The notes below the pieces were generated by a model. It saw only the letters and a program-made list of their open reading frames with translations. It was not told the origin of the DNA and did no database searches. A stretch of 64,000 nt of DNA from Candidatus Soleaferrea massiliensis AP7. GTDB lineage: Bacteria > Bacillota > Clostridia > Oscillospirales > Ruminococcaceae. Each line of letters opens with the position of its first letter. The first letter of the stretch is position 1. The stretch spans positions 1 through 64,000 of the forward strand of contig NZ_CCYH01000018.1 in assembly GCF_000820765.1 (NCBI RefSeq). Reading direction: 5' to 3'. Shown one piece after another: positions 1-64,000 of the stretch. A program made the position numbers and the translations under genes.

Positions 1-64
1 GGTTCTCTTTGTTTTTATGGGAGTTACTGCTTGTGACATGAATGATATATGTTCAATAGATTGT

Positions 65-667
65 CTAAAAAATGGGGATGACACGCCCTTTGGGCTTTGG
101 AATAAATCCCTTGCGTGCCAGAACCGGCATCACGGCGCGCAGGATGATCAGCAGCAGGATGACTTCAACCGGCAGCATGATCAGGTTTTTGACGATGCCC
201 TTGGCAAGATAATAGTAGTATGCCTTGCCGTACAGCATGGCACTCCACAGGGAGCCAAGCCCGACGTTGATAAAGATGTTGATGATCAGCCTTGCCAGCA
301 CAATCCGGGTTACAGAGACACGGCAGCGGTAGAGCAGCAGCGCGAAGACCAGGAATTCCAGCATGGTGGACAAGGTGTAGCCCGGGAAGAATCCGCCGAG
401 CGGGTGTAGGAAATAGTCGACCATGTCGACGATGAAGCCGGCACTGACGCCGACAACCGGCCCGCAGACGAGACACAGGACCGCGTTTGCGAGGTAGGAG
501 AAATAGATCAGCAGGTTTTCCCCGACCGGGATGAACAGGGAACTGATGATAACCGACGCCGCAATCATCAGTGCGGCAAAGGTCAGCTTGCGGACGCTTT
601 TGAATTCGCGCACCGCACTTTTCCAGTAGGCGCACGAAAAGAGCGGTAAATAACCGTTTTCGGGCAT
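65..667 (-). CDS. folT: Folate-type ECF transporter S component (FolT-like)
   Basis: This 200-residue integral membrane protein has about six hydrophobic segments and the S-component layout: a basic N-terminus (SVRKLTFAALMIAAS), then helices with short loops. It would bind a folate in the membrane and work with a shared EcfT/A/A' energising module, which is not in the window. The assignment to folate rests on family resemblance and on the THF riboswitch directly upstream, which is typically linked to folT. The ATG at 665-667 follows a GGAGG (676-680) at good spacing. The gene is monocistronic here and reads toward the window edge. A different vitamin substrate is possible but unlikely given the riboswitch. 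Confidence 0.88.
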   Translation of the reverse strand: MPENGYLPLFSCAYWKSAVREFKSVRKLTFAALMIAASVIISSLFIPVGENLLIYFSYLANAVLCLVCGPVVGVSAGFIVDMVDYFLHPLGGFFPGYTLSTMLEFLVFALLLYRCRVSVTRIVLARLIINIFINVGLGSLWSAMLYGKAYYYYLAKGIVKNLIMLPVEVILLLIILRAVMPVLARKGFIPKPKGRVIPIF

Positions 668-675
668 AAAAATAG

Positions 676-738
676 CCTCCTTCTATGTTTCTGATGTTGC
701 CACATAGAAGAGGTTGTGTACTGCCCTTTTATGTGGCA
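676..738 (-). promoter_or_regulatory. Expression platform of the folT riboswitch (SD sequestration switch)
   Basis: Two mutually exclusive hairpins can be drawn on the minus-strand RNA. An anti-sequestor pairs 730-738 with 698-706 (9 bp, TGCCACATA with TATGTGGCA). A sequestor pairs 702-713 with 676-688 and buries the Shine-Dalgarno GGAGG. They share bases 702-706. The anti-sequestor also shares 735-738 with the 3' strand of aptamer stem P1. Ligand binding should stabilise P1, break the anti-sequestor and hide the SD, turning translation off. Confidence 0.7.
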
Positions 739-836
739 GCGGGATGCGGAAGATGTACGGCAAGCCAAATCGGCTTTTCGTCCGGCGGACAACTCCCCGT
801 TCCGCCAGCACTTGACCCACAGCTTCCTACTCTGCC
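735..836 (-). promoter_or_regulatory. Tetrahydrofolate (THF) riboswitch aptamer
   Basis: Read on the minus strand, the segment begins with GGCAGAGUAGG and ends with GCAUCCCGCUGCC, closing a P1 stem (832-836 with 735-739). The conserved THF elements appear in order: AGAGUAG near the 5' side, GUCAAGUGC, GAACGGGGAGUUG within the internal hairpin, GGACGAAAAGCC, and the terminal GCAUCC. This matches the folT-associated THF riboswitch class I recall, and it sits between a sigma-A promoter and folT. Confidence 0.85.
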
Positions 837-850
837 ATAAGCATAAATAC

Positions 851-879
851 AGTATAGCGCATTCCCTGAAAGATGTCAA
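851..879 (-). promoter_or_regulatory. Sigma-A promoter of folT
   Basis: On the minus strand TTGACA (874-879) is followed after 17 bp by TATACT (851-856). Transcription would start just before the riboswitch aptamer, which begins at 836. Confidence 0.85.
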
Positions 880-953
880 ATTTTTAGGAAATATCAGGTA
901 TATAAAACTGATATTTAAGCAGCCTTTCCTAAGAAAGTTGTCATTAAAAATAA

Positions 954-986
954 TAAAGCTGCTGAAGATTCTTCAGCAGCTTTTTA
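954..986 (-). terminator. Intrinsic terminator, bidirectional, of the small lipoprotein gene
   Basis: A perfect 13-bp stem (AAAGCTGCTGAAG with CTTCAGCAGCTTT) with a 3-nt loop is flanked by T-rich sequence on both sides. The minus-strand lipoprotein stop codon overlaps its edge. Confidence 0.8.
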
Positions 987-1376
987 TCCGTATCCCCAGT
1001 CTTTGACCAACCAGTTGTCAGATGTGTTATCCCGAATGAGAATCCACTGCCATTCGGTATAGGTCGAATTTGGTTCTAAGCTTCCATTTCCGCCGGAAGG
1101 ACCGACCTTGAAATTAGACAAAAGCACCATAGAGTTTTTAGAGGTAGAAGTATCTGCTGTCTCATCATACCACAACTCCAAAAGTTCACAATCTTCAAAG
1201 TCTTTGAATTTTTCCTTTACTCGTTGAACAGCATTTTCAATGTCTTCCAGACTAAACTTCGAAGATGTACCTATAGAAACCGATACCTGATCAGTTTTAC
1301 CTGCATTGCAAGCGACAAGTGTCAAACACATGATCAAAGCAAACATGATTGCGATAATTCTAATTCGTGTATCCAT
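984..1376 (-). CDS. Small putative lipoprotein of unknown function
   Basis: The product is about 130 residues and starts with a lipoprotein signal: a basic MDTRIR, a hydrophobic stretch, and the lipobox LVAC, so the mature protein should be anchored by a lipidated cysteine outside the membrane. The remaining ~105 residues contain a short helical segment (FSLEDIENAVQRVKEKF) and a C-terminal part rich in Trp and Tyr (TEWQWILIRDN, WLVKDWGYG), resembling small secreted domains of the DUF4829 sort. I do not assign a function. A GTG codon six residues upstream (1394) is also open, but a GGGGG lies 7 nt before the ATG at 1376, so I prefer that start. Confidence 0.65.
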   Translation of the reverse strand: MDTRIRIIAIMFALIMCLTLVACNAGKTDQVSVSIGTSSKFSLEDIENAVQRVKEKFKDFEDCELLELWYDETADTSTSKNSMVLLSNFKVGPSGGNGSLEPNSTYTEWQWILIRDNTSDNWLVKDWGYG

Positions 1377-1460
1377 GAAAAAGCCCCCATTCACCGCGGT
1401 CTGTCCATTTTAAACTACCTGTTTTCAATCGCATGTTTGCCGGAAGTCTCTAATGCGATG

Positions 1461-1772
1461 CTATCTGGATAGCATGCCGTCTATAAAGATATCTAATTTC
1501 TCTTTTTGGGAATCTGAGAGCGCATTGTATTTTTCTATTAACTCTTTCTGTTTCTCAGTGAGAACAATGGAATCTTCCCCATCACAGAAAAACTGTGAAA
1601 GTGTGATGTTAAGCCCCTTGCAAATCTTCTCTAAGGATGATATGGACGGCAACATCCCTTTTTTGTACCATGAGGAGATTGTAGACTGCGGTAGATCTGA
1701 AAATTTTGCCAATTCATATTCTGACCAATTTTTCTTGATCCGATATTCTGTGATTCTCTTTAAAATATCCAT
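1461..1772 (-). CDS. XRE-family helix-turn-helix regulator
   Basis: This 103-residue protein has an N-terminal XRE/lambda-repressor type HTH: ITEYRIKKNWSEYELAKFSD then LPQSTISSWYKKG as recognition helix region, continuing ISSLEKICKGLNITLSQFF. The C-terminal helical tail (LTEKQKELIEKYNALSDSQK) is typical of short XRE repressors and probably dimerises. The ATG at 1770-1772 follows GAGAG; an in-frame GTG at 1805 lacks a ribosome binding site and would lie close to the operator. It is transcribed divergently from the SLOG gene, and the palindrome between them is its likely binding site. Confidence 0.8.
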   Translation of the reverse strand: MDILKRITEYRIKKNWSEYELAKFSDLPQSTISSWYKKGMLPSISSLEKICKGLNITLSQFFCDGEDSIVLTEKQKELIEKYNALSDSQKEKLDIFIDGMLSR

Positions 1773-1821
1773 ATTTCTCTCATTTCGTATTGTTGTTAGT
1801 ACCATTATAGAAGAGTAGTAT

Positions 1822-1871
1822 TTGTATTTTAATAATTATTATCGTATAATAGTTACGATAATAATTATTAA
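1822..1871 (+). promoter_or_regulatory. SLOG-gene promoter embedded in a large palindrome
   Basis: TTGTAT (1822-1827), 17 bp, TATAAT (1845-1850) forms a plus-strand promoter. Overlapping it is a perfect inverted repeat with 18-bp arms at 1829-1846 and 1854-1871 around a 7-bp centre (outer arms TTAATAATTATTATCG and its complement). The -10 box lies across the inner left arm and the centre. A repressor bound here would block the promoter. The adjacent XRE protein is the obvious candidate. Confidence 0.7.
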
Positions 1872-1885
1872 GAGGTGATTTTATC

Positions 1886-2356
1886 ATGAAAGAGAGAACT
1901 TGTTGTTTTACGGGACATAGAGATCTGTCGGCATGTAAGGTTTCTGCCTTACAGCGCAGTCTAAGAATGGAAATAATAAAATTAATTGAGAAAGGAGTTT
2001 GGTATTTTGGCTCGGGAGGGGCTTGCGGGTTTGACCAACTGGCAGCGCTCACGGTACTCGATTTAAAGAAAACATACTCGTATATTAGACTGATATTGAT
2101 TTTACCTTGTAGGAATCAGGAAAAGTTCTGGAATACTGATGATGCGGCCATGTATAAAACCATTTGTGATCAAGCGGATAAAATCGTCTATACATCGGAT
2201 CATTATTATACAGGCTGTATGCATAAAAGAAATCGATACCTTGTAGATCACAGTGATTGCTGCATCTGCTACCTGACGCAGCAAAGCGGAGGAACAAAGT
2301 ATACGGTAGATTATGCATTGAAGAAAAATGTTAGGGTGATTCACCTCAATGTTTAA
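1886..2356 (+). CDS. SLOG-family (DUF1273/YpsA-like) protein
   Basis: This 156-residue Rossmann-like protein of the SLOG/LOG superfamily has signature elements: CCFTGHRDL at the N-terminus, then YFGSGGACGFDQLAA (glycine-rich nucleotide/ligand loop), LILILPCRNQEKFW, and a C-terminal GGTKYTVDYALKK. SLOG proteins are proposed to bind or cleave nucleotide-derived ligands and are often linked to conflict or stress systems; the specific ligand here is unknown. The ATG at 1886 follows AAGAGGTGAT. It is a single-gene transcript divergent from an XRE regulator and controlled by the palindrome at 1829-1871. The regulator plus SLOG layout suggests tightly controlled expression. Confidence 0.75.
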   Translation: MKERTCCFTGHRDLSACKVSALQRSLRMEIIKLIEKGVWYFGSGGACGFDQLAALTVLDLKKTYSYIRLILILPCRNQEKFWNTDDAAMYKTICDQADKIVYTSDHYYTGCMHKRNRYLVDHSDCCICYLTQQSGGTKYTVDYALKKNVRVIHLNV

Positions 2357-2371
2357 CTTAAATAAGATAAA

Positions 2372-2404
2372 ACAAAAAAAGCCCGGATGCTTCTGCATCC
2401 GGGC
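2372..2404 (-). terminator. Intrinsic terminator of tsf
   Basis: A perfect 10-bp GC-rich stem (GCCCGGATGC with GCATCCGGGC) has a TTCT-type loop. In the minus direction it runs into a T-rich tract, so it ends rpsB-tsf transcription between the convergent SLOG and tsf genes. Confidence 0.85.
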
Positions 2405-2424
2405 TTCAATAGCATACAATGTGA

Positions 2425-3333
2425 TTAGTTCATCATGCTGGCAACTTCATCGGCGAAGTTGTCTTCTCTCTTTTCAAGGCCTTCGCCCTTCTCAAAACGG
2501 ACAAAACTGAGTACCTTGATATCGCCGCCAAGCTCTTTGCCGGTGTTTTCGGTGTACTTCGCAACGGTGATGTCGCCGTCTTTGATGAACGGCTGTTCCA
2601 GCAGGCAGACTTCCTTGTAATATTTCGAGATTCTGCCGTTGACCATCTTTTCTGCGATGTTGGCCGGTTTGCCTTCGTTGATTGCCTGCGCGGTGAGGAT
2701 TTCCCTCTCCTTGGCGACAACCGCTTCCGGAACGTCTTCCTTGCCGACATAGCTTGGGATCGAAGCGGCGACCTGCATCGCGACGTCCTTCGCATAGGCG
2801 ACGAACTCGTCCTTCGCGGCGATTTCAGGCGTGGTGTCGAATTTGACCATGACGCCGATTCTGCCGGCTCCGTGCATATAGGTGCAGGTGACGCCCTCTT
2901 CACGGGCGAAGCGGCGGATCTTCATGTTCTCGCCGATGGTCAGGATCTTCTCACGAAGCATCTCTTCGACGGTGTCGTTCGAGCCGTCCGCTTTGCACTG
3001 CAGCAGCGCGTCGACATCGGCCGGATTCTGTTTCGCAACGACATCCGCACAGGTCTTGACGAACTGTACGAAGCTGTCGTTCTTCGCGACGAAGTCGGTT
3101 TCCGCGTTGACTTCGATGACAACGCCGACATTCGCGTCGTTGGTCGCATATACAAGTCCTTCCGCAGCGATACGGCCGGCTTTTTTCTCAGCCGCCGCAA
3201 GGCCTTTTTCGCGAAGGAGTTCAATTGCTTTATCCATATCACCTTCGGACTGGGTCAGGGCTTTTTTACAGTCCATCATGCCGCAGCCGGTTCTCTCTCT
3301 GAGTGCCTGAACATCTTTTGCAGTAAATGCCAT
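2425..3333 (-). CDS. tsf: Translation elongation factor Ts
   Basis: At 302 residues this is a standard-length EF-Ts, the guanine-nucleotide exchange factor for EF-Tu. The N-terminal UBA-like domain carries the family signature LRERTGCGMMDCKKAL, followed by GDMDKAIELLREKGL. The exchange core has VYATNDANVGVVIEVNAETD and ENMKIRRFAREEG. It lies 38 bp downstream of rpsB, the conserved bacterial order, and shares that operon and the terminator at 2372-2404. Nothing unusual was seen. Confidence 0.97.
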   Translation of the reverse strand: MAFTAKDVQALRERTGCGMMDCKKALTQSEGDMDKAIELLREKGLAAAEKKAGRIAAEGLVYATNDANVGVVIEVNAETDFVAKNDSFVQFVKTCADVVAKQNPADVDALLQCKADGSNDTVEEMLREKILTIGENMKIRRFAREEGVTCTYMHGAGRIGVMVKFDTTPEIAAKDEFVAYAKDVAMQVAASIPSYVGKEDVPEAVVAKEREILTAQAINEGKPANIAEKMVNGRISKYYKEVCLLEQPFIKDGDITVAKYTENTGKELGGDIKVLSFVRFEKGEGLEKREDNFADEVASMMN

Positions 3334-3371
3334 AATGATCTTCCTCCAGTCGTTTTATAAGATCTATAGAA

Positions 3372-4100
3372 TTATTCTTCGTTTGCTTCCTCTTCGGATT
3401 CCTCGTCTTCCACATCCTGGCCCTGTCTGCCTTCCATGATGGCGTCGGCCATGGTCTGCGCAATCAGTTTGACAGCGCGGATCGCGTCGTCGTTGCCCGG
3501 GATGACATAATCGATTTCGTCCGGATCGCAGTTGGTGTCGACGATTGCGACGGTCGGGATGCCGAGCTTCTTCGCTTCAGCGACAGCGATTCTCTCTTTT
3601 CTCGGGTCGACGATGAACAGCGCACCCGGGAGACGGTCCATATCCTTGATGCCGCCGAGGAATTTCTCGAGTTCTTCAATTTCAAGGTTGAGCTTGATGA
3701 CTTCCTTCTTCGGCAGGCGGTCAAAGGTTCCGTCCGCTTCCATCTTGCGCAGCTGCTCGAGTCTGAAAATTCTGCGGCGGATGGTTTTAAAGTTGGTCAG
3801 CATGCCGCCGAGCCATCTTGCGTTGACATAGTGTACGCCTGCGCGGAGCGCCTCGTCACGGATCGAATCGCCGGCCTGTTTTTTGGTTCCGACGAACAGG
3901 ACGGTTTCACCGGAAGCCGCGACGTCGCGAACGAACATATACGCTTCCTCTAATTTCTTGACGGTCTTCTGCAGGTCGATGATGTAGATGCCATTGCGCT
4001 CGGTGAAGATGTATTTCGCCATTTTCGGATTCCATCTTCTTGTCTGGTGTCCGAAGTGAACACCTGCTTCCAGTAACTGTTTCATGGATACTACGCCCAT
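3372..4100 (-). CDS. rpsB: 30S ribosomal protein S2
   Basis: The 242-residue uS2 carries the signatures [20 protein letters not shown] near the N-terminus, then [16 protein letters not shown], and [19 protein letters not shown], with an acidic C-terminal tail. I place the start at the ATG 4098-4100, preceded by AAGGAGG at 8 nt. An upstream in-frame ATG (4130) adds ten residues not typical of the family and lacks a good SD. It is the first gene of rpsB-tsf. The promoter lies about 120 bp upstream, leaving room for a 5' leader. Confidence 0.96.
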
Positions 4101-4218
4101 AATAAAATCCTCCTTAAGGTTAAATTCCACCGCACACCTTAACTTGAACAGACGACCCCGGCGTTATCCGCCGAAGCACCATGTCTTCCCAAACGGTTGT
4201 GCGTGCGTTTTCCTGAAA

Positions 4219-4247
4219 ATTATAGCATTTTACGGGGAGAAAAGCAA
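4219..4247 (-). promoter_or_regulatory. Promoter of rpsB-tsf with structured leader
   Basis: On the minus strand TTGCTT (4242-4247), 17 bp, TATAAT (4219-4224). The ~110-nt leader down to 4101 contains a small GGCG/CGCC hairpin near 4160. S2 leaders are sometimes autoregulatory, but I cannot match a known motif. Confidence 0.7.
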
Positions 4248-4284
4248 GTCTTTTTTTGATGTTTTTGGCTGTAACATAAAGTTG

Positions 4285-4598
4285 TTGACGAGTTTCATGG
4301 GAAAGAGTATAATAAAGGACAATTATTTTCTGAACATCGCCGGTTCTGAAGGATATGATCTTAGTTTTGCCGGCATAAGGGCATCTTAGTGCCGGAAATA
4401 AAAAGGCACATATATTTTATTCAATTAAGATATTTTCATATACTGCATCCCGGTTGCAGACCGGCGTGCAGAATCAATCCATAGTAAAACCTGCAGCCAT
4501 TGCAGCCATGGTAAAGCCAGAGTCTGGGCATAGGTTCGATTGCAGGCTGGTGCACAGGAAACAAATCTATTTGGTAAACAATTGTGAAAGGATGATCG
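4285..4598 (+). promoter_or_regulatory. Strong promoter and ~280-nt leader upstream of the extended SDR gene
   Basis: TTGACG (4285-4290), 17 bp, TATAAT (4308-4313) is a near-consensus plus-strand promoter. The next gene starts only at 4599. The leader contains three GCCGG blocks (about 4340, 4371 and 4393) able to pair with each other (for example CCGGCA with TGCCGG). Further on are several TGCAG-containing short repeats. I recognise no riboswitch class in it. Confidence 0.5.
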
Positions 4599-5789
4599 AT
4601 GATGCTGCTTGAAAAACATCCCGGTTATAAAAACGCGCTGGCGGGGAAAACCGTGCTGCTGACGGGCGCTGGCGGAGGCATCGGTTTTGAAGCGGCAAAG
4701 GCGTTCGCCTATATGGGCGCGTCGGTCATCATTGCCGAAATCGACGAGAAAAAGGGGACGGCGGCCGCAAAGCATATCAACGATTGTTATCCCCAATCCG
4801 AAACGGTTTATTATCAGGTGGATTTGTCGGATGACACGCAGGTCAGAGCCATGGCGGAACGGATGACGGAGCGGTACGGCTTTATCGATATCCTGTTTCA
4901 CAACGCGACCATGACGGCGTTGGGCAATGTGGAAGAGGTGCCGATTGAGATATGGGATCAGAGCTTCCGGGTCAATTTCAGAGCACCGCTGCTGCTCACG
5001 CAGCTGTTTTTGCCGGAAATGAAGCGCAGGGGCAGAGGCGTCATCGTGTTTGTGCCCTCATCGGGAGCGGCGCCTTACATGGGCGCGTATGAGGTGTTCA
5101 AAACCGCGCAGGTGGAGCTTTGCAGCACGCTGGCGGCCGAACTGGAGGAGACAGGGGTTTTTACCTATTCTATAGGGCCAGGTCTGGTCAAAACGGCGAC
5201 TGCCGAACGCGCCATTGAAATTGTAGCGGACAGGATGGGCATGACGGTCGATGCTTTTTATGGGATGAATGAAAGCCATATGCTGGATGCCGGGGAAGCC
5301 GGATGCGGCTTTGCGGTTTCCGTACTGTCCGCCCGGAACTATCACGGACAGGAAATTGGATCGATTCAGGCGCTGCTGGACAGCGGCCTGCTGCAAGAGG
5401 ACGCGGCCGAAACACGGGAAGTCTGCAGCGAACAGGTGCTTCCATTCATTCAAAAGATGGTCGATATCTTTGAGGAACAGTATGCGGGCTGGATGCGGCG
5501 CAATATCTTTGAGCGGCAATGGGTTTTAAGGGATTTTAAAAAGACCGTCGGGATGTCCGCCGACCAGTTCAGGGACAGGTTTGCGCATATGCAGAAACGG
5601 TTGTGCGAGGAACGGGATGGAAGCCTTTTGGAGTATGGGGTGCTGTTTGAAAAGCTGAGACTGTATTTTCAGCGTCAGTACAAGCTGCTGCAGGGCTTTG
5701 AAAAGAATCCGGAAAAGCTCAAAGAGCACTCCGCCGTCCTCATGGATTGGGTGGACACGTTGGACAAGATCGTCGCTGATATACATTAG
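4599..5789 (+). CDS. SDR-family oxidoreductase with a long helical C-terminal extension
   Basis: The N-terminal ~230 residues are a classical short-chain dehydrogenase: cofactor loop TGAGGGIG (residues 22-29), acidic residue after beta-2 (IIAEIDE) suggesting NAD preference, LFHNAT in place of the NNAG motif, and a YEVFK that fits YxxxK with a preceding SSGAA serine. The protein is 396 residues, about 150 longer than usual. The extra C-terminal part (after ~residue 245) is charged and helical (EQYAGWMRRNIFERQW, LRLYFQRQYKLLQGF) and matches nothing I know. An AAAGGATG ribosome binding site precedes the ATG at 4599; the adjacent ATG is an alternative. Substrate is unknown. The gene stands alone between rpsB and ilvB. 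Confidence 0.8.
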   Translation: MMLLEKHPGYKNALAGKTVLLTGAGGGIGFEAAKAFAYMGASVIIAEIDEKKGTAAAKHINDCYPQSETVYYQVDLSDDTQVRAMAERMTERYGFIDILFHNATMTALGNVEEVPIEIWDQSFRVNFRAPLLLTQLFLPEMKRRGRGVIVFVPSSGAAPYMGAYEVFKTAQVELCSTLAAELEETGVFTYSIGPGLVKTATAERAIEIVADRMGMTVDAFYGMNESHMLDAGEAGCGFAVSVLSARNYHGQEIGSIQALLDSGLLQEDAAETREVCSEQVLPFIQKMVDIFEEQYAGWMRRNIFERQWVLRDFKKTVGMSADQFRDRFAHMQKRLCEERDGSLLEYGVLFEKLRLYFQRQYKLLQGFEKNPEKLKEHSAVLMDWVDTLDKIVADIH

Positions 5790-6101
5790 ACCCAATCGGC
5801 ATGTAGTGAATTCTGCTGAACCGGTGGAGCTGTGCATCAGAATCCATGATGCGCATTCACAGCGTGTTATCGATTCATTCTATAAATCTGCTGGTTTGCA
5901 GGCCGCGAATATGATAAAATTTTAACAGATAATCCATTTAGTCTTTCGAATCTAACGGCCGATTGCCATAAAAGAACGGTCCGTGAAAAGACAAAAGGCG
6001 TTATGTTTATACCCATCCATGTTTATATAAATCCATGAAGAATAGAACCGTCATTCAGCAAGATCTGATCATAATGGAAACAGCAAGGAGGCAGTTTCAA
6101 G
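5790..6101. other. Intergenic region before ilvB
   Basis: This 312-bp stretch has no convincing gene. A possible weak hairpin (ATTCTG near 5810 with CAGAAT near 5837) may end the SDR transcript. The ilvB ribosome binding site AAGGAGG lies at its end. I found no T-box specifier/antiterminator sequence, no leader peptide rich in branched-chain codons, and no clear sigma-A promoter. Confidence 0.5.
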
Positions 6102-7718
6102 ATGATAAATGGTGCAAAGGCAGTTGTGAAATGCCTGGAAAAGGAACAGGTCCCGGTCATCTTCGGTTATCCGGGCGCGGCGATCTGTCCGTTTTACGAT
6201 GAATTGTCCGAAAGCGGCATCCGGCACATCCTGGTGCGGCAGGAGCAGAACGCGGGACATGCCGCGAGCGGCTATGCGCGCATGACCGGACGGCCCGGCG
6301 TCTGTGTGGTGACCTCCGGCCCGGGGGCGACCAACCTGATCACGGCGCTCGCCACCGCCTATATGGATTCCATCCCGCTGATTGCGATCACCGGACAGGT
6401 CAGCAGCGACCTGCTCGGCCGGGATGTCTTTCAGGAGGTGGACATCACCGGCGCGGCGGAGCCGTTCACCAAGCACAGCTATCTGCTCAAGGATGCCGCC
6501 GACATTCCCAAGGTCTTTAAGGAAGCCTTCTATATCGCGTCCACCGGCCGTCCCGGCCCGGTTCTGATCGACCTGCCGGTGGATATCCAGAAACAGATGA
6601 TCGATTTTCAGTATCCGCATCAGGTCAGCATCCGCGGCTACAACCCGAACGTCAAGGGACATGTGATCCAGATCAAACGGGTGCTGCAGGCCATCGAGGA
6701 GGCGAAGCGCCCGGTGATCTGCGTCGGCGGCGGCGCGTTCGCGTCGGATGCGGCCGGCCAGATCCATGCGTTCTCGGAACAGTTCCAGATTCCGGTGGTC
6801 TCGACCATGATGGGCATCAGCATCATGAACACCGACGACCCGCTTTACTACGGCATGCTCGGCATGCACGGAAACAAGTGTGCGAACCGCGCCATCCATG
6901 ACAGCGATCTGCTGATCATCATCGGCGCGCGGGTCGGGGACCGGGCGGTCAGCACGCCGAACATCCTGGCCAAGCGCACCCGGGTGGTGCACATCGATAT
7001 CGACCCGGCGGAGATCGGCAAAAACATGCACACCTCGATTCCGCTGGTCGGCGACGCGGCCACGGTGCTCGAACAGCTCTGCGAAAAGGAGCTTCAGACC
7101 GACACCGAGGAGTGGATCGAACTGCTTGACGAGCTGCGCGCGCAGCTTCCCAGAGAACTGCCGGAGCGGGAAGGATACGTCAACCCGAAGAACTTTCTGC
7201 GGCTGCTTTCCGAAAAGACCGGCGAGAACGCCGTGTTTGTCGCGGATGTCGGCCAGAACCAGATCTGGTCGGCGAACAACCTCATGATCAAAAACAGCCG
7301 GTTTCTGACGACCGGCGGCATGGGCACGATGGGGTATTCGGTTCCGGCCGCGGTCGGCGCCAAGCTGGCGTGTCCGGACAGGCAGGTCGTCGCGGTCTGC
7401 GGGGACGGTTCGTTCCAGATGCAGCTCTGCGAGCTGGCGACCATCTGCCAGCACGGCGTCCCGGTCAAAATAGTCGTGATGACCAACACCAAGCTCGGCA
7501 TGGTGCGGGAGCTGCAGTATCAGGGATACCGCGCGAACTACGTCGGGGTTGACCTGAGCGGCAGCCCGGATTTTATGAAGCTGACCGATGCCTACGGCAT
7601 CGCGCACCGGCGCATCAGCGGCATGGACGAGGCCGGACAGGCCATCGATGAGATGCTGAACGCCGAAGGACCGTACCTGCTGGAATGTATCGTCGACCCG
7701 ATGGAAAGCTCGCTGTAG
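6102..7718 (+). CDS. ilvB: Acetolactate synthase large (catalytic) subunit
   Basis: The 538-residue enzyme condenses two pyruvates, or pyruvate and 2-ketobutyrate, the first common step of valine, leucine and isoleucine synthesis. Three domains are visible: the N-terminal pyrimidine-binding domain with the catalytic glutamate in VRQEQNAGHAASGYAR, a central domain (PVICVGGGAF), and the C-terminal TPP-pyrophosphate domain with GDGSFQMQLCELATI and, ~26 residues later, the Asn of MTNTKLGM that completes the metal site. An AAGGAGG precedes the ATG. It is somewhat shorter than the 560-600 residues common in the family but complete at both ends. It heads the cluster with ilvN, a mini-IlvN and ilvC. 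Confidence 0.95.
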   Translation: MINGAKAVVKCLEKEQVPVIFGYPGAAICPFYDELSESGIRHILVRQEQNAGHAASGYARMTGRPGVCVVTSGPGATNLITALATAYMDSIPLIAITGQVSSDLLGRDVFQEVDITGAAEPFTKHSYLLKDAADIPKVFKEAFYIASTGRPGPVLIDLPVDIQKQMIDFQYPHQVSIRGYNPNVKGHVIQIKRVLQAIEEAKRPVICVGGGAFASDAAGQIHAFSEQFQIPVVSTMMGISIMNTDDPLYYGMLGMHGNKCANRAIHDSDLLIIIGARVGDRAVSTPNILAKRTRVVHIDIDPAEIGKNMHTSIPLVGDAATVLEQLCEKELQTDTEEWIELLDELRAQLPRELPEREGYVNPKNFLRLLSEKTGENAVFVADVGQNQIWSANNLMIKNSRFLTTGGMGTMGYSVPAAVGAKLACPDRQVVAVCGDGSFQMQLCELATICQHGVPVKIVVMTNTKLGMVRELQYQGYRANYVGVDLSGSPDFMKLTDAYGIAHRRISGMDEAGQAIDEMLNAEGPYLLECIVDPMESSL

Positions 7719-7743
7719 CTGAGAACAGAAAGGATGGAATTCC

Positions 7744-8253
7744 ATGAAACATACAATATCAGTCCTGGTTGAGAACCATGCGGGCGTGCTTTCCAGAATA
7801 TCCGGCCTGTTTTCACGGCGCGGCTTCAACATCGACAGCCTGGCGGTCGGCGTGACCGAGGACCCGACCATCTCGCGCATCACGATTGTCGTGGACGGCA
7901 ACGACCACACGGTCGAACAGGTGGAGAAGCAGCTCAACAAGCTGATCGATGTGCTGAAGGTGCGCACCATCCCGTCGGATGAGCTGCTCAAACGCGAGCT
8001 GGTGCTCATTAAGATCGAGGCGACGCCGAATGAACGCCGGGAAATCATGGACATCGTACAGATTTTGGGCGCGCGGATCATCGACCTGACCGTCACGACG
8101 CTGACCATCGAGGTCACCGAGAAGACCGAGAACATCGAGCGCCTGCTGGCGCTGCTGAGCGAGTACAGCGTCAAGGAAATCGCGCGCACCGGCGTCATTG
8201 CGCTGCAGAAGGGCAGCGACACAATCAAGGGCAACGGCAAGCAGATCTTGTAG
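7744..8253 (+). CDS. ilvN: Acetolactate synthase small (regulatory) subunit
   Basis: This 169-residue protein has the usual two parts: an N-terminal ACT domain (ISVLVENHAGVLSRISGLFSR, then FNIDSLAVGVTEDPTISR) that senses valine, and a C-terminal domain (RELVLIKIEATPNERREIMD, GARIIDLT) that also adopts an ACT-like fold. It stimulates and feedback-regulates IlvB. It starts 25 bp after ilvB, so it is co-transcribed and probably translationally linked. Full length for the family (~160-170 residues). Confidence 0.95.
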   Translation: MKHTISVLVENHAGVLSRISGLFSRRGFNIDSLAVGVTEDPTISRITIVVDGNDHTVEQVEKQLNKLIDVLKVRTIPSDELLKRELVLIKIEATPNERREIMDIVQILGARIIDLTVTTLTIEVTEKTENIERLLALLSEYSVKEIARTGVIALQKGSDTIKGNGKQIL

Positions 8254-8277
8254 AAACTGCACAATTCCGACAGAAAT

Positions 8278-8329
8278 ATAGTTTGTTCAAAAACCGTACA
8301 AACTATCCGCGCATTGGTTGGTGTATAAT
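8278..8329 (+). promoter_or_regulatory. Inverted repeat and -10-like box between ilvN and the mini-IlvN gene
   Basis: A perfect 9-bp inverted repeat (ATAGTTTGT at 8278-8286 with ACAAACTAT at 8298-8306) is followed by TATAAT at 8324-8329. The repeat sits where the -35 region would be, and no good -35 hexamer is visible, so an activator- or repressor-controlled internal promoter is possible. It could also be an RNA hairpin. Confidence 0.4.
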
Positions 8330-8414
8330 GGGGAACAATCGGATTAAAGCAGTAAAGTAACTGAGACCGGTTACTGATTGTTTTGAAATCCGTATATTCG
8401 GGGGAATGGTAAAG

Positions 8415-8627
8415 ATGAGCGTATCCAGAGATGAACTGGTCCTGATGAAATTTGCCGCAAGCGGCGACCGCAGAGAGCTGCTGAGCCTGATGACCGCAGC
8501 CGGTGCGAGGATCACCGATGCATCCCCGCGTTTTGTGACCTTTAAGATGATTGATACGCCGGAAAAGATCGAGACGCTTCTGCAGAGCGTACAGAAATAT
8601 GAACTGCTGGAGCTGCTGCGTTCTTGA
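8415..8627 (+). CDS. Stand-alone IlvN C-terminal-domain-like small protein
   Basis: This 70-residue protein aligns over its whole length with the C-terminal half of IlvN encoded just upstream. Shared positions include ELVLMK (ELVLIK in IlvN), the RRE before a hydrophobic helix, AGARITD (LGARIID), and IETLLQSVQKYELLELLR (IERLLALLSEYSVKEIAR). It lacks the N-terminal valine-sensing ACT domain. The start is chosen at ATG 8415, about 9 nt after a GGGGGA; the ATG at 8406 directly abuts that SD. It lies between ilvN and ilvC, so a role in modulating or assembling acetolactate synthase is an inference. It may be a degenerate duplicate, but the reading frame and SD are intact. Confidence 0.7.
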   Translation: MSVSRDELVLMKFAASGDRRELLSLMTAAGARITDASPRFVTFKMIDTPEKIETLLQSVQKYELLELLRS

Positions 8628-8715
8628 CGGATGACTCAAATCCCATATGGACAGTGTATCGGTTGCAAGGCCGATTTGCTCATATATTCTGCAGGGCAAC
8701 CTGTAATGGAGGTAA

Positions 8716-9717
<1,002 letters not shown>

Positions 9718-9741
9718 TCCCATCGGGATACATAGCATAAA

Positions 9742-9780
9742 AGAGGAACCGGGCAGTGAAGCTGTCCGGTTCCTCTTTTT
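9742..9780 (+). terminator. Intrinsic terminator of the ilv cluster
   Basis: AGAGGAACCGG pairs with CCGGTTCCTCT, and an inner CAG/CTG extends the stem, with T5 at the 3' end. Confidence 0.9.
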
Positions 9781-9808
9781 GTCAGAGCTGTTCGGCGATG
9801 AATATGGT

Positions 9809-10057
9809 TCAATCGTTCAACAATGTCTCGGCGGATGTGTGAAATATCCGGGCCAACGCGTGCAGGACCGCTTCGTCTGCGTCCAGTTCCCCGTTTTCAA
9901 TGAGACTGATCATGTGGTCATTGGCAGAGATGCCGGCCATCTGCAATTTCAGGGCGAGATCAAGCTGCGACAGGGGAGGGGAGCATGATCTTCTGAGTAA
10001 GGCAATGTCCTTGCCGTATGAGCATTTAGAATTGTTTTTAGTTTTGTATGAATCCAA
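9809..10057 (-). CDS. Small XRE-type HTH regulator, divergent from the HTH cluster
   Basis: The product of ~82 residues has one XRE-like HTH: GKDIALLRRSCSPPLSQLDLA, then MAGISANDHMISLIENGEL and ARIFHTSAETLLND. I choose a TTG start at 10055-10057 because GGTGGTGAT lies 5 nt upstream; upstream in-frame starts at 10072 (ATG) and 10096 lack an SD. It faces away from five co-directional HTH genes, and the intervening 130 bp is full of AT-rich symmetric repeats, so it probably regulates itself and the plus-strand cluster. Confidence 0.65.
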   Translation of the reverse strand: MDSYKTKNNSKCSYGKDIALLRRSCSPPLSQLDLALKLQMAGISANDHMISLIENGELDADEAVLHALARIFHTSAETLLND

Positions 10058-10080
10058 AAAATCACCACCCATTATAAAGG

Positions 10081-10131
10081 TTGATATATAAACCATTATA
10101 CGATATATAGTCTATAAAGTCTATATATCAA
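10081..10131. promoter_or_regulatory. Cluster of GATATATA operator-like repeats
   Basis: TTGATATATA (10081-10090) is inverted-repeated as TATATATCAA (10122-10131), and GATATATAG (10102-10110) is inverted as CTATATATC (10121-10129). So one 8-10 bp element occurs three times in 50 bp between two divergent HTH genes. A minus-strand TATAAT (10095-10100) lies among them. Confidence 0.5.
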
Positions 10132-10135
10132 CTAA

Positions 10136-10165
10136 TTGGCGGATTTATAATGGATACACTATAAT
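10136..10165 (+). promoter_or_regulatory. Promoter of the HTH regulator cluster
   Basis: TTGGCG (10136-10141), 18 bp, TATAAT (10160-10165), 27 bp before the first gene, directly next to the repeats at 10081-10131. Confidence 0.65.
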
Positions 10166-10191
10166 TATTCTGATTGTGGTGGAGGTTTTTT

Positions 10192-10434
10192 ATGAATACA
10201 CGCGAAGCGGTTGCTGCAAGGATATTGCAACTTTGCGATGAAAGAGACTTAGCTGTTAACGCTTTGGCGCGGCTGTCAGCTGTTCCTCCGTCGACTTTAA
10301 AAAGTATTATTTATGGGGCTAGCAAAAATCCGGGAATTGTTACAATAAAAATGCTATGTGACGGTTTGGATATTAATTTAATAGAATTCTTTGATTGTCA
10401 GGAGATAAGGGACTTAGAACAGGAGATTCAGTAA
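10192..10434 (+). CDS. Small HTH regulator, type A copy 1
   Basis: The product is 80 residues, essentially one XRE-type HTH: AVAARILQLCDERDLAVNAL, ARLSAVPPSTLKSIIYGASK as turn and recognition helix, KNPGIVTIKMLCDGLDINLI, EFFD. The ATG at 10192 follows GGTGGAGG; the in-frame GTG at 10174 falls inside that SD. Its closest relative is the type A copy 2 gene at 11306, with which it shares ALARLSAVPPSTLK and the SKNPGIVTIKMLCDGLDI block exactly or nearly so. No effector domain is present. Confidence 0.75.
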   Translation: MNTREAVAARILQLCDERDLAVNALARLSAVPPSTLKSIIYGASKNPGIVTIKMLCDGLDINLIEFFDCQEIRDLEQEIQ

Positions 10435-10464
10435 GTTCCTTGAACAATGAAGAGGATATGTCCA

Positions 10465-10806
10465 ATGAAAGATCATCAGATTATTTGTGAAATGGGCAGG
10501 CGCATTACTTCGGCTCGAAAGAGATTACAATTATCACAGGAAGAGCTGGCCGAAAAAGCAGATGTTTCCCCTCAGATGGTTTCAACAGCGGAACGCGGCG
10601 TAAAAGCGGTTCGGCCGGAAAATCTTTTGAAAATAAGCAAGGCACTCGGTGTCAGTACGGACTATCTTCTGACAGGAGAAAAAGTCAATAAAGATTATTC
10701 TCTTGTAGCGGAGAAGCTGCTGCGGATTTCACCGAAGTACTTATTTTTGATAGAAGGTATCCTTGACGATTTTTTAACCATTCAGAGTCGGGAAGATTCG
10801 ATGTGA
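10465..10806 (+). CDS. XRE-family HTH regulator, type B copy 1
   Basis: This ~113-residue protein has an N-terminal XRE HTH (MGRRITSARKRLQLSQEELA, EKADVSPQMVSTAERGVKAV, LLKISKALGVSTDYLLTGE) and a C-terminal helical tail of about 40 residues (LVAEKLLRISPKYLFLIEGI). The start at 10465 has AGAGGATAT upstream; the in-frame ATG at 10447 has no SD. It is a tandem paralogue of the next gene, sharing LQLSQEELAEKAD, STAERGVKAVRPENLL and DYLLTGE. Confidence 0.8.
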   Translation: MKDHQIICEMGRRITSARKRLQLSQEELAEKADVSPQMVSTAERGVKAVRPENLLKISKALGVSTDYLLTGEKVNKDYSLVAEKLLRISPKYLFLIEGILDDFLTIQSREDSM

Positions 10807-10907
10807 AATAACGGATGTCCACAGTTTTACATCATTTGCGGACAGGTTATACCGGTACGTTTAAAGCGGTAAACACAGAATTTGAAGCTTTGCGGGGAGT
10901 ACTTTGC

Positions 10908-11246
10908 ATGGAGATTGACCATATAACAGTGGAAATGGGCAAGCGTATGATCGCCCTGCGTAAAAAATTGCAGCTGTCTCAAGAAGAGCTTGCGGAAAAA
11001 GCGGATATGAGCCAGCGCGTTATTTCAACAGCGGAACGCGGCGTGAAGGCGGTCCGTCCTGAAAACCTGCTGAGAATCAGCATCGCGCTTGGTGTCAGTG
11101 CGGATTATCTGCTGACTGGGGAACGCGTGGACAAGGATTATTCACTCGTTGCCGATAAGCTCAGCAAGCTGCCGCCGAAATATCTGCCACTGGTCGAAGG
11201 CGTCATCGACGAGTGCGTCTCGCTGGAAGACCGCGAAAACAAATAA
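10908..11246 (+). CDS. XRE-family HTH regulator, type B copy 2
   Basis: This 112-residue protein has the same build as its neighbour: XRE HTH (MGKRMIALRKKLQLSQEELA, EKADMSQRVISTAERGVKAV, RISIALGVSADYLLTGE), then a tail LVADKLSKLPPKYLPLVEGV. Start ATG 10908 follows GCGGGGAG; the longer in-frame ORF from 10815 has no SD and its first ~30 residues do not match copy 1. The GC content is a little higher than in copy 1, so the duplication is not recent. A terminator follows immediately. Confidence 0.8.
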   Translation: MEIDHITVEMGKRMIALRKKLQLSQEELAEKADMSQRVISTAERGVKAVRPENLLRISIALGVSADYLLTGERVDKDYSLVADKLSKLPPKYLPLVEGVIDECVSLEDRENK

Positions 11247-11248
11247 AA

Positions 11249-11285
11249 AACCTGCCGGAAGCAAAGAGCCTTCCAGCAGGTTTTC
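11249..11285 (+). terminator. Intrinsic terminator inside the HTH cluster
   Basis: AACCTGC-CGGAAG pairs with CTTCC-GCAGGTT around an AGCAAAGAGC loop, followed by TTTTCT. It separates type B copy 2 from type A copy 2. A very similar stem (CCTGCTGAAAG...CTTTCAGCAGG) ends the cluster at 12089-12125. Confidence 0.7.
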
Positions 11286-11305
11286 TCACCATAGGGGAGA
11301 TACAT

Positions 11306-11548
11306 ATGGATACCTGTAAAGCAGTTTCATATAGAATTGTCGAGTTGTGCGTGGAACGGAATATCAAGCTCAACACCCTGGCAAGATTGTCGGCGGTTCC
11401 GCCATCCACCTTGAAAAACATCATGTACGGGGTCAGTAAAAATCCAGGGATTGTGACCATCAAAATGCTGTGCGACGGGCTGGATATCAGTTTAACAGAA
11501 TTTTTCGACTGCAGTTTATTCAGGGAGCTGGAACAGGAGATTCGATAA
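11306..11548 (+). CDS. Small HTH regulator, type A copy 2
   Basis: This 80-residue protein is a paralogue of the gene at 10192: RIVELCVERNIKLNTLARLS, AVPPSTLKNIMYGVSKNPGI, VTIKMLCDGLDISLTEFFD. The start at ATG 11306 follows AGGGGAGA; the longer in-frame frame from 11213 runs back through the previous gene and its terminator and is not credible. Both type A copies end in a similar ELEQEIR/Q motif. It carries only a DNA-binding domain. Confidence 0.75.
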   Translation: MDTCKAVSYRIVELCVERNIKLNTLARLSAVPPSTLKNIMYGVSKNPGIVTIKMLCDGLDISLTEFFDCSLFRELEQEIR

Positions 11549-11594
11549 ATAAAATAACGTACGGCATGCCGTTCAGAAAGCTGAGGAGGAAAAA

Positions 11595-12023
11595 ATGGAC
11601 GAATGTACCAATGTTGCCGGGCAGCTCAAGGAGCTGCTCACAGCGTATCAGTTCAATCTGGATACGCTGTCCAGATATCTGCTTTTACCAGCTCAACAGA
11701 TACTGGAATTATCTGAGGGACATCTTGATTTTTTGCCGGAGGAGCCGGCCTATCGTTTTGCGCTGTTCAATAAGATCCGTTTTCTTTGTTTGAGCGCCGC
11801 AGAGGACAAGGATTTGAAGCTGAGCGTTTTTTTAAAGGTGCTGATCTCCTATCATGGGCTGTCTAAAGATACGGTCGCAAGGATGGCAGGCGTGAGCAAA
11901 CAGGATATAGAAGCTGTTTTAGCTGCCCCGCCCCGCAGGGTAAGCGATGAGGCGAAATTTAACATCGCTGTGACTGTGATGTCGCTGCGGTTTTTCCTCA
12001 AGGAATGCGAACCGGAACAATAA
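11595..12023 (+). CDS. HTH-containing protein closing the regulator cluster
   Basis: This 142-residue protein is preceded by GAGGAGGAAAA. It appears to have two HTH-like segments: an N-terminal one (LLTAYQFNLDTLSRYLLLPA, QQILELSEGHLDFL) and a C-terminal one (VLISYHGLSKDTVARMAGVS, KQDIEAVLAAPPRRVSD), followed by a helix LRFFLKECE. This resembles small HTH-domain proteins of Clostridia whose role is not established. It probably has its own transcript after the terminator at 11249-11285, together with type A copy 2, and ends at the terminator 12089-12125. Confidence 0.65.
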   Translation: MDECTNVAGQLKELLTAYQFNLDTLSRYLLLPAQQILELSEGHLDFLPEEPAYRFALFNKIRFLCLSAAEDKDLKLSVFLKVLISYHGLSKDTVARMAGVSKQDIEAVLAAPPRRVSDEAKFNIAVTVMSLRFFLKECEPEQ

Positions 12024-12088
12024 GAGATAGAAACAGAAGAAATTTGGCTGTCTGATACAGATTGAATCCGGTTTGTTTTGACAATCAT

Positions 12089-12125
12089 AAACCTGCTGAA
12101 AGCGTGAAACTTTCAGCAGGTTTTC
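12089..12125 (+). terminator. Intrinsic terminator ending the HTH cluster
   Basis: AAACCTGCTGAAAG pairs with CTTTCAGCAGGTTT, loop CGTGAAA region, then TTCCTGTTTTT. It lies between the convergent HTH and phosphoesterase genes and may serve both. Confidence 0.8.
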
Positions 12126-12146
12126 CTGTTTTTATTATGAGCGCCA

Positions 12147-12812
12147 TTAAGCCAGCGGATAGACCTTCCAGAACAGCGCCGTATGGGAGGGCGGGATTTT
12201 TTTATCCATATGGTACAGCCCGAAGAACCACATCTTGAAATCACAGTTCTTGTTGACCTCATCGAAGAAGGTGTGCAGATGGTTGAAATGATTGTCATCC
12301 ATGTTGATGAACGCCTTGATAACGCCCGGCGCGTCGTGCGTGACGATGTAGTCGATCTGGTTGTCGTGCTTTTGCAGGCAGGACCGCGCATAGTCGATTT
12401 CATCAACGGTGGGCAGCTCGTCAAACCACCAGTAATCGCTGTGCTCATAGATATCGGTATCCCGGGTTTCCCCGCCGCCGAAGGCGAAGATCTTCCTGTC
12501 CTCAATGGTATAGACATTGCCGCGCATCAGATGCCACAGCCCGCCGGATATGCGCCGCGCTTTGCCGCCGCAGAATTCTTCGGGTTCGTAGCTCTTCAAA
12601 AGATCCTGGTTGTCATGTGTGCCGTCCACGAACAGCACCTGATAGGGACGCTTGCCGATCCATTTCAGCGTCTGCTTCTCCTTTTTGCTGCCGTCCCATA
12701 AAAAGCCGAAATCGCCGCAGATGATCAGCGTATCGCCCTTCTTTAACTTTTTGAGCTTGTGATCTTTGAATCGCTCGATATCCCCGTGAAAATCGCCGGT
12801 TACATAAATCAT
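12147..12812 (-). CDS. Metallophosphoesterase family protein
   Basis: The 221-residue calcineurin-like phosphoesterase shows the metal-site motifs in order: YVTGDFHGD, IICGDFGF, VDGTHDN (the family usually has GNHD; here Thr replaces Asn), and YIVTHDAPG. A late GLYHMDKK stands where GHxH is expected and is degenerate. The start ATG 12810-12812 follows GGAGAG at 7 nt; five residues upstream is a second in-frame ATG (12827). The substrate is unknown. The changed third and fifth motifs hint at altered chemistry, or at a weakly active enzyme. Confidence 0.8.
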   Translation of the reverse strand: MIYVTGDFHGDIERFKDHKLKKLKKGDTLIICGDFGFLWDGSKKEKQTLKWIGKRPYQVLFVDGTHDNQDLLKSYEPEEFCGGKARRISGGLWHLMRGNVYTIEDRKIFAFGGGETRDTDIYEHSDYWWFDELPTVDEIDYARSCLQKHDNQIDYIVTHDAPGVIKAFINMDDNHFNHLHTFFDEVNKNCDFKMWFFGLYHMDKKIPPSHTALFWKVYPLA

Positions 12813-13008
12813 GGTACAACTCTCCAACTATCAGATTCGATGGCATGGATTCCATCCGCGCCGGAAATATATTTTAGATTTTTCTCATAAAAAATTCAAT
12901 CGTGCACAAAAATGCATCTTTTTATTGCCCACAATCTATGATATACTATTCATTAGAATTGTGTGTAGAAATTGTATGAAAATATATAAAAATGAGGAGA
13001 CCCAAAGC

Positions 13009-14316
13009 ATGAAGAAAAAGGCAGTCGTACTAACGCTACTACTTACTTTATCAGTTTTTGCGAATTTTTTCAATACCTTTGCGGAATATAATCCGCCGTT
13101 TGAAATTTCCGCGAAGGCGGCGCTGCTGGTAAATTTGGATACCAACGAGGTGCTGTACTCCAAAAATCCGGATGAGAAGCTGTATCCGGCGTCGCTGACC
13201 AAGATCATGACGGCGATTCTGCTGATGGAAAATGTGAAGGACCTGGATGCGGAAACTGCGACAGCCAAGGACTATATTTATGAGGAATTCGTCGGCCTGG
13301 ACATCTCCACCGCGGATATCCGGCATGGAGAGACATTGACGATGAACCAGCTGCTGCACTGCATGCTCATCCAGTCCGCGAATGAAGCGGCCAGCATTGT
13401 GGCGGACAAGCTGGGGAATGGCAGCATCCCGAAATTTGTGGAGATGATGAACGCGAAGGCACAGGAAATCGGGGCGGTCAACACGCATTTCACCAACCCG
13501 CACGGCCTGTTCGATCCCGAGCAGTACACCACGGCGGAGGACCTGCGCAAGATCACGCAGTATGCGCTCAATATTCCCGGCTTTTCGGATGTCGTCAAGC
13601 AAACCCGTTATGGAATTGCGGAAACCAACAAGCACGAGGCGCGCACGCTGGTCACCACCAACCTCATGATGGATGAGGTGAACGGCGGCATGTACTACGA
13701 TTCCCGCGTTGAAGGTGTCAAGACCGGCTCGCTGCCGGAAAGCGGCAAGAATCTGATCACGACGGCGACGTCGGGCGATTACCGGTATCTGCTGATCATC
13801 CTCGGCGAGCCGATTGACGATATGCTGCATTTTACCGATACCTCCAAGCTGTATGACTGGGCGTTCGAATCGTTTGAGGATAAGGAACTGCTTTCCACCG
13901 AGAAGTCGGTGGCGCAGGTGAAGCTGGAGCTTTCCTGGGAGAAGGACCAGCTGCTGCTCTACCCGGAGCGGGGTTTTGAAGCGCTGGTTCCCAATGAAAT
14001 CGACGCAAGCTCCGTTCAGCCGGTGCCGGTGATTCCGGAAAGCGTCAAGGCCCCCATCAAGAAGGGGGAGCGCATTGGATACATCAACCTGATGCTGTCC
14101 GGCGAGCAGATCGGGCAGGTCCCGCTGGTTTCACAGGAGGATATCGGCCGGAACTTCCTGCTGTCCGCCATGGACGCGGCCACCGATATTGTGCGGTCGT
14201 TCTGGTTTAAGTTTATCGTCATCTTCCTGGTCGTGTTGCTGATCGAGTATATCGCTGTCACCATCTGGAAGAACCAGAGCCGCAAACAGCGGTACCATAA
14301 AATGACCAAACGTTAA
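13009..14316 (+). CDS. D-alanyl-D-alanine carboxypeptidase (PBP5/DacF family)
   Basis: The 435-residue exported penicillin-binding protein trims the terminal D-Ala from peptidoglycan stem peptides. It begins with a signal sequence (MKKKAVVLTLLLTLSVFANF), then the serine hydrolase motifs SLTK (active-site Ser), SAN, and KTG (in GVKTGSLPESG). A C-terminal beta-rich PBP5_C-like region is followed by a membrane helix (FWFKFIVIFLVVLLIEYIAV) and a basic tail. The start at ATG 13009 has AGGAGA upstream; an open frame extends 66 codons further but lacks an SD and the signal-peptide logic. A single gene in an unrelated context; not next to spoIIA as dacF is in Bacillus. Confidence 0.92.
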   Translation: MKKKAVVLTLLLTLSVFANFFNTFAEYNPPFEISAKAALLVNLDTNEVLYSKNPDEKLYPASLTKIMTAILLMENVKDLDAETATAKDYIYEEFVGLDISTADIRHGETLTMNQLLHCMLIQSANEAASIVADKLGNGSIPKFVEMMNAKAQEIGAVNTHFTNPHGLFDPEQYTTAEDLRKITQYALNIPGFSDVVKQTRYGIAETNKHEARTLVTTNLMMDEVNGGMYYDSRVEGVKTGSLPESGKNLITTATSGDYRYLLIILGEPIDDMLHFTDTSKLYDWAFESFEDKELLSTEKSVAQVKLELSWEKDQLLLYPERGFEALVPNEIDASSVQPVPVIPESVKAPIKKGERIGYINLMLSGEQIGQVPLVSQEDIGRNFLLSAMDAATDIVRSFWFKFIVIFLVVLLIEYIAVTIWKNQSRKQRYHKMTKR

Positions 14317-14328
14317 AATTTTCTATAA

Positions 14329-14374
14329 AGATCGCCGTCAGTCCCTTTTCAAAGACGGCGATCTGTGTTATAAT
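14329..14374 (+). promoter_or_regulatory. 11-bp hairpin overlapping a promoter upstream of the membrane protein gene
   Basis: A perfect inverted repeat (AGATCGCCGTC 14329-14339, GACGGCGATCT 14354-14364) may end the carboxypeptidase transcript, though the T-tract is poor. It overlaps a promoter TTTTCA (14346-14351), 17 bp, TATAAT (14369-14374) reading into the gene at 14460, so it could also be an operator. Confidence 0.5.
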
Positions 14375-14459
14375 GCATGTATGAAGCTTTCATTGATATT
14401 CTATGGTTTTTTTATGAAAGCATCCGCTCGAAAATTGATGAAATGATGAGGTGTTACCC

Positions 14460-15020
14460 ATGGGAAGTGTGGAAATGGTTATGACCTATGCGATTATCTA
14501 CGCATCGGTACTGGCCGCCTTTCTGATTGTGTTATATGTGTTTCTGGCCATCGGCCTGTTCTGTATGGCAAAGACCGAAGGAAAACGCGCGCCGTTTCTG
14601 GCGTGGATTCCAATCGCCAATGTATTCCTGTTCGGCAGCATCGCGGACAGTGTGATCCGCCGCAGAAAAGGCCGGGGCTTCTGCTTCAGCATCCTGCTGA
14701 CGCTGCTGTTTGTGACAGCCGCGGCGACGCTGTACTTCTTCGGCTGGTGGGGGATGATCGCGGCCGGCCTGTTCTTAATCGGCGCCTATGCGGCCCTCGG
14801 CTTTATCTACAGCGACTATGCGTCGGATGCATTTCCGCTTTACATGGTCCTGTCGATTATCCTGGTGCCGGTTATGCCGTTTGTGCTCTTCCTGTCCCGC
14901 CGCGATGTGCCGTCCGGCCTGCGAAGCGGTTCGGATGCTGAAGCGCCCGATTTATCTGCCAGTATGGAGATGCCGGGGGATAACTGGGGCGGCTCCGATT
15001 TCACGGCAGGCGGTTTTTAA
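14460..15020 (+). CDS. Small multi-pass membrane protein, unknown function
   Basis: This 187-residue protein has about four to five hydrophobic segments: an N-terminal anchor, a loop with AKTEGKRAPFLAWIPIANVF, two adjacent helices (ILLTLLFVTAAATLYFFGWW, MIAAGLFLIGAYAALGF) and LYMVLSIILVPVMPFVLFL, then a short polar tail ending in GGSDFTAGGF. The KxxxLAWxPIAxxxxFG block recurs in the protein encoded at 15312, so the two are paralogues. Start ATG 14460 follows GAGGTG; the GTG at 14451 is inside that SD. I cannot assign a function. Confidence 0.7.
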   Translation: MGSVEMVMTYAIIYASVLAAFLIVLYVFLAIGLFCMAKTEGKRAPFLAWIPIANVFLFGSIADSVIRRRKGRGFCFSILLTLLFVTAAATLYFFGWWGMIAAGLFLIGAYAALGFIYSDYASDAFPLYMVLSIILVPVMPFVLFLSRRDVPSGLRSGSDAEAPDLSASMEMPGDNWGGSDFTAGGF

Positions 15021-15311
15021 TGACCGCACAGGCTTTTAACGATCGTACAGAACTTGAAATATTATTACGGCCTGTTTCTGAAAAAACATCCGTTATGATT
15101 TCAAGGACCACACGTAAAACCGGAAGTCCGAAACGGTGCGGGCAGCGGAAATCACCTTGTGGAATGATCCTTTCAGCATGGTATGTTTCATTCCGGGCCT
15201 GATAAAATCATGGTATGTTTGTATTCTGTGCCTAATAAAATAAAGAGTAGGCACAGAACCGCGTTCGGCTGCTGAACAACAGTCAAATTGAGTGAAAAGA
15301 GATGAATGTAA
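15021..15311. repeat. Intergenic region with a 32/33-bp tandem duplication and a 10-bp inverted repeat
   Basis: No gene is supported. Two imperfect direct repeats of 32 and 33 bp occupy 15177-15208 and 15209-15241; both begin CATGGTATGTTT and end TAATAAAAT or TGATAAAAT. A perfect 10-bp inverted repeat (TCTGTGCCTA 15225-15234, TAGGCACAGA 15248-15257) overlaps the second copy. The region precedes the Asn/Gln-rich membrane protein. Confidence 0.6.
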
Positions 15312-16277
15312 ATGACGCCCTATGAACCCTATTTCTATTATTCTCATGACATCCCGACAGAGGAAGCGCTGCGTATCTTTTCCGATATGATTATGGTACT
15401 GATGACCTTTGCCATCATCTTTGCGGCGGCAACTTTTCTGGCGGCCTATATCATAGAGGCAATCGGCGTAAACAGGATGGCAAAGAACAGGAAGCTCAAG
15501 CATCCCGCGCTTGCCTGGGTACCGATTGCGCGCGCTTATGTATTTGGAGAAATCGTCGATGATATCAATGGACACCAGCATGTACAGTCCAAACACCGGA
15601 TTGCCTGGCTGCTTGTTTATATTTTTGATGTGCTGGTCACCATTTTGACACTGATCGTCAGCTTTACCATGGTGTTTCAATTGCTGGAACAGCTGCCTTA
15701 TCTCGAAGATGGCAGTTATACGCCGCAGCTGCAGCAGTTTATGTCATCCATGATGGTATTCAGTATCATTTCCATGGTCATGGGACTGCTGGCGGTAGGC
15801 GCGACGGTTTACCAGCTGATTCTGAGCTACCGAATCTTCAGGGACTACGATCCGAAGAACAAGGTGGTCTATATCGTACTTTCGATTCTGGTGCCGCTGG
15901 CCCTTCCGATCATCCTTTTGGTGATCTCAAAAAAGAAACCGGTTACGCTGGGCGGGGCGCCCTATCCGCCGCCGCGTTCAAACAGCTATGGAAATCCGTA
16001 CTGGAACCAGCAGAACCAGGGCTGGAACCCGAATTTTAACCAGGGTCAGTATCCCAGCCAGAATCAGAACCCAAACTGGAATCAGGGTCAGTATCCCGAT
16101 CAGGGCTGGGGCCAAGGTGCGAATCCAAATTGGAATCAGAACCCGAATGATAACCAGAGCCAGTATCCCAACCAGGGCTGGAGCCAGAATCCGAACGGGA
16201 ACCAGGGTCGGCATCAAGCTCCCGATCAAAATCAGGATCCGAATCATGGCTGGGATCAGAATGACTGGAACAGGTAA
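15312..16277 (+). CDS. Membrane protein with an Asn/Gln/Trp-rich repetitive tail
   Basis: The 321-residue protein has a membrane domain with about four helices in residues 20-210, sharing with its upstream neighbour the block LKHPALAWVPIARAYVFGEI. From about residue 215 the tail becomes a low-complexity repeat of N, Q, W, P, Y and G, with units such as NWNQGQYPDQGW and NPNDNQSQYPNQGW, about 100 residues in all. The tail ends in an acidic, aromatic segment. Such a tail would be disordered and might self-associate; this is inference. Start ATG 15312 has AAAAGAGATG upstream. Function unknown. Confidence 0.7.
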   Translation: MTPYEPYFYYSHDIPTEEALRIFSDMIMVLMTFAIIFAAATFLAAYIIEAIGVNRMAKNRKLKHPALAWVPIARAYVFGEIVDDINGHQHVQSKHRIAWLLVYIFDVLVTILTLIVSFTMVFQLLEQLPYLEDGSYTPQLQQFMSSMMVFSIISMVMGLLAVGATVYQLILSYRIFRDYDPKNKVVYIVLSILVPLALPIILLVISKKKPVTLGGAPYPPPRSNSYGNPYWNQQNQGWNPNFNQGQYPSQNQNPNWNQGQYPDQGWGQGANPNWNQNPNDNQSQYPNQGWSQNPNGNQGRHQAPDQNQDPNHGWDQNDWNR

Positions 16278-16326
16278 TTCCGGCTGCCATATCTGAAAAA
16301 TATACGAAGCAATACGTTTTAACAAT

Positions 16327-16372
16327 CGCCCAGAATCTTATGATCGGTAGGATTTTGGGCGTTTTGCGTTTT
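16327..16372 (+). terminator. Intrinsic terminator of the Asn/Gln-rich membrane protein gene
   Basis: CGCCCAGAATC pairs with GATTTTGGGCG (one G-U), followed by TTTTGCGTTTTT. Confidence 0.8.
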
Positions 16373-16391
16373 TATAAAGATGAGGTGCAAC

Positions 16392-16445
16392 TTTTACAGA
16401 TCATTCATACCATTTTGGTGGTAAGCGAGCGGGAAATCTGTAAAA
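16392..16445 (+). promoter_or_regulatory. Separated inverted repeat upstream of ppx
   Basis: TTTTACAGAT (16392-16401) and ATCTGTAAAA (16436-16445) form a perfect 10-bp inverted repeat with a 34-bp gap, ending 25 bp before the ppx start. No clear -35/-10 pair was found, so it may mark an operator or a loop-forming element. Confidence 0.4.
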
Positions 16446-16470
16446 TGGAAAGTATGGGAGGCTAAAACAG

Positions 16471-17388
16471 ATGTTATGTGGCGTGATCGATGTGGGTTCC
16501 AACTCCATCCGGATGTCTATTTACCGGTGTGCCGGCAATGATTTTCAGATTCTGATGAATCAAAAGACCGTTGCGGGGCTCGCATCCTATGTTACGGATA
16601 ACCGGATCAACTCGTTCGGCATCCGCAAGGCCTGCGAGGTGCTGGAAGAATATATGCGGATCCTCAAGGGATTCGGCGTCGAGACCTGCCGCGCGTTTGC
16701 GACGGCGTCGCTGCGCAATGTCCAGAACCGGGAGGAAGCGCTGCGGGAATTGAAGGAGCGTTTGGGCGTCGAGGTGGAAATCCTGTCCGGCGACGAGGAA
16801 GCGCGCCTTGGCTTTGTCGGCATGCAGCATCAGATGCAGGCGAAAGAGGGCATCATGGCGGATATCGGCGGGGCCAGCACCGAGCTGCTCTATTTTGAAG
16901 ACGGGAAAGTCCTCTATAAGGAGAGCCTGCCGGTCGGAAGCCTGTCGCTGTACAGCGGCTTTGTCAAGGCCATCTTCCCGATCGATGTGGAAAAGAAGGC
17001 GATCAAACGCGCGATTGACGAACAGCTGAGCAGGGTGATGTGGTTTTCCAGGCTCAAGACCCAGCATCTGTACGGCATCGGCGGCACGTTCCGCTCCGCG
17101 CAGAAGCTGGCACTCCAGATACTGCCCGAGGATCTGCCCGCCGACACCATTCCAACCGATGTCATACGGCATCTTTTGAAGAATTACCATCATATTGACA
17201 AAAAGATGTGCCATGAGCTGCTGCAGGTCATGCCGGAACGAATCCACACCATCCTTCCCGGGCTGATGATTCTGGAGGCGGTCGCCAGAAAGTTCAAATG
17301 CGTGGACTTCTCCGTGAGCAGCTACGGCGTGCGGGAAGGATATCTGATATCGAATCTATTGAAACAGGGGAATCATGATGAACAGTGA
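16471..17388 (+). CDS. ppx: Ppx/GppA family phosphatase (exopolyphosphatase)
   Basis: The 305-residue protein has the two actin-like-ATPase lobes of the Ppx/GppA family: DVGSNSIRMSIY (first phosphate loop), FATASLRNVQNREE, LSGDEEARLGF with the catalytic glutamates, and MADIGGASTELLYF (second loop). It lacks the C-terminal HD-like extension of E. coli Ppx, as is usual for short Firmicutes forms. It overlaps ppk1 by 14 nt, so the two are translated together. The pair would balance polyphosphate breakdown and synthesis; hydrolysis of pppGpp is an alternative activity in this family. SD GGGAGG precedes the ATG. Confidence 0.9.
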   Translation: MLCGVIDVGSNSIRMSIYRCAGNDFQILMNQKTVAGLASYVTDNRINSFGIRKACEVLEEYMRILKGFGVETCRAFATASLRNVQNREEALRELKERLGVEVEILSGDEEARLGFVGMQHQMQAKEGIMADIGGASTELLYFEDGKVLYKESLPVGSLSLYSGFVKAIFPIDVEKKAIKRAIDEQLSRVMWFSRLKTQHLYGIGGTFRSAQKLALQILPEDLPADTIPTDVIRHLLKNYHHIDKKMCHELLQVMPERIHTILPGLMILEAVARKFKCVDFSVSSYGVREGYLISNLLKQGNHDEQ

Positions 17389-19498
17389 TCTACAATGTAT
17401 GCAGAACCGGGAGCTGAGCTGGCTGAAATTCAACGAGCGTGTCCTCGAAGAGGCGAACTGCGAGGAGACGCCGCTCTATGAAAGGCTCAAGTTTATCTCG
17501 ATTTTTACAACGAATCTCGATGAGTTCTATATGGTGCGCGTGGGCAGCCTGACCGACCTGGCGCTGATGGAGCCGGATGAAATCGACAACAAGTCCGGCA
17601 TGACCCCCATAGAGCAGCTTGAAGCGATCTATGAGGCGACGGTGCCGCTGTATGCGCTTCGGGACCGGGCGCTGGGAGACATCGAAGAAAAGCTGCAGAA
17701 GCACGGCATTCAGCAGATGCGGCCAAGCGAGCTGACCACCTTCGAGCAGCACTACGCGGAGCGGTACTTCGAGGAGGAGGTCATGCCGCTGCTCTCGCCG
17801 CAGATCATCGACGTGCGGCATCCGTTCCCGCATCTGGAGAACAAGCAGCTCAATATCGCGGTGTTGCTGCGCCACAAGGGCCGCACGCTGTTCGGCATCA
17901 TACCGGTCAACCCGGCGCTCAAGCGGATCATCCAGATCCCGCAGGACAGCCTGCGCTATATGCTGGTGGAGGATCTGATCCTCTCCTATGCGGCGAAGGT
18001 GTTCGACATGTACGAGGTGGTCGAAAGTACCATCATGTGCGTAACCCGCAACGCCGACATCAACACCGACGAAGGATTCTTTGACGAGGATATGGATTAC
18101 CGGCAGCACATGCGCAAGGTCATCAAGAAGCGCGAACGCCTCGCGCCGGTGCGGCTGGAGATCCAGTCGATGATCAGCGACGAGTTTTCCGACTACCTGT
18201 GCCGCAGGCTCAACATCAAAAAGAGGCAGATCTTTGTCAGCCGCATCCCGCTGGATATGTCGTTTATCTTTTCGTTCCAGGACAGTCTGCCGCCCGCGCT
18301 CAAGCAGACGCTGCTGAATAAGCCGTTCACCCCGCAGGCCTCCGCCGGCGTCAATCCGCACGAGAGCATGACGCGGCAGGTCCTGCGCAAGGATATCTTC
18401 CTGTCCTATCCGTTCGAAAGCATGACGCCGTTTTTAAACCTGATCAAGGAGGCTGCGTCGGATGCGGCGGTCGTCTCGATCAAGATCACGCTGTACCGCA
18501 TAGCGCGCCAGTCCAAGCTGGCCGAATACCTGATCACGGCGGCCGAAAACGGCAAGGAGGTCACCGTGCTGATGGAGCTGCGCGCGCGGTTTGACGAGCA
18601 GAACAACATTGAGTGGGCGCAGCGGCTCGAGGAGGCCGGCTGCCGGGTCATCTACGGGCTTGACGGCTTCAAGGTACACTCGAAGATCTGCCTGATCACC
18701 CGCCGCGAACGCACAAAGATCCAGTACATCACCCAGATTGCCACCGGCAACTACAACGAGAGCACCGCGAAGCTCTACACCGACCTGTCGCTTCTGACCT
18801 CGAACCAGGAGATCGGAGAGGACGCCGTGTCGTTCTTCAAAAACCTCGCGCTGGGCAACCTGAACGGCCAGTACCGCCATCTGCGGGTATCGCCGTCCAG
18901 CTTAAAGCCGATGATCATGACGATGGTCGACCGCGAGATACGCAAGGCAAAATCCGGGGAAGAGGGAAGCATCTTTATGAAGATGAACTCGCTGACCGAT
19001 AAAGGCGTCATCGAAAAGCTGATTGAGGCGTCGATGGCCGGCGTGCGCGTCCAGCTGATCATCCGCGGCATCTGCTGCCTGATTCCGCAGGTGCCGGGCA
19101 GGACCGAGAACATCACGGTCATCAGCATCGTCGGGCGTTTTTTGGAGCATTCGCGCATCTACTGCTTTGGAAAGGGCGCGGACCGCAAGCTTTACATTTC
19201 CTCCGCGGACATGATGACGAGGAATACCGAACGGCGCGTCGAGATCGCCTGCCCGGTACTCGACCAGAAGATCGCGGACCGGATCATGCAGATGATCGAC
19301 ATCCAGCTGCACGACAACGTCAAAGCGCGCGAGCAGTCATCGGACGGCAGATACACGCTGCGGCAGTCGTCGGGCGGCCAGAGGGTCAACAGCCAGGAGT
19401 ATTTTATGGAGGAAGCCATCCGCAACGCGGCCCTGGTGCCGGCGGCGCCGCCGAAGAAGCACAGCCTGCTGCGAAGGCTGTTTCAGAAAAAAGGATAA
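17375..19498 (+). CDS. ppk1: Polyphosphate kinase 1
   Basis: This 707-residue PPK1 reversibly makes inorganic polyphosphate from ATP. Domains in order: N-terminal (NRELSWLKFNERVLEEA), head domain, then two phospholipase-D-like catalytic domains. The two essential histidines can be read at residue 435 (GFKVHSKICL) and 592 (RFLEHSRIYCF), the same numbers as in the E. coli enzyme. LYRIARQSKLAEYL and ATGNYNESTAKLYTD are further PPK signatures. The start is the first of two adjacent ATG codons, overlapping the end of ppx. A basic tail (KKHSLLRRLFQKKG) closes the protein. Confidence 0.96.
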   Translation: MMNSDLQCMQNRELSWLKFNERVLEEANCEETPLYERLKFISIFTTNLDEFYMVRVGSLTDLALMEPDEIDNKSGMTPIEQLEAIYEATVPLYALRDRALGDIEEKLQKHGIQQMRPSELTTFEQHYAERYFEEEVMPLLSPQIIDVRHPFPHLENKQLNIAVLLRHKGRTLFGIIPVNPALKRIIQIPQDSLRYMLVEDLILSYAAKVFDMYEVVESTIMCVTRNADINTDEGFFDEDMDYRQHMRKVIKKRERLAPVRLEIQSMISDEFSDYLCRRLNIKKRQIFVSRIPLDMSFIFSFQDSLPPALKQTLLNKPFTPQASAGVNPHESMTRQVLRKDIFLSYPFESMTPFLNLIKEAASDAAVVSIKITLYRIARQSKLAEYLITAAENGKEVTVLMELRARFDEQNNIEWAQRLEEAGCRVIYGLDGFKVHSKICLITRRERTKIQYITQIATGNYNESTAKLYTDLSLLTSNQEIGEDAVSFFKNLALGNLNGQYRHLRVSPSSLKPMIMTMVDREIRKAKSGEEGSIFMKMNSLTDKGVIEKLIEASMAGVRVQLIIRGICCLIPQVPGRTENITVISIVGRFLEHSRIYCFGKGADRKLYISSADMMTRNTERRVEIACPVLDQKIADRIMQMIDIQLHDNVKAREQSSDGRYTLRQSSGGQRVNSQEYFMEEAIRNAALVPAAPPKKHSLLRRLFQKKG

Positions 19499-19876
19499 TC
19501 TCACAGAAGAGGGCAGCGTCCGAAAAACGGGGACTGCCGTCTCCTGTTTTTTATATGGTAAGATACGCGGTAGAAGGGCCGAACATGTATTGCCAATTGG
19601 CGGAGAACGGCCGTATCCATGCAGCGGTATAACGGCGGTATGCAGATGGAAGCGGCTTGTTTTCCGGATGCAGCACGCTGCTGTGAGAAAGCCGCATTTT
19701 GCGCGGTTCGGGGAAACGGTAAAGAATGTTACATAGTTATTAATTTAACAACAAGTTCCGTCAGGACACTTGCGAAAGTCGTCAAAAAATATTATAATGG
19801 GTAGGAAGTTGAGATATCAACGCTCTTTTGAGAAGGATAACACCAAAAATATAAAAGCGGGAGGAGTTACCTAGAT
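19499..19876. other. Intergenic region between ppk1 and the NifU-like gene
   Basis: A GC-rich hairpin with a bulge (about 19512-19538) followed by CTCCTGTTTTTT probably terminates ppx-ppk1. The middle ~220 bp has no supported gene. A promoter TTGCGA (19770-19775), 17 bp, TATAAT (19793-19798) drives the NifU-like/GGGtGRT pair, with a GGGAGGAG ribosome binding site near 19860. Confidence 0.7.
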
Positions 19877-20569
19877 ATGACGTATTCTCATGAAGTAGAG
19901 AACATGTGCGTTCTCGCAAAAGGTCCGAATCACGGACCGGCACCAATTCCTGAAGAAGGCAAATGGGTAAAAGCGTATCAGATCACCGACATTTCCGGTC
20001 TTTCCCACGGTGTGGGCTGGTGTGCGCCGCAGCAGGGCGCATGTAAGCTGACCCTGAATGTCAAGGATGGTATCATCGAAGAGGCTCTGGTGGAAACCCT
20101 GGGCTGTTCCGGTATGACCCATTCCGCAGCGATGGCGGCTGAAATCCTGCCGGGCAAAACGATGCTCGAGGCACTGAACACCGACCTTGTCTGCGACGCG
20201 ATCAACGTTGCCATGCGCGAAATCTTCAAACAGCTGGTATACGGCAGAAGCCAGACCGCGTTCTCCGAAGGCGGCCTGCCGGTCGGCGCCGGTCTGGAGG
20301 ATTTGGGAAAAGGACTCCGTTCCCAGGTTGGAACCATGTTCAGCACCAAAGCAAAGGGCGTCCGCTATCTGGAAATGGCGGAGGGCTACATCCTGAACAT
20401 CGCTGTCGATGAGAACGATGAGGTCATCGGCTACAAATTCGTCAAGCTCGGCAAAATGCTTGAGGACATCCGTCACGGTGCCAATCCGGCCGAAGCGTAT
20501 GAGAAGAACATCGGTACCTATGGACGTTATGACGGCGCTGCCAAGTATATCGACCCGAGAGAAGAATAA
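19877..20569 (+). CDS. NifU-like iron-sulfur scaffold-type protein paired with GGGtGRT protein
   Basis: This 230-residue protein resembles the NifU/IscU N-terminal scaffold domain. The core GACKLTLNVKDGIIEEALVE is followed by TLGCSGMTHSAAMAAEIL, with cysteines at 49, 56, 77 and 106; C77 and C106 fit the scaffold spacing. About 45 residues precede the core and a ~90-residue C-terminal part (GLEDLGKGLRSQVGTMFSTK, GYKFVKLGKMLEDIRHGANP) is not present in IscU. It lies 25 bp before the GGGtGRT gene under the promoter at 19770. By family knowledge the two genes are found together in anaerobes, but their joint function is not established. No sulfurtransferase gene is adjacent. Confidence 0.8.
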   Translation: MTYSHEVENMCVLAKGPNHGPAPIPEEGKWVKAYQITDISGLSHGVGWCAPQQGACKLTLNVKDGIIEEALVETLGCSGMTHSAAMAAEILPGKTMLEALNTDLVCDAINVAMREIFKQLVYGRSQTAFSEGGLPVGAGLEDLGKGLRSQVGTMFSTKAKGVRYLEMAEGYILNIAVDENDEVIGYKFVKLGKMLEDIRHGANPAEAYEKNIGTYGRYDGAAKYIDPREE

Positions 20570-20594
20570 TTGAAAGGATAGGAGGTACTGAATT

Positions 20595-21593
20595 ATGGCT
20601 CAATTCGAAGGAAAAGAAAGAAGAATGGCAAAAATTGAGGCATGTCTGAAGGAATATGGTTTCAGCAGCCTTGAGGATGCCCGTGATCTTTGCTTAAGCA
20701 AAAATATTGATGTAGAGGCGATTGTCAAAGGTGTTCAGCCTATCGCTTTTGAGAATGCTTGCTGGGCGTATACCCTCGGCGTTGCAATTGCGCTGAAAAA
20801 GGGCATCGACAAAGCTGCCGACGCTGCCGAAGCGATCGGTATCGGCCTGCAGGCGTTTTGTATCCCGGGTTCGGTCGCGGAACAGAGAAACGTTGGACAG
20901 GGCCACGGAAATCTCGGCGCCATGCTGCTGAGAGAAGAGACCAAATGCTTCTGCTTCCTGGCTGGACATGAGTCCTTCGCCGCTGCAGAGGGCGCGATCG
21001 GTATCGCGAGAACCGCAAACAAAGCGCGTAAAGAACCGCTGCGCGTCATCCTGAACGGACTTGGCAAGGATGCCGCGTACATCATTTCGAGAATCAACGG
21101 CTTCACCTATGTGGAGACCGATTATGACTTCGCCACCGGCGAGCTGAATGTCGTCCGTGAGGTCGCGTTCTCCGACGGCGACAAGGCGAAGGTAAAATGC
21201 TACGGCGCGAACGACGTGCTCGAAGGCGTTGCGGTCATGAAAAAGGAAAAGGTCGACGTTTCCATCACCGGAAACTCCACCAACCCGACAAGGTTCCAGC
21301 ATCTGGTTGCCGGTACCTATAAGAAATGGTCCTATGAGAACGACGTCAAATACTTCTCGGTTGCTTCCGGCGGCGGTACGGGACGTACGCTGCATCCGGA
21401 CAACATGGCGGCAGGCCCGGCTTCCTACGGTCTGACCGATTCGATGGGACGTATGCACGGCGACGCTCAGTTCGCCGGATCCTCCTCCGTTCCGGCGCAT
21501 GTCGAGATGATGGGACTCATCGGCATGGGCAACAACCCGATGGTCGGCGCTACCGTGGCGTGCGCGGTTGCGGTTGAAGAAGCAGGCAAATAA
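20595..21593 (+). CDS. GGGtGRT family protein
   Basis: This 332-residue protein carries the family's name-giving motif at residues 259-265 (VASGGGTGRT). Other notable blocks are LCLSKNIDVEAIVKGVQPI, IPGSVAEQRNVGQGHGNLGA, EETKCFCFLAGHESFAAAEG, SITGNSTNPTRFQHLVAGTY and GMGNNPMVGATVACAVAVEE. It has several cysteines (FENACWAY, KCFCFLA) but no recognised cofactor motif. Abundant glycines and the phosphate-loop-like motif suggest a nucleotide or phosphate ligand; this is inference. SD AGGAGG precedes the ATG. It is translated with the NifU-like gene and followed by a strong terminator. Function is unknown. Confidence 0.85.
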   Translation: MAQFEGKERRMAKIEACLKEYGFSSLEDARDLCLSKNIDVEAIVKGVQPIAFENACWAYTLGVAIALKKGIDKAADAAEAIGIGLQAFCIPGSVAEQRNVGQGHGNLGAMLLREETKCFCFLAGHESFAAAEGAIGIARTANKARKEPLRVILNGLGKDAAYIISRINGFTYVETDYDFATGELNVVREVAFSDGDKAKVKCYGANDVLEGVAVMKKEKVDVSITGNSTNPTRFQHLVAGTYKKWSYENDVKYFSVASGGGTGRTLHPDNMAAGPASYGLTDSMGRMHGDAQFAGSSSVPAHVEMMGLIGMGNNPMVGATVACAVAVEEAGK

Positions 21594-21606
21594 GCGTTGA
21601 ATTATG

Positions 21607-21648
21607 ACTGCCCATTACCTGTTTTTCAGGTAATGGGCAGTTTTATTT
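21607..21648 (+). terminator. Intrinsic terminator of the NifU-like/GGGtGRT operon
   Basis: A perfect 15-bp stem (ACTGCCCATTACCTG with its complement) with a T5 loop, followed by TTTATTT. Confidence 0.95.
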
Positions 21649-21758
21649 GTAATCAAAATGATCGTAAATTTTGTAGAGCGATAAGTTTGTAGCGTGATAA
21701 AACGGAAGTTAAAAAATTTCCGCTTATAGGAGTTAGGGATATAGGAGCCTGCACAATT

Positions 21759-21804
21759 AAAAATGACAAGAGGAAAAGATCATTCTTTTCCCCTTGTCAT
21801 TTTT
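21759..21804 (-). terminator. Intrinsic terminator of the XRE gene
   Basis: AAAAATGACAAG and CTTGTCATTTTT form the outer stem, GGAAAAGA/TCTTTTCC the inner one. The XRE stop codon lies in the loop. It could act on both strands. Confidence 0.8.
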
Positions 21805-22016
21805 GAATATGGTTTTTTCTCATCCGTTCTGTCAATTAAATAGTCAACGCTTGTCCCATAGAAGTCAGCCAGTTTTTCAAGGAGAGGGGCCGTCCATTCG
21901 ATGACGCCATTTTCATATTTGGAATATGTGTTTTGAACGACTCCGAGGTGCTTGGCAATCTCCCACTGCTTTTTATCGGCATCGATACGAAGTTCTTTTA
22001 TATGCCTGTAATTCAT
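21780..22016 (-). CDS. Small XRE-family HTH regulator
   Basis: This ~78-residue protein is a single XRE HTH: MNYRHIKELRIDADKKQWEI, AKHLGVVQNTYSKYENGVIE, PLLEKLADFYGTSVDYLIDR, ending in a basic tail. Start ATG 22014-22016 follows GGGTGAT; a GTG three codons upstream lies inside that SD. It closely follows the classic pattern of autonomous Firmicutes repressors. No target is evident; neighbours are the GGGtGRT operon and the GntR gene. Confidence 0.8.
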   Translation of the reverse strand: MNYRHIKELRIDADKKQWEIAKHLGVVQNTYSKYENGVIEWTAPLLEKLADFYGTSVDYLIDRTDEKKPYSKMTRGKE

Positions 22017-22337
22017 ACTTATCACCCAAGATTATTATAACTTATCTGAATTATATATTTTAACTTTCATCTCGAATACAGATAAAATAGGTAAGAGTAA
22101 TCGATATGTAAACAAACCAGTATAAATTGCAGAAAAAAGCTTTATTAAGATATAAAGAAGGCACTTGGAGATTTTTACGCCAAGTGCCTTCTATTTTTCT
22201 GTCTCACATGAAAAAATTACCGGATGCCAAACCGCGGCGAAAAAAATATAATGTATATGAACAGCAAACCATATAGCCATATGTATGATTATGGATGACT
22301 CCCTGAATGTGGATGAAGTCCTATGCAATGATGCTGT
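22017..22337. other. Intergenic region with an orphan terminator
   Basis: No gene is supported. A strong terminator on the plus strand, AGAAGGCACTTGG (22156-22168) with its complement (22180-22192) and then ATTTTTCT, has no annotated gene upstream on that strand. It might end a small RNA or a transcript antisense to the XRE gene. The rest is AT-rich; a minus-strand TATAAT at about 22034-22039 probably belongs to the XRE gene. Confidence 0.55.
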
Positions 22338-23795
22338 CTATTGGTCTGTGTCTGGAAGAACAAGACCGGCGGCTTCTTCTATTCCCAGTTTCACGAGCTG
22401 GCCTGCGGCAAAATTGACTTCGCGGTGCAGCAGCGCTTCCAGCTTTGAGGAAAGGCCGGCGGCATCGCCGCGTTCCAGGCAATCCATAAAGGAATGGAAA
22501 TAAGGCAGAAACAAGGCGTTGAGCGTTTCCCGGTCTTCGCGCATACTCCGCAGAGGATACCCCCATAGAAGCTGCTGAAACAGCGCCGTGTATACCGTTC
22601 GAATCGTATCATAAGGCGCATACTGGGCGATTATGCCCAGTATGCCATAAGCTGCAAGCTCATACCGCTGTGTGCGCTGCAGAGTATGAAGGCGTTCCTT
22701 ACACAACTCTATGGCTTCGGCATTCACCGAAGCAATTGTGAGCTCGGTAACCTCTTTGCAGGAAAGAGCCAGAAGCTGCAGGCTCTGCGCATGCTCCAGC
22801 ATGCGGTTCCGGACGGTCTGCTGTGTGAAATCGCAGTTATCCGCAATTTCACACAGCGGCAGTACCTGAGTGCCCGCTCCGTTGACGGATTTCGTCACAC
22901 CAATACCGTTTAAGACCGAAAACGCCCTGCGCACCGTGCTGACAGAAACCTGCTTGTCCTGCGCCAGCTTGTTCACGGAGGGCAGATAAGAACCCGCGGG
23001 ATACTCGCCGCGGCTGATGCTGACCAGCAGCTCCATACCGAGGGAATAGCGGATTTGAGAGGCCTTTTTGTAGCCGCTCCAGGCAAAGCGGATCTGGGGT
23101 ACCGACAGCGGTTGGCCGCTGTGTCTGTTGTAGAGCTGCTGTAACGTATGGGAAAGATGTTCCTGAAACGCATCCACATCCGCTCGGAGCTGCGTCCACA
23201 TCTGTTCCCGGCATAAATCGATCATATGAAGGAAAGGATGATAACCCTGTGTCTCGAGATTCTTTAAATTTTCCGGAACGCTTAAAAACGGCGCCTGGTA
23301 AAACATAAAAACCTGGCAGACAAGACGCATGAGCAGATCGTTGTTTAAAGAACCGTAGATGTACTGGAGAAGCTGAATCATGAGATGCGGCGGAAGAACC
23401 TCTTTCTGCATGAAAAGCCGCTCCATTTTGTTCAGCAGCTCCGGTGTGGCGTTTCGAAATCCTAGCCACTGTGCCTGGCTGAACAGCGGCCGCATCGAAC
23501 AGCTCAGATCGATGAGTGCGTCCTTATGGCGGGAGAAGAAGCCCTGAATATGCAGCCTGATGTTCTGCTCGCTGTACTGTACCTTAACCTTGACGCCGAC
23601 CTTTTGGGACATGGTGATGTAGCTTTCCTTTTGCAGGCGCTGGTAAGCCGCGCGGATGGTTTTGATCGAGACGTGGAAAAGCCGGCTTTCTTCCTCAATG
23701 GTGGGCAGCCGCTCCCCAAAGCGGTAAATCCCGAATTGTATCTGCGTCTTTAGAATATCATAGATCACGTGCTGTAATTCCATGTTCTGTTCCAC
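22338..23795 (-). CDS. GntR-type regulator with two winged-helix DNA-binding domains
   Basis: The 485-residue protein contains two GntR winged helices separated by ~175 residues. The first (residues ~8-71) has IQFGIYRFGERLPTIEEESR, LFHVSIKTIRAAYQRLQKES. The second (~249-311) has SISRGEYPAGSYLPSVNKLA, QVSVSTVRRAFSVLNGIGV. The linker and the ~170-residue C-terminal part are helical and match no effector domain I know; no transmembrane segment is present. The GTG start at 23795 follows GGGAGG at 7 nt. The ATG at 23783 and longer starts are less likely. It is divergent from the phosphorelay operon, so control of that operon is plausible. Confidence 0.8.
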   Translation of the reverse strand: MEQNMELQHVIYDILKTQIQFGIYRFGERLPTIEEESRLFHVSIKTIRAAYQRLQKESYITMSQKVGVKVKVQYSEQNIRLHIQGFFSRHKDALIDLSCSMRPLFSQAQWLGFRNATPELLNKMERLFMQKEVLPPHLMIQLLQYIYGSLNNDLLMRLVCQVFMFYQAPFLSVPENLKNLETQGYHPFLHMIDLCREQMWTQLRADVDAFQEHLSHTLQQLYNRHSGQPLSVPQIRFAWSGYKKASQIRYSLGMELLVSISRGEYPAGSYLPSVNKLAQDKQVSVSTVRRAFSVLNGIGVTKSVNGAGTQVLPLCEIADNCDFTQQTVRNRMLEHAQSLQLLALSCKEVTELTIASVNAEAIELCKERLHTLQRTQRYELAAYGILGIIAQYAPYDTIRTVYTALFQQLLWGYPLRSMREDRETLNALFLPYFHSFMDCLERGDAAGLSSKLEALLHREVNFAAGQLVKLGIEEAAGLVLPDTDQ

Positions 23796-23847
23796 TGTTG
23801 ATCCTCCCGGCGGGTTATGTTCGGGGTGAGATGGTTCTGCTGATGAC

Positions 23848-23877
23848 AGTATAGCATCTTTTCCGGCCAAATGCTAT
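23848..23877 (-). promoter_or_regulatory. Inverted repeat over the GntR-gene -10 box
   Basis: ATAGCAT (23851-23857) and ATGCTAT (23871-23877) are a perfect inverted repeat, centres 20 bp apart. The minus-strand -10 TATACT (23848-23853) overlaps the left arm. Autorepression by the two-domain GntR protein is a reasonable inference. Confidence 0.5.
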
Positions 23878-23904
23878 GTTTTTGAAAGAAGCATGTCGGA
23901 AAGG

Positions 23905-23933
23905 TTGCTTTTATCGTCAGATTTTGATATAAT
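23905..23933 (+). promoter_or_regulatory. Promoter of the phosphorelay operon
   Basis: TTGCTT (23905-23910), 17 bp, TATAAT (23928-23933), 120 bp before the response-regulator gene and close to the GntR operator. Confidence 0.7.
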
Positions 23934-24054
23934 TTTATAAAAATATAACCATGTGAACAAGGTGACCAGCTGCTTGTTCGCTGTGTTTATGAACAGCAAA
24001 ATGACCGGGATGCTATGAAGCGGCAGCTCGGAAGCATATGGAAGGTGTGAAGCG

Positions 24055-25755
24055 ATGATCTCAAAGAAAAAGATACTGGTTGTGGAGGACCAGGAAATCA
24101 ACCGATGTCTCCTGTGTCAGATCCTGGCGGATACGTATGAGGTACTGGAAGCGGAGAACGGCCGGCAGGCGCTGGACGTGCTGAAGCGGTATGGGGAGGA
24201 AATCTCCCTGATTCTGCTGGACATCGTCATGCCGGTCATGGACGGTTACACCTTCCTGTCCATGATGAAGGCCGATCCGGCCTGCAGCGCTGTCCCGGTT
24301 ATCGTGACCACGCAGAAGGATGCGGAAGCGGACGAAGTAGCGGCTCTCTCCCACGGCGCAACGGATTTTGTGACCAAGCCCTATAGGCCGCAGGTCATCC
24401 TGCACCGGGTCGCCAGCATCATCAACCTGCGGGAATCCGCCGCTATGGTCAACCTGCTCAAATATGACCAGCTGACGGGGCTTTACAGCAAAGCATTTTT
24501 CTATGAGCGCGCAAAGGAAATCCTGCGGCAGAATCCCGGTAAGGAGTATGACCTCATCTGCTCCGATGTCGAAAACTTCAAGCTGATCAACGACGTTTTC
24601 GGCATTGAGGCCGGGGATAAGCTTTTGAAGGGAATCGCGGACCTGTATATCGGGCTTCTGGGGGAAGGAGGCGTCTGCGGGCGCCTGAATGCGGACCGGT
24701 TTGCCTGTATTGTGAAACACGAACAGGAATATACCGATGAGATGTTTACAGATATCCTCGAACAGGTCAACACCCTGTCTAACGCAAAAAACGTTGCGAT
24801 AAAGTGGGGAATCTATAGGGTGAAGGATACCGCCGCATCGGTAGAACAGATGTATGACAGGGCGCTTCTGGCAGCCCAGAGCATCAAAGGGCAGTATGGA
24901 AAATATTTTGCCGTTTATGACGATGCGCTGCGCAGCCAGATGCTGCGCAGGCAGAAGATCACGGACAGTATGGAATCGGCTTTGGAAAAAGAACAGTTCA
25001 AGATATACCTGCAGCCCAAATACAGGATTTCAGACGGCGTGCTGGCGGGAGCGGAGGCGCTGGTACGCTGGGACCATCCGCAATGGGGGATGCAGTCGCC
25101 GGCGGAGTTCATTCCTCTGTTTGAGAAAAACGGGTTTATCTCAAAGCTGGACCGGTATGTCTGGGACAAGGCATGCGGAATCATGCGGGATTGGGATGAA
25201 AGGGGATATCTGCCGCTTCCCGTATCTGTCAATGTCTCCCGGGCAGATATCTATCATGCGGACCTCGCGGACTTTTTAGCTGGCATCGTGCGGAAGCACA
25301 GCCTTTCTCCCCAACGTCTCCATTTAGAGATCACCGAAAGCGCCTATACGGAAGACCCGCAGCAGATCATCGATACGGTCGGGCGCCTGCGGAAGCTGGG
25401 CTTTATCGTCGAAATGGACGACTTCGGAAGCGGATATTCCTCGCTCAATATGCTCAGCCGGATGCCGGTGGATATTCTGAAGCTGGACATGAAATTCCTC
25501 CAGAGCGAGATAGAAATCTCGGCCGATGAGGGAATTCTGCAGTTTATTATGAGCCTGGCCCGCTGGATGAAGCTCGACGTTGTGGCGGAAGGCGTGGAGA
25601 CAAAGAAACAGCTGGAACGCCTGCGTGACATCGGCTGCGACTGTGTGCAGGGATATTATTTCGCAAGGCCCATGCCGGTAAAGGAGTTTGAGATGCTGTT
25701 GAAACATCCGCCTGCGGCTGTGAAGCCTGGCGGCATTTTGGGGGAGGAGGCCTGA
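24055..25755 (+). CDS. Response regulator with degenerate GGDEF and intact EAL domain
   Basis: The 566-residue cytoplasmic protein has a REC domain (1-125; D12, phospho-acceptor D56 in [15 protein letters not shown] in FVTKPYRP), a GGDEF-fold domain (~130-290) and an EAL domain (~305-555). The GGDEF signature is replaced by RLNADRF, so cyclase activity is unlikely. The EAL domain keeps the catalytic set: [38 protein letters not shown] and QGYYFARPM. It should degrade cyclic di-GMP in response to phosphorylation by the kinases encoded downstream. It starts the operon with the Hpt and two hybrid kinases; AAGGTGTGAAGCG precedes the ATG. Confidence 0.93.
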
Positions 25756-25758
25756 GAA

Positions 25759-26130
25759 GTGCAGGGATTTAAAGAGCTCTTCGAGGCATACGGCGCGGAC
25801 TATCAGGCAACCATGAACCGCTTTATGGGGAATGAAGCGATGTATATGAGACTGCTGGACATGCTGTTTCGGGATACGGGCCTTTCTGCGCTGGGCGCCG
25901 CACTCGAGGCAAACGACCTGTCCGCGGCCTTTGAGGCCGCCCATGCGCTGAAGGGCGTTGTGGGCAATATGGGACTGACCCCGCTGTACAACGCGGTCAA
26001 TGCCATAGTGGAGCCGCTTCGTGCCGGAGAGCGGCACGAAGATTATCCGTCACTGTACCAGGCTATTCAAATAGAGTTCCAGAAAGCGGACAGGCTGAGG
26101 GAAGGCTTGAAGGGAGGCGATCGGGCGTGA
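25759..26130 (+). CDS. Hpt-domain phosphotransfer protein
   Basis: This 123-residue four-helix protein has the Hpt signature FEAAHALKGVVGNMGLTPLY with the phosphorylatable histidine at residue 62. It would shuttle phosphoryl groups between the REC domains of the hybrid kinases and the REC-GGDEF-EAL protein. The start is GTG at 25759, preceded by GGGAGGAGG and 3 bp after the upstream stop. Its stop overlaps the GTG start of the following kinase (GTGA), indicating tight translational coupling. Confidence 0.92.
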   Translation: MQGFKELFEAYGADYQATMNRFMGNEAMYMRLLDMLFRDTGLSALGAALEANDLSAAFEAAHALKGVVGNMGLTPLYNAVNAIVEPLRAGERHEDYPSLYQAIQIEFQKADRLREGLKGGDRA

Positions 26131-29100
26131 CAGAACAAGATTTTTTGTCCATCAGCCAGATGACTGTGATGCTGGACAACGCGCCGGTCGCCATCTTTGT
26201 CAGCGCGGCCAGCGACCAGAAGCTGCTCTATACCAACCCTCTGGCAAGAAAGCTGTTCCCGGAGTCTGACCGGCCGGGCGCCGTCTGCTACAGGATTGCG
26301 GGCTTTTCCGAACCCTGCCCGTTCTGCCGTGCCGGGAAGATGAGCAAAGATGAGTTTAAGGTCCGGGAATTTCGTCATCCCGGCAACCAGCGCGTTTACC
26401 AGCTCAGCGGAAAGTTCATTGACTGGGCCGGACAGCCCGCTCACATCGAATACATTTTGGATATCACCGACAGAAAGCGGGACGAAGAGCGGCATAAAAA
26501 AATCGAGGAGGAACTGAACACCACCCTTGGCAGCATTCCCTGCGGGCTGTGTGTCTATCGGTTCGAAAATGGAAAGATTCTTCCGATCTTCCACAATCCG
26601 GCGTTTTATGAGATCACCGGGTACTCCTCAGAGCATATCCACAGCGTGGAGCAGGAAACGGATTTTCTGGGCGTCCATCCGGACGACTTGACTCTGTTGA
26701 AACAAAAAATTGAAACGGTTATCCGGGACGGCGGCCTGATGCAGGACACCTACCGGCTGTACAACGATAAAAGGGAGGAGTACCGCTGGATCAATCTGGT
26801 GGGCTCAGTCAGAACCGGTGAGGGCGGTGAAAAGCTGCTTTACGGCGTGTACAGCGACGTCAGCGAGCAGAAGCGTCTGGAACAGGAGCTGACCGACGCC
26901 GGCGAGAAGCTGGAGGATGTCATCAACGCCATTCCGGGCGGCGTTGCAATCTACCGAATTTCGGATATCTTTGAAACGGTGTACTTTTCCGACGGTGTTC
27001 CGGAGCTGTCCGGCTATACAGTGGAAGAATACAAAGAGTTGGCCAAGCAGGACGCGGCTCAGCTGATCTATCCGGAGGATACCGCGATGGTGGCTGAGCA
27101 GGTTCAAAGGGCAATCAAAACCCAAACGGTGGCGGATTTCGAGTTCCGGAAGCAGCACCGGGATGGGCATGTCGTCTGGGTCCGCGTCCAGGCGAAGCAG
27201 ATCGGGGAGGATCGCGGCTGCCCCCTATTCCATTGTGTGTTTCACGATGTCTCCGCGCTCAGGGAAGCCCAGATGGAGATGAATCATCTTGTCAATTCGA
27301 TTCCCGGAGGCATCGCGAGCTACAAAATAGAAGGGGACCGCGGTATCCCGATCTTTTATTCCAACGGGGTTCCGGCCCTGACAGGCCGTACCCGTGAGGA
27401 ATACGAGGAGAATATCCGCCGGGGCATCACAGACTATATCTATGAGCCGGACAGGGAGCGAATCGCGAAGGTGGGCCGGGAGGCGTTGAAAAGCGGCAAG
27501 GTCCTGGATGTTTCCTACCGGGTTCACCGCAAGGACGGCACCCTGGGCTGGATTCACCTCAATGGCCGGCGTATGGGCCCCTTGTCCGAATCCATGCGCT
27601 TCTACGCCGTCCTTTCCGGTATGTCTGAGCAGAGCCGCATGTACCAGAGTATCGCCAATGAAACGGCGGACGGCATCTATGTGATCGATAAAGAGAACTA
27701 TGAGCTGCTGTATGCCAACGAATCCAAAAACCTTTTTATGGATGGGAAACCCTGTACAGGGCAGAAATGCTATGAAGCGCTTCATGGCAGAACCTCTCCC
27801 TGTGAATTCTGTACGCTGAAAAAATACGGTCCGGACGGAAAGGACCATGAGTTTGAGATAGAAGGGACGGGCAGGTTTTATACCGCCCGTTTCAGGGAGA
27901 CGGATTGGAATGGAATTCCGTCATATATCCAATACATCCGGGACGTCACCGGCGAGGTCAACACCCGCCATGAGAAGGAACGCCTGGAGATGTACTTCAA
28001 AACCATCGTGGAAGCGCTCCCCGGCGGAATTTCCGTGATCCGCATCGAGTCCGACGGCAGCACAAAGATGGAGTATATATCCGGCGGCGTCGCCGCCATG
28101 ACCCATATGACGATGGAAGAGGTGGAAGCCCTCTACGCGGACGACATCTGCGGCGGCGTCCATCCGGATGATGTACAGGGAATTCAAAAAGGTCTGGCTG
28201 AGTATCTGGAAAGAGGCGAAGGACACTGCGAGCTGACCGGCCGCATGCGTCTGGGCGACGGCGGCTATATCTGGGTGAAAAGCGTGGTGTCGATGCTGTG
28301 CACGGAGGACGGTGTGTGCAGACTCTATTCCGTGTATACCGATATCAGCAAAACCGTTGCGGAAAACGAGCAGCTGCGGCGCCAGTATGAAAGCATGCTC
28401 CTGCAGCATTACCGTACGCCCGGGCCGGATACCCTGATTGTGGGCCACTGCAACATCACACAGAACAGGATTCTGGAGATCAAGGATTACACGGATTCCA
28501 GGCTCCTGGAGACACTGGGCAGGGACCGGGAGAAATTCTTCACCGGGATTGCCGGCCTTGTCGTGGATGAAGCGGAGCGGCAGGCGTTTCTGGACACCTA
28601 TCTGAACGCCCCGGCGCTTGCCGCGTTTGCAAGGAAGGACACCGAGCAGATTCTGAAATGTCTGATCAGGCTGCCAAAGAGTGGCCGCGAATGCTATGTC
28701 CAGTTCAAGGTGAATCTCGTGGAAACGCCGGACACCGGCGATATTACCGGGATTCTGACCGTAACGGACATCACCGAACAGACCATTTCCGAACGGATTC
28801 TGCACGAGCTTTCCGCCAGCAGCCACGACTATATCGTGGATTTAAATCTGAAGGAGGATTTCTTCCGGGTTCTGAGCAGCAGTGATGACGCGTATCTGGT
28901 TCCGGAAAGCCAGGGCTGTTATTCCAAAAGGCTGGCCAGAATGGTTCAATCGGCTGTTGTACCAAGAGACAGGGAGCGGTATGAACAGGCGTTGTCGCGG
29001 GAAGGGATCTGCAGGCAGCTGAACGAAAAGAACTCCTATACCATTTCCTATTCGGCCATAGGTGAAAACGGCGATATCCGGACCAAAAACATGACGGTTT

Positions 29101-30758
29101 TCGCCGCGGACCTGAGGCTGGGCCGGGTCTGCCTGGCCTGCACCGACATCACCGACTCTGTGCGGGAGCAGCAGGGCCTGCTCAATATGATCGCCTATAC
29201 CTTTGATCTGGCAGGGTTTATCCATACCGGCAGCGGGCGCTTTACCATGTATACCCGGCAGATGGTGCTGGAAAATCTGCCGCCCTATCAGACGCAGGAT
29301 TATGACCAGGCGACACAGCAGTTTGTCGGCTGTTACGGTACACAGGAAGATACGGAAGGTGTGAAGCATCAATTCCTTCTGGAAACCATCCTGCAGCGGC
29401 TGGCTGAAAAGCCGGCCGGCTATGACTTCGTCTTTCCTTACCATGCGAAGGACGGCAGCCTGTTGTACAAGCAGGTCAATGTGCTGTGGGGCGACCAGAA
29501 CCACGGGACGGTCTGCATTGTGCGGGCGGACGTGACCGATATGCTGGCGGCGGAACGGTCTGCGAAAAAGGCGCTGGAGGAGGCGCTGACCGCCGCTGAA
29601 CAGGCAAGCCGGGCCAAGAGCGAGTTTTTGACATCCATGTCCCACGATATCCGCACGCCGATGAACGCCATCATGGGGATGACGACGCTGGCGCTGGCCT
29701 ATCTGGACGACCGGGAGCGGGTGGAAAACTGCCTGAAGAAGATATCTGCGGCAAACAAGCATCTCTTGAGCCTCATCAACGACGTGCTGGACATGAGCCG
29801 GATCGAACGGTCCAAAATTGTCATGAGCCAGCGTCCGCTCTCACTTCCCGATCTCATCGTACAGCTTTCCGCGATCATAGAGCCACAGGCAAAGGCTGCG
29901 GGACTGCGGTTTGAGATGCGGGAAAAAGACATTGTACATGAATATTTCTATGGGGATTCCCTGCGCATCAACCAGATCCTCATCAACCTGCTCTCCAACG
30001 CGGTCAAGTTCACGCCGGAAGGCGGCCGTGTGGCGTTTCAGGTGGAAGAGGTTGCGCCAGTTGAGAAAACAGGGCATGTCCGTTACCGGTTTACCATATG
30101 CGATACAGGAATCGGGATGTCAGAAGAATTCCTGAATCATATCTTCGAACCGTTTGCCCGCGAGGACACGATTCTTCGTATTGAGGGAACGGGACTGGGA
30201 CTGAGCATCACCAAGGGACTCGTGGAGCTGATGCAGGGAGACATCTCTGTGGAGAGCCGGATAAACGAGGGCTCCACGTTCCAGATCGAATTGGAGTTCG
30301 AACAGGTGGAGCATGTCGAAAGCGTCTGTGAAAAGGGAGCCTTAAATGCCGGTTTCTCGAAGGATAAACCATTTGCCGGATATACCTTCCTGATTGCGGA
30401 GGACCATCCGATCAATGCGGAGCTTCTCAGCGCGCTGCTGGCAATGAGCGGCGCCGAATCGGTCGTCAAAACGGACGGCGTCCAGGCCCTCCAGGCCATT
30501 GAGACGGCGCCGCCGGGAACCTATGACGCTGTGCTGATGGATATCCAGATGCCGAACATGACAGGCTATGAGGCCACCCGCGCCATCCGTGAGCTGGACC
30601 GGCCCGATGCCAGAACCATCCCGATTGTGGCGATGACGGCCAACGCCTTTGCCGAGGATGTTCAGGCCTGCCTGGACGCCGGGATGGACGCGCATGTGGC
30701 CAAGCCCATCGATGTGGATGTCCTGCGGATCACCCTGGGCCGCGTGCTGGGGCTGTAA
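26127..30758 (+). CDS. Very large multi-PAS hybrid histidine kinase
   Basis: The 1543-residue kinase has no membrane segment. About eight PAS-type repeats fill residues 1-1140. The first carries CYRIAGFSEPCPFC (C54, C64, C67), and a central one CYEALHGRTSPCEFC. The PAS tails end in DITD or DVT repeats (ILDITDRK, YSDVSEQK, IRDVTGEV, TDITDSV). The kinase core follows: HisKA with H1173 in SMSHDIRTPMN, HATPase with NLLSNAVKFTPEGG, DTGIGM and GTGLGLSI, then a C-terminal REC with D1472 in VLMDIQMPNM. It is translationally coupled to the Hpt gene (GTG start, GTGA overlap). It probably integrates several cytoplasmic signals. Confidence 0.93.
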   Translation: MTEQDFLSISQMTVMLDNAPVAIFVSAASDQKLLYTNPLARKLFPESDRPGAVCYRIAGFSEPCPFCRAGKMSKDEFKVREFRHPGNQRVYQLSGKFIDWAGQPAHIEYILDITDRKRDEERHKKIEEELNTTLGSIPCGLCVYRFENGKILPIFHNPAFYEITGYSSEHIHSVEQETDFLGVHPDDLTLLKQKIETVIRDGGLMQDTYRLYNDKREEYRWINLVGSVRTGEGGEKLLYGVYSDVSEQKRLEQELTDAGEKLEDVINAIPGGVAIYRISDIFETVYFSDGVPELSGYTVEEYKELAKQDAAQLIYPEDTAMVAEQVQRAIKTQTVADFEFRKQHRDGHVVWVRVQAKQIGEDRGCPLFHCVFHDVSALREAQMEMNHLVNSIPGGIASYKIEGDRGIPIFYSNGVPALTGRTREEYEENIRRGITDYIYEPDRERIAKVGREALKSGKVLDVSYRVHRKDGTLGWIHLNGRRMGPLSESMRFYAVLSGMSEQSRMYQSIANETADGIYVIDKENYELLYANESKNLFMDGKPCTGQKCYEALHGRTSPCEFCTLKKYGPDGKDHEFEIEGTGRFYTARFRETDWNGIPSYIQYIRDVTGEVNTRHEKERLEMYFKTIVEALPGGISVIRIESDGSTKMEYISGGVAAMTHMTMEEVEALYADDICGGVHPDDVQGIQKGLAEYLERGEGHCELTGRMRLGDGGYIWVKSVVSMLCTEDGVCRLYSVYTDISKTVAENEQLRRQYESMLLQHYRTPGPDTLIVGHCNITQNRILEIKDYTDSRLLETLGRDREKFFTGIAGLVVDEAERQAFLDTYLNAPALAAFARKDTEQILKCLIRLPKSGRECYVQFKVNLVETPDTGDITGILTVTDITEQTISERILHELSASSHDYIVDLNLKEDFFRVLSSSDDAYLVPESQGCYSKRLARMVQSAVVPRDRERYEQALSREGICRQLNEKNSYTISYSAIGENGDIRTKNMTVFAADLRLGRVCLACTDITDSVREQQGLLNMIAYTFDLAGFIHTGSGRFTMYTRQMVLENLPPYQTQDYDQATQQFVGCYGTQEDTEGVKHQFLLETILQRLAEKPAGYDFVFPYHAKDGSLLYKQVNVLWGDQNHGTVCIVRADVTDMLAAERSAKKALEEALTAAEQASRAKSEFLTSMSHDIRTPMNAIMGMTTLALAYLDDRERVENCLKKISAANKHLLSLINDVLDMSRIERSKIVMSQRPLSLPDLIVQLSAIIEPQAKAAGLRFEMREKDIVHEYFYGDSLRINQILINLLSNAVKFTPEGGRVAFQVEEVAPVEKTGHVRYRFTICDTGIGMSEEFLNHIFEPFAREDTILRIEGTGLGLSITKGLVELMQGDISVESRINEGSTFQIELEFEQVEHVESVCEKGALNAGFSKDKPFAGYTFLIAEDHPINAELLSALLAMSGAESVVKTDGVQALQAIETAPPGTYDAVLMDIQMPNMTGYEATRAIRELDRPDARTIPIVAMTANAFAEDVQACLDAGMDAHVAKPIDVDVLRITLGRVLGL

Positions 30759-32507
30759 ATGCCAGGGCAAAGAGAATACTGGAAGGTGGAAACGCGATCC
30801 ATGAAGATCAAACATTGGCTGCAGAAGAGTATCCCGGTACTGCTGACCGTTTTATTCTGCATGTTCAGCATCCTATCCCTGACGACCATCATCCGTATGC
30901 AGGGAAACGCGCGGGTCGTCAACTACACCGGCATTGTCCGCGGGGCGACGCAGCGGCTGATCAAGCAGGAGATGAAGGGGTCTTCCAATGATAAGCTGAT
31001 CGGTTATCTGGATGAAATCCTTATGGAGCTTTCCACCGGAGAAGGGGAGAATGGGCTGACAGCTCTTGAGGATACACAGTATCAGGAGCTGGTTGCCCAG
31101 ATGCATCAGTCCTGGAAGGAACTGAAGGATGAAATTACAAGGGTGCGCCGCGGGGTGGACGACCAGCTGCTTTTCGAACTCAGCGAGTCCTATTTCGATC
31201 TTGCGAACCGTACCGTATCGGCCGCCGAACAATATTCTGAAACGAGTGTCAATCGCGCAAAAAACACACTGATCTGTCTGTGCATCGGTTTCGCCGTCAT
31301 TGTTGTGCTCTTTTGGATCTACAGCCGCCGGCAGAAGAAGGTGCAGGCGGCGCTGGATATGGCCCGGCACGCAAGCGAAGCGAAAAGTGAATTCCTTTCC
31401 CGCATGTCCCATGAGATTCGAACCCCTCTCAATGGCATTATCGGGATGACTGAAATCGCCCAGATGTATCCGGATGACCGCGGCAGGGTGGACGGCTGCC
31501 TGCAGAAGATCGGGATGTCGTCGAAGTATCTGCTGGCTTTGATCAATGATATTCTGGATATGTCCCGGATTGAAAGCGGTAAGATCGAACTGGAATATCG
31601 TGTGTTTCATCTGAAGGATATGCTTGAGCAGATATACGGTATGTTTCAGCAAAAGGCGGAAGACAGCGGCGTGGATCTCCAGGTAACATGCGGCGGTCTT
31701 GCGTCGTATACCGTGATTGGAGACGACACAAGGCTCAGCCAGGTCCTCGTCAATATCGTATCCAACGCGTTGAAGTTTACGCCGCCGGGCGGACGGGTGA
31801 CGCTGGAGGTTTCTCAAAGGGAAGCAAATGATCACGAGCTTTCACTGGAATTCCTTGTCACGGATACCGGCGTCGGCATCAGCGAGGAGTTCCAATCCCG
31901 CATCTTTGAACCCTTCGAGCAGGAGACGGACCGGCAGTATGGCGGCACGGGACTTGGCCTTGCGATCAGCAGCAGCTTTGTGAAGATGATGGGCGGCGAA
32001 ATCTCCGTAAACAGCAGGCCGGGCGAAGGCTCGCGGTTTACGGTGCGCATTAGGCTGCGGCGTCCCGCGCAGGACGCAGATTTACAGGATACCCCGCAGA
32101 AAGAAGCAAAGGGGAACATGTATGATCTTGCACCGGCCCGGGTGCTGCTGGCTGAAGACAATGACATCAACGCGGAGATTGTGACGGTCATCTTAGAGGA
32201 AAACGGCGCGCATGTAAAGCGGGCGTGCAACGGCAAAGAGGCAGCGGAACTGTTCGCAGCCAGCCCGGAAGGCTACACGCTGATTCTGATGGACATCCAG
32301 ATGCCGGTTATGGGCGGTCTGGAGGCAAGTCAGATGATTCGTAAAATGAATGCTTTACAGGCAAAGACAGTTCCGATTATCGGGCTGTCGGCCAATGCGT
32401 TCAGCGAGGATATCGACAAGGCGATGCGCAGCGGCATGAACGGGTACCTCTCCAAACCGGTGGATATGGAGAAGCTCCTTGAAACCGTCCGCCGGTTTCA
32501 TTCATAA
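30759..32507 (+). CDS. Membrane hybrid histidine kinase
   Basis: The 582-residue kinase has an N-terminal membrane helix (IPVLLTVLFCMFSILSLTTI), an extracytoplasmic four-helix type sensor of about 150 residues (NARVVNYTGIVRGATQRLIK, reminiscent of PilJ/type IV-like sensors), and a second helix (TLICLCIGFAVIVVLFWIYS). The core follows: HisKA with H218 (RMSHEIRTPLNG), HATPase (NIVSNALKFTPPGG, DTGVGIS, GGTGLGLAIS), and a REC with D512 (LILMDIQMPVMGG). The first ATG directly follows the previous stop; the ATG at 30801 has GGAAGGTGG upstream and is an equally likely start. It ends the operon. Confidence 0.92.
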   Translation: MPGQREYWKVETRSMKIKHWLQKSIPVLLTVLFCMFSILSLTTIIRMQGNARVVNYTGIVRGATQRLIKQEMKGSSNDKLIGYLDEILMELSTGEGENGLTALEDTQYQELVAQMHQSWKELKDEITRVRRGVDDQLLFELSESYFDLANRTVSAAEQYSETSVNRAKNTLICLCIGFAVIVVLFWIYSRRQKKVQAALDMARHASEAKSEFLSRMSHEIRTPLNGIIGMTEIAQMYPDDRGRVDGCLQKIGMSSKYLLALINDILDMSRIESGKIELEYRVFHLKDMLEQIYGMFQQKAEDSGVDLQVTCGGLASYTVIGDDTRLSQVLVNIVSNALKFTPPGGRVTLEVSQREANDHELSLEFLVTDTGVGISEEFQSRIFEPFEQETDRQYGGTGLGLAISSSFVKMMGGEISVNSRPGEGSRFTVRIRLRRPAQDADLQDTPQKEAKGNMYDLAPARVLLAEDNDINAEIVTVILEENGAHVKRACNGKEAAELFAASPEGYTLILMDIQMPVMGGLEASQMIRKMNALQAKTVPIIGLSANAFSEDIDKAMRSGMNGYLSKPVDMEKLLETVRRFHS

Positions 32508-32565
32508 ACGGAAACAAGGATGGATAGAACGGTGTTTAACATGGGAAAGTCTGTCTGAAACCATA

Positions 32566-32609
32566 AAACAGGTGCCCGAAAGCATTGCTTTCGGGCAGCC
32601 TGTTTTTAT
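32566..32609 (+). terminator. Intrinsic terminator of the phosphorelay operon
   Basis: AACAGG-GCCCGAAAG pairs with CTTTCGGGC-CCTGTT around a CATT loop, then TTTATA. Confidence 0.9.
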
Positions 32610-33118
32610 ATGGTTCTTTACCGTCTCCAAGCGGACAAGAACGCAGCGGTAAAGGACAAACATGGGATATAATCATTTATTAAAAGGGTGAACGCAAAAA
32701 TACAGGGACAAGACCGCGTGCGTGTCATCAGTTTATTTACATGGATTCAAAAAAGTCTCCAGAGCATCTGTTTCACGGGTCTTCCACCGGATTGATCAGC
32801 CAACCCTCCTGTTAAACCTGGAAGTCAATGGCTCTGTGCCGGTTTTCTCGGAATATCTTCTGCGGAGAATCACTCAGTAAGCAATTTTCTGGCAGAGAAC
32901 GATCCGCCGCCAGGAAAAATATCCGTTCAGAGCTGTTTTCCAGTACCATGCAGCAGCCGGGATGGCGCTGTGCTCTCCTTTTTGTTGACTGCCGCGGCAG
33001 TCCTCCGGGGGCGACTGGAAATCCACATGGCGCCCGTATGGAAAGCCCGTTTTCTCCGGCGTCCTGTTTCAATATCCGTCAGTGGGGGGAGATGGTATTC
33101 CATTGTTTCGTCTCCGTT
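32610..33118. other. Intergenic region with a 16-bp perfect palindrome
   Basis: About 500 bp without a supported gene; short open frames on both strands show no SD or recognisable motif. A perfect 16-bp palindrome, GACTGCCGCGGCAGTC, occupies 32987-33002. The region lies downstream of both convergent transcripts. Confidence 0.5.
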
Positions 33119-33745
33119 TCAGCTGATCTGTTCCACCGTGACTTCAAAGCCGGCTCCCATGGAGGCAAGCTCTTCCAGACCGGATTCTACACGGCCCATA
33201 TAAATAATGCCATCCGCATAGGATGCTTCTTGGTAATAGAACACCAGATTGCCCCAGGGACCATAGCAGGCCACATTGCCTCGTGCGGGGTCATAGCCGT
33301 CCGGCGCGTCCTGTACAGACAAATCATGAGGAAAATAAGCGATTTTTTCTGACCCGGCGTAGTCGTCGAAAGTTACGGTGGCCGGAAGCTGAGAGAGAAG
33401 GCTCTGCGTCGTGGGATTATCCTCCAGCACAGCGATCGTCTCACCGCCCTCATAGAGAAGCCGGATGCGGATCTCGCCGTCTGATGTGCCGGCATCCGCT
33501 GTATTCTGCGATTCCGGCTCTTCATTTTGCGAGGAAGGGGGCGCTGATTCTCTGCTTTCCTCGACTGAGGAAGAGGATGTCGTTTCGCTGCTCTCCACAG
33601 CCGCAAACGAAGCTGTGTCATCATGGCTTCCCGTAGCCACAGAAGAGGATGCATTCTGAGCAGCTCCTTTTGGAACGCAGCCTGCCAGCATGATCAGCAT
33701 GCAGAGGGAACATACAGCCGCCAGAATGCCTTTCAAATGTTTCAT
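33119..33745 (-). CDS. Lipoprotein with cyclophilin-like domain
   Basis: The 208-residue protein starts with a lipoprotein signal (MKHLKGILAAVCSLCMLIML, lipobox LAGC), then a ~60-residue Ser/Glu/Thr-rich linker, then a ~110-residue domain: IRLLYEGGETIAVLEDNPTT, LLSQLPATVTFDDYAGSEKI, YFPHDL, GNVACYGPWGNLVFYYQ, and GRVESGLEEL. This pattern matches the 'cyclophilin-like' fold family (distinct from classical proline isomerases). It should sit on the outer face of the membrane. The ATG at 33743-33745 follows AGGAGG at 7 nt; an in-frame start seven codons upstream has none. Function is unknown. Confidence 0.8.
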   Translation of the reverse strand: MKHLKGILAAVCSLCMLIMLAGCVPKGAAQNASSSVATGSHDDTASFAAVESSETTSSSSVEESRESAPPSSQNEEPESQNTADAGTSDGEIRIRLLYEGGETIAVLEDNPTTQSLLSQLPATVTFDDYAGSEKIAYFPHDLSVQDAPDGYDPARGNVACYGPWGNLVFYYQEASYADGIIYMGRVESGLEELASMGAGFEVTVEQIS

Positions 33746-33823
33746 GGGGATTCCTCCTGACATCAAATTTTTATGAGTGGTTTGTAGTTTCCCATTTCAA
33801 GGGTCTGTGCCAGACCGGATGTT

Positions 33824-33907
33824 TCAGTCCGTGCCGCCGCAGACCGCGGCGAAAAAGGACAGGGTGAGCAGTGTTATCATCAAAATGACGATGTATGTTT
33901 CTTTCAT
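33824..33907 (-). CDS. 27-residue single-helix membrane peptide
   Basis: This open frame is short, but all expression signals are present: GGGAGG 8 nt before ATG 33905-33907, and a promoter at 33939-33967. The product begins MKETYIV, continues with a hydrophobic stretch (ILMITLLTLSFFAAVC) long enough for one membrane helix, and ends GGTD. It is divergent from the LysR gene, the usual position for a LysR-controlled target. I know no matching family. It could be a membrane microprotein that modulates another protein. Confidence 0.6.
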   Translation of the reverse strand: MKETYIVILMITLLTLSFFAAVCGGTD

Positions 33908-33938
33908 CGAGAATACCTCCCGGTTGTGTCTTGATATT

Positions 33939-33967
33939 ATTGTAATACCCGCCAATACAAATAGCAA
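33939..33967 (-). promoter_or_regulatory. Promoter of the 27-residue peptide gene
   Basis: On the minus strand TTGCTA (33962-33967), 17 bp, TACAAT (33939-33944), 32 bp before the start codon. Confidence 0.65.
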
Positions 33968-33994
33968 ATACTTATAATGGATAGATTGATATGC

Positions 33995-34023
33995 TTGACA
34001 AGTATGATTCTGTGTGCTACACT
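33995..34023 (+). promoter_or_regulatory. Promoter of the LysR-type regulator
   Basis: TTGACA (33995-34000), 17 bp, TACACT (34018-34023). It is 27 bp from the divergent -35, so a LysR protein bound between them could control both. Confidence 0.75.
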
Positions 34024-34045
34024 GGAAAAACAAGGGGGTGTGTTC

Positions 34046-34936
34046 ATGGAACTGCGGGTTCTGCAATACTTTCTTGCAGTGGCGAGAGAACAGACCATTT
34101 CGGGGGCGGCAGAGTCCCTGCACCTCACACAGCCGACGCTTTCCAGGCAGCTGAAGGATTTGGAGGACGAGCTGGGCAAACAGCTCATGATCCGGGGCAG
34201 TCGCAAAATATCCCTGACGGAAGAGGGGATGCTGCTGCGGAAAAGGGCGGAGGAGATCGTTGAGCTGGTGAACAAGACGGAAAGAGAGATCGCGCTTGAC
34301 AGTGAGATCGTCGCCGGAGACGTTTCGATCGGAGCGGGCGAAACGGATGCAATCCGCGTCATTGTCAGGGCCGCGAAGACGCTGCAGCGGAAATACCCGG
34401 ACATCCGTTACCATATCACCAGCGGCGACGGCATGGACATCACAGAAAAGCTTGATAAGGGGCTTTTGGATTTCGGCATTTTTCTGGAGCCGGTCGATAT
34501 CTCCAAATACGATTATCTGCGGCTGCCGATGAAGGATACGTGGGGCGTTTTGATGCGCAGGGATGCGCCGCTCGCACAAAAGGAATCCATCAGGCCGCAG
34601 GATTTATGGGACAAGCCGCTGATCATTTCACGGCAGACGACGGGCGGCAGCCCGCTGGAAAAATGGATGAAGCTGGAGCGGGATCAATGGAACATCACGG
34701 CCACCTACAATCTCGTCTACAACGGTTCCCGCATGGTGGACGAAGGGATGGGATATGCGTTGACCCTTGACAAGCTCATCAACACGACGGGGGACAGCAA
34801 TCTTTGTTTCCGGCCGCTGTATCCCGGGCTGGAGATCGGAATGGACCTCGTGTGGAAAAAGTATCGGTTCTTCTCGAAGGCCGCGGAAAAATTCCTGCAG
34901 CACCTGCGGCGGCAGCTGGACGCTGAACCGGTGTGA
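34046..34936 (+). CDS. LysR-family transcriptional regulator
   Basis: This 296-residue regulator has the N-terminal winged helix (MELRVLQYFLAVAREQTISG, AAESLHLTQPTLSRQLKDLE) and a periplasmic-binding-protein-like co-inducer domain (GDVSIGAGETDAIRVIVRAA, LDFGIFLEP, RQTTGGSPLEKW). The start at ATG 34046 follows AAGGGGGTG; the upstream in-frame frame overlaps the promoter. It is divergent from the 27-residue peptide gene and co-directional with a methyltransferase ~180 bp downstream. Its ligand is unknown. Confidence 0.92.
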   Translation: MELRVLQYFLAVAREQTISGAAESLHLTQPTLSRQLKDLEDELGKQLMIRGSRKISLTEEGMLLRKRAEEIVELVNKTEREIALDSEIVAGDVSIGAGETDAIRVIVRAAKTLQRKYPDIRYHITSGDGMDITEKLDKGLLDFGIFLEPVDISKYDYLRLPMKDTWGVLMRRDAPLAQKESIRPQDLWDKPLIISRQTTGGSPLEKWMKLERDQWNITATYNLVYNGSRMVDEGMGYALTLDKLINTTGDSNLCFRPLYPGLEIGMDLVWKKYRFFSKAAEKFLQHLRRQLDAEPV

Positions 34937-35118
34937 GCCGGCAGGATCAGCGAATCCCAAGCAGTTCGATGATGCGGCAGGCTGGGACTCCATATGGAAT
35001 CCTTATTTTCAGGCTGCAGATCATACAAAATAGAGGAAAACGCCACGGTTTATGCGGGAGAGGTATCCCCGCAGACGGACTGTGAAGATATTTTTAATGA
35101 GTAGGGAGGATATGCAGT

Positions 35119-35910
35119 ATGGAAACAAATCCATATCTGATTGAACTTTACAGCCATTATGACGAGGATGGCCGTCTTGCATCCAGGCATGGCTCGGTTG
35201 AGTTCCTCACCACGATGCGTTACATTGAGAAGTACATCAAACCCGGCGACCATGTGCTGGAAATCGGCGCCGGAACCGGACGATATTCCCATGCGCTGGC
35301 TCGTCAGGGATATGCCGTTGACGCGGTGGAGCTGGTCGAGCACAATATCGAGGTTTTCCGTCAAAATACGCAGCCGGGTGAAACGATCACCGTCACGCAG
35401 GGCAACGCGATGGACCTGTCCGCATTTCCGGACAATCAGTACGACATCACGCTGCTGTTGGGCCCGCTGTACCATCTTTACAGCGAAGAGGATAAACGGC
35501 AGGCCCTGCGCGAAGCGATTCGTGTGACGAAGCAGGGAGGCGTGATTTTTGCCGCGTACGTCATATCCGACGGCTGTCTTCTGGACGAAGGGTTCCACCG
35601 CGGCGACATCAATGTTCCGGAATATATTGAAAAGGGCTTGCTTGACCCGGCAACGTTTGCCGCCAAATCCGAGCCGAAGGATCTGTTCGAGCTTGTCCGC
35701 AAGGAGGATATTGACCGTCTGATGTCCGTGTTTCCCGTAACGCGGCTGCACTATGTCGCGGCGGACGGCTGCGCTCTCTTCATGCGTGAAGCGGTGGACG
35801 CGATGGACCAGGATGAATTTGCATGGTATTTGAAATATCACTTTGCCACCTGTGAGCGTGAGGATTTACTGGGCGTGACGAGCCATGCGGTCGACATATT
35901 CAGAAAATAA
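35119..35910 (+). CDS. Class I SAM-dependent methyltransferase
   Basis: The 263-residue enzyme has the Rossmann-type SAM-binding signature VLEIGAGTGRYSHALARQGY (motif I), VDAVELVEHNIEVF (motif II), GNAMDLSAFPDNQYDITLLL (motif III) and a post-core LGPLYHLYSEEDKRQALREA typical of the methyltransferase-25/11 type. Substrate not inferable. SD GGGAGG precedes ATG 35119. A terminator follows at 36049. Confidence 0.9.
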   Translation: METNPYLIELYSHYDEDGRLASRHGSVEFLTTMRYIEKYIKPGDHVLEIGAGTGRYSHALARQGYAVDAVELVEHNIEVFRQNTQPGETITVTQGNAMDLSAFPDNQYDITLLLGPLYHLYSEEDKRQALREAIRVTKQGGVIFAAYVISDGCLLDEGFHRGDINVPEYIEKGLLDPATFAAKSEPKDLFELVRKEDIDRLMSVFPVTRLHYVAADGCALFMREAVDAMDQDEFAWYLKYHFATCEREDLLGVTSHAVDIFRK

Positions 35911-36048
35911 GCGGCCTGCACGGTCCGCCTTTGTAACATAGGGCCTTTGAGATAAAGAAATAAAATGGAGCGGGAGATGGTCTTCCGACTCTGCGCGGCA
36001 GGAGAATGCAGTTATATTTTGTGGCATGAAAATTTCCTTAACATCTGG

Positions 36049-36097
36049 AACAGCCATCGAGCAGATATTGTTATCTGTCCGATGGCTGTTTGTTTTA
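36049..36097 (+). terminator. Terminator between methyltransferase and alcohol dehydrogenase genes
   Basis: AACAGCCATCG pairs with CGATGGCTGTT; the inner CAGATA/TATCTG extends the stem. TGTTTTATGG follows on the plus strand. The convergent dehydrogenase gene may use it too. Confidence 0.8.
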
Positions 36098-36126
36098 TGG
36101 AATGGTTTATTTGCATCCGCTGATCA

Positions 36127-37293
36127 TTACATACTTTCTCTGAGAATCTGTACGATCTCATCCTGCGACGGCACTTTGTAGCCGCCGTCCATGATGATGG
36201 AGCCTTTGGCGATCCCGTCCAGCATATCCTCGGTAACGCCCAGGCCGCTGAGATGCATCTCAAGGCCCAGCTCTTTCATATACGCTTCCATGCGGCCAAG
36301 GCCTTCCCTGGCGATGTTTTCATCGGTTTTGCCGTCCGGGCTGACATCCCAGACATTGACGGCATACCGCACGAATTTATGAAGGCCATAGGGCATGATA
36401 TGCCGGTAATATGCCATCGAGACGGCGGATAAGGTCATGCCGTGGGTGGCGTCGGTGTATGCGCCGACCGACTGACCGATCATATGCACCATCCAGTCGG
36501 TGGTCTTGCCCTTGGCAATCAGGGTGTTCAGCGCCCAGGTGGCAATCCACATGATGTTGCTGCGGGCCTCATAATTTTCAGGATCCTTCACCGCGATGCG
36601 GGAGCTGTGTATCAGCGATTTCAGCAGGCCTTCCGCGATGTAGTCGCTGGTATTGTCGTCGGAACCGGAAAAATACTGCTCCAGGATGTGGGACATGATG
36701 TCGAAGAAGCCGGCGGTCATCTGGTACTTCGGCAGGGTATAGGTGAAGATGGGGTTGAGGATCGAGAATTTCGGAAAGACATTGTCGCCGAACACATGGC
36801 CGATTTTCTGCTTCGTTTTATGATTGGTGATGACGGCGCCGCCGTTCATCTCCGAGCCGGTGCCGACCATGGTCAGCACGCAGCCGACCGGAATGATTCT
36901 GTTGCTGACATCCTCCATGCGCAGGTAATATTTATCCCACGGATCCTCGTCGCAGTACGCGGAGACGGAAACCGCCTTCGCATAGTCGCAGACGGAACCG
37001 CCGCCGACGGCCAGAATCAGGTCAACCTGACCTTCCCTTGCGCGTTTGCAACCCTCGTAGAGCTTATCGACGGTGGGATTCGGCATGACCCCCGCGTCTT
37101 CGATGATCACTTTGCCGCTCCTCTTCAGGACAGCGGCGACCTTGTCGTAAATGCCGTTCTTCTTGATGGAGCCTCCGCCGTATACCAGCATCACGTTTTT
37201 TCCATAGCGGGAAAGCTCCTCACCCAGATATTGCAGGGCGTTCTGGCCGAAATAGAGTTTGGTGGGATTTGAATAACTGAAATTTCCTAACAT
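36127..37293 (-). CDS. Iron-containing alcohol dehydrogenase (butanol-dehydrogenase-like)
   Basis: The 388-residue group III alcohol dehydrogenase opens with MLGNFSYSNPTKLYFGQNAL, as in the BdhA/YugJ subgroup. NAD(P) binding: VMLVYGGGSIKKNGIYD and LILAVGGGSVCDYAKA. Metal site region: AGFFDIMSHILEQYF with later HMIGQSVGAYTDATHGMTLS. It should reduce aldehydes to alcohols with NAD(P)H. The start ATG 37291-37293 has AGGAGG at 11 nt; the frame continues 47 codons upstream through the promoter region. A MerR-type promoter with a 19-bp spacer lies just upstream, suggesting induction by aldehyde or thiol stress. An SDR gene precedes it on the same strand. Confidence 0.92.
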   Translation of the reverse strand: MLGNFSYSNPTKLYFGQNALQYLGEELSRYGKNVMLVYGGGSIKKNGIYDKVAAVLKRSGKVIIEDAGVMPNPTVDKLYEGCKRAREGQVDLILAVGGGSVCDYAKAVSVSAYCDEDPWDKYYLRMEDVSNRIIPVGCVLTMVGTGSEMNGGAVITNHKTKQKIGHVFGDNVFPKFSILNPIFTYTLPKYQMTAGFFDIMSHILEQYFSGSDDNTSDYIAEGLLKSLIHSSRIAVKDPENYEARSNIMWIATWALNTLIAKGKTTDWMVHMIGQSVGAYTDATHGMTLSAVSMAYYRHIMPYGLHKFVRYAVNVWDVSPDGKTDENIAREGLGRMEAYMKELGLEMHLSGLGVTEDMLDGIAKGSIIMDGGYKVPSQDEIVQILRESM

Positions 37294-37413
37294 ATTCGTT
37301 TGTTCCTCCTGTTCATGTATCCGGTATGTGCGTTCGTTTTTGCCGATGTTACTGAACTGCTCTCCAGGCAGGTATGGTCGTTCTGGGAACTGTAAGCAAA
37401 AACCTCTGCTGGT

Positions 37414-37444
37414 ACCATACACCTTGGAGTTCACTCCATGTCAA
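37414..37444 (-). promoter_or_regulatory. MerR-family-type promoter/operator of the alcohol dehydrogenase
   Basis: On the minus strand TTGACA (37439-37444) and TATGGT (37414-37419) are separated by 19 bp. The spacer contains the inverted repeat TGGAGT-GA-ACTCCA (37425-37438). An over-long spacer with a central dyad is the hallmark of MerR-family activation; related sites control adhR/adhA-type aldehyde responses. No merR gene is in the window. Confidence 0.7.
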
Positions 37445-37506
37445 GGGCAGCTGTGTGAATCTTTACAAAATGTTTATATCATGGGCGTGCGCAGCGGCGG
37501 GGATAC

Positions 37507-38277
37507 TTACAGAAATGCGCCGTTGCAGACCTGAAGGACCTGCCCCTTCACATGCCGTCCCATCCTGCTGGCCAGGTACAGGCAGGCATATGCCTGATCG
37601 ACCGGCTCGCATTCGGGACCGGGAAAATACACAAAATGTCCGCTGTGCTGCAGCATTTTCGCGCCTCCCGGCTGACGGCCGTCCCTGTTGGACAGATGGG
37701 CGGGCGTCTCCGTGGCGCCGGGCGCGACGGCGTTGCAGCGGATATCGGTGTCGATCAGGCGCATGGCGACATTCTTCGTCAGGGTGTTCAGCGCGCCCTT
37801 GGTTGCGGTGTAGGCCGCGCCGCAGAAGGGGCGGGTTCCGTTAACGGATGAGATGTTGACGATGACGCCCTCATTTTTAGGCAGGAAGATCTTCAGCGCT
37901 TCCCGGATATACCGCATCGGGCCGCCCAGGTTGGTGTTCATCACATACAGCATCCAGTCGTCGTCGGTTTCATCGATGCACTTCTGCTCGCCGATGCCGG
38001 CGTTGTTGATGAGGATATCCAGACCGCCGAACGCTTTTTGTGTCTCAGCGAAGACTCTTTGTGTGTCCTGCGTGGAGCAGACGTCTGCGACCACGCCGAT
38101 TGCCCGGCCTCCCTTGGCGCGGATGCCTTCCACCACCGCATCCAGCTTTTCCTGTCCGCGCGCGGTCAGGACGACACAGGCGCCCTCTTCGGCAAACAGT
38201 TCCGCGATCGTCTGTCCCATGCCATAGCTTGCGCCGGTGATCACGGCGACTTTTCCCGCTAACATCTCTTTCTCCAT
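37507..38277 (-). CDS. SDR-family oxidoreductase
   Basis: The 256-residue classical SDR shows ITGASYGMGQTIAELF (TGxxxGxG), NNAG in LDILINNAGIG, catalytic Ser in VNISSVNG and YTATK (YxxxK). An Ala-Arg after beta-2 (VVLTARGQ) suggests NADP(H). The C-terminal region (RDGRQPGGAKMLQHSGHFVY) is atypical in the substrate loop. SD AAGGAGC precedes the ATG. It has its own promoter (38335-38362). The 213-bp gap to the downstream dehydrogenase contains that gene's own promoter, so they need not be co-transcribed. Confidence 0.9.
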   Translation of the reverse strand: MEKEMLAGKVAVITGASYGMGQTIAELFAEEGACVVLTARGQEKLDAVVEGIRAKGGRAIGVVADVCSTQDTQRVFAETQKAFGGLDILINNAGIGEQKCIDETDDDWMLYVMNTNLGGPMRYIREALKIFLPKNEGVIVNISSVNGTRPFCGAAYTATKGALNTLTKNVAMRLIDTDIRCNAVAPGATETPAHLSNRDGRQPGGAKMLQHSGHFVYFPGPECEPVDQAYACLYLASRMGRHVKGQVLQVCNGAFL

Positions 38278-38334
38278 TTCTTATGCTCCTTTTATAATCT
38301 CAACCAAACAGCGTTTGTATTGGGTTCTGCATCT

Positions 38335-38362
38335 ATTTTAATCCCAGTTTGGAAAATGTCAA
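38335..38362 (-). promoter_or_regulatory. Promoter of the SDR gene
   Basis: On the minus strand TTGACA (38357-38362), 16 bp, TAAAAT (38335-38340). A small palindrome CAAAC-AGC-GTTTG lies just downstream near 38305. Confidence 0.6.
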
Positions 38363-38472
38363 ATACTTATCATTGATTGCAAATGATGCTTTTTAGGCAT
38401 GGAGGATTGGTGCGGTTGTCCCGGAATGCATAAAAATGACGGAAGCGCTGTGTCTCTCAGCTGCCTTTATTC

Positions 38473-38515
38473 CAAAAAAGAGCGGCGCCCAACAAAATTG
38501 TTAGGCGCCGCTCTT
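38473..38515 (-). terminator. Intrinsic terminator of the PAS hybrid kinase gene
   Basis: AAGAGCGGCGCC pairs with GGCGCCGCTCTT; the minus-direction transcript continues into TTTTTT. Confidence 0.9.
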
Positions 38516-38530
38516 CGCGGTTATGTAGGG

Positions 38531-41332
38531 TTAACCCAGCCATCTCTGCAGGGCTTCCAGCAGGTGATTCAATTCAATCGGCTTGGCGATGTGGTCGTTC
38601 ATCCCGGCGCTGCGGGCCTTCGCCACGTCGCTGGCGAAGGCGTCCGCCGTCAGCGCCAGAATCGGGATTGTCGCGGCGTCCTCCCGCTTCAGCGCGCGGA
38701 TGGCGGCGGCAGCGTCGTACCCGTTCATAACCGGCATCTGGATGTCCATCAGAACGGCGCTGTAATCTCCCGGTGCGGAGGCCTTAAACACCTCGACCGC
38801 ACGCTGTCCGTTCTCCACGGTGTCCACATCGATGTTCTGCATCTGCAGCAGCTCGACGGCAATCTCCCGGTTGATGTCGTTGTCCTCTGCCAGCAGCACT
38901 CTTTTGGCAGAGAGAGCAGCCTGCGCTTCTTCTGCCGATGGATTTGCCGTCTCTGCGTTGTCTGCGGTGATGAACAGCTGCAGGACATGCAGCATTTTTG
39001 ATTTGAAGAGCGGCTTTGTGATGAAGGCGTCGGCGCCCGCGCGCAGAAACTCCTCTTCTATATCGGAATAGTCATAGGCGGAGATGATGATGATCGGCAC
39101 ATCCTCGCCCAGCCTCTTTCGAATGGCTTTGACCGTTTCCAGCCCGTCCATCTCCGGCATCTTCCAATCCAGGATGACGGCAAAGAAATCGTCATTTTGT
39201 TCATGGGCCGCGGCGATGCGGCCGACCGCATCCATACCCGACAATACCCAGTAGCCCCGCATTCCCAGCTCATTCAGGAGCGCGGTGGCGTTTTCACAGG
39301 TGATTTGGTCGTCGTCCACCACCAGCACGGGCCTGCCGGTCAATTCGCTACTGCTTGTCTCTTCATCTATGCAGATCTCCAATGGAACGGATACCGTGAA
39401 CCGGCTTCCTTTCCCGAGCTTGCTGCGCACATCGATGGTGCCGTTCATCATGCGCACAATGTTTTCCGTTATGGCCATGCCGAGGCCTGTTCCCTGCAGC
39501 TTGCTGATGCGGGGGTCCTCGGCACGGGCAAACGGTTCAAAAAGGCGGGGCATAAATTCACTGGAAATTCCGATGCCGTTGTCGATGCAAATGAATTCAT
39601 ACTGGCTTTGCCTGGGGGTTGAAGAGTACAGTTCATTGATTCTCAGCGTGATGTCCCCGCCCTCGGGGGTGTACTTGATGGCGTTGGAAAGCAGATTCAT
39701 CAGAATCTGCTGCAGGCGGTCCCCGTCGGCGATCACGTTTTCGTGCAGCACCTTCCCGATGCTGATCTGGAATTGCTGCTGTTTTTCCGCGATCAGGGGA
39801 CGGCACATATCCGTGACGTTTTGAACGAGGTTCGGCAGGTTGACCTGGCCGAGCGTGAGGTCGATTTTGCCGCTTTCTATTTTGGACATATCCAGTACCT
39901 CGTTGATCAAGCTGAGCAGGTGCCGGTTTGAGGTGTCGATTTTCTCCAGGCAGCTGCGCATCTTTTCCGGGGAATCCAGATTGGCCTTCGCGATGGCCGT
40001 CATGCCCATGATCGCGTTCATGGGCGTTCGGATATCATGGGACATGGAGGACAAAAAGTTGGTCTTTGCCTGGCTTGCCACCCGTGCCGATTGGTAGGCT
40101 TCTTCCAGCGCTTTGCGCTGCCGCTCCTGCTCTCTGCGTTCCTTCGTCACATCGATGCCGACGCTGTAGAAGGAGGGAATGCCGTCCCAGCTTTCCTCGG
40201 CGCTGACATAACTGAAGGTCATCGTCAAAATCTTGATTTTCCCTGCGTGGGTGATGATGCGGACATCCACAGCCGTGTCTTTGCCGATTTCCTTTGCGTT
40301 CAGCATAATGCGGGTCGCGCGATCCATATCATTCGGGTGTACATAGGTACACTGGGAATGGAGCTGTGCTTCGAACTGCCCCTGCGTGTATCCGATCAGC
40401 TGCAGGAAGCCCCCGCCGTACCAGAGAACGGTTCTCATATCCCGGGCATCCACCCGCGCGAACCCGCCGGGTATGGTCCGGATGATGGCGTCCCGCTCCT
40501 GGTCCTTTTTCGCGAGCTTGTATTCCGGGCTGTACATGTCGTGGGACAGCTCGATGCGGGCCTTGTGCCCGTTCCAGTTGACGATCCTGTTTTTGATCAT
40601 GAACGTCCGGCCCAGATTGGGATTGTCGAATTCCCATTCATAAAATTCGTCTTCGGTGAGCAGCTTGTTGGTGCAGAAGGGACAGGGAGAGGTTCGTCCC
40701 TGAATGATCTCATAGCATTTGCGCCCGAGGATTTCTGAGCGGGTCAGATGGGTGAGCTCGTAAAGAGCCTCCAAGGCGGTCTTGTTCAGGTACAGCAGCT
40801 CGTAGCTTTGTAGGTCACAGATATAGATGTTGCCCGCGTATTCGTCCATCATCCACTCAAAGTAGCGGGCCTTTTCTTCACACATTTCTTTTTCTGCGCT
40901 CCGCTGCCGCACCTCGTCTGTGACGTCGGTCAGGACGGCGCTGCACACAGTGTATCCATTTTCGGTCTGCCCGCTTGAGGTGCATGACATGCGGACCCAG
41001 GAATGGTCCCCGTTTTTAAACGGAAAGCGGACAGTCAGGCCGGCGCCAGCTCCGGCTGGCTGCATGCCTGCTAATCTCTCCTTGATGGATGCGAATTCAT
41101 CCGGGTCATCGACGTAATACTGCCGGAGCGACTCGAAAGAACGGTGGTATTCTTCTTTGGAATATCCGGTATGACGATAAAAGGCATCGTTGGCCCAGAG
41201 AACGGAAAGATTCTCATCCAATAAAAAGCCAACGATGCCAATTCCCGCAGCTTCCAAAAGGCTGCTGTATGCACCGACCGTTTCAGGTATGCCGGTATCC
41301 GGCATAGATGCCGCTGTCTGTTCTAGCTCCAT
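38531..41332 (-). CDS. PAS hybrid histidine kinase with two receiver domains
   Basis: The 933-residue soluble kinase has three PAS domains (~20-145, ~160-270, ~275-400). The second carries CYEIIQGRTSPCPFC with cysteines at about 206, 217 and 220, the same three-cysteine pattern as in the multi-PAS kinase at 26127. Then HisKA (H432, SMSHDIRTPMN), HATPase (NLLSNAIKYTPEGG, IDNGIGIS, GTGLGMAI), REC1 (VILDWKMPEMDGLETV) and REC2 (VLMDIQMPVMNGYDAA). No Hpt is fused, so it may use the Hpt encoded at 25759. The start ATG 41330-41332 follows AGGAG; a GTG at 41347 lies in that SD. It is a single-gene transcript. Confidence 0.93.
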   Translation of the reverse strand: MELEQTAASMPDTGIPETVGAYSSLLEAAGIGIVGFLLDENLSVLWANDAFYRHTGYSKEEYHRSFESLRQYYVDDPDEFASIKERLAGMQPAGAGAGLTVRFPFKNGDHSWVRMSCTSSGQTENGYTVCSAVLTDVTDEVRQRSAEKEMCEEKARYFEWMMDEYAGNIYICDLQSYELLYLNKTALEALYELTHLTRSEILGRKCYEIIQGRTSPCPFCTNKLLTEDEFYEWEFDNPNLGRTFMIKNRIVNWNGHKARIELSHDMYSPEYKLAKKDQERDAIIRTIPGGFARVDARDMRTVLWYGGGFLQLIGYTQGQFEAQLHSQCTYVHPNDMDRATRIMLNAKEIGKDTAVDVRIITHAGKIKILTMTFSYVSAEESWDGIPSFYSVGIDVTKERREQERQRKALEEAYQSARVASQAKTNFLSSMSHDIRTPMNAIMGMTAIAKANLDSPEKMRSCLEKIDTSNRHLLSLINEVLDMSKIESGKIDLTLGQVNLPNLVQNVTDMCRPLIAEKQQQFQISIGKVLHENVIADGDRLQQILMNLLSNAIKYTPEGGDITLRINELYSSTPRQSQYEFICIDNGIGISSEFMPRLFEPFARAEDPRISKLQGTGLGMAITENIVRMMNGTIDVRSKLGKGSRFTVSVPLEICIDEETSSSELTGRPVLVVDDDQITCENATALLNELGMRGYWVLSGMDAVGRIAAAHEQNDDFFAVILDWKMPEMDGLETVKAIRKRLGEDVPIIIISAYDYSDIEEEFLRAGADAFITKPLFKSKMLHVLQLFITADNAETANPSAEEAQAALSAKRVLLAEDNDINREIAVELLQMQNIDVDTVENGQRAVEVFKASAPGDYSAVLMDIQMPVMNGYDAAAAIRALKREDAATIPILALTADAFASDVAKARSAGMNDHIAKPIELNHLLEALQRWLG

Positions 41333-41393
41333 ATCCATTCTCCTCACTGAAGTTCCCTGTAATTTAAGAACCTGTGCAAAAAACCTTGATCAT

Positions 41394-41422
41394 ATTATAT
41401 CTAATTTGAGACACAAAAGCAA
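41394..41422 (-). promoter_or_regulatory. Promoter of the PAS hybrid kinase gene
   Basis: On the minus strand TTGCTT (41417-41422), 17 bp, TATAAT (41394-41399), the same hexamer pair as the phosphorelay operon promoter at 23905. Confidence 0.75.
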
Positions 41423-42178
41423 CCTCATTCTGAAGACACTTTTTGAACAATACAATGTGTCTTTTGAAACGATGCGAAGCTGGCAGAATGTGTGGAAGCG
41501 ATTTGAGGGCAGTGGATGTTTTATCCGCTTCAGTACCAGATCAATCCCGCCATCGAGCAGCTTTCGATGAAATGGAGATAACAGGAAATTTCGCCGGCCA
41601 AACGATGGATGTACAGTGAAAAGGGGGATGGCATTTTAATCTGGAAATCAACCATATGGACATGTCATGACCAGCATTTCCATATGATGCGGCACAGACG
41701 GGGAAAGGAAATAAATCGAAGCCGACGGCGCTCTTTTTACAGGCTGCCGCGCCGAAAGAGTGATAAACAATGTACCTGCGCCGATAAAATCCGATTTATC
41801 TGAGCGATATTCTCTTTACCACGGCATGAGAGATAAATGTGCATAAAATCGAATAAAATATCCATATGATTTTTGTTTGTATTCATGTAAACTAGAATCA
41901 TAAAATGGGTAGTTCTTTCATAATTTTTTCATACGCTTTTGGTTCTGTTTTATAAATTGACAGGAAAGACTGGCCATTTTTGTATCATCAAAGAGCCGGC
42001 GCTCATTTTATTTCGTGGAAATTATGAAGAAGGAGGTGGACGCAGCCGGCGTATGGAAAGGAATCCAATATGTGCGGGGGTTATCGAGAAACCGCAAGGA
42101 TGGATGTAAAAAGGACATAAAAACAGATACGTCAAAGAAAAAGGACCTTATGATTAAAACAGAGGAGGAAAAGATGAT
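41423..42178. other. Intergenic region upstream of the GH2 gene
   Basis: About 750 bp without a supported gene. AAGACAC/GTGTCTT (near 41436 and 41457) form a short inverted repeat next to the kinase promoter. Later parts are AT-rich and include TTGACA near 41958 with no good -10 at 17 bp. GAGGAGG at about 42162 serves the GH2 gene. Short open frames at 41609-41803 have no SD and no motif. Confidence 0.45.
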
Positions 42179-45100
42179 ATGAAAAATCATTCCAAAAGAT
42201 TTTTGGCTGTTTTTCTGGCGGCAGTGCTCATCGTGCTGAGTGCTCCTTTCAGTCTGGCAGCAGAAGAAAATCTGCTGGTCAACTGGAATTTCCGTGCAGA
42301 GAACACCTCGAACACGGACCGGGATGCCCCCATCACAGGCTGGACGCATGAAGAGGGCTCCACATCCAGGGCTGCCTATACGGAATCCAGAAATGTGGGC
42401 AGCACCGGCGGAAACGTGCTGAGCTTCTGGGCGGGCAGCGCATTCCAGGCCGGCGTTTACCAGACCGTGGAGAATCTCCCGGACGGCATCTACCGTTTCG
42501 AAGCGGAGATCGCAAACCGGGGCACCACAATGAAGATGTATGCGAAAAGCGGAAATTATGATGAGGAACTGAATGTTCCAACCACCTCCGATTCCAGTGT
42601 CGCATATGAAAACTTCGTCATGGAAGAGGTCGCAGTAACGGGCGGCACAGCCACAGTCGGCTTCCGTTCGACCGGTGCGGGCGGCTCCAACACCTCCGAC
42701 GCGCATGTCGACAACGCGAAGTTCGTATATGTAAAGGGATTCGGGGAATTCGATACGGCGGAGCTTGAAAAGGCCATCAAAGAGGCGCAGGCAAAGCTGG
42801 ATACCGCAAAGGAAAATATCGGAACCGAAGTTGGACAGTACACCGAGATCGATATCGCGGCGCTGGAAGAGGTACTGACGGCTGCGAAGGAAACGCTTTC
42901 GAGCCCGTCCATCAACCAGGTTGTGATTGACGCCGCGGCAGCTGATCTGAAAGAGGTTTCCGGAAAGTTCCGTGCCATCACCGACAATGTCATCGAGGAG
43001 CCGGTGTTCAACGGACATGAATGGCAGAACGAAGCGGAGGTCGTGGAGATCAACCGCGAGGAAGCGCGTTCCATCTTTGCGCCGTTTGACGACAAGGAGA
43101 GCGCACGTCAGAATACAACATACAGCACCATGTGGAATTCCCCCAACTTCATCGATCTGAACGGTGAATGGGATTTCTGCCTGGATATGTACACCGATGA
43201 AGTCCCGGCGGACTTCTATCAAACAGATTATAACTATGAAGTCAACACAGCGTTTAAGCTGGGCGAAGATGAATATCAGGGCGACTGGATCAAGCTGCCG
43301 GTGCCGACCGCGTGGCAGGTCGCCGGAAAATTTGCCGGTGTCCTCGGCGATAAGCCGGTTTACAACAACCAGCCGTATCCGTGGGAGATCTACGGACATG
43401 GCGTAGGCTACTCGAACGGATCGGTGGCAAACGCTCCGGCAGGCACAAAAGCCAGCGGCAAGATCAATCCGGTCGGTTCCTACATCAGAGAAATTGAAAT
43501 CCCGGCGGACTGGGGTGATAAGCAGGTTATCCTGTCCTTCATGGGCGTTGGCCAGGGCCAGTATGTCTGGGTCAACGGACATTCCGTCGGCTACGGTGAG
43601 GACAGCTTTACCGCCGATGAATTCGACATCACGCCGTACATCATCCCCGGCGCGGTCAACAAGATTGCGGTTCGTGTCTATCGCTGGACGACCGGCGGAT
43701 TCCTGGAGAATCAGGATATGATCGACGTGTCCGGCATTCTGCGCGACACCTTCCTGACCGCATCCCCAAAGACCGGTATCAGGGACTTTACCGTCGTCAC
43801 CGATCTGATCGGCGAGCAGGAAAACTCCGACGCGGATCTGAACGTCTCCTTTAAACTGACCAACCGCCACGGCGTCGCGGTGGAAGGCTATAAGGTCGGC
43901 ATGAGTCTTTACAAAGAGGACGGCACGCCGGTCTTTGAAAACACGGTCAGCGACGCGGTCATGATGATGAGCCACGAGGATGAAAAGACCGTCGAACTGT
44001 CTCAGCGCGTCGCCAATCCGGACAAGTGGTCGGCGGAGCATCCGAACCTGTACGACGCGGTCTTCACGCTGTATGATGAGAACGGAAACGTTGTAGAGAC
44101 CGTCGGCCAGAAGGTCGGCTTCAGGGAAATCTACATGTCCGGCGCGGGCACCTCGGCGGATCCTGTACGGGTCTTCATCAACGGTGAGCCGATCTATTTC
44201 AAGGGCGTCAACCGCGGAGAGACCAACCCGCTGAATGCGAAAGCCCTGACCCGCGAGGATATGATGCAGGAGCTTCTTCTGATGAAGGAGTACAATGTAA
44301 ACTCCGTGCGTACCTCGCACTATCCGCATCATCCGTATATGTATGAGCTCTACAACAAATACGGCATCTATGTATTGGATGAACTCAATGTAGAAAGCCA
44401 CAACGGCCGCAGCAACGGCGTCCCAACCAACAAGCTCTGGGCAAACTCCATGCTTGAGCGCGCAAAGCACACCGTGCTGCGCGACAAGAACGAGCCAAGC
44501 GTCGTGATGTATTCTCTGGGCAACGAAGCCGGCGGCGGCGACAACCACAAGAACAATGCGAAATGGATCCGTGCGAACGACCCGACCCGGCCAATCCACT
44601 ATCAGGGAAGCAACGATCTGGCGGACGTGGATTCCACGATGTATCCGTCCGCATCCTCAACAAAAGCGTATACAGGCAACAACAAGCCCCGTGTGATCTG
44701 CGAGTATGAACACGCAATGGGCAATGCGGGCGGCGGCCTCACGGCTTACATCGACGCGTTTGAGAGCAACCCGCGCGTGCAGGGCGGCTGGATCTGGGAC
44801 TGGAAGGACCAGAGCGTCTGGACGCTTTCCGACGACGGTTCCTACGGCTTCTACGGCTACGGCGCGGACTGGGATGAAACCTTGAGCCTCGGCACGCTGA
44901 GCCGGAGCGGAAACTTCTGCGTCAACGGCATCGTGCTGGCCAACGGAGACGCATCTCCGGCACTGGTGGAGACCAAAGCGGGCTATCAGGATATCAAGAT
45001 GTCTGTAAAGGACGACGAGGCGCTGATGGCGGGCGACATCACCTTCCGCAACAACGCGCTGTTCACCAACGCCAATGTCTATGATATGAAATGGGAACTC

Positions 45101-48100
45101 ATGGAGGACGGAAAGGTCCTGGCGAGCGACACGATGACGCTGGACATCGACCCGCTGGTCGTCGATCAGGTCATCAACATCCCTTACAGCGCTTTCCTTC
45201 CGGAGAAACCGAAAGCGAACACCGATTATTATCTGAACCTCACCTTCAGCTATAAAGACGAATACCGTCCGGACTGGGCCGAAAAAGGCCATGTTTCCTC
45301 CTTCCAACAGTTCGAGCTGCCGGTCGATTCCCCGTACTGGGGCATTGGCATCAGCAATATCGATAAGTTTGACGGTGTCAACGAAACCGAAGCCGATGTC
45401 ACAATCACCGGTAAAACCCCGCAGAATCAGGATTTCAGCGTCACCATCAGCAAAACGACTGGACAGATTTCCAAGTATACTGTCGGCGGCAAGACCCTGA
45501 TTGAAAACGGCCCGGTACCGAATTTCTACCGCGCGGTCGTCGACAACGACAACGGCACCAGCATCAGCGGTTCTATGGGCAACCTGTTTGAACGCGCTTG
45601 GCGTGATGTGTGGAAGAACAAAAAGGATATGAACGTAACGGTTGACCGGCTCAACGACAAGACGGTCAGGATTGCCGTGAAAGCGGTTCTGCCGTCCAAA
45701 TCACAGGGCAACGCCCTGGCGCCGTCCGACTACACGATGGTGTACACCGTCTATGGAAACGGCGACGTGACGGTTGACCAGACACTGTCTCCAAGCGCCG
45801 ACGCGAACAACATTCCTGTGGTCGGCAGCTTCGTACAGCTTCCGCTTGAGTACTCCAACGTCAAATACTACGGTGAAGGACCGGATGAAAACTACATCGA
45901 CCGTCATACCGGCACCCATGTCGGCGTCTATGAGACGACAACCGATGAGATGTTCGTCAAACGCCAGCGCCCGCAGGAAACCGGCAACCGCATCGACACG
46001 CGCTGGGTATCGCTCACCAACGATGAGGGATACGGCCTGCTGGCAATCTCCCACGACGTCATGGAATTCTCCGCGCTGAACTACACGGCGGATGATATCT
46101 CCACCTATAACTACGGCAAGAGGGACGGCCCGCTCCATCCGGAAGCTCTGCCGGAACCGTCGGAAATCACGCTGAACCTGAACAAGATTCAGATGGGCGT
46201 CGGCGGTGAAACCTGGAACACCGGCCCATACAGCGATTTCATCGTGCGTCCGGATCGAGACTATGCCTACACCTATACGCTGCGTCCGGTCACGCCGGAA
46301 ATGGATGAGATGGCTTCCAGCAAGAACCTGGTCACCGGACCTCCGGTTATCAAGAATATCTACATCAACGGCGAGCCGATGGAAGGCTTCGACGAGAGAG
46401 TCAAGGAATATACCGAGCGCATTGAGGGCTGGGAAGAATATCCCACCATCACAGTGGACGCCTACGAAGGTGTCAACGTCGATATCAGCAAACCATCCTC
46501 TGAGGATCCGCGCGTTGTGATCACCGCGACACTCGGCGAGGATGTGGTCACCTACGTTGTGAACATCGACCGCAATATGGACTTTGTCACGGCGATCTAC
46601 CTGAACGACGAGCCGATAGAAAGCTTCCATCCGTCGGTCCGCGATTTCGCGGAGCAGTGGTTTGCCATTGATCCGATTCCGCAGCTTACAGCGGATGCCA
46701 TTCAAGGTGTCACTTTGAGCATCACACAGTTTGATCCAGAAACGCTGATCGGAACCATCCGGGCGGAATCCGCCTGGGGCGATGTGCAGGATTACACCGT
46801 ATCGCTGCATCTGATCGAATCGGACGACTACCACCGTCCGGATGTCTGGGGCAAACCGGTCGATATCCAGACCATGCCTTTGGGCGACGTGAAGTGGGTA
46901 TCGGTGGATGGAAAGAACAACTATTACTATATCAACAACGAGCCCGCCGACGCGGCAATCCGCGGAGACCTGCCGTTTGTCGGCCTTTATCCGAACCGCC
47001 GCATCAGCGCCGGAAACGGCAAGACCGGCGATAAGATCCTGCTGGATGAGACAACCGGCAAGAAGGTTTATTTCCATCAGAATTCCGGAACCGGCGGCTA
47101 TGTCCACGGCGACACCTATGTCGGCCTGGAAGCTGCCAACGCCGAGGGACTGGAGAACAAGACCGTCGTGATGTATGCGAAGGTTCGTCCGGATGAGGGA
47201 CCGTTTGAACTCGCTTTCCGTGACGGAAACGCAGAATGCCGCAACGCGACCGATGTCTTCCGCGTTGTGTTCAACAACAACGGCATCTCGTATTCCGGCG
47301 CGGGCGTAACGTCTTCCGGCTCCAACAACGCCGTTACGGGCAACAAGCTGACCTCGCTGATGAGCGGACCGCTGAACCGCGACCGTTTCTACGAGGTTTG
47401 GATGCTCGATACCGTCAACAGCACATCGCAGGGCCATATGTGCTCGGTCTATGTCAAGTACACCGACGACAACGGCGAAGAGGTTGTGCTGAAGGCGGAG
47501 GATCTCCAGAAGAACTACGTCAGCACCACGCTGCAGTATGCGGTGTTTGAGCTTTCCAGCGGAAACCTCACCGACTCTGTCAGCATTGAGGACTTCAACG
47601 TCTATACCATGAACACCGAAGCGAAGAACATCACCTACAAAATCGACGGACCGAGCAATGTGGAACTGCCGGCCGGCGATGACGCGCTTTCCATCCCATT
47701 GTCCGCAACCGCGATCCACACCGTTCAGGATCAGATCCCGGTTCCGAATGTAGGGGATCAGGAAAAGAAATGGGAGATCGTAAACGGAGAAAATCTGAAC
47801 GGCGTTTCGATCGATCAGAACGGCGTGGTTTCACTGACCAAGGACTTTGCAGGAAAATCCTTCGAGGTCCGCGTGTCCAATGCCGATCCGAATTCCAAAT
47901 GGACGCCGGCCGTTCTGAAGATCAAGATCGGTTCCGGCTCGGATGACGAACAGCTGGAAACCGAGCTTCCCATTAAGGATGGCGTGGTGACCATCGATCC
48001 GTCCGGACAGACGGTTGCGCAGTTCAAAGCGAACTTTGCTAATGAGAGTGAGAATCTCGCTGTCTATGACAAAGATGGAAATCTCCTGGGCGACGACGCG

Positions 48101-48352
48101 AAGGTCGGCACCGGCAGCACCATCAAGCTGGTTGTAAACGGTGCGGTCCTGGATGAAATCGTCGTTATGCTCCCGGGCGACGCGGACGGCGACGGTCTTG
48201 TCAACGTCAAAGACCTGCTTCATGTGAAATCCGCGATTCTCGGCAAAGACGATCTGGACGGCGTATTCTTCTCCGCGGCGGATCGTGACGAAAATGGCAG
48301 GGTCAACGTGCTTGACCTGCTTCGAATCAAGCTGCAGATCTTAAACGGTTAA
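42179..48352 (+). CDS. Secreted GH2 beta-galactosidase-like enzyme with C-terminal dockerin
   Basis: The 2057-residue exported protein has a signal peptide (RFLAVFLAAVLIVLSAPFSL, cleavage near AEE), a jelly-roll carbohydrate-binding-like domain (~28-185), and a helical FIVAR-like segment (~190-265). The LacZ-type GH2 unit covers ~300-1390: sugar-binding domain, Ig-like domain, barrel with SLGNEAGGG (acid/base E783) and CEYEHAMGN (nucleophile E842), and the LacZ small-chain domain starting near SPYWGIGISNIDKF. Two small beta modules with NGEPMEGFDERV and NDEPIESFHPSV follow, then a lectin-like region. The last ~59 residues are a type I dockerin with two repeats (DADGDGLVNVKDLL, DRDENGRVNVLDLL). 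It should cleave beta-galactosides outside the cell while docked on a cohesin. GAGGAGG precedes ATG 42179. Confidence 0.93.
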   Translation: MKNHSKRFLAVFLAAVLIVLSAPFSLAAEENLLVNWNFRAENTSNTDRDAPITGWTHEEGSTSRAAYTESRNVGSTGGNVLSFWAGSAFQAGVYQTVENLPDGIYRFEAEIANRGTTMKMYAKSGNYDEELNVPTTSDSSVAYENFVMEEVAVTGGTATVGFRSTGAGGSNTSDAHVDNAKFVYVKGFGEFDTAELEKAIKEAQAKLDTAKENIGTEVGQYTEIDIAALEEVLTAAKETLSSPSINQVVIDAAAADLKEVSGKFRAITDNVIEEPVFNGHEWQNEAEVVEINREEARSIFAPFDDKESARQNTTYSTMWNSPNFIDLNGEWDFCLDMYTDEVPADFYQTDYNYEVNTAFKLGEDEYQGDWIKLPVPTAWQVAGKFAGVLGDKPVYNNQPYPWEIYGHGVGYSNGSVANAPAGTKASGKINPVGSYIREIEIPADWGDKQVILSFMGVGQGQYVWVNGHSVGYGEDSFTADEFDITPYIIPGAVNKIAVRVYRWTTGGFLENQDMIDVSGILRDTFLTASPKTGIRDFTVVTDLIGEQENSDADLNVSFKLTNRHGVAVEGYKVGMSLYKEDGTPVFENTVSDAVMMMSHEDEKTVELSQRVANPDKWSAEHPNLYDAVFTLYDENGNVVETVGQKVGFREIYMSGAGTSADPVRVFINGEPIYFKGVNRGETNPLNAKALTREDMMQELLLMKEYNVNSVRTSHYPHHPYMYELYNKYGIYVLDELNVESHNGRSNGVPTNKLWANSMLERAKHTVLRDKNEPSVVMYSLGNEAGGGDNHKNNAKWIRANDPTRPIHYQGSNDLADVDSTMYPSASSTKAYTGNNKPRVICEYEHAMGNAGGGLTAYIDAFESNPRVQGGWIWDWKDQSVWTLSDDGSYGFYGYGADWDETLSLGTLSRSGNFCVNGIVLANGDASPALVETKAGYQDIKMSVKDDEALMAGDITFRNNALFTNANVYDMKWELMEDGKVLASDTMTLDIDPLVVDQVINIPYSAFLPEKPKANTDYYLNLTFSYKDEYRPDWAEKGHVSSFQQFELPVDSPYWGIGISNIDKFDGVNETEADVTITGKTPQNQDFSVTISKTTGQISKYTVGGKTLIENGPVPNFYRAVVDNDNGTSISGSMGNLFERAWRDVWKNKKDMNVTVDRLNDKTVRIAVKAVLPSKSQGNALAPSDYTMVYTVYGNGDVTVDQTLSPSADANNIPVVGSFVQLPLEYSNVKYYGEGPDENYIDRHTGTHVGVYETTTDEMFVKRQRPQETGNRIDTRWVSLTNDEGYGLLAISHDVMEFSALNYTADDISTYNYGKRDGPLHPEALPEPSEITLNLNKIQMGVGGETWNTGPYSDFIVRPDRDYAYTYTLRPVTPEMDEMASSKNLVTGPPVIKNIYINGEPMEGFDERVKEYTERIEGWEEYPTITVDAYEGVNVDISKPSSEDPRVVITATLGEDVVTYVVNIDRNMDFVTAIYLNDEPIESFHPSVRDFAEQWFAIDPIPQLTADAIQGVTLSITQFDPETLIGTIRAESAWGDVQDYTVSLHLIESDDYHRPDVWGKPVDIQTMPLGDVKWVSVDGKNNYYYINNEPADAAIRGDLPFVGLYPNRRISAGNGKTGDKILLDETTGKKVYFHQNSGTGGYVHGDTYVGLEAANAEGLENKTVVMYAKVRPDEGPFELAFRDGNAECRNATDVFRVVFNNNGISYSGAGVTSSGSNNAVTGNKLTSLMSGPLNRDRFYEVWMLDTVNSTSQGHMCSVYVKYTDDNGEEVVLKAEDLQKNYVSTTLQYAVFELSSGNLTDSVSIEDFNVYTMNTEAKNITYKIDGPSNVELPAGDDALSIPLSATAIHTVQDQIPVPNVGDQEKKWEIVNGENLNGVSIDQNGVVSLTKDFAGKSFEVRVSNADPNSKWTPAVLKIKIGSGSDDEQLETELPIKDGVVTIDPSGQTVAQFKANFANESENLAVYDKDGNLLGDDAKVGTGSTIKLVVNGAVLDEIVVMLPGDADGDGLVNVKDLLHVKSAILGKDDLDGVFFSAADRDENGRVNVLDLLRIKLQILNG

Positions 48353-48373
48353 CATTGGTATCATAACGCAAAT

Positions 48374-48413
48374 CGGCAGGGTGAGAGGGCTTGGCCCTCC
48401 ACCCTGCCTTTTT
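48374..48413 (+). terminator. Intrinsic terminator of the GH2 gene
   Basis: GGCAGGGTG-GAGGG pairs with CCCTC-CACCCTGCC around CTTGG, then TTTTTGC. Confidence 0.95.
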
Positions 48414-48458
48414 GCAGTAAACGGATTGCGTAGTGTTATTGGAAAAAAACCAAGCTAT

Positions 48459-48499
48459 AAAAAGAACACCCCCATGCAGAATGATTCTGCATGGGGGTG
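48459..48499 (-). terminator. Intrinsic terminator of the BlaI/M56 operon
   Basis: A perfect 15-bp stem (CACCCCCATGCAGAA, 48467-48481, with its complement 48485-48499) is followed in the minus direction by TTCTTTTTATA. About 150 bp separate it from the M56 stop; nothing else is coded there. Confidence 0.85.
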
Positions 48500-48647
48500 A
48501 TTGCGTTTAACGAAGCATAGCACATAAAACTGTATAATGAAGTCATGCCTTTCACGTATTGGATGAAGCAAAGCTGATATGAGGGGAAGAACAGTGTTTC
48601 ATAAAGAGGCAGGTTCACACGTAGAGGGAAAGGTAATTCGTTTGGTT

Positions 48648-50912
48648 TTACCATAGAACCTTTTGTTTGGCCCGACTTTCCGGTTTGCCATCGAAGAAAA
48701 ATTGATTGTTCAGCATACCTTTAATATTACCGCCACCCAAAACCAGGTCCGGAAAATCCTTTTGAATATCCCAAAAGGTTTCAATCCGCCATTTTAAGAT
48801 TTCTTCAGCCGATGCATCCGGATGCTCATATGCATACCATGTTACACCGGAAATATCCGTATAAGTACCATATATGCTGCATGTCAGTGCGATACCATTG
48901 TCATATTTTAGTACATAGTCACCATATTCATTCTTTTCCTTTTTTCCGTTTAAAGAAGAGTCATCGGAGAGCTTTTTTGCAAACTCGTCAATTGTGCTCC
49001 CTTTCACCCAGATGCCGTCATCCATGTTGTAAGAGGCGATACTGCTCAGATGGTTATAAAACGTGTCGTCAAACGCTTCACCATTTCTCAGTTTAGATAT
49101 TTCATCCCCAAGGCCGGTGATGTTCATAAGCCACTCCTTTTCCGGGAAGTCTTCGAGATAGCCCTTGAAAAACGCTTCGTAGCCTTCCGGGTCTTTAACG
49201 CCGGCATTCCCGTATTGTGGATCATCTCTCCTAGGGTAAGAGTCTCCATGAAGGGATATAAACCAGCCGTCTTTATCACACCATACGGCTATGCCGTTTT
49301 CATAAACAATAGCAAATCCGTCCTCCGGCATCTTTTCTTCATAGGTATTGCCGGTAGGATCCTGGTAATACACCCGATATCCATCATCTACGGTGTGCAT
49401 TTCCGTAAAAGGAATGTCGTCGCCGGTGACCTTTGTGCCGGACAGGTCGGTGCCTTCCACCCGGCGCTTGGCGGCGGCTTTGTAAAACTCATAGATCTGA
49501 TCTTGGGTTGCGTCGCCCGAGAGCGCAAGCTCCTTAAGCCCTTCATAGTCCTCGGGAGTCGGCAGCGGCGCTTTTGTTTCGATTTCAGCTTCCGAAGCGG
49601 TCTGAGATGAAGGATCCGATTCGGATTGGTTGGACGGCTCATTTTCGGGTGGCTGAGAGGAATCTGTGACAGAAGCTGTGCCGTCGGAGGAATCGTCCGA
49701 CGATGGTCCGTTCACCGCGCTGACAATGCCGCCGAATGCGATGATCACGACAAGAACGAGAACCAGCACAAGGATGCCTTTTTGTTTGCCGGTACAGGAT
49801 AGAATATTCTGCAGTCTTTCTTTCATAACTCTTTTACCTCCATAAAAATTGGTAGCAAATATGGTTTGCAGTTTTGGATGTTTATTGGAAATCTCCAGGA
49901 CTTCTTCCCCATAGCGCAGGCGTATGGCTTTGGGCTGGTTGCTGAGTACCGCTTCGTCACAGGAGGTTTCACAGTCCAGTGAAATTGCCTGCAGAATGGG
50001 GTACAGAATTGGATTGAACCAGTGCAGGGAGGATGCCAGTAAAACGAATACTTTAATAAGAATGTCTTTGCGTTTCAGGTGAACCAGCTCATGCTTCAGG
50101 ACAAGCGGCAGAATCTCCTTTGGAATCTGTTGCTTTGGAATCAGGATGCAGGGATTTCTAAGTCCGATCAGCATAGGGGAGTGTATCAGAGGACAGGATT
50201 TCAAACGCACCGTTTGCCTGACTTCCATCTCTGCTGCAAGGCTGTCCAGCATGGTGTTGATCGGTTCCGCGGTGATATCTGTGCTCCATCGGCGCACGAT
50301 ATGCATGAATCGCAGATGTGCGGTGAGGTGATAGATGAGCTTTCCCAAAAAACCGATGCTCCAGATCAGGGCAGTCAGCAGCTCCCATGAGATGCCGCGG
50401 GGTAAACTCTGATCGTCGTTATTCTGGCCGGGGCCTTGAGAAGCTGGAAACAGGACGCCGCTATCACTCGGAAATCGCAGGGAAGAGCCGATGAAAGACA
50501 GCGGTACATCTGATTTTAAAGCGAGACGGTCATGACCGTTTGACGGTATGGATACGCGCGGATGTCCATTCGCATCATTTGTTTTTCCAGTGCCGGATGG
50601 GGAACGCGGGGAATCGGGGGCGTTCCCATATGTACGGTTCAGTTGTCCCTTGCCGGCCAGATCCGTTTCTGAAGGATTGTTCGATTTGACGGAGGAAGCA
50701 CTGGATGCCGCCGGCAATTCGATTTGAATGATGGCGGTATCAGACTGTGGACGGAATGGAATTAAGAATCCCAGAAGAATCAGCAGCCACGCATAATAGC
50801 GCGTCCTGGCGGAATAACGTTTTGCAAGGTGTGGTCTTAAAGCCAGATAGATGAGCCCCGCTGCCGACATGGTTGCCGAGCAGATGAACAGCGATGGGAG
50901 AAAGAAACTCAT
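48648..50912 (-). CDS. BlaR1-like M56 metallopeptidase with an unusual extracytoplasmic domain
   Basis: The 754-residue protein starts with membrane helices (MSFFLPSLFICSATMSAAGL, YAWLLILLGFLIPF). A ~120-residue polar loop follows, then the M56 peptidase region with the zinc motif HELVHLKRKD (H274, E275, H278), DCETSCDEAVL as the second site, and another helix (GILVLVLVLVVIIAFGGIVS). The C-terminal ~330 residues are outside the membrane: a Ser/Pro/Glu linker then a domain with RVYYQDPTGNTYEEKMPEDG and GYEAFFKGYLEDFP. It has no penicillin-binding SxxK motif, so this is not a classical beta-lactam sensor. It overlaps blaI by 4 nt (ATGA) and would cleave the repressor on sensing an unknown signal. 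Confidence 0.88.
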   Translation of the reverse strand: MSFFLPSLFICSATMSAAGLIYLALRPHLAKRYSARTRYYAWLLILLGFLIPFRPQSDTAIIQIELPAASSASSVKSNNPSETDLAGKGQLNRTYGNAPDSPRSPSGTGKTNDANGHPRVSIPSNGHDRLALKSDVPLSFIGSSLRFPSDSGVLFPASQGPGQNNDDQSLPRGISWELLTALIWSIGFLGKLIYHLTAHLRFMHIVRRWSTDITAEPINTMLDSLAAEMEVRQTVRLKSCPLIHSPMLIGLRNPCILIPKQQIPKEILPLVLKHELVHLKRKDILIKVFVLLASSLHWFNPILYPILQAISLDCETSCDEAVLSNQPKAIRLRYGEEVLEISNKHPKLQTIFATNFYGGKRVMKERLQNILSCTGKQKGILVLVLVLVVIIAFGGIVSAVNGPSSDDSSDGTASVTDSSQPPENEPSNQSESDPSSQTASEAEIETKAPLPTPEDYEGLKELALSGDATQDQIYEFYKAAAKRRVEGTDLSGTKVTGDDIPFTEMHTVDDGYRVYYQDPTGNTYEEKMPEDGFAIVYENGIAVWCDKDGWFISLHGDSYPRRDDPQYGNAGVKDPEGYEAFFKGYLEDFPEKEWLMNITGLGDEISKLRNGEAFDDTFYNHLSSIASYNMDDGIWVKGSTIDEFAKKLSDDSSLNGKKEKNEYGDYVLKYDNGIALTCSIYGTYTDISGVTWYAYEHPDASAEEILKWRIETFWDIQKDFPDLVLGGGNIKGMLNNQFFFDGKPESRAKQKVLW

Positions 50913-51301
50913 GGCTTTCTGCCCTCCTTCTCCAACCATTCTTTCAGCTCCTGATACTCCTGTTCTGGTATTTCTTTTCCGCGAAACAATGCTGTCACCA
51001 GACTGGAAAAGGAATTCTTGTGGATTTGCTCCATAAACCGTTTTGTTTCAAATTGCTGGTAATCTTCACAGGTTACCAGCGGGAAGTAACGGCGTTCCTG
51101 TCCCACCTTCTCACAGCGGATGAACCCGCGTGCGATGAGCCTGTCCAGATGGGTGAGGACCGTCTGGGTTTTAATCTTTTTTGATGGAGATAACCGATCG
51201 ATCACCATCCGGGTAGTGACAGGGGGCGTGTTTTCCCAGACTGCCTGCATGATTTTCAGTTCGCCATCGGGTAATTTTGTCAATTCGCACATTGTAATCA
51301 C
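50909..51301 (-). CDS. BlaI/MecI-family repressor
   Basis: This 130-residue protein has the BlaI winged helix: LPDGELKIMQAVWENTPPVT, TRMVIDRLSPSKKIKTQTVL, THLDRLIARGFIRCEKVGQE, then the dimerising tail (CEDYQQFETKRFMEQIHKNS, FSSLVTALFRGKEI), which contains the region where BlaI proteins are cut by their M56 partner. It is coupled to the M56 gene by an ATGA overlap. A TACA/TGTA operator sits immediately upstream. ATG 51299-51301 follows GGAGGTGAT. Confidence 0.92.
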   Translation of the reverse strand: MITMCELTKLPDGELKIMQAVWENTPPVTTRMVIDRLSPSKKIKTQTVLTHLDRLIARGFIRCEKVGQERRYFPLVTCEDYQQFETKRFMEQIHKNSFSSLVTALFRGKEIPEQEYQELKEWLEKEGRKP

Positions 51302-51313
51302 CTCCGATCATAG

Positions 51314-51329
51314 TTCTACATTTGTAGTA
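51314..51329 (-). promoter_or_regulatory. BlaI-type operator
   Basis: The dyad CTACA-TT-TGTAG (51316-51327), extended to TTCTACATTTGTAGTA, matches the TACAnnTGTA core of BlaI/MecI boxes. It lies 13 bp before the repressor start codon, so autoregulation of the operon is expected. Confidence 0.8.
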
Positions 51330-51412
51330 TGTCTTATCTAAAGCATACATCTGTTTTTCTGAAATGTCAAGTGTTATTGATAAAAAATTTTCAGAAAAAC
51401 GAAAAGACTCGC

Positions 51413-51442
51413 GTGACAGCATCCAGGCCGGTATGCTATACT
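51413..51442 (+). promoter_or_regulatory. Promoter of the cysteine-rich small protein gene
   Basis: GTGACA (51413-51418), 18 bp, TATACT (51437-51442), 37 bp before the ATG. Confidence 0.65.
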
Positions 51443-51478
51443 GAAGGCTGGATATTTAGAGCAAAGGGGAGAAGTGGA

Positions 51479-51643
51479 ATGCTTGCCAATGGATTGGAAG
51501 AATGTACCTGTCTGCGAAAGTGTAAGCGGCATGGGGACTGCAAGGCCTGTCTTGCGCATCATGAGAAGATACAGAAGATTCCATACTGTAAGCGTGAACC
51601 AAAGAAGAGGACAAAAAAGAGCACATCGGCTGACATAAAATAA
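51479..51643 (+). CDS. Small cysteine/histidine-rich protein
   Basis: The 54-residue protein reads MLANGLEECTCLRKCKRHGD then CKACLAHHEKIQKIPYCKRE and a Lys-rich tail. Six cysteines are arranged C-x-C-x4-C-x4-GDC-x2-C and a late PYC, with RHG and HH, so a metal-binding or zinc-ribbon-like fold is likely. The spacing (CxC, RHGxCxxC, HH, PYC) recurs in small uncharacterised Firmicutes proteins, of the DUF6485 sort in my recollection. SD GGGGAG lies 7 nt before ATG 51479. It has its own promoter and terminator, a complete single-gene unit. Confidence 0.75.
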   Translation: MLANGLEECTCLRKCKRHGDCKACLAHHEKIQKIPYCKREPKKRTKKSTSADIK

Positions 51644-51690
51644 AAGAACAGAGCCGCGTTCGGATATCAAACGCGGCTCTGTTCTTTTAT
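51642..51690 (+). terminator. Intrinsic terminator of the cysteine-rich small gene
   Basis: A 19-bp near-perfect stem (AAAAGAACAGAGCCGCGTT with its complement) with a CGGATATC loop, ending TTCTTTTAT. Confidence 0.95.
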
Positions 51691-51734
51691 ATCCTGCCAT
51701 TTATTGATCTGCGGAAACAGCGGCGCTTTAGAGT

Positions 51735-51985
51735 GCCGCCGTTCTGTTTGTAGCTTTAGCGTAACAAAAGCACCGGCTGTGCCGGTGAGAATAAAAAGCT
51801 ATAGCTTTCAGGATAGAGGGAAGCGAATGGCAACGATCATTTCGCTCAAAGTGAGAAGCTATAGAGATATAACTGCTTTAGCAGTTATAGTGTGTGATGA
51901 AAATGACGGTGTCTCTTAAGAGACCGGCCGGTAGGATGCCCTTTCAGGGCCGGTGCATACCACCAGTTCAACAGGTGGTTTTGAT
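51735..51985 (+). mobile_element. Probable IS200/IS605-derived non-autonomous element (remnant)
   Basis: The left part has an imperfect hairpin CACCGGC-TGT-GCCGGTG (51771-51787), repeated AGCTATAG motifs, and an SD-like AGAGGGAAGCG before an ATG (51827) with a frame of ~30 codons. The right part has GCCGG-GCCC/GGGC-CGGTGC, then ACCACC-AGTTCAACA-GGTGGT (51959-51979) and TTTTGATTT. Subterminal hairpins without terminal inverted repeats or a full transposase fit internally deleted IS200/IS605 elements in gut Firmicutes. This rests on remembered resemblance, so the exact ends are uncertain. Confidence 0.4.
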
Positions 51986-52323
51986 TTTCCTGTCGGGTGC
52001 CCGTAGGCTCTGTCTGCAGATATGCTTCACAGGTTTTATGTGGATAGAATGAGATTGAATGATGAATATATTGCATTGCGCGAATGGACGTGCAGCCGTG
52101 AAAATACTGCGGGGCTATAGGAAGGTTCATATGTATAAAATCACCGAAAAATAGGGAGCGTTTATAGATCGTGAGCATGATGGAATTGCGGAAAAGAAAA
52201 AAATACAGATATTTTATACAAATCATAGAAAAATGCATTTACAATGAGGTTTAAATAAGATAATATATAATTAATAATATAAGGGCTGATTATTTGTTTT
52301 TTATTTAAAAAGGAGGAAAGAGC
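51986..52323. other. Intergenic region upstream of the GH27 gene
   Basis: About 340 bp without a supported gene, strongly AT-rich from 52130 on. TTGCGG at about 52187 with an AT-rich stretch 17-18 bp downstream is a weak promoter candidate. AAAGGAGG at about 52312 serves the GH27 gene. Confidence 0.45.
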
Positions 52324-55300
52324 ATGAAAAAAACCACAAAGATGTTCACTGTTCTGTCGGTCGCGGCTTTATCCGCTTGTATGCTGTCCATGGGTGTGGG
52401 CGCGCACGATAACGGTGCGGCAAAGACGCCGCCGATGGGCTGGTCAAGCTGGAACGCCTTTCAGACCAACATTGACGACGACCTGATTACGAGCACGGCG
52501 GATGCCATGAAGGAGCACGGGCTCACCGACCTTGGCTACGAGTACATCAACCTCGACGACAACTGGCAGGCATCGGCGAGGGACATCAACGGCAGGCTGC
52601 AGAGCGATCCGATCCGTTTCCCGGACGGAATCAAGGGGCTGGCGGATTATGTGCATGAACGCGGTATGAAGATCGGCCTTTATACTTCCAACGGCTTGTA
52701 CACCTGTCAGGACCTTCCGGCATCGGTCTTCAACGAGGAACGGGATGCCGCCTCCTTTGCTCAGTGGGGCGTCGATTACTTCAAGTATGACTACTGCCAC
52801 AATGTGCAGCTTTCCACCATGTCCTACGGCATCCGCGAGATCCAGCTTGCGAAGCCGTTTGAAAAGGGTACGGAGGTAAAAACCTATCCGGCGTCTTCTG
52901 CGCAGCTGCAGGGAAACGCCTATATGACAAACGGATACATCGACGGGCTGCATGAGAACGCGGGCAGCGCGACCTTTACCGTCACGGTTCCAGAGGACGG
53001 CGAATATGCGCTGAACCTTGTCTATATCCGCAAATACTCGGATTCCGAGGTGCCGATGTTCATCGACATCAACGGGGACAGCGTCCATCCGGTCCGCATG
53101 ATGCTGCCGCCGGTCCCGGCGCATAACGGCGCGTGGGCCAGAGGCTCGGCGATGCTGGAGCTGAAGGCCGGAGAGAACACGCTGCGCTTCTATAATCCGA
53201 TCCGCTCCTCCTACCGGGACGCGGACAGCGCGCGGTACAATTACGGCACGATGCGCGACGCCCTGATGAAGGCGACCAAGGCGGTTGCCAGAGAATCCGG
53301 TGAGCCTGAACGGCCGATCTGCTTCTCCATCTGCGAATGGGGCGGACGGCAGCCCTGGACCTGGGGTCCGCAGACCGGAAATATGTGGAGGACCACCGGT
53401 GACATCGGCGCGAGCTGGGGCTCCGTGATGAGCATCTACGACGTCAATGTTGAACTGTATCCCTATGCGGGACCGGACAAGGGCTGGAACGACCCGGATA
53501 TGCTGCAGGTTGGCAACGGCAGCCTGACGCGCGACGAAAATGTGTCCCACTTCAGCCTGTGGTGTATGATGGCGTCCCCGCTGATTCTGGGCAACGATTT
53601 GCGCGTTCTGGATGAACGCCAGGACATCCTGGAGATCATCACCAACGAGGACGCGATTGCGGTCGATCAGGACGCCATGGGCGTACAGGGCATCCGTTTC
53701 AAAGACGATGGGGATCTCGAATATCTGGCGAAGCCGCTGCAGGGCGGAAAGCTTGCGCTGCTGATGCTCAACCGTTCCGATTCCTCCGCGATGATGCATA
53801 TGGAAATTTCCGAGATCGGCAGCCTGATAGAAAAGATGGATGCGGAGTATTACGGCGAGCACTACCGTTTGGCGGATGCGCCGAGCTATCGGCTTCGGGA
53901 TGTCTGGGAGAAACATGAGGACGGCAGCGCTGTCGAAACCGTATCCGGCATTGCCGCGGCGTCCGTTCCATCCCACGGCGTCAAGATGTACATCGTTGAG
54001 CCGGCCGGTGCGGTTGACAAGGGCGCTTACATCTTTGGCAGCCTGTCCAATTCGAGCCTCAGAACCGGCAGCAGGACGATCCTGACGGCGAAGTTCGTCA
54101 ACGGCGGACAGCTGGCTGTGGAAAACGCGGCGTTTATCCTGAACCTGCCGGAGGGCTTCACCGCGAAGCCGATCACGACAAATACCGTCAAGGATCTGGC
54201 GACCGGCGAAAGCTTTGAAATCCAGTGGCTTGTGACGGCGGGGGAGCAGGAGCTCAGCAATGTCCCGATCACGATTGCCGCCGACCTGCTGTATGAGGAC
54301 CGGACGACCGACCGCGTCACGTTCAATACCTTTGTGAGCGTCAAAGCGAGGATGTCCACCGAAGGGCTGACGCCGGTGGATTACGGCCCGCTGACCACCA
54401 CAAACTGGGTATCCGGCAAGGCCGGATGGGGCAGCATCCATCAGGATCAGTCGGTCGAGGGCAGGACGCTGACCATCAACGGCAAGACCTATGCGGCCGG
54501 TATGGGCACCCATGCGCCGTCTGAGATGATCTACTACATCGGCGGCAGGAATATCACCTTTACGGCGCTGGCGGGCATTGACGATGAGGCGGCGGCAGGC
54601 GTATCCTCCGTATCCTTCCAGATATACGGCGACGACGACCTGCTGTATGAGACCGGCAGGATGGGCGCCTGGCAGGATGCGAAGGAGATCTCCGTCGATC
54701 TTGCGGGCTGCGATTTCCTGCGTCTCGTTGTGGATGATCTGGACGGCATGAACAATGACCACGCGGACTGGATTGATCCGAAGATTGAGGAGGGAAACCT
54801 GGTTCCAGTAACCGGCGCGCTGACCACCAAGAACTGGATGTCCTACACCGGCTGGACCGATCCAATGCCGCGCGACGGCCTCACAATCGATGGAATCCCG
54901 ATGGAACTCGGCGGCGTGGAGTATTCCGGACCGCAGGATGGATTCCAGGGAAATTCCCCGATGAACATCGCCTACTATCTGGGCGGACAGCCGGTCGTCT
55001 TCACCTCGAAGATCGGCATCGGCGACGATATGAAAAACAACGCGCAGGCACAGCGTGAATTCGCGGAGCACGGCAGAGCGGGTACGGTCGACTACCAGAT
55101 CTGGGGCGACGACGACCTCCTCTATGAAAAGCATATGGATCTGAGCATGGATCCGGTGGATGTGAGCATCCCGATGGAGGGCTATAAGCTGCTGCGGCTG
55201 GTCGTCACGATTGGCGGAGACGACACAAGGTTTGACCATGCCTGTTTTGCCATGCCGCGTGTGACGGTTTCGGCGGAACCGCTAAAGGCTTTGATCGAAG

Positions 55301-55884
55301 ACGCGCAGGCGTTCTATGACAATTCCGTGGAGGGCATCCTGAACGGCCAGACACCGGCAGAGGTCAGAACGGCACTGCTTGAGGCAATCGACGCGGCGCA
55401 GACTGCCGCGGACAAAGAAGGGGACGCATCCGCCGAGGAGATCAGCGCAGCCTGCCGGGAACTGAGGGCTGCGATGACGGCGTTCGGGGATGCCAAGGTC
55501 GTCGTGGACAGATATGAGCTCTGTATGGCGATCATCCGCGCGAAGCTTTTGAACCCGGAAGACTATCCGCTGAACGCCTGGGAGAAGCTGCAGGCGGTGT
55601 ATCTTGAGGCGCTGAGGGTCTATGACACCGAGCTGGTTTCCCAGCGGCAGGCGGACGATGCGGCGGCTGCCCTCAACGAGGCGATCCGAAACATCGGCAT
55701 CGTTCCGGGAGATGTCAACGGAAACGGTGTGCTGGATACGAGTGACCTCGAGCTGATCCAAAAGTACATCAGCGGCAAGATTGCGTTTACACCGGAACAG
55801 ATGCTGCTGGCCGACTACAACGGGGATGGCAAGATCAATGTCATCGACCTGCTGAACTGGAAGCTGCAGCTTCTAAACGGATAA
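52324..55884 (+). CDS. Secreted GH27 alpha-galactosidase-like enzyme with inserted domain, two NPCBM-like modules and dockerin
   Basis: The 1186-residue protein has an N-terminal signal; both an AxA-type cleavage site (GVGA, ~27) and a lipobox-like LSAC (16-19) are visible, so lipid anchoring is possible. The GH27 barrel starts TPPMGWSSWNAF and carries the nucleophile D156 (YFKYDYC) and acid/base D392 (WNDPDML). Between them lies a ~170-residue insert (~175-305) shaped like a CBM6/35 jelly roll (ATFTVTVPEDGEYALNLVYI, LELKAGENTLRFYNP). After the barrel come a beta domain, two NPCBM-like modules (TTNWVSGKAGWG, TTKNWMSYTGW), helical FIVAR-like repeats, and a dockerin (DVNGNGVLDTSDLE, DYNGDGKINVIDLL). 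It should release alpha-galactose from plant or host glycans outside the cell. Confidence 0.92.
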   Translation: MKKTTKMFTVLSVAALSACMLSMGVGAHDNGAAKTPPMGWSSWNAFQTNIDDDLITSTADAMKEHGLTDLGYEYINLDDNWQASARDINGRLQSDPIRFPDGIKGLADYVHERGMKIGLYTSNGLYTCQDLPASVFNEERDAASFAQWGVDYFKYDYCHNVQLSTMSYGIREIQLAKPFEKGTEVKTYPASSAQLQGNAYMTNGYIDGLHENAGSATFTVTVPEDGEYALNLVYIRKYSDSEVPMFIDINGDSVHPVRMMLPPVPAHNGAWARGSAMLELKAGENTLRFYNPIRSSYRDADSARYNYGTMRDALMKATKAVARESGEPERPICFSICEWGGRQPWTWGPQTGNMWRTTGDIGASWGSVMSIYDVNVELYPYAGPDKGWNDPDMLQVGNGSLTRDENVSHFSLWCMMASPLILGNDLRVLDERQDILEIITNEDAIAVDQDAMGVQGIRFKDDGDLEYLAKPLQGGKLALLMLNRSDSSAMMHMEISEIGSLIEKMDAEYYGEHYRLADAPSYRLRDVWEKHEDGSAVETVSGIAAASVPSHGVKMYIVEPAGAVDKGAYIFGSLSNSSLRTGSRTILTAKFVNGGQLAVENAAFILNLPEGFTAKPITTNTVKDLATGESFEIQWLVTAGEQELSNVPITIAADLLYEDRTTDRVTFNTFVSVKARMSTEGLTPVDYGPLTTTNWVSGKAGWGSIHQDQSVEGRTLTINGKTYAAGMGTHAPSEMIYYIGGRNITFTALAGIDDEAAAGVSSVSFQIYGDDDLLYETGRMGAWQDAKEISVDLAGCDFLRLVVDDLDGMNNDHADWIDPKIEEGNLVPVTGALTTKNWMSYTGWTDPMPRDGLTIDGIPMELGGVEYSGPQDGFQGNSPMNIAYYLGGQPVVFTSKIGIGDDMKNNAQAQREFAEHGRAGTVDYQIWGDDDLLYEKHMDLSMDPVDVSIPMEGYKLLRLVVTIGGDDTRFDHACFAMPRVTVSAEPLKALIEDAQAFYDNSVEGILNGQTPAEVRTALLEAIDAAQTAADKEGDASAEEISAACRELRAAMTAFGDAKVVVDRYELCMAIIRAKLLNPEDYPLNAWEKLQAVYLEALRVYDTELVSQRQADDAAAALNEAIRNIGIVPGDVNGNGVLDTSDLELIQKYISGKIAFTPEQMLLADYNGDGKINVIDLLNWKLQLLNG

Positions 55885-56189
55885 TTTCCTATCGGTACAC
55901 TTCATTTTTACCGATCGTGGTCGAGACTGTTTTTACCATGACGGTGAAAGATATTTCGATGGAAATGCGCTGCAATAAAATTCTATTTTAATCATCATAG
56001 CGTTATTGCTGAAAAAAGGGTGAACCGCCATATGGCGGTTCACCCTTTTTGTATTTACCGGGAAATATAGAAACTTCTCGGTATAAGGATTGACCATTAA
56101 AGCGGCGGGTCTTATCCGCCGCGATTGATTTTTGTCTTCTCATGAGCCGGCCGGCTGTACACGCCGAGGATGGCGGTGAAACAAAACCG
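55885..56189. other. Gap between the GH27 and nspC genes
   Basis: Apart from the bidirectional terminator at 56013-56050, I see no gene. The 140 bp between that terminator and the nspC stop has only short open frames. Confidence 0.6.
56013..56050. terminator. Bidirectional intrinsic terminator
   Basis: A perfect 38-bp palindrome: AAAAAGGGTGAACCGCCAT followed by its complement, ending in T5 on both strands. It separates the convergent GH27 and nspC transcripts. Confidence 0.95.
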
Positions 56190-57326
56190 TTACAGCCGTG
56201 CCTTAAAATCCTCATAGCCGAACCGCTTGACCACTTCATCGGTTCCGTCCTCATGATGCAGGACGATGGACGGCAGGTTCATGCCGTTGAAGGTGTTGTT
56301 TTTGACCATCGTATAGATGGCCATATCGCAGAACACCAGCCTTTTCCCGGGAAAAAGCGGCTGGTCGAACGAATAGTCGCCGATGATGTCCCCGGCAAGG
56401 CAGGTCGGCCCACCCAGACGATAGGTATATGCCTTTTCCCGGGGAATTCCCGCGCCGATGATCTGAGGCCGGTACGGCATCTCCAGCACGTCCGGCATAT
56501 GGCAGGCGGCCGATGTGTCAAGAATCGCGATATTCATGCCGTTCTCGACAACATCCAGCACCTTTGCGACAAGAAACCCGGTATTCAGCGCGACCGCTTC
56601 GCCGGGCTCCAGATAGACCTCGACATCATAGGTGTCCTGGATGTGTTCGATACAGCGAACAAGCCGTTCAACATCATAATCCGGCCGGGTGATGTGGTGC
56701 CCGCCGCCGAAGTTGATCCATTTCATCCGGCCAAGCCAGCGGCCGAATTTCTCTTCGACGACAGCCAGCGTTCGTTCGAGCGTGTCGGCATTCTGCTCGC
56801 ACATCGTGTGGAAATGAAGCCCTTCGATGCCATCGAGCGCCTCAGGCTCGAACCTTTCCAGTGTCACGCCGAGCCGGGAGTTCTGGAAGCACGGATTATA
56901 CAGGTCGGTTTCAATCTCCGAGTAACCCGGGTTGATCCGTATGCCGCAGGAAATCTGCTTTCCGGATGCCTGGATTTTAGGTGCGAACCTGCGCCACTGG
57001 TCAAACGAATTGAACACGATGTGGCCGCAGTACCCTATGATCTCGTCAAATTCGTCCTCGCTGTAGGCGGGGGAGAAGACGTGGACAGCCTTGCCCATCT
57101 CTTCATAGCCGAGCCGCGCCTCCAGCAGGCCGCTGGCTGTAACGCCGTCAAGATACCGCGCGATCAGTGGGAAGGTGCTGTACATCGAAAAGGCCTTGAG
57201 CGCGAGCAGGATATGGCACCCGGTCCGCGTTTCAATGCTGTGCAGCAGTTCAAGGTTGCGGCGCAGAAGGCCCTCATCCACAACATAGCAGGGGGTGGGG
57301 AGCCGGTTAAAATCAATCTGTGTGAT
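56190..57326 (-). CDS. nspC: Carboxynorspermidine decarboxylase, apparently starting at ATC
   Basis: The PLP-dependent alanine-racemase-fold decarboxylase turns carboxynorspermidine/carboxyspermidine into the triamine. PLP lysine in LLALKAFSM (about K44), SRLGVTLERF, GLHFHTMCEQ, WINFGGGHH, VYLEPGEAVALNTGF and DTSAACHMPDVLEMPY are family blocks. The first canonical start in frame (GTG 57281) would cut off the conserved N-terminal RLPTPCYVVDE, which is encoded just upstream in frame. An ATC at 57324-57326 lies 7 nt after AGGAGG, giving 378 residues, the family's normal size. So a non-AUG start, or a sequence error, is indicated. It is 16 bp downstream of the dehydrogenase gene. Confidence 0.88.
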   Translation of the reverse strand: MTQIDFNRLPTPCYVVDEGLLRRNLELLHSIETRTGCHILLALKAFSMYSTFPLIARYLDGVTASGLLEARLGYEEMGKAVHVFSPAYSEDEFDEIIGYCGHIVFNSFDQWRRFAPKIQASGKQISCGIRINPGYSEIETDLYNPCFQNSRLGVTLERFEPEALDGIEGLHFHTMCEQNADTLERTLAVVEEKFGRWLGRMKWINFGGGHHITRPDYDVERLVRCIEHIQDTYDVEVYLEPGEAVALNTGFLVAKVLDVVENGMNIAILDTSAACHMPDVLEMPYRPQIIGAGIPREKAYTYRLGGPTCLAGDIIGDYSFDQPLFPGKRLVFCDMAIYTMVKNNTFNGMNLPSIVLHHEDGTDEVVKRFGYEDFKARL

Positions 57327-57342
57327 GGCTGCTCCTCCTCTC

Positions 57343-58545
57343 CTAGTCGATCAGGGCCGGGGAGAAGCTTTCCTGCCACGGCAGACCGAATTTATTCAGC
57401 GCGTCCATGAACGGATCTGGATCGAACTCCTCGATGTTGTAGACGCCGGGCTTCTTCCACTTGCCGGTCAGAATCATGCTGGCGCCGATCATGGCCGGGA
57501 CGCCGGTGGTATAGGAAATGGCCTGCGAACCGACCTCTTTGTAGCATTCCTGATGGTCGCAGACATTGTAGACATAGTAGGTGCGCTCTTTTCCGTCCTT
57601 GATGCCCTGGAAGATGCATCCGATGTTGGTCTTGCCTTTTGTTCTCGGTCCAAGGGAAGCCGGATCGGGCAGGACCGCCTTCAGGAACTGCAGCGGAACG
57701 ATCTGCTGTCCCTCGAATTCAATCGGTTCAATCGAGGTCATGCCGACATTTTCCAGCACCTTCAGATGGTTGAGATAGTTTTCAGAAAAGGTCATCCAGA
57801 AACGGATCTGCCGGATGCCTTTGATATTCAGCGCGAGGGATTCCATCTCCTCATGATGCAGCAGATAGATGTCCTTGGGGCCGATCTCAGGCAGGTCGTA
57901 AACCCGCTTGACCGACATCGGCGGCGTTTCGATGAAACTGCCGTCCTTGTAGTAGCTGCCGTTTGCGGTGACCTCACGGATGTTGATCTCCGGGTTGAAG
58001 TTGGTGGCGAACGGATAGCCGTGGTCACCGGCATTCGCATCCACGATGTCGATCCTGTGGATTTCATCGAAGTAATGCTTCTGCGCATAGGCGCTGAACA
58101 CGCCGGTCACGCCCGGGTCAAACCCGCTGCCCAGCAGCGCTGTGATGCCGGCCTTCTCAAACCGCTCACGGTATGCCCACTGCCACTTATACTCGAATTT
58201 TGCGGTGTCCAGCGGCTCATAGTTGGCCGTGTCCACGTAATCCACGCCGGTCTCCAGGCATGCATCCATGATGGTCAAATCCTGATAGGGGAGCGCGACG
58301 TTGATGACGATATCCGGCTGAACCCTGCGAATCAGAGCGACCAGTTCATCGGTGTGATCCGCGTCGACCTGCGCGGTGGTGATCTTTGTCTTGGTTTTTC
58401 CCTGAAGCTTGTCCCTCAAAGCATCGCATTTCGAGACTGTACGGCTCGCGATGCAGATTTCCTCAAACACCTCGGAGTTTTGACAGCATTTATGTACAAC
58501 AACACTGGCGACGCCTCCCGCGCCGATGATCAAAGCTTTACCCAT
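57343..58545 (-). CDS. Carboxynorspermidine (carboxyspermidine) synthase, saccharopine dehydrogenase family
   Basis: The 400-residue NADPH-dependent reductase begins with the dinucleotide loop ALIIGAGGVASVVVHKC and continues with the saccharopine dehydrogenase-like ADHTDELVALIRRVQPDIVI, VALPYQDLTIMDACLETGVD and LLGSGFDPGVTGVFSAYAQK. It condenses aspartate semialdehyde with putrescine (or diaminopropane) to the carboxy-polyamine that NspC decarboxylates. The operon order synthase-nspC is the common one. SD GGGAGG precedes ATG 58543-58545, and a promoter lies at 58585-58613. No putrescine-forming gene is in the window. Confidence 0.93.
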   Translation of the reverse strand: MGKALIIGAGGVASVVVHKCCQNSEVFEEICIASRTVSKCDALRDKLQGKTKTKITTAQVDADHTDELVALIRRVQPDIVINVALPYQDLTIMDACLETGVDYVDTANYEPLDTAKFEYKWQWAYRERFEKAGITALLGSGFDPGVTGVFSAYAQKHYFDEIHRIDIVDANAGDHGYPFATNFNPEINIREVTANGSYYKDGSFIETPPMSVKRVYDLPEIGPKDIYLLHHEEMESLALNIKGIRQIRFWMTFSENYLNHLKVLENVGMTSIEPIEFEGQQIVPLQFLKAVLPDPASLGPRTKGKTNIGCIFQGIKDGKERTYYVYNVCDHQECYKEVGSQAISYTTGVPAMIGASMILTGKWKKPGVYNIEEFDPDPFMDALNKFGLPWQESFSPALID

Positions 58546-58584
58546 TGTGTGTTTCCTCCCTGTAGTGATTTTTGTCTATCATTG

Positions 58585-58613
58585 ATTGTACAAAAAATAG
58601 GCGCATTAATCAA
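58585..58613 (-). promoter_or_regulatory. Promoter of the polyamine operon
   Basis: On the minus strand TTGATT (58608-58613), 17 bp, TACAAT (58585-58590), 40 bp before the ATG. Confidence 0.75.
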
Positions 58614-58907
58614 TACCGCGCTCGCGAATCCTTGCAATAAATTTATAAAATCTGAAGAATTGAATCCGTAAACATGGAATTTATCATATTTTCCATTGGA
58701 ATATGATATGACTGCTGTTGAATAAGCACCGGTTGATAACATCTTGTTTTGTTTCTGAGATCATTATGGATCAATGTATTCTTTGCCATAGCTTGGGTGT
58801 CTGTATATGTTTTCCAGATACTGTGTGACGATTTAACAAAAAACACCACTCCATAGCAGAGTGGGCTTCGGTCTATTAGGCAGAAAGCACCAATGAAACC
58901 GCTGCCT
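58614..58907. other. Intergenic stretch with a minus-strand terminator-like hairpin
   Basis: CCACTC (58846-58851) and GAGTGG (58859-58864) form a small stem that runs into TGTTTTTTG on the minus strand, directly beyond the end of repeat copy A. No known gene precedes it on that strand. An open frame of 155 codons (58643-59110, minus) covers this and part of the repeat, but the matching frame in copy B has stops, so I do not call it. Confidence 0.5.
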
Positions 58908-59334
58908 GCACCACCTGAGACGGAGCAATCGTTACGTTGTTCTCTTGTCAGGAAATCATTTACGCAGCCGATACGGGAATCGGGGTACAGGTAGAAACTG
59001 TCGTAGGGAACGTAAACGTCCGCTGCTAGCCATTCATCCACCCTGTCCAAAGCCAAATGCTGTCCGCAGACAGCCGAAACAGAAAGAGGGATATCTGAGG
59101 GGATTTTCAAGGGGGGCCACCACCTGCGGTGGGGCGCTCGGCTACGCCGCTTTTTCTGCTGCGTTGTTGTGGTGTGTTTGTCATAGGCTCTTCTCTTATT
59201 TCAGTGACGCGTAGCGCATGCCCCAGCGCAGCTGGCCCCTTGAACGGCCTTTCTTGGTTACTTCTTTGGCCGGCAAAGAAGTAACAACCACATTGCCGAG
59301 TGTTACTTGGCAAACAGCGTAAGGCCGCTGCGTC
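58908..59334 (-). repeat. Dispersed repeat, copy A (inverted relative to copy B at 63321)
   Basis: Read on the minus strand this ~430-bp segment aligns with 63321-63812. Blocks longer than 30 bp are identical, for example around GTTACTTCTTTGCCGGCC, then AGAAAGGCCGTTCAAGGGGC and the GGGGCATGCGCTACGCGTCA stretch. Similarity continues, more weakly, through ATTCCCGTA to a unit ending CTCAGGTGGT. Both copies contain the same GCGGTGGGGC-type hairpin (CACCACCTGCGGTGGGG). No transposase is encoded. Confidence 0.85.
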
Positions 59335-59610
59335 TCAGCGATGCCATAGCCACTCTGCCAAGACAAAATTGACAATCACGAAATCTGCCGCGCCGCAGAC
59401 ATATACCCACTATCCAGCCGAAGTTCTGTGATGATTGATAAAAGCAAAAACACTTTGATTTTTAAAATCTGACAGACATGTCTATATCAAAACTAGTTTA
59501 ACGAAGACGGCAGTCATTCGGAAATTATGGGAACCGGATTCCGGTATTCATCCAATTTGCATTGGATTGCCAGACAAGAAAAATAAAAAAAGACAACTTC
59601 TCCTGCAAAA

Positions 59611-59652
59611 TGTGATTTTATCACAGACGAAAGCATGCATATCGCATATACT
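59611..59652 (+). promoter_or_regulatory. Crp/Fnr-type site at class II position in the thioredoxin promoter
   Basis: A perfect dyad TGTGAT-TTT-ATCACA (59611-59625) is centred at 59618. A -10 box TATACT lies at 59647-59652, placing the start near 59659 and the dyad centre at about -41, the usual class II activator position. No consensus -35 is present. The Crp/Fnr gene convergent with trx is a candidate activator. Confidence 0.65.
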
Positions 59653-59683
59653 AATATCAAACAATACGAAAGGGGCATTCACA

Positions 59684-59998
59684 ATGAGTGTTGTATCTAT
59701 AACGAAAGAAAATTTTGAGCAGGAAGTAATGAACACAGATGTACCGGTACTGGTGGACTTCTGGGCGCCGTGGTGCGGACCCTGCCGGATGGTATCCCCG
59801 CTGGTGGACCAGGTGGCCGAGGAGCTGATCGGCAAGGCGAAGGTCGGCAAGATCAATGTCGACGAGCAGCCGGAGCTTGCAAGCTCCTTCAACGTCATGA
59901 GCATCCCGACACTGGTTGTGCTCAAGGATGGCAAGGTCGTCAAGATCTCGGTCGGCGCAAAAGGCAAGGACCAGATCAAAGAGATGCTGAACGTCTGA
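59684..59998 (+). CDS. trxA: Thioredoxin
   Basis: This 104-residue protein is a classical cytoplasmic thioredoxin: VLVDFWAPWCGPCRMVSPLV with redox cysteines C31 and C34, KINVDEQPELASSFNVMSIP with the cis-proline, and TLVVLKDGKVV. The start ATG 59684 follows AAAGGGG; the frame is open 39 codons further upstream but runs through the promoter. Its stop is one base from the stop of the convergent Crp/Fnr gene, so the two transcripts must overlap at their 3' ends. Probably induced through the dyad at 59611. Confidence 0.95.
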   Translation: MSVVSITKENFEQEVMNTDVPVLVDFWAPWCGPCRMVSPLVDQVAEELIGKAKVGKINVDEQPELASSFNVMSIPTLVVLKDGKVVKISVGAKGKDQIKEMLNV

Positions 59999-59999
59999 T

Positions 60000-60671
60000 T
60001 CAGGTGAGGTCCCGCAGACGCTTGCGGTCGAGCAGCCTGATGCCGCCGCGCGAAACCTGCAGAAGCCCTTCATTTTGAAAATACTTGAGCATCCGGGAAA
60101 CGACCTCCCGGGCAGAACCCATATGCCTGGCAATCTGTTCATGCGTCAAATGGATGGTATCGCTGCCGTCCAGCGAAGCCTGATCCAGCAGAAAGATTGC
60201 AAGGCGCTGATCAAACTTCATGAAGATGGTCTGTTCCATGACCCACATCACATCGGAAAACCGGGAAGAGATGTTCTCCTTTGAAAAGGTCTCGGCTTCG
60301 ATATATTTCCTGCAGATGGTCTGGAACGCGTAGGCCTCAATTACATAAAGTTTGGTATCGCATTCCGCGTCGATGAAGATGTCGAACGAGATGTTCTTCA
60401 GGATGCAGGTTGCGGACAATAAGCAGCTGTCCTGTTCCAGCAGGCGAAAGAGAGTGATTTCCTTGCCCTCCTCCGAAAGCAGATAGGCGCGAAGCTGTCC
60501 GGTAAAAACCAGCAGCACGCCGGTACACTGCGCCGAACCGCTGTGAACGCGCGTTCCCTTTGGGTAATCTGAAACACGGGTATGCTGTATGAGGTACTGC
60601 TGATCGGCGTCGGAAAGTGCTTTCCAGAACGGCAGTACCTCCATAAGAAAATTGGTATCCATCGATGCCAT
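60000..60671 (-). CDS. Crp/Fnr-family transcriptional regulator
   Basis: This 223-residue protein has the cyclic-nucleotide-binding-like beta barrel (GTRVHSGSAQCTGVLLVFTG, then EEGKEITLFRLLEQDSCLLS), a dimerisation helix, and a C-terminal winged helix (IHLTHEQIARHMGSAREVVS, RMLKYFQNEGLLQVSRGGI). No N-terminal four-cysteine iron-sulfur motif is present. Three cysteines in the barrel (SAQC, DSCL, ATCI) could be redox sensitive; this is inference. GGGGAGGGG precedes ATG 60669-60671. It is divergent from the CoA-disulfide-reductase-like gene and convergent with trx, so it likely controls the local redox genes. Confidence 0.9.
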   Translation of the reverse strand: MASMDTNFLMEVLPFWKALSDADQQYLIQHTRVSDYPKGTRVHSGSAQCTGVLLVFTGQLRAYLLSEEGKEITLFRLLEQDSCLLSATCILKNISFDIFIDAECDTKLYVIEAYAFQTICRKYIEAETFSKENISSRFSDVMWVMEQTIFMKFDQRLAIFLLDQASLDGSDTIHLTHEQIARHMGSAREVVSRMLKYFQNEGLLQVSRGGIRLLDRKRLRDLT

Positions 60672-60705
60672 GTGAACCCCTCCCCCTGATTGGAATCTAT
60701 CTAAC

Positions 60706-60734
60706 AGTATAGCACAACTTGGCGGGAATTGTAA
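60706..60734 (-). promoter_or_regulatory. Promoter of the Crp/Fnr gene
   Basis: On the minus strand TTACAA (60729-60734), 17 bp, TATACT (60706-60711). It overlaps the ribosome binding site region of the divergent oxidoreductase gene, so the two promoters are interleaved. Confidence 0.65.
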
Positions 60735-60747
60735 GGAGATGTGAGAA

Positions 60748-62445
60748 ATGAAAGTGGTTATTATCGGCGGCGTGGCCGGAGGTGCGAGCGCGGCGGCAAG
60801 GCTGCGCCGTCTGGATGAAAACGCCCAAATCATTCTATTGGAGCGTTCGGAATATATTTCGTATGCAAACTGCGGCCTGCCATATTATATCGGCGGAGAG
60901 ATCACCGACCCGGATATGCTGACGCTGCAGTCACCGCAGAGCTTTTGGAGCCGTTTTCGCATCGACACGCGCATTTTCAATGAGGCGGTCGGCATCGACC
61001 CGCAGAACCGCCGGGTCACCGTGCGCAATCTGCAGACCGGCGAAACCTATGAAGAAGCCTATGACAAGCTGATTCTGTCTCCGGGCGCGAAGCCGATTGT
61101 CCCGCCGATTGAGGGAATCGATCAAAAGGGCGTCTTCACGCTGCGGACCATACCGGATACCGAACGAATCCAGCAGTACGCCGTTTCAGAGAACATCCGG
61201 TCCGCGGTCATTGTCGGCGGCGGATACATCGGTGTGGAGATGGCGGAAAATCTGCGCCGTCTGGGCCTTGAGGTGACCATCGCCGAGCTGTCCGACCATG
61301 TCATAGCACCGCTCGACTTCGATATGGCCTGCGATGTGCACAATTATCTGCTGAAGCAGGGGATTCGGCTCAGGCTCTCAAGCGGCGTCACAGCCATCCA
61401 AAGCTGTAAAGGCCGTCTGACGGTCTCCCTGCAGGATGGGGAGCTGTGCACCGATATGGTCATCCTGTCGGTCGGCGTGCGTCCGGAAAGCGAGCTTGCA
61501 AAGGAAGCGGGAATCGCCTGCAGCGAACGCGGCAGCATCCTGACCGATGAGACGATGCGCACCAGCGATGAGAACATCTATGCGGTCGGAGACGCCGTCG
61601 AGATCAAAAACCTCGTGACCGGAAAACCGGGATTTATCCCGCTTGCCGGGCCTGCGAACCGGCAGGGGCGCATAGCGGCCGACAACATCTGCGGTATCCG
61701 GCATACCTATAAAGATACACAGGGTTCCGCCGTCTTAAAAATCTTCGAGATGACCGTTGCAACCACCGGCATCAATGAAACCGAAGCGAAAAAGGCCGGA
61801 CTCGATTACGACAAGGTGTATACCTATTCCCCATCCCATGCGACCTATTATCCGGGCGCCACGAATATGTCGGTCAAGACAATCTTTGAGCGCAAGACCG
61901 GGCGCATCCTCGGCGCGCAGCTCGTCGGCTTCGACGGTGTGGACAAGCGCTGCGATGTGCTGGCCACGGCCATTCGCGCCGGAATGACCGCCGACGACCT
62001 GGCCGATCTGGAGCTGTGCTACGCGCCGCCCTATTCATCGGCAAAGGACCCGGTCAACATGATCGGCTTTGTGATCCAGAATGTGCTTGGCGGCCTGGTC
62101 AAGCAGTTCTTCTGGGATGATATCGCTAAGCTTCCGCGCGACGGCAGTGTGACGCTGCTCGATACACGGACAAAAATGGAGTATCAAAGCAGCCATATTG
62201 ACGGGTTCATCAACATCCCGCTCGATGAGCTCAGGGAACGCCTCGATGAACTGGATCCATCCAAACCGGTGTATGAGTGCTGCCACAGCGGACTGCGCAG
62301 CTATGTGGCCAGCCGCATTCTGAGCGGCAGCGGTTTTGACTGCTACAACCTTTCCGGCGGATACCGGCTGTATGCGTCGATTGCCGAGGCGCAGGAGAAC
62401 CTGACAGGAGAGACCTATCCCTGCGGATTAAAACGCCCATTCTAA
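60748..62445 (+). CDS. CoA-disulfide reductase/NADH oxidase-like flavoprotein with C-terminal rhodanese domain
   Basis: The 565-residue FAD enzyme has an FAD loop VVIIGGVAGGASAAARLR, the single redox cysteine C42 in ISYANCGLPYY, an NAD(P) loop SAVIVGGGYIGVEMAENLRR, the second FAD motif NIYAVGDAVEI, and a dimerisation domain. The C-terminal ~100 residues form a rhodanese domain with the loop CHSGLRS (active C512). This fusion is typical of CoA-disulfide, persulfide or polysulfide reductases (CoADR-RHD/Npsr type). It likely handles reactive sulfur or oxidative stress. GTAAGGAGATG precedes the ATG; it is divergent from the Crp/Fnr regulator. Confidence 0.93.
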   Translation: MKVVIIGGVAGGASAAARLRRLDENAQIILLERSEYISYANCGLPYYIGGEITDPDMLTLQSPQSFWSRFRIDTRIFNEAVGIDPQNRRVTVRNLQTGETYEEAYDKLILSPGAKPIVPPIEGIDQKGVFTLRTIPDTERIQQYAVSENIRSAVIVGGGYIGVEMAENLRRLGLEVTIAELSDHVIAPLDFDMACDVHNYLLKQGIRLRLSSGVTAIQSCKGRLTVSLQDGELCTDMVILSVGVRPESELAKEAGIACSERGSILTDETMRTSDENIYAVGDAVEIKNLVTGKPGFIPLAGPANRQGRIAADNICGIRHTYKDTQGSAVLKIFEMTVATTGINETEAKKAGLDYDKVYTYSPSHATYYPGATNMSVKTIFERKTGRILGAQLVGFDGVDKRCDVLATAIRAGMTADDLADLELCYAPPYSSAKDPVNMIGFVIQNVLGGLVKQFFWDDIAKLPRDGSVTLLDTRTKMEYQSSHIDGFINIPLDELRERLDELDPSKPVYECCHSGLRSYVASRILSGSGFDCYNLSGGYRLYASIAEAQENLTGETYPCGLKRPF

Positions 62446-62458
62446 CCTTTTCATAGAT

Positions 62459-62506
62459 GGCCCGTGCTTTTACCCTGCAGGGAGAGAGCACGGGCCGCAT
62501 ATATTT
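62459..62506 (+). terminator. Intrinsic terminator of the rhodanese-fusion gene
   Basis: GGCCCGTGCT pairs with AGCACGGGCC around an 18-nt loop, followed by a partly T-rich GCATATATTT. Confidence 0.65.
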
Positions 62507-62585
62507 CTGAAAGAATCCAAACATAGATGGGTGAGAACAGAACATACTATGTAGGAGAAATCCCATTCAGAACAGGAGGCAGACC

Positions 62586-63185
62586 ATGTCCAAAGATTTT
62601 TTAGATTCAATCCGTTCCCGGCGCAGCATCTATATGATCGGCAAGCAGCCGGGCATATCAGATGAACGCATAGCGGAGCTGATCCGTCAGGCTCTGCAGT
62701 ATACGCCGTCATCCTTCAATATGCAGAGCGCCCGCGCGGTTTTGCTGCTGCACGAGCAGCACGACGAGCTGTGGAGCATTGTGCTTGAGACGCTGAGAAA
62801 GGTGACCGAACCGGAGAAATTCGGAGCCACGCAGCAGAAAATCGGATCGTTTGCGGCCGGCTATGGAACGGTGCTGTTTTTTGACGACACGTCGGTGGTT
62901 GGGAAATTTGCGAACAAGTTTCCGCTCTATCGGGACAACTTTCCCGTGTGGGCGCAGCAGTCGAACGGCATGTTCCAGTTTTCAGTCTGGAATCTGCTGG
63001 AAGCCGAAGGGCTTGGCGCAAACCTGCAGCACTACAATCCGCTGATCGACGAGCAGGTCAAGGAGCGGTGGGATATTCCGGATGTCTGGCAGCTCATCGC
63101 ACAGATGCCGTTTGGAAATCCAACCGGCGAAGCGGGGGAGAAGACCTTTCAGGATATTGACCAGCGGTTTAAAATGTACAGATAA
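62586..63185 (+). CDS. Nitroreductase-family protein
   Basis: The 199-residue FMN-dependent oxidoreductase begins with the family pattern FLDSIRSRRSIYMIGKQPG and SSFNMQSARAVLL (FMN-contacting RRS and Asn). The core AAGYGTVLFFDD and NGMFQFSVWNLLEAEGLGAN follow, with a MPFGNPTGEAGEK end. It resembles the NfnB/YdgI group without close assignment. AGGAGG precedes ATG 62586. It probably has its own transcript after the terminator at 62459; repeat copy B begins ~135 bp downstream, and the stretch between (63186-63320) holds nothing recognisable. Confidence 0.9.
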   Translation: MSKDFLDSIRSRRSIYMIGKQPGISDERIAELIRQALQYTPSSFNMQSARAVLLLHEQHDELWSIVLETLRKVTEPEKFGATQQKIGSFAAGYGTVLFFDDTSVVGKFANKFPLYRDNFPVWAQQSNGMFQFSVWNLLEAEGLGANLQHYNPLIDEQVKERWDIPDVWQLIAQMPFGNPTGEAGEKTFQDIDQRFKMYR

Positions 63186-63320
63186 CAAACAGCATCACAG
63201 GATGCAGCCTTATTTATTCCATTTGGCAATATTGTTTTGAAAATTAATAGGAATTTGTGAGATAGATTGTTTTCTATGATGCTCGGCGGTTCTTTTATGA
63301 TGTAATCTTTGTTCCGCAGC

Positions 63321-63812
63321 GGCGCAGCGGTTCCACTTTGTTTACCAAGTGACACTTGGCATAGTGGTTGTTACTTCTTTGCCGGCCAAAGAAGTAACCA
63401 AGAAAGGCCGTTCAAGGGGCCAGCTGCGCTGGGGCATGCGCTACGCGTCACTGAAAAAGGAGAAGAGCCTATGACCACGCACCACAACAACACAGTAGAA
63501 AAAGCGGCGTAGCCGAGCGCCCCACCGCAGGTGGTGGCCCCCTTGAAAATCCCCTCCGATATCCCGTTTTCTGCTTCGGCCGCCTGCGGGCGGCGTTTTG
63601 CTTTTGGCAGGGTGGCTGAATGGCTGGTAGCAGAGGTTAACGTTCCCTGAGGTTTTCTTTGTCGGTACCCTGATTCCCGTAGCCACAGTGTTAATAATTC
63701 CTCAACCGAAGAACGCCATAAGCAATTTCTCCACCGCAGATGCCCCGTAACCGTTGTTTAAATAATTCCTCGACAGAGAACGCCGTAGGCGATTGCCCAC
63801 CTCAGGTGGTTG
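63321..63812 (+). repeat. Dispersed repeat, copy B (inverted relative to copy A)
   Basis: About 490 bp matching the minus strand of 58908-59334. It carries the same hairpin (CACCGCAGGTGGTG, ~63523-63536) and, at its end, two degenerate copies of a ~55-bp unit that starts AATAATTCCTC and ends with CACC-CAG (about 63693-63746 and 63757-63812); copy A has one such unit. Short open frames here (for example 63309-63512) match shadow frames in copy A but have no sign of being genes. Confidence 0.85.
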
Positions 63813-63827
63813 TATTTTGATGGCATC

Positions 63828-63865
63828 AAAAGAGGACTCCGGACGATTGTCCGGAGTCCTCTTTT
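63828..63865 (-). terminator. Intrinsic terminator of the zinc-ribbon gene
   Basis: A perfect 17-bp stem (AAAAGAGGACTCCGGAC with its complement) with a GATT-type loop and T4 on each side. It abuts the minus-strand stop at 63865-63867. Confidence 0.9.
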
Positions 63866-64000
63866 CAGGTTTTCTTAATAAACTTTGTGTGGCATTTTGG
63901 ACAGGATATCTCGATCTTGCCGCGGCCCTTCGGAACGCGCAGCTGCTGGGAACACTGCGGACAGCGGTAGTAGCGATGGGTCTTGTCGCGCATCCGGCCG
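63865..64000 (-). CDS. Zinc-ribbon protein, C-terminal part (cut by the window edge)
   Basis: The minus-strand frame open to the window edge ends in RYYRCPQCSQQLRVPKGRGK then IEISCPKCHTKFIKKT and a TGA stop. Two CPxC knuckles 21 residues apart form a zinc-ribbon, a C-terminal module common in small Firmicutes membrane or regulatory proteins. The N-terminal part lies outside the window, so the protein's function cannot be judged. Confidence 0.75.
   Translation of the reverse strand, partial: GRMRDKTHRYYRCPQCSQQLRVPKGRGKIEISCPKCHTKFIKKT

What the first reader, a model, noticed from the sequence alone, without database searches (positions are those of the whole stretch)
19877..21593. NifU-like scaffold plus GGGtGRT protein: a two-gene system of unknown function
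The pair has its own promoter and terminator. The first protein keeps scaffold-type cysteines (49, 56, 77, 106) but has an extra ~90-residue C-terminal domain. The second has the GGGTGRT loop and is otherwise uncharacterised. Together they may build or use an iron-sulfur or other metal/sulfur centre.
Basis: partly seen in the sequence, partly recalled or inferred. Interest (0 to 1): 0.65.

Follow-up and report, generated by a model that had tools for sequence, protein, structure and literature searches.

The report
Iron-linked NifU-like/GGGtGRT protein pair
Two neighbouring genes, found together in many gut bacteria and (in two relatives tested by others) made less when iron is scarce, encode a relative of iron-sulfur assembly proteins and a partner of unknown function; they probably form one iron-sulfur-dependent unit whose job is not yet known.

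Summary
ORF 19877-20569 has an IscU/NifU-type core; ORF 20595-21593 is a full-length PF14057 (GGGtGRT) member; promoter-like and terminator-like sites flank the pair.

The genes are adjacent in 119 of 125 loci examined (118 distinct); five of the other six are cut by contig ends and one has a masked stretch. No third neighbour is conserved. By record title the unit occurs in Bacillota, Bacteroidota, Actinomycetota, Pseudomonadota, Elusimicrobiota and Gastranaerophilales.

Cys49, 77 and 106 are kept in 121 of 121 homologues, Cys56 in 119. The partner has no invariant cysteine, so it is unlikely to hold a cysteine-ligated cluster itself. The genome also has an ordinary IscU and a SufB-like protein, so this is not the housekeeping scaffold.

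Published tables for likely orthologues show both proteins lower in iron limitation in Clostridium pasteurianum (1.6- to 7.1-fold) and both genes in Bacteroides thetaiotaomicron (11- to 12.8-fold), the pattern of an iron-containing end product.

Best reading: an abundant two-protein Fe-S module with the cluster on the IscU-like subunit. Metal content, complex and reaction are untested.

Separately, the 3' end of the GGGtGRT gene is an integration site for phages and other integrase-bearing elements.

The parts
19770..19798 (+). sigma-70/A-type promoter-like site, TTGCGA-17-TATAAT
   Evidence: 10 of 12 consensus positions; consensus match only
19877..20569 (+). NifU/IscU-like protein, 230 aa: IscU-type core about residues 40-125, extra C-terminal part about 128-230
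20021..20023 (+). codon of Cys49, kept in 121 of 121 homologues
20042..20044 (+). codon of Cys56, kept in 119 of 121
20105..20107 (+). codon of Cys77 (aligns with the Gly-Cys cysteine of IscU), kept in 121 of 121
20192..20194 (+). codon of Cys106, just before the last core helix (107-122) of the model, kept in 121 of 121
20595..21593 (+). GGGtGRT protein (PF14057), 332 aa, helical N-terminal part plus Rossmann-like alpha/beta part
21369..21389 (+). GGGTGRT motif, residues 259-265, at the edge of a low-confidence loop of the model
21498..21593 (+). 3' end of the GGGtGRT gene (about residues 302-332), the segment used as attachment site by mobile elements in other genomes; unoccupied here
21606..21642 (+). 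intrinsic terminator-like hairpin, 16-pair stem, T-rich tail
   Evidence: consensus match only

Best explanation
An abundant, iron-sufficiency-linked two-protein module. The IscU-fold protein (NifU-like) holds an iron-sulfur (or iron) centre through Cys49, Cys77 and Cys106, with Cys56 usually as a fourth ligand. It works in constant partnership with the GGGtGRT protein, a Rossmann-like alpha/beta protein with many invariant His, Asp, Glu, Arg, Asn and Ser residues and no invariant cysteine. The GGGtGRT protein is therefore more likely the substrate-binding or catalytic subunit than an apo-protein waiting for a cysteine-ligated cluster. Shown here: core fold (by prediction), cysteine pattern, constant pairing, presence beside IscU and Suf-like genes. 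Shown by others for likely orthologues: both partners go down when iron is short. Inferred: that a cluster is bound, that the two proteins touch, that the unit is an enzyme.
For: Core fold: the 23 best structural matches are IscU or SufU chains (5wlw_H Z 8.2, rmsd 2.0 over 85 residues); hhalign to 30 IscU sequences from related genomes 96%, E 4.8e-9. Cysteines: Cys49/77/106 in 121 of 121, Cys56 in 119 (119 distinct sequences). Partner: no invariant Cys in 26 or 123 sequences, with 111 invariant positions (gaps left out). Pairing, recounted with both proteins matched over 200 residues or more: 119 of 125 loci, 118 distinct: 20 of 20 loci fetched from 46 positive relatives, 2 of 3 virus-collection records, 17 of 18 phylum loci, 76 of 80 named loci, 4 of 4 fetched out of 10 plasmid-collection records. 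The six others: L023, L046, L100, L110, L114 are cut by contig or record ends, L062 holds a masked stretch. In 61 genomes 32 weak NifU_N hits of this subfamily fall in PF14057-positive genomes, none in the 15 negative ones; the other 14 of 46 positive genomes gave no weak hit at E 0.001. Not housekeeping: own genome has a canonical NifU_N protein (168 bits) and a SufBD protein (94 bits). Iron: C. pasteurianum GGGtGRT 7.1x (early) and 2.2x (late), NifU-related protein 2.4 and 3.7x (early) and 1.6 and 2.9x (late) higher in iron excess, Table 2 of PMC5395762; B. thetaiotaomicron BT0173-BT0174 down 11- to 12.8-fold in iron depletion, Table 6 of PMC10434189. Abundance: GGGtGRT called highly expressed in vivo in several gut genera (PMC11204068, passages); codon bias.
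Against: No metal, sulfur or complex has been measured. IscU's APxCGD motif is replaced, and in the profile alignment IscU's third cysteine falls in a gap, so the match of Cys106 to it is inferred from the model only. The profile match is confident over only 47 columns, Pfam's hit is exactly at its cut-off, and the NifU-like model is of modest quality (mean pLDDT 62.8). Falling with iron limitation is shared by many proteins, including some ribosomal proteins in the same C. pasteurianum table. That the published proteins are orthologues rests on names and adjacent locus tags. No conserved neighbour hints at a substrate. No known fold matches the partner convincingly.
Confidence: 0.55

Rival explanations
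1. A dedicated scaffold/carrier system: the NifU-like protein builds a cluster transiently and the GGGtGRT protein is its helper or delivery factor for some other client.
For: IscU-type core and three invariant cysteines; exists beside housekeeping systems, so could serve a special client.
Against: Biogenesis factors are usually needed in small amounts and (recalled, E. coli IscR/Fur control) rise, not fall, in iron limitation; here both partners fall and GGGtGRT is called highly expressed. No gene travels with the pair (58 of 80 named loci). The segment where IscU carries LPPVK falls in an alignment gap (low confidence).
Confidence: 0.2
2. An iron/sulfide buffer or store: the pair accumulates in iron excess to hold Fe-S or iron in safe form.
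For: Lower in iron limitation in two phyla and abundant; ferritin and a rubrerythrin are also down-regulated, 2.7- to 3-fold, in the B. thetaiotaomicron study.
Against: Nothing in the sequence suggests a cage or polymer; one compact site of at most four cysteines per chain; the strong conservation of the partner (111 invariant positions of 332 in 123 sequences) looks catalytic.
Confidence: 0.1
3. A zinc-dependent persulfide-transfer unit, SufU-like, handing sulfur to or from the GGGtGRT protein.
For: SufU shares the fold (6jzv_A Z 7.0, rmsd 1.9 over 79 residues) and also uses three cysteines (recalled).
Against: No conserved neighbour gene of any kind beside the pair, so no desulfurase; weaker profile match to SufU (18.9 bits) than to NifU or IscU (25.5 and 22.0), all far below their cut-offs; SufU's Asp ligand (recalled) has no clear counterpart.
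Confidence: 0.1
4. The IscU-like protein is a metal-free structural or regulatory subunit; the module is an ordinary enzyme whose levels merely follow iron-dependent metabolism.
For: IscU's APxCGD motif is lost and the core is shortened; iron limitation lowers many proteins in both published datasets.
Against: Three cysteines kept in 121 of 121 sequences, by record title from at least six phyla, are hard to explain without a ligand or redox role.
Confidence: 0.05

Closest known systems
IscU / NifU N-terminal domain (PF01592) Fe-S scaffold
   Same: Core fold (Z about 8, rmsd 2.0 over 85 residues), Gly-Cys motif (Cys77), a cysteine (Cys106) just before the last core helix of the model.
   Different: CAPQQGxC in place of APxCGD; an 18-column gap opposite IscU's LPPVK and His-Cys segment (low-confidence part of the alignment, so Cys106 is matched to IscU's third cysteine by the model only); extra C-terminal part of about 100 residues; no conserved desulfurase neighbour; constant PF14057 partner.
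GGGtGRT protein family, PF14057
   Same: Full-length member, 644 bits.
   Different: Nothing found; an ordinary member. I know of no assigned function, and no solved relative was found by sequence.
SufU zinc-dependent sulfurtransferase
   Same: Same fold class, three cysteines (recalled for SufU).
   Different: Lower scores than to IscU and NifU, no conserved desulfurase neighbour, different cysteine spacing.
SIS-domain sugar isomerases (GmhA type), for the partner only
   Same: Weak structural resemblance along the model (2i2w_B Z 8.7, rmsd 5.0, 153 residues) and a GNSxN loop aligned to the SIS phosphosugar loop.
   Different: Profile comparison does not support kinship (best hhalign probability 8.5%, the other SIS sets under 1%; the control UDP-GlcNAc 2-epimerase set reached 1.6%); UDP-GlcNAc 2-epimerase structures score the same (Z 8.8).

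Membership tests
IscU/NifU_N Fe-S scaffold | IscU fold of the core | tested here: met
   the 23 best chains are IscU or SufU, Z up to 8.3, on a model of modest quality; hhalign 96% over 47 columns
IscU/NifU_N Fe-S scaffold | Three conserved cysteines at IscU's positions | tested here: inconclusive
   Cys49, 77, 106 kept in 121 of 121; only Cys77 aligns with an IscU cysteine, the first is displaced and IscU's third lies in a gap
IscU/NifU_N Fe-S scaffold | Asp two residues after the first cysteine (APxCGD) | tested here: not met
   CAPQQGAC in place of APxCGD; the role of the Asp is recalled. The 30 IscU rows were picked by carrying CGD
IscU/NifU_N Fe-S scaffold | LPPVK-type chaperone-binding segment before the last cysteine | tested here: not met
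   18-column gap opposite this segment (low-confidence part); role recalled
IscU/NifU_N Fe-S scaffold | Reaches the NCBIfam equivalog cut-offs | tested here: not met
   NifU_clost 25.5 of 187.9 bits, iscU 22 of 192.4, NifU_proper 13.7 of 273.3
IscU/NifU_N Fe-S scaffold | Builds and transfers a cluster | not testable with these tools
   needs anaerobic biochemistry
SufU | NCBIfam SUF_scaf_2 cut-off | tested here: not met
   18.9 of 92.5 bits
PF14057 GGGtGRT | Full-length profile match above cut-off | tested here: met
   644 bits, cut-off 27, positions 1-327 of 327
SIS-domain proteins (partner) | Profile similarity to SIS_2 / GmhA | tested here: not met
   hhalign probability 0.2-8.5%; no SIS family among Pfam hits of 26 members
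SIS-domain proteins (partner) | SIS fold | tested here: inconclusive
   Z 8.7, rmsd 5.0, tied with other Rossmann-type folds
Anti-phage defence system | PADLOC model match | tested here: not met
   0 families for both proteins at E 0.1

The most novel reading that the evidence does not exclude
The pair is an undescribed two-subunit iron-sulfur enzyme of anaerobic metabolism, abundant in gut bacteria and mislabelled 'nitrogen-fixing protein NifU', in which an IscU fold has been turned from a transient scaffold into a permanent cofactor-bearing subunit for a new alpha/beta enzyme family.
Probability: 0.35. Interest if true: 0.85.

Novelty: new variant of a known kind. Interest (0 to 1): 0.55.

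Why it matters
Genes so named are filed under nitrogen metabolism (PMC10434189; a rumen study, PMC6043501, does so for 'nitrogen-fixing protein NifU', though whether that is this family was not checked), and a virulence-factor screen lists GGGtGRT (PMC9942572). If the IscU fold serves here as a permanent cofactor subunit, that would be a new use of the fold. The question is directly testable in Bacteroides thetaiotaomicron (BT0173-BT0174), which has laboratory genetics.

Tried and rejected
SIS-domain (phosphosugar isomerase) kinship of the GGGtGRT protein: suggested by GmhA, MurNAc-6-P etherase, GlmS and ketose/aldose isomerase chains and by the GNSxN loop; tested with profile comparisons against GmhA-like, RpiR-like and GlmS sets and SIS_2, GmhA, GlmS and RpiR-like sets with UDP-GlcNAc 2-epimerase and IscU as controls. 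Best 8.5% with a mixed set of 8 sequences, 0.4% with a cleaner GmhA set of 7; the epimerase control gave 1.6%. Not claimed.

C-terminal part of the NifU-like protein as a degenerate second IscU-like repeat: hhalign placed it in register with IscU but at 1.1-1.4% probability, and 0.2% against its own N-terminal part. Not claimed.

Conserved third gene: none among 58 of the 80 named loci (22 dropped because the greedy gene picker did not keep the GGGtGRT frame); the largest neighbour cluster apart from the pair was in 12 loci at scattered positions. In Parabacteroides a 63-aa ORF with a membrane-like sequence lies between the two genes; in the 7 loci with gaps above 60 bp listed I saw no equivalent.

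Conserved operator upstream: k-mer and inverted-repeat counts over 113 upstream regions gave only A+T-rich words, some like TATAAT. Rfam: nothing at gathering strength, weak matches only. Defence: none. The only PDB sequence match to the GGGtGRT profile up to E 10 was guanylyl cyclase, E 0.14, taken as chance. Gene tree: labels cluster by phylum with a few misplacements; it proves no transfer.

Full report
What is there. The window carries, on the + strand, a 230-aa ORF at 19877-20569 and, 25 bp downstream, a 332-aa ORF at 20595-21593. A promoter-like site (19770-19798, 10 of 12 positions) precedes them and a 16-pair terminator-like hairpin (21606-21642) follows. Upstream lie ppx- and ppk-type genes (16471-19498) and downstream an HTH_3 ORF and a GntR-type regulator. 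Both genes have codon bias on the strong side for their third-position GC: Nc 39 against 39.2-51.7 for the 9 of 22 hand-picked window ORFs with GC3 0.59-0.69.

Families. The second protein is a full-length PF14057 (GGGtGRT) member, 644 bits; the first hits NifU_N at the cut-off, 22 bits over residues 56-102, and falls far below the NCBIfam cut-offs for IscU, NifU and SufU. PDB sequence searches give IscU/NifU for the first protein (best E 4.8e-5 with the profile) and nothing useful for the second.

Folds. AlphaFold2 models: GGGtGRT mean pLDDT 84.3, pTM 0.84, with residues 261-268 and 270-277 below 50; NifU-like 62.8, pTM 0.49, with the core better and the N terminus and 123-151 poor. The NifU-like core (residues 40-125) matches IscU structures best (Z up to 8.3; 5wlw_H Z 8.2, rmsd 2.0, 85 residues). 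The GGGtGRT protein is a Rossmann-like alpha/beta protein with a helical N-terminal part; Foldseek finds nothing at E 0.001 or better, and VIA-align gives a tie of UDP-GlcNAc 2-epimerases (Z 8.8), SIS isomerases (Z 8.7, rmsd 5.0) and other Rossmann-type folds, a level that the tool's notes call common.

Cysteines. In 26 homologues all four named cysteines are invariant. With 121 sequences (119 distinct), Cys49, 77 and 106 are invariant and Cys56 is replaced in two, one of them a Vibrio. Against 30 IscU sequences from related genomes (picked by the PRN and CGD motifs) and PDB IscU, Cys77 aligns with the Gly-Cys cysteine. The APxCGD motif is replaced by CAPQQGxC, so Cys49 and Cys56 flank the place of the first IscU cysteine. 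Opposite IscU's LPPVK-type and His-Cys segment there is an 18-column gap, in a low-confidence part of the alignment; Cys106 is thus not aligned with IscU's third cysteine by profile, but the model starts its last core helix at residue 107, as IscU does after its third cysteine (recalled). In the GGGtGRT protein no cysteine is invariant, while 111 positions of 332 are invariant over 123 sequences (gaps left out), among them His104, His125, Glu126, Glu132, Lys158, Asp159, Asn227, Arg233, His236, Arg264, Asp269, Asp282, Arg286, Asp290, Ser296-298 and His302.

Partnership and spread. PF14057 is in 46 of 61 genomes around and including the window's, 19 of 299 over the phylum, the window's included, and 1 of 14 control genomes (Bacteroides). 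Recounted with both proteins matched over at least 200 residues, the NifU-like gene lies directly upstream in 119 of 125 loci, 118 distinct: 20 of 20 fetched relatives, 2 of 3 virus-collection records, 17 of 18 phylum loci, 76 of 80 named loci, and 4 of 4 records fetched (Vibrio, Persicobacter, Parabacteroides, Collinsella) out of 10 matching in the plasmid collection. L023, L046, L100, L110 and L114 are cut by contig or record ends and L062 holds a masked stretch. In one search most gaps were 10-30 bp. In 61 genomes the 32 weak NifU_N hits that mark this subfamily fall only in PF14057-positive genomes; 14 positive genomes gave no such hit at E 0.001. No third gene is conserved around the pair in the 58 named loci analysed. 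In the window's genome a canonical NifU_N protein (168 bits) and one SufBD protein (94 bits) exist besides; of the 46 positive relatives, 39 also have a strong NifU_N hit (58 bits or more) and 7 have none. The pair is therefore an additional, self-contained unit.

Iron. The literature library holds 9 papers with the word GGGtGRT. I read passages of five and only the listing of the other four; none of the nine appears to study the protein. Two carry telling data in tables. In C. pasteurianum, GGGtGRT protein F502_05012 was 7.1-fold (early) and 2.2-fold (late) higher in iron excess, and F502_05017 (NifU-related) 2.4- and 3.7-fold in two spots early, 1.6- and 2.9-fold late (PMC5395762, section 11 read; the main text names NifU and these tags only in the table). 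In B. thetaiotaomicron, BT0173-BT0174 fell 11- to 12.8-fold in iron depletion, P given as 0 (PMC10434189, passages); its text mentions only NifU, under nitrogen metabolism. That these are orthologues rests on names and adjacent locus tags; I did not fetch those genomes. A Parabacteroides pair is 75% (NifU-like) and 76% (GGGtGRT) identical to the window's. The direction, down with less iron, is that of PFOR and rubrerythrin in C. pasteurianum and of ferritin and rubrerythrin in B. thetaiotaomicron, and not that of a starvation-induced biogenesis system (recalled); some ribosomal proteins also fall. GGGtGRT protein is called highly expressed in vivo in several gut genera (PMC11204068, passages), and rumen proteomics lists GGGtGRT and NifU by name (PMC7035244 and PMC6043501, passages).

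Interpretation. An iron-linked, apparently abundant module with an IscU-type cysteine site on one subunit and an enzyme-like conserved, invariant-cysteine-free partner is best explained as a two-subunit Fe-S-dependent unit, with the cluster on the IscU-like partner. Metal, complex and reaction are not shown.

Side finding. The 3' end of the GGGtGRT gene is an attachment site. Tyrosine integrase genes (phmmer with four integrases, all four PF00589) lie 7-350 bp beyond the stop in L002 (a 96-aa piece), L021, L022, L023, L062, L101, L120 and L189, and three viral contigs (L025, L026, L028) have the gene's last codons at one end followed by an integrase gene. Extra copies of the last 30 or so codons were found in 5 of 15 genomes or records searched (G369, G371, G001, G022, G014); in the genomes of L002 and L101 (G052, G370) no second copy was found. 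In L062 the gene end is repeated about 6.6 kb away (38 nt at 97% and 63 nt at 89%) with an integrase 55 bp after the gene. In the 80 named loci (1,267,840 bases) 3 of 7 integrase hits lie within 400 bp downstream of the gene, a zone of 31,231 bases; one of the three is itself a query (L101) and the queries were chosen from such sites, so this enrichment is biased upward. The window's own site looks unoccupied: one PF14057 match only in its genome. Whether this is in print is not settled: the 9 papers were not all read, and the combined search with phage terms showed only 5 of 4,638 papers, none holding GGGtGRT.

Noticed in passing
window 21498-21593 (site); L062:7139-7293 and 13743-13836; L002, L021, L022, L023, L025, L026, L028, L101, L120, L189: The 3' end of the GGGtGRT gene is an integration site for phages and other elements with tyrosine integrases; in 5 of 15 genomes or records the last ~30 codons occur a second time. 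Unoccupied in the window.
   Followed up: partly
L188:2690-11138: In genome G001 an 8.4-kb stretch with large secreted-type proteins lies between the GGGtGRT gene and a duplicated gene end, with no hit to the four integrase queries: perhaps a decayed or non-autonomous element.
   Followed up: no
L047 (genome G266): A second, divergent NifU-like/GGGtGRT pair (61% identical in GGGtGRT) in a genome that also has a closer copy (L041), hinting at subfamilies.
   Followed up: no
L259:7800-7991: In Parabacteroides a 63-aa ORF with a membrane-like sequence lies between the two genes; not seen in the 7 wide-gap loci listed.
   Followed up: partly
window 16471-19498: ppx- and ppk-type genes (polyphosphate metabolism) overlap by 14 bp just upstream of the pair.
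   Followed up: no
literature: Genes so named are filed under nitrogen metabolism (PMC10434189, PMC6043501) and GGGtGRT appears in a virulence-factor screen (PMC9942572), apparently because of names or automatic scoring (passages).
   Followed up: partly
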